Source of the DNA: a virus
DNA: 21,559 bases
Virus record (IMG/VR): IMGVR_UViG_3300042566_000361
Span: 1 to 21,559 of that record
Direction: 5' to 3' (one strand)
Made by a program: the position numbers and the translations under genes
Shown here: positions 1 to 21,559 of the stretch, in pieces
How positions within the stretch are numbered: the first letter of the stretch is position 1
How the letters are laid out: every line of letters starts with the position of its first letter
Notes under the pieces: generated by a model
What the model was told of the DNA's origin: nothing
Database searches by the model: none
The model's input: only the letters and a program-made list of their open reading frames with translations

Positions 1-24
1 TTTATAAACTGGTAAATTTTCCAT
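1..24 (-). CDS. Start of a further tail-region gene, cut by the window edge
   Basis: An ATG at position 24 opens a frame that runs off the left edge after eight codons (MENLPVYK). It begins one base after the stop of the tape measure gene, the tight spacing seen throughout this operon. Its place directly after the tape measure suggests a tail or baseplate protein, but eight residues do not allow a family call. The start is inferred only from spacing and the absence of a stop. Confidence 0.5.
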
Positions 25-25
25 G

Positions 26-1804
26 TTATCCTATTTTTGAATTATTACTTAATTTGTTTACTCTTTCTGTTACTGCTCTACTTTCACTTTCTACTACATA
101 CGCTTTCATCGGTGCAGCTTCTCTATTGCCTTGTCCTGCTACTGTGCCATCAGGATTAAGTTGAGTTACTGTGTTTTGTGATGTTAATCCTTGCGGAGGC
201 TGACCACCGCCACCGCCTTGACTAAATGTACCTAAGTTACCACCGCCACCGCCACCACTTGCACCACCACCGCCACCTTCAAATTTAGTTTTAGCAATTA
301 CAGCTACTCGAGCCAATCCACTTGCTATTGCTATGGCTGCTGCTATGTTTGCTCTTATTGGTGCGTCAGGTGTTGGTATTGCCATTTGACTTGCAAATGC
401 TGACTGTGCCGCTTGGTAAGTTTCAATTGTTGCCTGTGCTAAACTTGCAGCCTTTTTAATTTGAAATGCTTTCTTTTGACTTGCTTCACTTTTTCCTGCA
501 AAAGCATCTGCTAAAGATTGAATTGATTGAAGACCTTGTAATGTTAATGCAACTTCTTGCTCTTTTGCTTTTTTCTTATTTTCTAATGCTTTCTTTTCTT
601 CTTCTTCTTCTTTTTTAGCTTTTTCTTCTAATAATTTACCATATTCTTCATCTGCTTTTATTTGCTCTGCGATTTCTTGGTCTCGCATTTGTTTTAGTCT
701 CGCTGCTCTTTGTTCTTCTAATTTTTTTTCTTTTTCAATTTCAATATTAGATAACCTTTCAGCTTCTGCTAAAGCATCTTCAAACTCTTTATTTGATTCT
801 TCTTTTTTCTCTATTACTCTTTGTTTGGATTTTTCAGCTGATGCTTTATTAGCTTCTGTTTCTAATTTTGCATTTTGTATTTGTAAATTTCGTTGAATAT
901 CTAATCTTTCATTAGCTAAATCTTTCATCAACTTTAAAGTATCTGAATTAGCTTTTTGTAATTCTATATATTCATCTCCACTTGTATTTTTCATCAATAC
1001 AAGTCTATCTTTAAATAATTTGTTAGCTGTTTTTATCTCTTCATCTATTCTCTTTATTCTTTGTTTGCTTAACTCTTCATTTAATGCCGCTAATTCCTGT
1101 GCGCTTTTACCTTGTGCCTCTGCTAAACTTTTTCTAAAATCAGTTTCTTTCTGCATTGCCTTGTCGGCTTCCTGCATTAACTGTAATTCTTTTTCTCTAT
1201 TAGCAATTACCTCTTTTTGCGCTTCATCTTCATCACCCATTGCATTTACTACTAATGCAATAACACCAACTAAAGCTGTTAATCCCATTATTAACCATGC
1301 TATTGGGTTATCTTTCATAACAGCATTGTAAATTCTTTGAGCAACAGTTGCAGCCTGTGTACCTAATGTTGTTGATTTAAGCATAGTACCAACAACCCTT
1401 AAACTATCGCCCATTCCTGCAAGTCCTTGAACTCCTTGTGCTAAAGCCATTGCCGCCTGAACTTTTGCAAGTGATTTATCTAAGGCTTCATTTTCTTGAC
1501 CAAAGAGTTGAGCTGCTCCTTGGGCTGCTGCGAATCCTGATGCAACTCCTGCTCCTAAATTTGCAATTGCTTGAAATTTAGCTTCAGGTTTTAGCATATC
1601 AATAGATTCATTTAAGTCATCAACACGCTCTTTTATTTTTGCAGCTTCTTTTTGCAATTTTCTAAACTCCTCTGTGTTTTGCTTTCCAGCACCTGCCATT
1701 TCAAATAAGGCATCTTCAACTTCATTGAATTGCTGTCTAAGGTCTTTTACAGATTCACCACTTACATTGGTTTGTATTTCTATGTCTATTGTAGTCTTTG
1801 CCAT
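26..1804 (-). CDS. Tail tape measure protein
   Basis: 592 aa. A tape measure protein sets tail length and is ejected with the DNA in long-tailed phages. What is visible: an N-terminal helical, coiled-coil-prone part (about residues 15-70), an Ala/Gly-rich stretch (80-130), one strong hydrophobic segment at about 166-190, a long highly charged Lys/Glu coiled coil (about 195-420), an Ala-rich helix (about 440-505), a glycine-rich tract at about 510-534 and a short C-terminal tail with an AYVVESE segment. The order helix, membrane segment, long coil, Gly-rich tail is typical of tape measure proteins, although 592 aa is on the short side and implies a short tail. ATG at 1804, 17 bases after the previous stop, with a GGTACTT motif upstream. 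The role is inferred from architecture and position; no catalytic domain such as a peptidase is visible. Confidence 0.75.
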   Translation of the reverse strand: MAKTTIDIEIQTNVSGESVKDLRQQFNEVEDALFEMAGAGKQNTEEFRKLQKEAAKIKERVDDLNESIDMLKPEAKFQAIANLGAGVASGFAAAQGAAQLFGQENEALDKSLAKVQAAMALAQGVQGLAGMGDSLRVVGTMLKSTTLGTQAATVAQRIYNAVMKDNPIAWLIMGLTALVGVIALVVNAMGDEDEAQKEVIANREKELQLMQEADKAMQKETDFRKSLAEAQGKSAQELAALNEELSKQRIKRIDEEIKTANKLFKDRLVLMKNTSGDEYIELQKANSDTLKLMKDLANERLDIQRNLQIQNAKLETEANKASAEKSKQRVIEKKEESNKEFEDALAEAERLSNIEIEKEKKLEEQRAARLKQMRDQEIAEQIKADEEYGKLLEEKAKKEEEEEKKALENKKKAKEQEVALTLQGLQSIQSLADAFAGKSEASQKKAFQIKKAASLAQATIETYQAAQSAFASQMAIPTPDAPIRANIAAAIAIASGLARVAVIAKTKFEGGGGGASGGGGGGNLGTFSQGGGGGQPPQGLTSQNTVTQLNPDGTVAGQGNREAAPMKAYVVESESRAVTERVNKLSNNSKIG

Positions 1805-1821
1805 TATCTTTTAAGTACCAA

Positions 1822-4776
1822 TTATGAATAAACTCGTATTTCGATTGCTGTATTATCTAACAAATCATTTGCATTAGGTATGAATGGAGTATCACTTGTT
1901 ATGTCTTTTGTATTTATGTATAATTCACTTGCAGAACTTTGAATAACAGCAATAATAGCATCACTCCTTGTTGGTGTTGATAAAACTATTGTTTTGCCTA
2001 CTGTAAACTCTCCATTTGAAATTAATTTATAAAGTCCTGTTGAATCATAACTTGTTGTTATTCCTGAACTCATTGTAGTTTCTAACTCTACTACTGTAGG
2101 TGCTGTAACTCCTGATTGACTAAGTAAAGCAACATATTTTTTATAAGATACATTGTTTAAAGTCTTAATTCCATTGTTATAAGTTACATTGGATTCTGTT
2201 ACTGTTATTCCTGAACTATTTGTTACACTTACATTTGAAATTCCACTTAATACAGTTACACCTGTTGATGTTGTTATAGAAACATTATTTGAACTTGGAT
2301 AAACAGTAATTCCTGAAGATGCTAATATTGAAACATTTTGATTATTATTACCTACAAAGTTTTCATTTCCTGCTATTATAACTCCATTGCCTGAAAGTAT
2401 AGTATTATTTTTACCGCTTACTATTGCGCCTTCAGTTACTACATTATCATTGTAAAATGAGTTTCTTTGTGTTGGTGAAATATCAACACCTTCTAAAACA
2501 CCGCCATTTGTATCAAATCCATTGTCATCTTCATAAGGTGGCAATGTTTTTAATTTTACAAACTCACATTTAGTTGCTTGATTATTTACTCTATCATAAT
2601 CAATTATCTTATTTAATCTCCAATATTCATTTTCAAAAAAGAATGTGTTTCTAAAATCTAAACTTTGAATATCCCATTCATCTATTAAGAAATAACCTAC
2701 AAATAATTTTGAATCTTTATCTGCTATCTGTTCAATGTAATCCTTCCAATATTTATTATAAAGATTATTTAAAGTGTATTTTTCTAATGAGTAATAAACT
2801 TGTTTTGGAACTTCAAAATTTAAGTCAATAGTTGGATTATCTATACTATCTAAATGACCACAATAAGCATATTGATTATTTATAAATTGACCACCTGTAC
2901 TTGTTATGTGTTTCCATGGGTAGGATGTATCTTTTAAGCCACCATAATAAAGTATTCTAATATTAGATTGACAAGTTTTAATAGTGCCATTAGTATCTAA
3001 CTGGTATATTTTTGGAATTACTCTATCATGTCCTATTGTGTTTACAGATGGAGTTGGACTAAATATTAATTCTGTTTTTACTTCACCTTTTAAAAAATCG
3101 TTTTCAATATCATATTTTTTTTGTCCATAAACTTCTGTATAATTATTAAAATAATTACTATTAAAATAATCATTGTCTTGTTTGTATGTGAATAAATAAG
3201 TTTTATTATTTAATTCACCCATTGGAATTATTTTTGTCTCCTTTGAGTAATCTAATTTATCTGACCAATCTTTTATTGTTGATGTGTTATAAAATGTTGG
3301 TCTTGGCTCTATTATTAGTTTATTTGCATTTGTTTTATCTACTTCTACAAATAAATTAAACATTTTAACTATCGAATTAAAAAAATCACTTTGCTTTATT
3401 TTATCAGGTAAAATATTTGAAATAACTATATTGTCAGATTCACTTATAGTTGTATCTTCTATTAAAGCATAAAACACTGAATCATTTAATATATTAACAG
3501 TTGGATATGAAGTAGCTTGATTTTGAAATGAAAATGATCCTGATGTAGCCTTATAGCATCTTCCAAATGCTGGTGCAAATATTACCTGTGCTGTATCATT
3601 TTCAAATAAAAATAATGAACCTTCTAATAAACCACCTACGCTTGATGTTGTAGTTCCTTGGGTTACAGTTTGACTTGCACCTGCTGAAACATTTAATGAA
3701 TCAGGTACGTTTTGAAAATTATCACTTGGTTTTAAAATTACAGGAATAGATGCAATGCCATTAGAATATGATATAATATAAATAGTGCCTAATTCATAAT
3801 AACGTTCAATATATGCTGTAGGTGTGCTACAATTATGTGTTACATTTAATTGAAATTGAAACTTTAATTTATAATTTCCACTTTTTGATGCTTGAAAAGT
3901 TGTGTTAAATCCAAATACATTTCCTGTATCATAATTTGGTGGTGTTGTTTCATCTTGAAATGTAATAATTTCATTATAAGGAATTGAAGGACTTGCAGCT
4001 TCATTAGTATAACTTGCATCTATATTTATACTTTGTGAACTTGTTTTACTAACTCTAAATGTCCTATTTTTTATTTGTTCAGTTGTTAATTGTAAAGTTG
4101 AACCACCTGAATAAGGTATTATAAGTCTTTTAAATAATTCTGTATTAAAAAATACTGATTGATATGTAAACCCAGCTTGACTAAACATTTTATCAATTAT
4201 AGTTTTTACATAAATAGAAGGAAACATTTCTGTTACTTTAAATTCTGTATTTATTCTAAAACCATAATCAATCATCGGATAAACATAGCCAATACCTATT
4301 GGTGCGCTCCAACTTGTTACTTGATTATCTTTGCTGTATGTATGATTGTATTCACTTAAATCTAAATCACGCAAATAACCATTTGTGAAATTTTGATATA
4401 CATTCTGCAACTCACCAAAGAAAGCAACCTCATATTCAATCTCGTATTTATCAGTTACATTAACATTTAACAATTGACAAATCCCTTTGAACTGTGTAGC
4501 TTCATTGTAAGTTATTTCTGCTATTGCTTTTAAGTTCGGGTTAAAATTCGGAGTAAAGTTAGTAGTGCCTGTACTATTAATGACTGCATTAACATTCCAT
4601 ATATTCGAAAACAATTCATTGTTAAAAGTAGAGCCTGGTAGTATAACAGTCTTGCTCCATGTAGTGCTGCGTTTTTCAGGTTCTCTAATATCAGCAATGT
4701 TAAAGTTAAGAGGTATCGAAACATCTTCTTTTAAATCTATCTGCTCGTTATTAATATAAATTTTAGTTAAAATCAT
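1822..4776 (-). CDS. Large tail/baseplate protein with C-terminal repeat domain
   Basis: 984 aa, beta-rich, with few charged low-complexity stretches. The N-terminal 700 residues contain many aromatic and Asn/Thr-rich strands, as in minor tail or baseplate hub proteins. The C-terminal part (from about residue 760) changes to Gly/Ser/Asn/Val-rich sequence resembling a beta-helix or trimeric fibre, including three tandem 17-residue repeats of the NVSI...SGITV type. The protein ends in a small beta domain. It starts with ATG overlapping the stop of the previous gene (ATGA at 4773-4776), so the two are probably translationally coupled. A large protein directly before the tape measure gene in transcription order, with a repeat fibre at its end, is a good candidate for host recognition or tail-tip assembly. 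The exact family is not recognised, and the order relative to the tape measure gene differs from lambda-type phages. Confidence 0.6.
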   Translation of the reverse strand: MILTKIYINNEQIDLKEDVSIPLNFNIADIREPEKRSTTWSKTVILPGSTFNNELFSNIWNVNAVINSTGTTNFTPNFNPNLKAIAEITYNEATQFKGICQLLNVNVTDKYEIEYEVAFFGELQNVYQNFTNGYLRDLDLSEYNHTYSKDNQVTSWSAPIGIGYVYPMIDYGFRINTEFKVTEMFPSIYVKTIIDKMFSQAGFTYQSVFFNTELFKRLIIPYSGGSTLQLTTEQIKNRTFRVSKTSSQSINIDASYTNEAASPSIPYNEIITFQDETTPPNYDTGNVFGFNTTFQASKSGNYKLKFQFQLNVTHNCSTPTAYIERYYELGTIYIISYSNGIASIPVILKPSDNFQNVPDSLNVSAGASQTVTQGTTTSSVGGLLEGSLFLFENDTAQVIFAPAFGRCYKATSGSFSFQNQATSYPTVNILNDSVFYALIEDTTISESDNIVISNILPDKIKQSDFFNSIVKMFNLFVEVDKTNANKLIIEPRPTFYNTSTIKDWSDKLDYSKETKIIPMGELNNKTYLFTYKQDNDYFNSNYFNNYTEVYGQKKYDIENDFLKGEVKTELIFSPTPSVNTIGHDRVIPKIYQLDTNGTIKTCQSNIRILYYGGLKDTSYPWKHITSTGGQFINNQYAYCGHLDSIDNPTIDLNFEVPKQVYYSLEKYTLNNLYNKYWKDYIEQIADKDSKLFVGYFLIDEWDIQSLDFRNTFFFENEYWRLNKIIDYDRVNNQATKCEFVKLKTLPPYEDDNGFDTNGGVLEGVDISPTQRNSFYNDNVVTEGAIVSGKNNTILSGNGVIIAGNENFVGNNNQNVSILASSGITVYPSSNNVSITTSTGVTVLSGISNVSVTNSSGITVTESNVTYNNGIKTLNNVSYKKYVALLSQSGVTAPTVVELETTMSSGITTSYDSTGLYKLISNGEFTVGKTIVLSTPTRSDAIIAVIQSSASELYINTKDITSDTPFIPNANDLLDNTAIEIRVYS
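2185..2337 (-). repeat. Three tandem 51-base (17-residue) repeats in the tail protein
   Basis: Three consecutive 17-codon units each begin with Asn-Val-Ser-(Ile/Val) and carry Ser-Gly-(Ile/Val)-Thr-Val or Thr-Gly-Val-Thr-Val near the middle. The Asn codons start at 2337, 2286 and 2235 on the minus strand, exactly 51 bases apart. The protein repeat is clear while the DNA has diverged, so this is an old structural repeat, probably one beta-helix coil per unit, not a recent slippage product. Confidence 0.75.
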
Positions 4777-5993
4777 CGTCTTTGTCTTTTTCTGTTTTGT
4801 GAGTAAGTAAATGAAACCACTAAATTAAATAGCTGCTGACTAGCTTCGTATTTTGTTTGATAACTGCTATCTGTAATATTTACAGAAACTAAATTACTGC
4901 CATCGTAAATATAAACGTCAGGGCTTGTTACTAATTGCTCTAACCATATAGATTCATTTTCTGTAATCCAATCACTATTGATTGTAATTGTATCGTCTAA
5001 TATTGTTTCATATTGGCTTAATCCTCTACTTGTAGTTGAGTAGCTATAATTAGTACCACTCCATTGATTTGGATTGCTTTTGTAAGTGTTTCTTTTAATA
5101 TTAGTGTTCTTAGTCATTGCACCGGTGAAAGTGTAATAATCATACTTACCATAGTTATTCATAAACTTAAAACGGATAGGTGTGTACTTTGAGCAAATAT
5201 CTTCGCCAGGATAAATCCTTATTGTTTCACTTACTATCGTTCCTGCGCTGTTTTTAATTCTTACTTCGTAATATTCCCAGTTAGTAACAAATATCGGTGT
5301 TGTGCCAAATGATAAATCTGCATTGACTAAGCTAGTTAACCAGTCATAATCTACTCTTACATTAATTGAGCGGTCTTGCCTATTGCTTAAAGCTGTGAAA
5401 GGATTTTGAACTCTTACTGTGTTAAATACTGTACCTTCGTCATAATAGCTTATAACTTCTAAATTGTAGGCTTCGTTTGCAGCATCAGTCATAAAACCTA
5501 AAATAAGTTTTTCGCCTGTTCTTGATACAAATGTTGGCCTATCTGTTAGAAATTGACTTGAAGTATTTTGCAAAACATAAGTGTTAGTTTGGAAATCTAA
5601 AAAGTCTAACGGACTGAACACCCCGTTAAAACAATAACCTGAACTTGTTGTTAAGTTAGGGTAGTTAGTTATTCCACTACTTGCTCCATATTGCTCACCA
5701 AATTGAACTATATAAGATGCTATCGAGTTTACACATTGCTTAAATGTAGTTGTGTTATCTTCAAAGTCTCTAGTTAAAAAATTTTGAATGATACCTGCAA
5801 CATCAAATGTTCCATAGTTGTTATTTGGATTTCTGCCTACTTCTAATCTAGTGTAATCACTTGAACCATTTACATAAATATCTGCTATGTAACGAAAATT
5901 AGATTGAGCAACGTTTGTACTACTCAAAGTAAAAACCATTTGATTATAAACGGGTGCGTAGCTGTTTGGTGTATTGTATATTGTTATTGCCAT
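4773..5993 (-). CDS. Tail protein, possibly distal tail or fibre-base component
   Basis: 406 aa, strongly beta-type composition rich in Asn, Thr, Ser and Tyr, without membrane segments or enzyme motifs. It starts with ATG at 5993, overlapping the stop of the HK97 gp10-like gene by one base, and its own stop overlaps the start of the large tail protein (ATGA). Such a protein between a tail-completion type protein and the large tail protein is probably part of the tail tip or baseplate. The C-terminus is basic (ends in an Arg/Lys-rich stretch). I do not recognise a named family with confidence; the structural role rests on composition and context. Confidence 0.55.
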   Translation of the reverse strand: MAITIYNTPNSYAPVYNQMVFTLSSTNVAQSNFRYIADIYVNGSSDYTRLEVGRNPNNNYGTFDVAGIIQNFLTRDFEDNTTTFKQCVNSIASYIVQFGEQYGASSGITNYPNLTTSSGYCFNGVFSPLDFLDFQTNTYVLQNTSSQFLTDRPTFVSRTGEKLILGFMTDAANEAYNLEVISYYDEGTVFNTVRVQNPFTALSNRQDRSINVRVDYDWLTSLVNADLSFGTTPIFVTNWEYYEVRIKNSAGTIVSETIRIYPGEDICSKYTPIRFKFMNNYGKYDYYTFTGAMTKNTNIKRNTYKSNPNQWSGTNYSYSTTSRGLSQYETILDDTITINSDWITENESIWLEQLVTSPDVYIYDGSNLVSVNITDSSYQTKYEASQQLFNLVVSFTYSQNRKRQRR

Positions 5994-6505
5994 TATTCAA
6001 ATTCTTGTGTTATGTCTTTTTCTAATTGTGGTATCTCTTCGCTTAAGAATGGTTTACCTTTGTATCCAAATCTTTTGATAGTTCCTTTTTTAAGTATTTT
6101 AGTTGCTATTGCGTAGGATAATGACCTTTGCCCTTTCTTGTCCCCTGCTATGCTTTGTAATTCAGGTTTATTGCCTATCCATTCTAAAATCTTAGGCTGT
6201 AACTTTTTTCTGTTTTCTTTTGAATATCCTTTTGCTGGTGTTCCTTTTTCTAAATCTTCCCAATAATCTTCGAGTTCAATTGTTACTGTAACTCCGTTTT
6301 GATTTTGTTTAATTGGTAATGCCTTTAATGATTGAGATAAATTACCTGAAGCATTAAACTTGTATTTCTCTAAATTATCTTTAACTCTTTTTAAAAAGTC
6401 ATTTACTTTTTGAGAATAAATATCCTGCTCACCTGTAAGTTTATCTTCTAAGTTATTTAGAAAATTATCTAACTCACTAAATTGCTGTTGGTTTATTTTT
6501 GCCAT
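5993..6505 (-). CDS. HK97 gp10-like minor virion protein (tail completion type)
   Basis: 170 aa. The first 60 residues are helical and charged, followed by a strand-rich part containing EDYWEDLEKGTPAKGY. The C-terminal half has the pattern RSLSYAIATKILKKGTIKR then GKPFLSEEIP, which resembles the end of HK97 gp10-family proteins, where a helix is followed by a short PFL/PFF motif and a last helix. Members of that family take part in head-tail joining or tail completion. The start ATG at 6505 overlaps the end of the frameshift ORF by 13 bases. The assignment is by motif resemblance and tail context only. Confidence 0.5.
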   Translation of the reverse strand: MAKINQQQFSELDNFLNNLEDKLTGEQDIYSQKVNDFLKRVKDNLEKYKFNASGNLSQSLKALPIKQNQNGVTVTIELEDYWEDLEKGTPAKGYSKENRKKLQPKILEWIGNKPELQSIAGDKKGQRSLSYAIATKILKKGTIKRFGYKGKPFLSEEIPQLEKDITQEFE

Positions 6506-6762
6506 TTATTCCTATCTTTTATGTAACTCAAATAATTTAAAAAAGCAACTACATTCATATTTAAGTAAAAGTCCCATTTACTTCTATCTTTACCACTTAA
6601 GCTATCCAATGTAACATACCAACTCCAATAATCTAAGTGTTTTTGTTCTTCAGTTCGTTCAATTCGCTCTCCATTGTCATTCTCGCTTCGCTCATTTGTT
6701 TTACCAAATAATCCTCTATATGAGGATACAAATCTTCTATAACTTTGCAAAAAAAAACACAC
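6493..6762 (-). CDS. Frame -1 extension of the tail-assembly chaperone (G-T type)
   Basis: This open frame (89 aa from a GTG) overlaps the 3' end of the 204-aa chaperone gene by 130 bases in the -1 frame. Only its last 49 codons (6493-6642) look like a real protein: a helical, aromatic domain starting KHLDYWSWYV and including NMNVVAFLNYL. The earlier codons read like out-of-frame translation of the upstream coiled coil. The good part starts exactly where the upstream gene stops, as in lambda G/GT, where ribosomes slip just before the stop to make a fused chaperone. A C-AAA-AAC heptamer sits in the correct phase at 6639-6645. Alternatively it is a short independent gene from the internal ATG of MNVVAF. 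A frameshift product is favoured because there is no good start at the domain boundary. Confidence 0.55.
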   Translation of the reverse strand: MCFFLQSYRRFVSSYRGLFGKTNERSENDNGERIERTEEQKHLDYWSWYVTLDSLSGKDRSKWDFYLNMNVVAFLNYLSYIKDRNKWQK

Positions 6763-7247
6763 AAAGGATAAACTATGCCTACATTTATACTCTTAATATG
6801 TTCGACTTTTTCTTCATAATCCATTTCGACCTCTTTTAACTTAAACCATTTAAGTTTATAAGGTTTAACAAACATTGCAACTAATTGAGGTAAGTTACCA
6901 ATAATACTTTCTTCGCTTTCTGTTAATTTGCTTAAACTTATAAAATCCCCAGCGCTTAGTTTAGTGATGTCATAATTTACTACCCATCTGTAGCCATTGT
7001 GCTTAAACATCTCAACTGAATTAGGAAACTCCATTTTAAAAATAAAGTTTACATTCTTAATCAGTTCTTTTAGTTGGTCGATTCTTATTTTCTCAACTTC
7101 AGCAACTGTAATTCCTGTTAAAATGGAAATAACTCTAATTTCTCTATCAATAGGATCAATCTCTTTATCTCTTGTAATATCATAGATTAAAGGAAATTTC
7201 TCTATTGAGATATCATGCCAGCTATTTGGTAATTCAATTGTCATCAT
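6633..7247 (-). CDS. Tail-assembly chaperone (lambda gpG position)
   Basis: 204 aa, all-helical by composition. It starts with LPNSWHDISIEKFPLIYDI and has SILTGITVAEVEKIRIDQLKEL, the kind of 'assembly tag plus helical bundle' seen in tail chaperones of Bacteroidetes phages. The C-terminal 35 residues form a charged coil. The protein probably coats the tape measure during tail assembly and is absent from the virion. Two adjacent ATGs (7247 and 7244) both fit; the first is 6 bases after a GGTACTT motif. It begins 19 bases after the terminase large subunit, with no portal or capsid gene between. The overlap with the -1 frame downstream supports the chaperone reading. A nine-base U-run at 6749-6757 lies inside the gene. 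Confidence 0.6.
   Translation of the reverse strand: MMTIELPNSWHDISIEKFPLIYDITRDKEIDPIDREIRVISILTGITVAEVEKIRIDQLKELIKNVNFIFKMEFPNSVEMFKHNGYRWVVNYDITKLSAGDFISLSKLTESEESIIGNLPQLVAMFVKPYKLKWFKLKEVEMDYEEKVEHIKSINVGIVYPLCVFFCKVIEDLYPHIEDYLVKQMSEARMTMESELNELKNKNT
6639..6645 (-). other. Candidate -1 frameshift site (C AAA AAC)
   Basis: In the zero frame of the chaperone gene the last codons read AAG-AAC-AAA-AAC-ACT-TAG. The heptamer C-AAA-AAC is in X-XXY-YYZ phase, and slipping back one base at the second AAC gives AAA-CAC-TTA, leading straight into the downstream domain. The P-site re-pairing is imperfect because the first base is C instead of A, so it is not an ideal slippery sequence. Its position two codons before the stop is what makes it attractive. 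Confidence 0.4.
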
Positions 7248-7266
7248 TTTAAAAAGTACCTTTTAA

Positions 7267-8472
7267 TTATATTATTGTGTATCTGCCTGTTTTGTATTTA
7301 GAGTAAGCGTGGAAACTTAAACATGATGCCATAACTCCGTCATCGTGAAAACCACTTGTTGCTGAATATTTAATTACTCTGCTTTTTGGATTGTATTCGT
7401 AAGTAAACATTTCTAACTCTTTGTCTAACCAATCCACATTTAAGAATTTAACTTCTTTGTTTTGATTGGCCACTATCAAAGATTCAACTATTTCTTTTTT
7501 ACTTTGATTAGTTGTAACAAATGGTTCAATAGTGCAATAACTTGAACATTCCTTTTGTAACATTTCAAAGATTACATCTCCAATAGAGTTAACCTCAACT
7601 AATGCTGTTTGGACATTATTTGTCCTCAAACCTTGAGCAATATTCTTTACTATTGTTGCCCAATCGCTATGTCTCCAACGTTCAATATAAAACTGTTCGC
7701 CTTTCTCATTGAATATAGATAGTACCGAGTAATCATCTGCCCTTCCTAAGTCAATACCTGCAAATGCTTTGCCGTAAGATTTGTTATCTATTAATTGTCG
7801 ATTATTAAATAACATTGCAGAACCATCAATGAACTCTGCAAGGTATTCCTGCCTGAATATCATTTCCGGTAAGGTTAACTTTGCATCGTCTATCTCGGAT
7901 GGATTAATCATTGGGTTATCATACGAAGTCATTGTAAAAGCTTTGTATTGTTCGTTTATGCCTTCAAGTTGGTGCATCTTATAAAAGTGATTCTTGCCTT
8001 TTGGAGTTGAAATCAAAAGAACCTTTTTACCTTTTACAAGGACCGTAGCACGAAGGACCTCAGTCCATGCTTTTTCATCCATGAATGCAAACTCATCACA
8101 GACCAGGTAATCAAACGTAAATCCTCGTATGTTATCGTATCGCTCTGCTGAAAAGAATTGAATTGTTGAACCTGTGATGTATTCGATTATTAACTCTGAT
8201 TGATTAACCTTTCTGTAAATTTCCATTCGCTTAGCAAATGCCTTAAACGTTTCTTCAAATACTTTCTTAGATTGTTTGTAAACAGGACTTACCCACGCTA
8301 TCTTACAGCCTTTATTATTTAAAGCCCAAAATAACATTTGATTCAATGCCAATAAAGTTTTACCGAACTGCCTACCTATATTGATAACATAGTACTTTTC
8401 AGTTCCGTTATTTATTGCATTATGAATTTTCTTCTGATTCTGATGTGGGTTGTATAGTATTGCTTTCGCCAA
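7267..8472 (-). CDS. terL: Terminase large subunit (packaging ATPase and nuclease)
   Basis: 401 aa. The N-terminal ATPase has a Walker A motif GRQFGKT at 33-39, the Walker B segment LVCDEFAF at 123-130 with Asp126-Glu127, and the coupling motif STPKG at 155-159. RQEYLAEF at 207-214 marks the hinge. The C-terminal RNase H-like nuclease has Asp241 in GIDLGRADDYSV, Glu293 in VEVNSIGD and Asp377/378 in HDDGVMA. All key residues of both domains are present, so the enzyme should be active. It powers DNA translocation into the prohead and cuts the concatemer. The ATG at 8472 lies 53 bases inside the small-subunit gene; the overlap is long but the downstream sequence fits the family from the first residues. 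GC content here is visibly higher than in the 16.8-19.4 kb cassette. Confidence 0.95.
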   Translation of the reverse strand: MAKAILYNPHQNQKKIHNAINNGTEKYYVINIGRQFGKTLLALNQMLFWALNNKGCKIAWVSPVYKQSKKVFEETFKAFAKRMEIYRKVNQSELIIEYITGSTIQFFSAERYDNIRGFTFDYLVCDEFAFMDEKAWTEVLRATVLVKGKKVLLISTPKGKNHFYKMHQLEGINEQYKAFTMTSYDNPMINPSEIDDAKLTLPEMIFRQEYLAEFIDGSAMLFNNRQLIDNKSYGKAFAGIDLGRADDYSVLSIFNEKGEQFYIERWRHSDWATIVKNIAQGLRTNNVQTALVEVNSIGDVIFEMLQKECSSYCTIEPFVTTNQSKKEIVESLIVANQNKEVKFLNVDWLDKELEMFTYEYNPKSRVIKYSATSGFHDDGVMASCLSFHAYSKYKTGRYTII

Positions 8473-8794
8473 AGTCAGCTTTAAATTTCATATTTCCTGT
8501 TATCTTCACATCCTGCTGCTCTATGTAGCCTCTTTTCTTTGCTTTACATTTTAAATAGAACATTGTGGATAGTGGATTGCCTTTTTTTATTTGTTGGTGC
8601 AAAGCTGATTCTGCAAAGTCCAAAGCTACATTGTCAATTTCTTTTACAGCTTGTTTGTATTTCTTATCTTCTTTTAACCAACGATAATGTGTCTCTCTAC
8701 TTATTCCAACTTCTTTACAAGCTGATGTAACTATGTTTAATGACTTTTCCAACGCTTCAATCATTTTCTTTTTTAATATGTCATTATTCGTCAT
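8420..8794 (-). CDS. terS: Terminase small subunit (DNA recognition)
   Basis: 124 aa. Residues about 12-45 form a helix-turn-helix (ALEKSLNIVTSACKEVGIS then RETHYRWLKED), the N-terminal domain type of phage small terminases of the phBC6A51 kind. It continues with a helical oligomerisation segment and the recurring phrase NPLSTMFYLKCKAKKRGY. The C-terminus is acidic and probably contacts the large subunit. It should bind the packaging site and load TerL. Location directly before the large subunit, with overlapping ends, supports the call. A GGTACTT motif lies 21 bases before the ATG. Confidence 0.88.
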   Translation of the reverse strand: MTNNDILKKKMIEALEKSLNIVTSACKEVGISRETHYRWLKEDKKYKQAVKEIDNVALDFAESALHQQIKKGNPLSTMFYLKCKAKKRGYIEQQDVKITGNMKFKADFGESNTIQPTSESEENS

Positions 8795-8810
8795 TTTCTT
8801 TATTTTTTAA

Positions 8811-9017
8811 TTATAAAGTACCAATAAATCTATCTAAATACCATTTAGCCTTTTCTAGGTCTTCTTTTAACTTTGTTTTGTCTTTCTTCCCTGCTCTGCT
8901 AATATACTTTACTACATTGCCTAAATGAAAGTTTAAATCCCATGCTTCAATTACTTTTATAGCTTCGTAGGTGTTTTCTTTACCTCCGTAGTGTTCAGGA
9001 TTGTTTACTTGACTCAT
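8811..9017 (-). CDS. DUF3310 family protein
   Basis: 68 aa. The sequence starts NNPEHYGGKENTYEAIKVIEAW and continues through FHLGNVVKYISRAGKKDKTKLKEDLEKAKWYLDR. These are the hallmarks of DUF3310: PxHY at the start, then the LGNxxKYxxRAGKK loop and a final LxKAxWYLD helix. The family is very common in phages and is sometimes annotated as nucleotide-kinase-like, but its activity is not known to me with certainty. Length is normal for the family. Its start lies 23 bases inside the preceding 51-aa gene, and its last codons carry the GGTACTT element found before three start codons in this region. Confidence 0.88.
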   Translation of the reverse strand: MSQVNNPEHYGGKENTYEAIKVIEAWDLNFHLGNVVKYISRAGKKDKTKLKEDLEKAKWYLDRFIGTL

Positions 9018-9150
9018 TTACATTTATTGCTTCTGTTATTATTTGAAAACCTGTATAAACACTTCCTTCAATAGATTTTATTTTAACATCTACTAAAAAA
9101 CCGTTTACATTGATTTTAACGATTTCTCCTTCTAATAATAATTTATCCAT
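8995..9150 (-). CDS. Small conserved-looking protein, 51 aa
   Basis: The ATG at 9150 lies inside the end of the previous gene (the two overlap by 8 bases) and the stop lies 23 bases inside DUF3310. The product begins MDKLLLEGEIVKINVNGF and is beta-rich with alternating hydrophobic residues, like a small OB or SH3-type barrel strand set. No family is recognised. The reading frame is supported by tight packing: without it the gap between its neighbours would be the only noncoding stretch in this part of the operon. Confidence 0.6.
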   Translation of the reverse strand: MDKLLLEGEIVKINVNGFLVDVKIKSIEGSVYTGFQIITEAINVNESSKQS

Positions 9151-9334
9151 TTTCTTTTATTGTTGCTAGTAAAAATTCAAGTAATTGTCTCCTACATTCT
9201 GAACATCCTAAGTTAAAAGGTTTGTTTCCTAAGTTAATTGCTATTTCGTTTAATTCAGTGTAATTAAAGTTAGGTGAATAGTTTTTACCCATTGATTCCC
9301 AATTTAACAAAGATTGCTTTATTTCTTCGTTCAT
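9143..9334 (-). CDS. Hypothetical phage protein, 63 aa
   Basis: 63 aa, helical, soluble, with one CSEC motif at about residues 44-47 (LGCSECRRQLLEFLL), which could hold a metal or simply be structural. The ATG at 9334 overlaps the stop of the preceding membrane protein (ATGA), and the gene ends inside the next small gene. I do not recognise a family. It may lie just downstream of a promoter-like sequence at 9378-9408. Confidence 0.65.
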   Translation of the reverse strand: MNEEIKQSLLNWESMGKNYSPNFNYTELNEIAINLGNKPFNLGCSECRRQLLEFLLATIKENG

Positions 9335-9552
9335 AGATACCTATCGTTTAATCGTTCAAAGAGTGAAGCTATTAATGCAAAGGTAAAAGGAATAGTCAAT
9401 AAATCAAAATAGTTAGTAAAGTTAATTATTTGATAAATTAAGAAACTCCAATAAGTTAAGCAAAGAGGACATGTAAAAGGTTTTCTGTGTAACCAAATAG
9501 GTTTAGGAATGAACTTTGCTATTATGTATGTAGTTGCTAGTAGTTGTATCAT
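9331..9552 (-). CDS. Small membrane protein with CPLC motif
   Basis: 73 aa with two to three hydrophobic segments (about residues 1-20, 28-45 and 49-65). TCPLCLTYWSFL in the middle pairs two cysteines with a Tyr-Trp, a pattern resembling DUF1360-like small membrane proteins. It is probably an inner-membrane protein of the infected cell; the CxxC could be redox-active or metal-binding. ATG at 9552 overlaps the stop of the 37-aa gene upstream (ATGA), and its end overlaps the next gene in the same way, so three genes are linked by coupled starts. Confidence 0.65.
   Translation of the reverse strand: MIQLLATTYIIAKFIPKPIWLHRKPFTCPLCLTYWSFLIYQIINFTNYFDLLTIPFTFALIASLFERLNDRYL
9378..9408 (-). promoter_or_regulatory. 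Bacteroidetes-type promoter inside the CPLC gene
   Basis: On the minus strand, TTTG (9408-9405) is followed by exactly 19 bases and TACCTTTG (9385-9378), a full match to the Bacteroidetes -33/-7 consensus. It lies inside a coding sequence, upstream of the small genes, DUF3310, terminase and tail genes, so it could start a late transcript. Of roughly ten TAnnTTTG matches I read within genes, this was the only one with a correctly spaced TTTG. Confidence 0.4.
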
Positions 9553-9662
9553 TGATTAATATTTTGATAAAATAATTGTTCATTTAATTTTTTAATTAAA
9601 TTATAAAATTCTTGAGGTGTCAATCCACTTTCTAAATACATATTTAACAATTGAATTTCCAT
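9549..9662 (-). CDS. Micro-protein, 37 aa
   Basis: A 37-codon frame starting with ATG at 9662, in a TAATG overlap with the stop of the 87-aa gene, and ending in an ATGA overlap with the start of the CPLC membrane protein. Overlaps on both sides make real translation likely. The product is helical and amphipathic (MEIQLLNMYLESGLTPQEF at its start) with no membrane segment. No function can be proposed. Confidence 0.6.
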   Translation of the reverse strand: MEIQLLNMYLESGLTPQEFYNLIKKLNEQLFYQNINQ

Positions 9663-9925
9663 TAATAAGTTTTATGAGGATTAAATGCCATTTCTTTTCC
9701 TGTTAGATTTTCAAATAATTTATCCAATTCATAAATTAATGAATTACGTTGTACGTTTAAATCACAGGCTTTTTTTAAAATAGAATAAAGCTCTTCGTTT
9801 CCATTATATTTTAAATTAAATTCTTTAAAAGTCATTCGCCTTATTTCATAAAGAGCTTCTTGATTATTCCACATCTTTAAATCAACTGTAATAAGTTTGT
9901 CTATTAAACTACCTGGTGTTTCCAT
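9662..9925 (-). CDS. Small helical protein linked to glycosyltransferases
   Basis: 87 aa. It begins METPGSLIDKLITVDLKMW, a phrase that recalls the SLIDKLSIVNLKIW segment of DUF4254 proteins found in Bacteroidetes polysaccharide loci; this is a resemblance, not a firm assignment. The remainder is helical (ILKKACDLNVQRNSLIYELDKLF). Its start shares a base with the stop of the glycosyltransferase-like gene before it, so it probably belongs to the same functional block. Confidence 0.6.
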   Translation of the reverse strand: METPGSLIDKLITVDLKMWNNQEALYEIRRMTFKEFNLKYNGNEELYSILKKACDLNVQRNSLIYELDKLFENLTGKEMAFNPHKTY

Positions 9926-10599
9926 TATATTGTTTTTAATCCATCGTTTTTAAAATATGATTCTAAATAGCTATTTCTTACAGATGTATGTACTGTTACG
10001 TTTGAGTTTAAAGATGGCATTGATTGAAGTAAACAAACAAATGCTGAACTAATTACATGGCATTCTTTTGCTCTTTCCATTATTGTTAAGGATTCAAATA
10101 AAGGTACTTCTTTTGGTATTCTTACAATTGGTAAGTTAGGTAAATTATTTATTTCATACCCTCTTTGCAAATCATCATGAACAAAAATATATTCTGCATG
10201 ACTTAAAGCATAATTATTAAAATGTTCAAGTTCTTTTTTTAAATCCCTTTTAACCTGAAATTCTTTTCTTAACTTTTTATCATATTTTTTATTCTCAAAA
10301 AAAGCATCGTCTCCTATTTGATTGTAAAGTTCATAACCTTGCTGATCTAAATGAAAGTCCTCTTTGTCTCCTACAAAATTATCTATTGCAGTTCCTATTT
10401 CATTTTCATTATCAATTATTAAAAGTTCTATTTTATTTAAACCTTCATACATTCTTTTTACATTTTCCGCATTATGTCTATAACATAAAATAAAAATAGA
10501 ATCGTATTTTCTTACATCACGTTTATAAATATGTCTTATTAATCCACAATGTACTATGTGATCTCCCATTCCTAAATGATGTGATATTAATTTATTCAT
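9925..10599 (-). CDS. GT-B glycosyltransferase-like protein (heptosyltransferase type)
   Basis: 224 aa. The N-terminus has the loop HLGMGDHIVHCGLIRHIYK (residues 7-25), typical of the nucleotide-sugar or acceptor loop of family-9-like and related GT-B transferases, where LGxGDhI precedes a helix. A second Rossmann-like half ends with AKECHVISSAFVCLLQSM, the place where GT-B proteins bind the donor. It is shorter than a full GT-B enzyme (usually over 300 aa), as phage versions often are. Start overlaps the previous gene by 8 bases. Target and sugar are unknown. Confidence 0.6.
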   Translation of the reverse strand: MNKLISHHLGMGDHIVHCGLIRHIYKRDVRKYDSIFILCYRHNAENVKRMYEGLNKIELLIIDNENEIGTAIDNFVGDKEDFHLDQQGYELYNQIGDDAFFENKKYDKKLRKEFQVKRDLKKELEHFNNYALSHAEYIFVHDDLQRGYEINNLPNLPIVRIPKEVPLFESLTIMERAKECHVISSAFVCLLQSMPSLNSNVTVHTSVRNSYLESYFKNDGLKTI

Positions 10600-11410
10600 T
10601 TGCCCAAAAAAATATATGTTTATAATCTGATTCTAGTTCTTTATATTCATCTTTATATGCGTCATAACCATTTAAAAATTTAACTGTTGGTGCTTCATAC
10701 CAACCAGCAGCTCCAATATGTCCGCAAGTATCGTTTGTTTGTCTGTAAACCTCATTTACATTTTCCAATGGTTCATCAATATAAGTATTTCTGTAACCAC
10801 TTAAAAAAGTATTTGGCATTCCTAATATGTAATGCTGAATAATAGATTCAGTTCCATGAGCAGCGTAAATAGGGTATAATTTAGCGTTTAATGTATCCTG
10901 GTCTGTTCCTTTTACAGAATAATCTCTATTATCTAAAATATTATCTAAATTTTCAAATCTATCTCTAAAATGTTTTGTTAATCCTATCATGCCACCCATC
11001 AAAGGTATGTTATGAGAAACTGAATCTGTAATTGCATGAACTACTTTTGGTGAGTTTTCCCATTCTTTTACCATTTGAGCCTCACGATATGTTAATGGAC
11101 TATCTGTATCTCTGCAAATAATTCTTTCAACATTATATTCAAAAATAGGTAATAATCGCCATAACATAGCCTTACATAATGGTTCAGTTGGTAATACTTT
11201 AAATACTACATTGTACTGTTTCCACCTATTAAATAAACTTTCAAAATGCTCAAAAGTTTTTTCATCAACACAAATGTGTATTCGCCAGTCAGGATAAATG
11301 CAACGAGCGAGACGAATATTAATCCACATCCCACGAAGATAGGAGCTAAAATCAAAGCAATTATGTTCTCTTTTACCATAACCAAAAAGTGAGTAACTAA
11401 TATATTTCAT
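10592..11410 (-). CDS. GT-A-like glycosyltransferase with DTD motif
   Basis: 272 aa. A DxD-type metal motif, CRDTDSPL, is present with Asp101 and Asp103, preceded by hydrophobic strand VERIICR as in GT-A folds. Further on, GGMIGLTKHFRDRF and GTDQDTLN (an acidic pair before a helix) match the acceptor-side region of small transferases. The start ATG overlaps the preceding stop (ATGA at 11407-11410). It probably moves a sugar from a nucleotide-sugar to a glycan or protein; the acceptor is not visible from sequence. Confidence 0.65.
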   Translation of the reverse strand: MKYISYSLFGYGKREHNCFDFSSYLRGMWINIRLARCIYPDWRIHICVDEKTFEHFESLFNRWKQYNVVFKVLPTEPLCKAMLWRLLPIFEYNVERIICRDTDSPLTYREAQMVKEWENSPKVVHAITDSVSHNIPLMGGMIGLTKHFRDRFENLDNILDNRDYSVKGTDQDTLNAKLYPIYAAHGTESIIQHYILGMPNTFLSGYRNTYIDEPLENVNEVYRQTNDTCGHIGAAGWYEAPTVKFLNGYDAYKDEYKELESDYKHIFFWANE

Positions 11411-11973
11411 TTGTTTGAAACGTATTTATAATAGTAAATTATTTCTTCAATGTAAACTTCTTTTTTTAAAAGTCCACTTTTATTTATTTGAGTAGCCCAG
11501 TCGGTATCTTCACCAAAGTTGATTTCAGGAAATGTAAATTGTTTTGCAATGTTACTTTTAATTACATTTAAGTGATTAGGGTAACGTTCGTAAGTTATAA
11601 CATTTGCAGTTGTTCTGTATTCAGAATATTTAATTGAATGTTCAAATATCTTTGGCTCATGCCCATCAAAAGTAATTACACCTCTTAAAGATAAACAATC
11701 AGGCTTACTTTTTAATGCTTTTAATACTAAACGTAAATATTCATCTGATATTTTATCATCATCATCTATAAAACAAATGTATTCACCACTTGCTTTCTGC
11801 AATAATTCATTTCTCTTTTGCCCGATGCTTTTTCCTTTTGGCGCTTCATCAATTAATACTTCAACTATTCCAAAAGCATTCTGCATTTCTAATTGAAAAT
11901 TAATATCAAAGAATAGTTTATTAAACTTTTCAATTCTTTCAGGTAGTGTTGGTATTAAAATAGAAAGTATCAA
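11407..11973 (-). CDS. Family 2 glycosyltransferase
   Basis: 188 aa. SILIPTLPERIEKF at the N-terminus is the first strand and loop of GT2. GQKRNELLQKASGEYICFIDDDD (residues 51-73) contains the helix before and the Asp-rich metal site (Asp70-73). NFGEDTDWA (Glu155, Asp156) is the ED motif carrying the catalytic base. All core elements are present in a compact enzyme. ATG overlaps the upstream stop (ATGA). Cytoplasmic, inverting transfer expected for the family; no membrane segment. Confidence 0.85.
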   Translation of the reverse strand: MILSILIPTLPERIEKFNKLFFDINFQLEMQNAFGIVEVLIDEAPKGKSIGQKRNELLQKASGEYICFIDDDDKISDEYLRLVLKALKSKPDCLSLRGVITFDGHEPKIFEHSIKYSEYRTTANVITYERYPNHLNVIKSNIAKQFTFPEINFGEDTDWATQINKSGLLKKEVYIEEIIYYYKYVSNK

Positions 11974-12653
11974 AGTTTGTTTAATATTAAATGTTCGGGT
12001 AAATTAAATAGGTTTGCTTTTCTTTTTAAGTAAGTTTCGTAGTCTTTTTTATTTACATTCTGCGCTTCTGTTTTTTGGTACTGTGCATCAAATTCAGATA
12101 AACCCCATGCAGGATGCCTGTGAGTAAATAATACTTTTTGATCTCCTTTGTATTCGTATTTAGATAACATTTTAGCTACTTCAGTAGCTTCCATGTCGCA
12201 CCATAAAGAAACATAGTCAGGATGATAAATATAGCCAAAACGATTATAATAATTAACTCCCATTATACTCATTGTCATTAAATTTCCTTTTTGATAGCCA
12301 TCTGAATAATGAATAACTTGGTCGAAGTTTCCTTTAAAATCTTGCCTAATTATATTGTCAAATCCTTTAATTTCAAATACCATGTCATCTGAAGTATTGA
12401 TTAAAATGTCCCAACCTTCAAAAATATCCATGTCTCGATTGATGGCATCTATTTTATTTTTGGATGTACCTCTAACTATGAATACATTGTCATCAGGATA
12501 ACTAAAACCAAACATACTTTCATCATCTTCATCAATGCTAACTAAGATTGTGTAATTCATTGAATTACAAAGCATTATGATATTCTCAATTGCTTTTTTT
12601 GCCTTTTGTGGTCTGCTGCGAGTTGCTAGTTTAAAAAGTATGTGTTCGTTCAC
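11970..12653 (-). CDS. GT-A glycosyltransferase-like protein
   Basis: 227 aa. It opens KLATRSRPQKAKKAIENI, the first strand and helix common to phage GT2-like proteins, then VSIDEDDESM and a probable metal motif NTSDDM (residues 87-91). The C-terminal half has a Trp/His-rich stretch FTHRHPAWGLSEFDAQY that may form the active-site lid. Starts in an ATGA overlap with the previous gene. It belongs to the same fold class as its neighbours but is only distantly similar in sequence, so the group is not a recent duplication. Confidence 0.65.
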   Translation of the reverse strand: MNEHILFKLATRSRPQKAKKAIENIIMLCNSMNYTILVSIDEDDESMFGFSYPDDNVFIVRGTSKNKIDAINRDMDIFEGWDILINTSDDMVFEIKGFDNIIRQDFKGNFDQVIHYSDGYQKGNLMTMSIMGVNYYNRFGYIYHPDYVSLWCDMEATEVAKMLSKYEYKGDQKVLFTHRHPAWGLSEFDAQYQKTEAQNVNKKDYETYLKRKANLFNLPEHLILNKL

Positions 12654-13306
12654 TCTACAAATTTATAAAAAATAGTTTCGCTTTGTAATTCCTTTATAAA
12701 TACTTTTCGATTTTCTTCTATTAACTTTCCTTTTTTATATTCAGGAATACTTGATTTGTGTTCAATAATATAATCTAAGGCGCAAATGTATTTATCAGTT
12801 TCTTCAAGTTGTTGGTAAGGTGCATCGGTTAATCCTGCTTTATATATTCTGTTTGAATAACCAGCGTGTTCAAATCCATACTGCCCATACTCAGAATTAA
12901 AATAACCTACTTTATTTAATACTTCTTTTGTTAAGTATATAAATACACCACCACAATCTCGATATATCTCTAAATCGTTTATTTTAGCTTTTAAATTATG
13001 ACTAGGTTCTAAGTATAGTAAGTGATTATATCCTGAATTAATAAAATATTCAGCCCAATTATTTTCAAATGGATAACAGTCATCATCAAATAAGAAAATA
13101 AAGTCGCAGTCCCTTAAAGTATATAAGTTTTGATTCTTTGAGTATGCAACACCTTTGTAGTTTACATCTTCGTGAATGTGTAAATGATAGTTTTTAGGTT
13201 TATGTTTCTCAAAGTAATTTAGCCACCTATCTACATACTCTTTTCGATTTGGAGTAGTTGTTACGCCAATACCGATTGTAAAATCTGTTTTCTTATTTGA
13301 GTCCAT
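12650..13306 (-). CDS. Family 2-like glycosyltransferase
   Basis: 218 aa. IGIGVTTTPNRKEYVDRWL at residues 11-29 is the nucleotide-binding strand-helix. FIFLFDDDCYP holds the metal site (Asp74-76). YGQYGFEHAGYSNR, about 70 residues later, replaces the ED motif with an EH pair seen in some GT2 branches. The ATG at 13306 is 46 bases inside the preceding gene, a longer overlap than elsewhere in the block; the residues after it fit the fold from the start, so the long overlap looks real. Confidence 0.72.
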   Translation of the reverse strand: MDSNKKTDFTIGIGVTTTPNRKEYVDRWLNYFEKHKPKNYHLHIHEDVNYKGVAYSKNQNLYTLRDCDFIFLFDDDCYPFENNWAEYFINSGYNHLLYLEPSHNLKAKINDLEIYRDCGGVFIYLTKEVLNKVGYFNSEYGQYGFEHAGYSNRIYKAGLTDAPYQQLEETDKYICALDYIIEHKSSIPEYKKGKLIEENRKVFIKELQSETIFYKFVE

Positions 13307-14301
13307 TTGTTTATGTTATAATTTGATTGAACGTATATTTTTAAACTTTCTGCATATTCTTTACGCATAGATTCATCTTTACTTATATTTCTTATAGCCT
13401 TGTACCAGCCATTTATATCACTATTATTTAAAAATATTGCAGTTTCTTTTGGGAATATGTTATAAGGTAGTACATCACTAACTATTGCAGGATTGCTATG
13501 TAAACCAGCTTCAAGTAACTTAATTTCGCTTTTGCATTCGGTAAATGAGTTAGATTGCAATGGGATTAAGCTAACATCAGTTTCATTATAAGCCTTTCCA
13601 TAATCGTGTACCGGTAAACTGTAAACTCTTTGATATTTATCGGTTAAAGTGCCACCACTCATTACCTTTTCATAATAGTTATAGTCTGAATTATCATTGT
13701 AACCACCTAAAACAAATTGAGCGTTTATATCATGCCTTAATATTTTACGAATAGGCATTTCTAAGATTGAAATATCTTCTTTATGGAAAATACCTGCAAT
13801 GTAGCCAAATCTTATTTTCTCGCTTTTAGTTTTGTTTGATTTCCATTGCTCATCTTCGTGATCCAAACAGTTAGGAATTACCTCAACATTCTTATTGTAC
13901 TTTTTAATCTTAGATGCTAAATGCTTAGTTGTGGTTATTACTAAGTCTACATTTTTAAGTATTTCAACTGTCTGACCTGGTATGTTATGTATTTCATATA
14001 ATCTACTTAAATAATGGCTTTTAGGCAATGTCCAAATATCGTCAATGTCAAATATCACTTTAATACCTAATGAATGATATTTTTTAATTATTTCAAGTGA
14101 TTTTCCGTTTGTATAAATTTCTCTTTGATAAACTACTGCAGAATACTGTTTTAACTGTTCATCTGTCGCTGCATCTAAGTCAGGAAATACATCACATTGA
14201 AAGTCTACCATGTCGGAGACTTTTGAGAATGGAACTATTAATCGGTGAAAGGATAACCCATTAAGGTTATTCATATTCGCCTTTATCAGAATTTTTTTCA
14301 T
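13261..14301 (-). CDS. GT-B glycosyltransferase, family 4-like
   Basis: 346 aa, full-length GT-B. The N-terminal domain has NGLSFHRLIVPF and VIFDIDDIWTLP (an acidic segment typical of phage and capsule family-4 enzymes). The linker VEVIPNCLD leads into the second domain, which has IRFGYIAGIFHKED and the donor-site motif ECKSEIKLLEAGLHSNPAIVSD with the Glu of the EX7E type (family hallmark of retaining transferases). First gene of the six-gene block. Its start overlaps the sigma-like gene by 35 bases. Substrate unknown. Confidence 0.8.
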   Translation of the reverse strand: MKKILIKANMNNLNGLSFHRLIVPFSKVSDMVDFQCDVFPDLDAATDEQLKQYSAVVYQREIYTNGKSLEIIKKYHSLGIKVIFDIDDIWTLPKSHYLSRLYEIHNIPGQTVEILKNVDLVITTTKHLASKIKKYNKNVEVIPNCLDHEDEQWKSNKTKSEKIRFGYIAGIFHKEDISILEMPIRKILRHDINAQFVLGGYNDNSDYNYYEKVMSGGTLTDKYQRVYSLPVHDYGKAYNETDVSLIPLQSNSFTECKSEIKLLEAGLHSNPAIVSDVLPYNIFPKETAIFLNNSDINGWYKAIRNISKDESMRKEYAESLKIYVQSNYNINKWTQIRKQILQSVLA

Positions 14302-14764
14302 TATGCTGTCGTTTGAGTTTGTCTTTGATTAATTTAATATCGTTTGCTACTGTTCTGTAAGGTATCTTTGTTTTATTGCTTAATTTCTTTGCGTCGCCAT
14401 GTAAAATATACAATCTTAGTAAATTGACTTCGTAAAATTCTGTTTCATTTTGTGGTGAACTTTCGAGAAAGTTTATCAATACTGAATAATCAATATTTTC
14501 TTTTTCTTCTATAATCTCGTTTAAATTGTCTACAAACTTAACATGATCTACAAAATACTTTTTTCTAAATTTATTTGAATGCCAGGTTCTCCAAACTACT
14601 GCTGAAAAAAAGTGCTTAAGATTTCTAATTTCGTTTAAGTCAAATTTCTTTTCTATAATAATTAAAACAGCTTCAAAGTGGAGGTCATCGCATAAATCGT
14701 GATTGTGGCATACATTCCGAGTAATTTGTTTGTAGATTTTGTTATTTACTAGCTCACTAATCAC
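14267..14764 (-). CDS. Sigma-factor-like transcription regulator
   Basis: 165 aa. DDLHFEAVLIIIEKKFDL near residue 26 resembles region 2 of small sigma factors (DLxQExFLxxxE). LKHFFSAVVWRTWHSNKFRKKY looks like the following helix of region 2. The C-terminal GDAKKLSNKTKIPYRTVANDIKLIKDKL is a helix-turn-helix in region-4 style. Such sigma-like proteins are common in Bacteroidetes phages and may direct late transcription, so it is a candidate activator of the genes after it. Initiation is at GTG, overlapping the stop of the 25-aa membrane peptide (GTGA), so translation is probably coupled. Confidence 0.6.
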   Translation of the reverse strand: MISELVNNKIYKQITRNVCHNHDLCDDLHFEAVLIIIEKKFDLNEIRNLKHFFSAVVWRTWHSNKFRKKYFVDHVKFVDNLNEIIEEKENIDYSVLINFLESSPQNETEFYEVNLLRLYILHGDAKKLSNKTKIPYRTVANDIKLIKDKLKRQHNEKNSDKGEYE

Positions 14765-14838
14765 TTAGACAAAATTAAACAAACTAATAAGAAAACAGCA
14801 ATTAAAATAAATTGAATATCAGTTTTTTTTATTTTCAT
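14761..14838 (-). CDS. 25-aa single-span membrane micro-protein
   Basis: A 25-codon frame: a basic start (MKIKKTD) followed by a hydrophobic stretch FILIAVFLLVCLIL long enough to cross a membrane and a final Ser-Lys. The ATG lies inside the 3' end of the 50-aa gene in another frame (20 bases shared), and the TGA stop overlaps the GTG start of the sigma-like gene (GTGA). Overlaps on both sides argue for real translation. It could be a membrane-acting peptide or merely couple translation of the sigma-like gene. Confidence 0.5.
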   Translation of the reverse strand: MKIKKTDIQFILIAVFLLVCLILSK

Positions 14839-14971
14839 TTGCTAATGCCTTTAAATATTTCATGTATTGATTCCAGTCGAAAGTTCCACGAATAGAGTTT
14901 ACGTCTAATTTTTTTACCCACCATTCTGTTTTAGAAATTAGTGATAAATTTGTTTGATTCTTTGTTTTCAT
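14819..14971 (-). CDS. Micro-protein, 50 aa
   Basis: 50 codons from ATG at 14971, 12 bases after the previous stop. It contains SKTEWWVKKLDVNSIRGTFDW, an aromatic, amphipathic segment that could be a small DNA- or protein-binding helix pair. No family recognised. Good codon usage compared with neighbours, and the only frame covering this stretch. Confidence 0.55.
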   Translation of the reverse strand: MKTKNQTNLSLISKTEWWVKKLDVNSIRGTFDWNQYMKYLKALANENKKN

Positions 14972-14983
14972 GTTTATTTGTTT

Positions 14984-15157
14984 TTATGATGTTATAGAAT
15001 ATCCTTTTGTTTTTTTATTCATTTTATAAGGTTTCATTTCTAAATTTATATTTTTAATATATTCTCTTAATTCCTCAATAGTATTAAATAAAAATATATC
15101 AGCTATTTTTTCTTGACCTTTAGAATTACATTCCCAAATTTTTAATTTATATTTCAT
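14984..15157 (-). CDS. Small protein, 57 aa
   Basis: 57 codons from an ATG at 15157 in an ATGA overlap with the stop of the 282-aa gene. The first part alternates strand and loop (MKYKLKIWECNSKGQEKIAD), then comes a helix (NTIEELREYIKNI) and a basic tail, a layout like a small ferredoxin-like or phage inhibitor protein. Function unknown. The coupled start makes it a probable gene. Confidence 0.6.
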   Translation of the reverse strand: MKYKLKIWECNSKGQEKIADIFLFNTIEELREYIKNINLEMKPYKMNKKTKGYSITS

Positions 15158-16002
15158 TTTAAAGATTTTAAATTATCAAATGTTTTATTTTGTTTCTTTA
15201 GTTTTAAAGTTAAGAAGATTAAAGCCTGTGTTTTAACATAATTATCAAATGTTTTGTTTTGATTATCTATTACTGAAGTAATTATGTTTTGATAACCTTT
15301 TGCATCAGCATCTTTTAATCCTGACTTTTTAATATAATTATTGTATTTAATCTTAGCTTTTTTCTTAATTATTTCTTTGCTTTCATCTGTAAATGATATT
15401 TGATAATTAGCATATAGGAACTCATATATAGAAGGTAAGTGCATTACATTATCTTCATGGTTAATTATTGTATGGAATCGTTCGGAATTTTTTTCTTCAC
15501 ATACTTTAAAAAAGTAATTAGCTATCTGTAAATTTTGCTCAAAGAATTTAGTCATTGGCTTTTCAGTTGTAGGTTCTTGATATTTAAACCATTCCTTCAT
15601 TGCTTGTTCTCTTTTAATAGAACTCATATAGCCTTTAATGAATTTTGTAAACGTTACAGTACCATAACCAACATATTCGCCAAATTCATTGCTTATTCCT
15701 AATTTAAAAGCGTTTCTTAGTTCAGATATAGTTATACCCTTATAGTGTTCTAAACAGTAGTCATAAATGAATTTAGCAACGTTTTTTAATTGGTCATTCT
15801 CTAAGATATACTTTTTGTTTTCACCGCTTAACTCTATTGTTTTTGCTATTTCAGTATAAATTAGTCTTAATGCTTCTCCACGTTCAATATTAACTAACTT
15901 TTGTTCATTCTTAGCTTCAACATAAAATTTCTGTGAAGGCTGTAATTTATTTAAGGCTATTAACTCTAAGTTATTGAAGCCAGTTGTTGTAATGTTACTC
16001 AT
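15154..16002 (-). CDS. Replication-region protein of unknown function, 282 aa
   Basis: 282 aa, helical, soluble. The middle has ISELRNAFKLGISNEFGEYVGYGTVTFTKFIKGY, a recognisable recurring phrase in Bacteroidetes phage proteins beside replication genes, but I cannot attach a proven function. It follows the replisome-organizer-like gene in an ATGA overlap, so a helicase-loading or replication-accessory role is an inference. The C-terminus carries two copies of QNKTFDN about 22 residues apart, matched by a near-identical DNA repeat at about 15176 and 15243. Confidence 0.6.
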   Translation of the reverse strand: MSNITTTGFNNLELIALNKLQPSQKFYVEAKNEQKLVNIERGEALRLIYTEIAKTIELSGENKKYILENDQLKNVAKFIYDYCLEHYKGITISELRNAFKLGISNEFGEYVGYGTVTFTKFIKGYMSSIKREQAMKEWFKYQEPTTEKPMTKFFEQNLQIANYFFKVCEEKNSERFHTIINHEDNVMHLPSIYEFLYANYQISFTDESKEIIKKKAKIKYNNYIKKSGLKDADAKGYQNIITSVIDNQNKTFDNYVKTQALIFLTLKLKKQNKTFDNLKSLK

Positions 16003-16688
16003 AGATTTTCCCAGTCTGTGTTATTAATTTCATTTTGTATTATTTGCATTCGAGTGTTAAATGTATTATTATCTTTTACAAAATCAACCTTAGCTTTTTT
16101 AAATGCATCTTTAACCCACATATTAATTGCAGCATAATCTGACTTGTATTTCTTTCCTGTACTTGCTTTATAGTCATTTAACTTATTTAGCATCCATTCT
16201 ATTTCATGTTGTGCAAACTCTTCATTTAATTTATTAAGTTCAGATTCAGAAAGAAAAACAAATTCTTTTATTTTATTCTTATTCTTATTCTTATTTATTT
16301 CTTCTTCTTTTTCTTCTTTGCTTAAAATCGCTTTACTATCGTTAAGCGGTCGCTTAGCATTCGCTTTATTTCGTTTAGCTTCCGCACCTTTTTTGCCATT
16401 CTCTGAATTAACTTTTGATATATGATTAGCTTCAATTAATTGTTCATCTAAAAATTTAATTAATATATTTCCTTGCTCATTCCAAATATATCTATCAATT
16501 AATTCATTAATTAATGATTCATTTTTATATCTTCTAATTAAATCTTCAATTGTTAATTTGCCGTCTCTTTGCCAATATAAAGCACATACATTAATAAATA
16601 ATCCTTGAAGTTCTAATGATTCATAAACTATATCTCCAGTTAACCATTCAGTAGCAGTAAATTTAAAATATGGAAAATTTTTTGCCAT
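15999..16688 (-). CDS. Replisome organizer / DnaD-like replication initiation protein
   Basis: 229 aa. The N-terminal 80 residues (KFTATEWLTGDIVYESLELQGLFINVCALYWQRDGKLTIEDL) match the winged-helix domain of phage replisome organizers, which bind origin DNA. A Lys/Glu/Asn-rich linker of low complexity (about 105-140) follows, and the C-terminus ends YKSDYAAINMWVKDAFKKA, similar to the helicase-loader-contact end of replication proteins. It likely recruits the host or phage helicase. Translation starts at ATG 16688, only 12 bases after the U-run of the structured leader, so its expression may depend on how that leader folds. Confidence 0.7.
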   Translation of the reverse strand: MAKNFPYFKFTATEWLTGDIVYESLELQGLFINVCALYWQRDGKLTIEDLIRRYKNESLINELIDRYIWNEQGNILIKFLDEQLIEANHISKVNSENGKKGAEAKRNKANAKRPLNDSKAILSKEEKEEEINKNKNKNKIKEFVFLSESELNKLNEEFAQHEIEWMLNKLNDYKASTGKKYKSDYAAINMWVKDAFKKAKVDFVKDNNTFNTRMQIIQNEINNTDWENL

Positions 16689-16694
16689 TTATAC

Positions 16695-16748
16695 AAAATA
16701 AAAATCCCTTCGGCTTTCGAGGTCGTGGTCTCTACTCACCAAAGGGAT
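16695..16748 (-). terminator. Terminator-like stem of the replication-gene leader
   Basis: A ten-pair stem (16739-16748 with 16704-16713) directly followed by TTTTTATTTT. The 25-base loop is much longer than in a standard intrinsic terminator, and the start codon lies 12 bases further on, so it fits conditional termination better than a plain operon end. Confidence 0.5.
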
Positions 16749-16778
16749 AAATAAAAAATTATTGATGCCACGACTCAT
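16700..16778 (-). ncRNA. Pseudoknotted leader RNA before the replication gene
   Basis: Reading the minus strand from the predicted start near 16778: GTCGTGG (16774-16768), a U-rich linker, ATCCCTTTGG (16748-16739), a 25-base loop holding CCACGAC (16728-16722), then CCGAAGGGAT (16713-16704) and a U-run. The two ten-base arms pair fully with one G-U. The loop heptamer pairs perfectly with the upstream heptamer, giving a pseudoknot. A three-pair GAG/CTC helix can close the inner loop, or the upstream arm can lengthen by two pairs across a bulged C. The RNA lies between IbrB and the replication gene. It could be an attenuator, a riboswitch-like sensor or a small RNA; I know of no named family that it matches. 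Confidence 0.6.
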
Positions 16779-16783
16779 CTTTA

Positions 16784-16814
16784 CAAAGATATAAAATTTT
16801 ATTTAATTAATCAA
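16784..16814 (-). promoter_or_regulatory. Promoter of the leader RNA and replication genes
   Basis: TATCTTTG (16791-16784) fully matches the Bacteroidetes -7 element TAnnTTTG. A partial -33 element, TTG (16814-16812), lies 20 bases upstream within the last codons of IbrB. Transcription should begin about 7 bases downstream, just before the 5' strand of the pseudoknot. Confidence 0.6.
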
Positions 16815-17463
16815 TTATTTCATTATTTTCATTATATATTTCTGCTTCCCATGCTTGACTAAAATCTTTATCAGAAAATAATTCAGATATACCACCTATT
16901 TGACATAATCTTAAAACCTCATCAGCATCCATTCCTAAATTTTTAGCAATTTTTTCATCACTCCAATTTCTTTTTTTAAGATCTAAAACCATATCACTCA
17001 TAGCTTGTATTTTATGTTTTCCTCTTGCTCTGTTATGTCTAACAGTTGAAGCCATTCTATCATTTAAATCTTTTCTATCTTCATTAATAGTAACAACTGG
17101 CAAATATCCATGTACTCTTTTTTGTATATCTTCACATTCTTTTCCAACTCTATTTCTATGAAACCCATCAATAACTTCTCTTGTTTTGCCATTAGATTCA
17201 AGCATAGATACAATTGGTTGCGTATATCCATCTGCAGAAATTGACAATCTTAATAATTCCATTTCAGGTGGTGCAACTGAATTTGGATTATAATCATTTG
17301 CGTGAACTTCATCATTTTTTACCCATAAAACACAATCAACTGGTTCTGTTTTAAATGGACTAATTTGATGTAAAGCAATTTTAATTTCATTAATAGCATT
17401 TACTTTTTCATTTAATTGTAAAGAATCTAATTCTTTAATCAATTCTAAAATTTGTGTTTTCAT
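16807..17463 (-). CDS. ibrB: IbrB-like ParB/sulfiredoxin-fold protein
   Basis: 218 aa. HANDYNPNSVAPPEMELLRLSI (54-75) and DGYTQPIV open the ParB/Srx fold. EVIDGFHRNRVGK (96-108) is the nucleotide-binding DGxHR box of ParB-like proteins. STVRHNRARGKHKI (139-152) and a helix-turn-helix at about 168-190 (WSDEKIAKNLGMDADEVLRL) complete the typical phage IbrB pattern. IbrB was described with IbrA as a regulator pair for immunoglobulin-binding proteins in E. coli; its biochemical activity is not settled, and ParB-fold relatives include nucleases and CTPases. It is the last gene of the cassette, started in an ATGA overlap with the GNAT-like gene. Confidence 0.85.
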   Translation of the reverse strand: MKTQILELIKELDSLQLNEKVNAINEIKIALHQISPFKTEPVDCVLWVKNDEVHANDYNPNSVAPPEMELLRLSISADGYTQPIVSMLESNGKTREVIDGFHRNRVGKECEDIQKRVHGYLPVVTINEDRKDLNDRMASTVRHNRARGKHKIQAMSDMVLDLKKRNWSDEKIAKNLGMDADEVLRLCQIGGISELFSDKDFSQAWEAEIYNENNEIID

Positions 17464-17840
17464 AATTCAATAAAATAATAATTGTTTGTTTTTTTTGTTA
17501 ATTTAAATTTGTTTTTAAGAAATGTATTAATAGATTTTTTTGTTGCAACTGCTTTTATTTTAAAATTACAATCAATTAATCTTTCATTAAATAAAATATT
17601 ATATCCACCCATATTTCTGTATTCAGGCAAAATATAATCATGATTGAACGATATATAATTTTTTTTAATTACTGATGCGCAAAAACCAATTAATTTATTT
17701 TGATAAAATAAAAAATACCAAGTATGATTTTCATCTGAATATATTGGATAACCTAATTCTTTAAATACATTTTTATTAAATGCTATCTTAGATAATAGAT
17801 TTAACGCATAATCTGAATGTTTTTCTTTTATTACTATCAT
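17460..17840 (-). CDS. Small GNAT-like acetyltransferase
   Basis: 126 aa, a little short for the family (about 140-160). YFLFYQNKLIGFCASVI is the beta-2/beta-4 core, HDYILPEYRNMGGYNILFNERL (67-88) is motif A with Arg75, Gly78 and Gly79 in place of RxxGxG, and FLKNKFKLTKKTNNYYFIEL resembles the terminal strands. It would transfer an acetyl group from CoA to a small molecule or protein; the altered glycine pattern leaves activity uncertain. It sits between IbrA and IbrB with ATGA overlaps on both sides, so it must be made together with them. Confidence 0.65.
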   Translation of the reverse strand: MIVIKEKHSDYALNLLSKIAFNKNVFKELGYPIYSDENHTWYFLFYQNKLIGFCASVIKKNYISFNHDYILPEYRNMGGYNILFNERLIDCNFKIKAVATKKSINTFLKNKFKLTKKTNNYYFIEL

Positions 17841-19051
17841 AATTTAAATTTTTGTTCTTCTCTTTGTTGTTTTTTTAATTTTAAATATTTTTCATATGCT
17901 TCAGTTTTATGTTGCGTAAAACTCAAACCTTTACACCACCAATCATTTCTTAATAAACTTTTACATATTCTTTTCCAGCTTGGAACTAATTTTTTACTTT
18001 CTAAAATAGATGGAGCATAATCAGGTATTTCATTTTCGTATCCTCTTAATTTCCACCATTTAATAAAAGTAAATATTTTATTTTTATAATGTTCTGCAGT
18101 TTTTTCAGGTAATGTATTTAATATTAATTCAGAAAATGATTTCCATGTATGATTTTCAGGTTTTGTTATTTTACCATACCCATTAATATTTCCAGTATCT
18201 TGAACGTATAATGCGCCACTATTAGCACCATTAACTCTTGCAACTACTTTTGACCATGTTTCAGGTTCTATTAAATGAAATAACCATAAACCTTTTCTTT
18301 GATCATCTCCGTAAGGTTGACAAATTCTTTGCAAATGAATTGATAAACCTGCTTTATGCATTAAGTCGTAAAGTTCATTATGTCTTTTATTTTTATTTTT
18401 TCCATGATAAATCCATATATCTTCAGTAGACCAATCATATATTGGATAAACATTAAAAACATTATCAGTCACTTTAGTTGTATATTGCTTATTTAAATAA
18501 GTTACTTTTTTATTACTTGCAATTGTTCTAAACCTATTTAAACTTTCATCTGCTCTAATACCAACTAAACACGCAGTATTTTTACCATTAGAATACCATT
18601 CTCCAAATTCAGGCACAAACTCTTCAAACTCCATACCTGTTCTAAAAAAAGGAAAATAATTAATATCACTTACACTAAATGTAGGTTGTTCACGAATCCA
18701 ATCATTTTTTTTATTTTCATCCCAGCATAACCAAAATGGCTCGAATACAGAAACAGCATTTCTTAAATGAATAGGTAAACATACCCAGTATAAATCAATA
18801 TAATTACGATACATTTTAACGCATTCTAACATGTGATTTATTGTTAATTTATATTGTCCTTCTAAATCAACTATTAATAAACCTATTTCTTTATTTCTTT
18901 TAATAGCTTCATCCATTACCATGTGAAGCATAACTGTACTATCTTTACCACCTGAAAAAGATAAATATATTTTATCAAAATTATCAAATGTCCATTCAAT
19001 TCTTTGTTTAGCTGCTTCATAAACATTTAAATCTAATTTTATTTTAGGCAT
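17837..19051 (-). CDS. ibrA: IbrA-like PP-loop protein (DUF3440, PAPS reductase-like)
   Basis: 404 aa. The PP-loop SGGKDST (33-39) binds ATP pyrophosphate. VDLEGQY (61-67), the GIRADES motif (164-170) and YPIYDWSTEDIW (202-213) are the remaining conserved blocks of the PAPS-reductase/DndC-like superfamily. The C-terminal part with PSWKRICKSLLRNDWWCKGLSF (357-378) is specific to DUF3440. All ATP-site residues look intact, so adenylating chemistry is possible. Known members, such as E. coli IbrA, act with IbrB, but the true substrate is unknown; a sulfur- or nucleic-acid-related modification is an inference from DndC similarity. The start overlaps the 121-aa gene by 8 bases. The gene is very AT-rich even for this window. 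Confidence 0.88.
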   Translation of the reverse strand: MPKIKLDLNVYEAAKQRIEWTFDNFDKIYLSFSGGKDSTVMLHMVMDEAIKRNKEIGLLIVDLEGQYKLTINHMLECVKMYRNYIDLYWVCLPIHLRNAVSVFEPFWLCWDENKKNDWIREQPTFSVSDINYFPFFRTGMEFEEFVPEFGEWYSNGKNTACLVGIRADESLNRFRTIASNKKVTYLNKQYTTKVTDNVFNVYPIYDWSTEDIWIYHGKNKNKRHNELYDLMHKAGLSIHLQRICQPYGDDQRKGLWLFHLIEPETWSKVVARVNGANSGALYVQDTGNINGYGKITKPENHTWKSFSELILNTLPEKTAEHYKNKIFTFIKWWKLRGYENEIPDYAPSILESKKLVPSWKRICKSLLRNDWWCKGLSFTQHKTEAYEKYLKLKKQQREEQKFKL

Positions 19052-19409
19052 ATTTTACCTCCCATTCTTTAATTAATTTATCTGCTATCATATCTGCTTT
19101 ATCTCTATTTTCTTTGCTTACTAAATGCCATGCATCCATTGTAATTGTAGATGGTATATTAGCATAAATACAACATGCTGCTTGACCTAAATAAGCAATT
19201 TTGTTCATTGAATCATTACTTAAATTTTGTTCACATGAATATATCCATTCATCAATAACTTTTTTCATATATTTTTCTGTTAATTCTTGATTACTAAATA
19301 ATTCAATAACTTTTAATTTTAAATAATCTTTGTTTTTACCTGATAGATTATCATAAAATCCATTAGGGTAATCTTCCCATTTCAAATAATGGTGATAAAT
19401 TCTTTTCAT
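19044..19409 (-). CDS. Unknown protein of the IbrA/IbrB cassette, 121 aa
   Basis: 121 aa. It starts MKRIYHHYLKWEDYPNGFY, an unusual His/Tyr/Trp-rich opening. A helical body follows, with a small Cys pair (QAACCIYANIP) and a C-terminal helix ADMIADKLIKEWE. No known family, membrane segment or catalytic motif is recognised. It is the first gene after the structured RNA at 19424-19548 and overlaps IbrA by 8 bases, so it is probably a cassette partner. The ATG at 19409 is 14 bases after the U-run of that RNA. Confidence 0.7.
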   Translation of the reverse strand: MKRIYHHYLKWEDYPNGFYDNLSGKNKDYLKLKVIELFSNQELTEKYMKKVIDEWIYSCEQNLSNDSMNKIAYLGQAACCIYANIPSTITMDAWHLVSKENRDKADMIADKLIKEWEVKYA

Positions 19410-19423
19410 AATTTAATTAAATT

Positions 19424-19497
19424 AAAAAACCCCTAACGATTCGGTTTTGATTACTAATCAAGTAAGGGCTTAACTCCTTACACCGAACCATTAGAGG
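19424..19497 (-). terminator. Strong terminator-like stem of the cassette RNA
   Basis: Fifteen continuous pairs (19483-19497 with 19430-19444) end directly in six Us (19429-19424). The stem is longer than most intrinsic terminators and its loop contains two hairpins. Placed 14 bases before the 121-aa start codon, it would block cassette expression unless read through or remodelled. Confidence 0.65.
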
Positions 19498-19548
19498 TCT
19501 AATGTTTTTTCTGTTAAGCTATTTTAGAAATCGGTTAGTTACTCCGAT
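19424..19548 (-). ncRNA. Compact pseudoknotted three-way-junction RNA
   Basis: Read 5' to 3' on the minus strand: hairpin P1 ATCGG/CCGAT (19548-19544 with 19534-19530); free strand GCTTAAC (19519-19513); P2, 15 uninterrupted pairs with G-U (19497-19483 with 19444-19430); inside P2 two adjoining hairpins, P3 GTAAGG/CCTTAC (19481-19476 with 19467-19462) and P4, a 15-base palindrome (19461-19447); then TTTTTT. Seven of the eight P3 loop bases (GTTAAGC, 19474-19468) are the exact complement of the free strand, so a pseudoknot is expected. Predicted length is about 125 nt. It may be a self-terminating small RNA or a regulated leader for the IbrA cassette. I cannot match it to a known family. Confidence 0.7.
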
Positions 19549-19552
19549 AGTG

Positions 19553-19583
19553 CAAATATACAAAAATTATTTAACTTTCCAAA
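19553..19583 (-). promoter_or_regulatory. Promoter of the cassette RNA
   Basis: TTTG (19583-19580), exactly 19 bases, then TATATTTG (19560-19553): a complete match to the Bacteroidetes -33/-7 promoter consensus. Predicted start of transcription is near 19548-19546, right at the first hairpin of the RNA. The -33 element lies in the last codons of the 94-aa gene. Confidence 0.75.
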
Positions 19584-19855
19584 CCTTTGTAAAATTCTTC
19601 TCGCATATTTGAGTTCATAGTATGATAAATATCGCCAATTTTATCTAAATACTCAACATCTGTTATATTTCTTTTTTCAAGTTCTTCAACTATTTTAAAG
19701 CCTTGTTTTTGCCATAGATTAAAATCAGCTTTCATTTTATGTTTGAATTTTCCAGTTAATTGTGTTGATTGCTCAACTGTTGATTTGAATAAACCAATTA
19801 GAAGATGTGATTCAAATTCTACTTTTGCCTGTTCAGTTGTTAGTGCTTTTTCCAT
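19571..19855 (-). CDS. Hypothetical phage protein, 94 aa
   Basis: 94 aa, entirely helical: two or three helices with QAKVEFESHLLIGLFKSTVEQS at the start and DIYHTMNSNMREEFYKGLES at the end. No family recognised. The ATG at 19855 lies 23 bases inside the NinG-like gene, and it is the last gene before the intergenic promoter and RNA, so it closes the recombination module. Confidence 0.7.
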   Translation of the reverse strand: MEKALTTEQAKVEFESHLLIGLFKSTVEQSTQLTGKFKHKMKADFNLWQKQGFKIVEELEKRNITDVEYLDKIGDIYHTMNSNMREEFYKGLES

Positions 19856-20387
19856 GTTCTTTGATTTTTAATTTGTAAATTTTAATTAGTTCTTTAATTT
19901 CATCTAATGTTAGTTTAAGCGCATCCCCTCTTTTATTCATTAGTCTATTGTAAGCATCTTGACCTATTCTTAAAGGTAATCTTAACCCGTATTCAATTTG
20001 ATTTCCATGCTGATGTTGATTGCAGTAAACACATTGCCCATGTACGTTATCTTCATTGAATCTTAAGTTTGGGTAACTGCCAACACTAAGAAAATGTCCA
20101 GCATCAAATTTACTTGTTAATGGTCTTTCACATGAAATACATGGTTTATTAGCATCTCTTAATCGAATATATTTGTTAAAGACTATTTGAAGTAAACTAA
20201 GCCATTCTGTACGGGTACGAGTATTCTCAATCATTACCTTTTTCTTTTCCTTCCATACCTTAGTTTCTGCTAATTTAGCTGCACATTTAGCACCACAAAC
20301 TACTTGAGTGGTTTTAAAAGGAGTGAAGTTACCACCGCACTCCTTACACTTTTTATTTTTAACCTTTCTTTCCATTAAATGATTCAA
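19833..20387 (-). CDS. ninG: NinG/Rap-like recombination protein
   Basis: 184 aa. Two zinc-binding clusters are visible: CKECGG with a second pair in VVCGAKCA (Cys14, 17, 31, 35), and CISCERP with CVYCNQH (Cys83, 86, 119, 122). Between the latter lies FDAGHFLSVGSYPNLRFNEDNVHGQC, the DAGH signature of NinG, an HNH-like nuclease core (His98). Lambda NinG (Rap) helps phage recombination by resolving branched DNA. Neighbouring exonuclease and annealing genes fit this role. Two starts are possible, Met1 (20387) and Met5 (20375); both overlap the exonuclease gene. Confidence 0.88.
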   Translation of the reverse strand: MNHLMERKVKNKKCKECGGNFTPFKTTQVVCGAKCAAKLAETKVWKEKKKVMIENTRTRTEWLSLLQIVFNKYIRLRDANKPCISCERPLTSKFDAGHFLSVGSYPNLRFNEDNVHGQCVYCNQHQHGNQIEYGLRLPLRIGQDAYNRLMNKRGDALKLTLDEIKELIKIYKLKIKEHGKSTNN

Positions 20388-21012
20388 AATATTTATTAAA
20401 TAATATTCGTGCTAACTTTACTTTTTCAGTCATCTTTTCAATTACCTCTTCATTAGCATTTACTCTGTAAATAAACAATCCTAAGTCTGAAATAATACGA
20501 GGGTCGAAGGAAACGAAATCACACCACTTGCGACCGCTTAAAAGCATATAGCATTGCATTTGGTAATAGTATTCAGGCTGTTCACTCAAAAAGGTTTCAT
20601 CGTTTGTAATAAAGCAATGTTTTAAGTGATTTGCTCCATTGTAAGGACACTTTATTTCTATTAACCCATCTTCACCTACTAAGCCATCAGGACTGCCTGT
20701 TAAGCCTTGTATTTCATTTGAGTAAAGCATTAAGCTATCTTTAACTTCATTGCTAGTTACCGATGTGTAAAATTTCTTAGCAATAGGCTCGTTATCATTT
20801 CCCCATTCAGTTGCAAAATTATTAATGCCTTGTTTTACTTCACCGCTTAACTTTTCCCAAACCTTTTCGAGAATATAAGTTTCTGCTGTTTTAGATAACA
20901 CATCCTTTTTTGAACGTGCTTCAGTCATTAACTTCCATATTTCACTTCCGGTGAAATTACCTTGTCGGTTTATAAACCATTCAGGACTGTATATTTCAAT
21001 TGTGCTTTCCAT
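20359..21012 (-). CDS. YqaJ-type (lambda exonuclease-like) recombinase nuclease
   Basis: 217 aa. SPEWFINRQGNFTGSEIWKLM (9-29) is the N-terminal YqaJ signature. EWGNDNEPIAKKF holds Glu75. GSPDGLVGEDGLIEIKCP (106-123) holds the metal ligands Asp109 and Glu119 and the catalytic Lys121, in the PD-(D/E)xK arrangement. YYYQMQCYMLLSG (148-160) is the conserved Gln helix. It should digest the 5' strand of double-stranded ends and load the annealing protein encoded just before it. Start ATG shares a base pair with the upstream stop (TAATG). Complete, no missing residue. Confidence 0.92.
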   Translation of the reverse strand: MESTIEIYSPEWFINRQGNFTGSEIWKLMTEARSKKDVLSKTAETYILEKVWEKLSGEVKQGINNFATEWGNDNEPIAKKFYTSVTSNEVKDSLMLYSNEIQGLTGSPDGLVGEDGLIEIKCPYNGANHLKHCFITNDETFLSEQPEYYYQMQCYMLLSGRKWCDFVSFDPRIISDLGLFIYRVNANEEVIEKMTEKVKLARILFNKYFESFNGKKG

Positions 21013-21542
21013 TAGATTGATTTTATTAGTTTAGTTTCTACTTCTTGACTTATCTCATATTTTTGCTTTATAGCATCTATTGAGCCACCTTTCATTAAAT
21101 ACTCAACAGCTTTTCCAAAATGTTCTGTATCGGCTTTTAAAATAGGTTTACTTGGCTTTGTTTGTTCTCCTGCTGCATCAGTATCTTTGTCTGTAACTAA
21201 ACCTAAAATTGAACTTAAACAATACCTACGAAAATAACTCACGCCACTACCAAATGACTGGTATTCATTCATTCCTTTAAGTTGTATTTGTGGGATTTCA
21301 GTTAATGATTCAATTGTCTCTCCTGTTTCTGTATGGAAGATAATTGTCTTTACACAATTGCCCATAATTGGTTGAGTAAACCCTAAATTATGTTTTGCTA
21401 ATAAAGGATTGATTTTATCAAAGATAGTTGGAAGGTCTGCATAAGAATATCCGTAACCTTTTGTTTCTTTGTGGATAACTGGCACTTCTTGTTGAAATGC
21501 TGCTAAACTTTTGAATAGTGATTTTTGTTCCTGTGTTTTCAT
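21012..21542 (-). CDS. erf: ERF-family single-strand annealing protein
   Basis: 176 aa. The core motifs are GYGYSYADLPTIFDKINPLL near the N-terminus and QSFGSGVSYFRRYCLSSILGLVTDKDTDA (about 95-123), both diagnostic for ERF superfamily proteins that bind and anneal single-stranded DNA. The C-terminus is a short helical tail after a Pro/Lys-rich linker. With the YqaJ nuclease it makes a Red-like recombination pair. The length is slightly less than that of P22 Erf. ATG at 21542; the remaining 17 bases to the window edge hold no recognisable promoter. Confidence 0.9.
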   Translation of the reverse strand: MKTQEQKSLFKSLAAFQQEVPVIHKETKGYGYSYADLPTIFDKINPLLAKHNLGFTQPIMGNCVKTIIFHTETGETIESLTEIPQIQLKGMNEYQSFGSGVSYFRRYCLSSILGLVTDKDTDAAGEQTKPSKPILKADTEHFGKAVEYLMKGGSIDAIKQKYEISQEVETKLIKSI

Positions 21543-21559
21543 AATAGATTGATTTAATT

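Follow-up and report, generated by a model that had tools for sequence, protein, structure and literature searches.

In the leaders of the plasmid replication genes repZ and repA (IncI-alpha, IncB and IncL/M groups), an upstream hairpin makes a loop–loop (pseudoknot) contact with a hairpin before the replication-initiator gene, and this contact, which is controlled by antisense RNA, activates translation. RNA I and RNA II of ColE1 pair through complementary hairpin loops of seven nucleotides, in that case between two molecules. The lysine riboswitch (L box) unites a bulged-G/loop E motif, a kissing-loop contact and a terminator, and the put RNA of HK022 suppresses termination through the zinc-binding domain of the RNA polymerase beta' subunit. 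Antisense RNA control of plasmid rep leaders is documented (PMC10724649). The put RNA measures about 70 nt and forms two stem-loops; putL is found immediately downstream of its promoter (PMC9378689). In T4, gene 32 is controlled via a 5' pseudoknot and an unstructured A+U-rich region that follows it (PMC3014915), and RNA structure damps the expression of homing endonucleases in T4-like phages (I-TevI, mobE and segB; mobE/segF terminators) (PMC2988022).

Here we analyse a candidate leader RNA in a 21,559-nt stretch of viral DNA (positions 1 to 21,559 of IMG/VR record IMGVR_UViG_3300042566_000361; hereafter, the window). Like the plasmid leaders, it has loop–loop pairing between an upstream hairpin and a hairpin before a replication gene; however, the start codon is not buried in the second hairpin (the AUG, at 16688, lies 15 nt past its stem and 11 nt past the first UUUU), U-tails are mostly present and homing endonucleases are served as well. 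Nor was a counterpart of the plasmid antisense RNA found: an opposite-strand TAnnTTTG box downstream occurs in only 2 of 60 members and is not conserved. The loops have the same seven nucleotides as those of ColE1, but the kissing is intramolecular. The lysine riboswitch has the same combination of motif, kissing contact and terminator, but it is built on a far larger multi-helix junction with a ligand pocket and an alternative antiterminator, none of which is found here, and there is no Rfam match. In common with put, two stem-loops directly follow an early phage promoter and presumably act in cis; the differences are the kissing loops, the terminator-like tail and the AUG directly downstream. 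T4-type leaders share the principle of RNA structure damping homing endonucleases in phages, but their hairpins bury the ribosome-binding site, or a terminator lies inside the gene, whereas here kissing hairpins precede the AUG and are found on replication genes too.

Architecture of the leader

The components first noted from the sequence (a promoter, GTCGTGG, a ten-pair stem, CCACGAC and a U-rich tail) are all present on the minus strand between 16700 and 16814 (Table 1). The initial annotation described the leader as pseudoknotted, and GTCGTGG and CCACGAC do pair exactly; GTCGTGG, however, forms the loop of a small hairpin of its own (16779–16764). Because both paired strands are hairpin loops, the predicted fold is an intramolecular kissing-loop complex and not a simple pseudoknot. 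CCACGAC does lie in the loop of the long stem, but the interior is not the open one that had been supposed: a conserved internal loop (UGAGUA/GAAAG) and a GAG/CUC helix occupy it. From 5' to 3', hairpin 2 runs AUCCCUUUGG-UGAGUA-GAG-ACCACGAC-CUC-GAAAG-CCGAAGGGAU, then UUUUAUUUU. Judged by its sequence consensus, the internal loop reads as a bulged-G motif (sarcin–ricin type, AGUA/GAA). The loop of hairpin 2 is too long for a standard terminator scan, which therefore misses it. The promoter fits the TTG / TAnnTTTG type of Bacteroidetes and overlaps the 3' end of the ParB-like gene, and we infer that hairpin 1 lies at, or at most a few nucleotides from, the 5' end of the transcript.

Table 1 Predicted features of the leader region and of a second leader in the window
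Feature	Position	Strand	Description	Evidence
Leader locus	16695–16814	minus	Between ParB-like gene (16807–17463) and replisome-organizer-like gene (15999–16688)	
Promoter	16784–16814	minus	TTG (16814–16812), 20-nt spacer, TATCTTTG (16791–16784)	Sequence
Hairpin 1	16764–16779	minus	GAUG-AGUCGUGG-CAUC, four bases after TATCTTTG	Sequence; helix covaries
Kissing arm 1	16768–16774	minus	GUCGUGG, in loop of hairpin 1	7 covarying pairs
Linker between hairpins	16749–16763	minus	15 nt, A/U-rich	Spacing nearly constant across members
Hairpin 2	16704–16748	minus	Terminator-like; outer stem 16748–16739 / 16713–16704, ten pairs, one of them U-G	
Internal-loop module	16714–16738	minus	UGAGUA (16738–16733) / GAAAG (16718–16714), closed by GAG/CUC	
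Kissing arm 2	16722–16728	minus	CCACGAC, apical loop of hairpin 2	Partner arm and covariation
U-rich tail	16695–16703	minus	UUUUAUUUU, directly after hairpin 2 stem	
Candidate leader ORF	16689–16778	minus	29 codons, spans whole element; TAA directly before rep ATG	
Downstream gene	15999–16688	minus	Replisome-organizer-like protein	phrog_13246 (replisome organizer), 1.1e-16; phrog_29280, 2.9e-25
Second, larger leader	19410–19570	minus	Same architecture, before gene at 19044–19409	

A strict search for the architecture (stem of at least 8 pairs, U-tail and a 7-nt kissing partner) found a single place in the window and none in 200 dinucleotide-preserving shuffles. Minimum-free-energy folding of the plus strand, opposite to the element, gave no signal (z = -1.4 only); the case for this candidate element is a comparative one and does not depend on folding energy.

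Elsewhere in the window, a DUF3440/PAPS-reductase-like protein (17837–19051, minus strand) sits beside the ParB-like protein (16807–17463, minus strand), a pair resembling the genes that some phage records call IbrA/IbrB. About five genes like glycosyltransferases or sugar-modifying enzymes form a run at 9925–14301 (minus strand), in the middle of the phage genome.

Covariation across related phages

Upstream of rep relatives that were found by protein lies the same leader with other arms (GUAACGG/CCGUUAC, GUUGCAG/CUGCAAC and GUUGCGG/CCGCAAC), which are still complementary. Searching IMG/VR with the core pattern TGAGTAGAG-N6-11-CTCGAAAG gave 91 matches, 88 of which have an exact kissing partner of at least 7 bases 31–49 nt upstream, in an upstream hairpin. 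The check that had been suggested, covariation across related phages, thus came out in favour of the pairing: the arms vary (23 distinct arm sequences among the matches) and stay complementary. The three exceptions are a locus with a five-base exact match (L179), one truncated by the locus end (L191), the full record of which was matched by the covariance model over its whole length, and a false match (L201).

Among 31 non-redundant members (alignment A1), 99.5% of cells in the kissing helix are paired and double-sided compensatory changes occur at all 7 of its pairs; changes on both sides are also seen at ten of ten pairs of the outer stem and at three of the four pairs of the hairpin 1 helix (88.4% of cells paired). 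Over the whole structure, 192 cells are changed on both sides, compared with 51.5 ± 6.1 in shuffles, and the signal is lost when the partner is shifted by one to three columns. The search pattern dictated the GAG/CUC helix and the internal loop, which therefore do not vary among its matches; in the divergent members L059, L061 and L064, found with the covariance model and read by eye, the inner helix becomes AAG/CUU or AGGA/UCCU and AGUA/GAA and the kissing are kept. All 31 distinct loop pairs have arms that match in cis, compared with only 24 of 930 cross combinations. Judged as a structured cis-regulatory leader RNA in general, the element has covarying helices and lies consistently between promoter and start codon. 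A promoter-proximal, terminator-like leader with intramolecular pairing, as initially annotated, is conserved in related phages.

These data dispose of the weakest explanation, that hairpin 2, which could end transcripts from upstream, is a chance hairpin or the ordinary terminator of the ParB-like operon with no leader function: this is barely credible given the kissing covariation with 23 different arms, the failure of all 200 shuffles to reproduce the architecture and the presence of a promoter upstream of hairpin 2.

Occurrence in phages and hosts

Searching the window against Rfam 15 gave no match, the only hit near the element being a chance one (E = 2.1), and 22 loci with related leaders matched nothing but tRNAs. 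A search of the open literature, other than the 2017 survey of 224 candidate RNAs itself, found no description of this RNA. Across 84,980 bacterial and archaeal genomes (257 Gb), the same pattern gave 28 matches, of which one, on a contig of a Psychroflexus metagenome-assembled genome, is real; with the covariance model and strict filters, 1 of 120 genomes of that genome's family matched, namely the starting genome itself. Because of these two results, we consider the element mainly phage-borne and reject an origin as a host gene.

Nucleotide BLAST for cultured carriers returned coding or short matches only. The covariance model, with inspection by eye, points to members or relatives in three cultured phages: Flavobacterium phage FCL-2 (37502–37595; arms AUCCAC/GUGGAU, before a 238-aa ORF), Flavobacterium phage hattifnatt9-1 (13305–13400; GUCGUCG/CGACGAC, before an HNH gene) and Polaribacter phage P12002L (34375–34469; the model matched one strand and the arms GUCGUAG/CUACGAC lie on the opposite strand). 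Matches in phages phi14:2 and phiST were rejected as plain terminators.

Downstream genes and other leader types

One main group of downstream genes belongs to replication: replisome organizers, DUF6291-like and related initiators, and Prim-Pol and BT4734/PriCT primases, some of them reached via a gene of ~77 aa that is first in the rep operon. The other comprises free-standing homing endonucleases (NUMOD4/HNH_3, and NUMOD3 with GIY-YIG or putative HNH). A KilA-N gene and, by eye, a putative DNA methylase are further targets. Autoregulation by one protein family was rejected, the downstream proteins being unrelated. Nor is orthogonality of arms within one genome a rule, as two HNH leaders in phage G025 share GUGGACG.

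A scan that made no use of specific sequence, run on the whole or a large part of eleven phage records, found 18 leaders, compared with 0–1 in each of five shuffled sets; 17 of the 18 sit directly before an ORF. Nearly all inspected rep-gene relatives have a leader on the promoter–kissing–terminator plan, with RNA sequences of several unrelated types; relatives with a leader of another sequence type than that of the window include L006/L032/L036, L022, L024, L026, L027, L028, L029, L031, L033, L034, L035, L037 and L041. What they share is a promoter, a hairpin or strand, a terminator-like hairpin and a loop pairing of 7–10 bp; the leaders of L021, L026, L041 and L006/L032/L036 were read by eye, with a pairing of 5–6 bp in the last group. 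L038 and L042 have the loop pairing with less perfect promoters, and the survey left out L018–L020, L025, L039 and L040, which matched over part of the Rep protein only. The Rep protein of L006 is 91% identical to that of the window, yet its RNA is of a different type.

In that type (L006, about 2897–2995; L032, about 2902–2996; L036, about 2898–2997), AGUUAA...UUAACU surrounds hairpin 1, a conserved single strand AACUUAUUA comes next, and kissing pairs are such as UUCGGG/CCCGAA; it is not in Rfam. The upstream regions of L028, L024, L034 and L070 hold further types, with loop pairings of 9–10 bp (AGGUUGUAGC, GCGUGAGAAA, GCUUCUCAC and GGUCGAAUC).

The initial annotation had counted the leader studied here as the second of its kind, and the window does hold another on the same plan (19410–19570). 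It has the promoter TATATTTG, a 5' hairpin AUCGG-AGUAACUAA-CCGAU and a long terminator stem that encloses two hairpins; its loop pairings, GCUUAAC/GUUAAGC and ACUAA/UUAGU, both covary in several of four relatives (alignment of L012, L018, L023 and L046).

Proposed mechanism and alternatives

Comparison across members establishes the kissing pairing, the promoter spacing, the internal loop with its usual U-tail, and the position between promoter and start codon as features of the predicted RNA. In many relatives, the spacing between a TAnnTTTR box and the hairpin 1 that follows it hardly varies (within 1 nt in 42 of 64), hairpin 1 and the internal loop lie a nearly constant distance apart (mostly 25–28 nt), and the 8 nt directly after the stem include at least 5 U in 54 of 64 distinct members. 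Fixed promoter spacing, constant hairpin spacing and the U-tail are, as far as sequence can tell, typical of a structure that forms as transcription begins and finishes in a terminator.

Promoters differ at eight loci (L127, L128, L152, L167, L179, L181, L184 and L185), which are mostly without a TAnnTTTG box. In its place, an AT-rich box (TATTTATA or TATAATAA, for instance) immediately precedes hairpin 1 and may be a late promoter specific to phages.

We find no support for the initial suggestion that alternative folding of the leader acts as a switch. The kissing contact and the terminator stem are mutually compatible, and the longest competing antiterminator helix averages 5.59 bp compared with 5.55 bp in shuffles, none going beyond chance. 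The leader thus has the terminator-like stem and U-tail of classical attenuators (riboswitches, T boxes) and lacks their competing helix, so the classic two-fold switch does not apply.

Given this, we propose a phage-borne, structured 5' leader RNA that acts as a transcription attenuator with a putative terminator nucleated by the kissing contact, a reading to which we give an even chance of being right. The transcript would start at or near hairpin 1, which would fold first as RNA polymerase leaves the promoter and would dock onto the apical loop of hairpin 2 as it emerges. Docking would cap and nucleate the long-looped terminator stem, most transcripts would stop before the AUG, and the gene product would be kept at a low level. 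If anything were to prevent docking, such as a protein bound to the leader, an RNA acting in trans or, for the clade of the window, a ribosome on the leader ORF, the polymerase would read through. Such leaders look like built-in brakes on replication and homing-endonuclease genes. As hairpin 2 alone is already stable (mean -16.9 kcal/mol), the kissing may not be needed for termination.

A possible, though rather unlikely, alternative is an element of translation or mRNA stability, in which a 5' kissing fold protects the mRNA, or is the site of a protein (ribosomal, SSB-like or other RNA-binding) that controls initiation, and the U-tail is an unstructured initiation region. The fixed spacing of hairpin 1 from the promoter and an AUG usually within 20 nt of the stem would suit this, and T4 gene 32, with its 5' pseudoknot and the unstructured region that follows, is a precedent (PMC3014915). 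By the count used, the U-tail is weak or absent in about 10 of 64 members, and several HNH-gene members truly have none (GGUUACUUACUAUUAUG; UUACUUACUAUUAUG) and keep the rest of the element and the close AUG; termination may therefore not be the common function. Against a role in translation or stability, the distance from stem to AUG varies widely (about 2 to 45 nt), the tail of 8 nt is U-rich and not merely A/U-rich (77% U, 16% A), and the downstream proteins are unrelated, so that no single autoregulator could account for all of them.

We regard as improbable an attenuator controlled by the ribosome in the clade of the window, where hairpin 1 would bury the AUG of the 29-codon ORF, which could encode a leader peptide; an initiating ribosome would unfold both hairpins, allow read-through, stop at the TAA and restart at the rep AUG. 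The frame of this ORF has a stop in none of 16 distinct linkers of the clade, compared with 11 and all 16 of them for the two remaining frames; 15 of the 16 linkers agree in length modulo 3, and the TAA abuts the ATG before several different rep proteins. These open linkers are not independent, however, because the clade is closely related; the residues encoded in the kissing arms are not conserved; and among 65 distinct members, 37 have no spanning ORF and 24 no leader ATG, with the RNA structure kept. Outside this clade, the ORF is missing from most members.

Very unlikely is an early-operon antitermination RNA like put, the two hairpins of which would bind the elongating polymerase so that terminators are ignored. 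As a pair of stem-loops, about 85 nt in all, close to the promoter of phage operons, the leader does resemble put, but hairpin 2 has a U-tail of its own immediately ahead of the gene, the same leader also precedes single homing-endonuclease genes and not only replication operons, and the part of the put description consulted does not include a kissing contact (PMC9378689).

A further reading, which we consider quite improbable, is that the arms are specificity alleles of control in trans: leaders stopped early would accumulate as small RNAs and pair with those leaders, carried by other copies of the phage or by co-infecting phages, that have the same allele. Pairing of this kind would set the dosage of replication genes or exclude relatives, in the way that plasmid antisense loops set incompatibility. 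The window and L003 carry different alleles (GUCGUGG and GUUGCAG, respectively) despite Rep and ParB-like proteins that are 98% identical.

Implications for Bacteroidetes phages

None of the known systems compared here combines 5' kissing hairpins, a terminator tail and an immediate AUG, and defining features of plasmid leaders and two-fold attenuators that were looked for are missing. We consider the element a new family of RNA, with its own variation on leader attenuation. Gene regulation in Bacteroidetes phages is little known. Across a whole group of these phages, leaders of this design apparently precede the replication operon and free-standing homing endonucleases, and their repeated rebuilding from unrelated sequences suggests that dose-sensitive genes are commonly rationed in this manner, which seems not to have been described. 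Should the kissing contact determine the strength of the terminator, this would be a principle of attenuation that works without an alternative fold.
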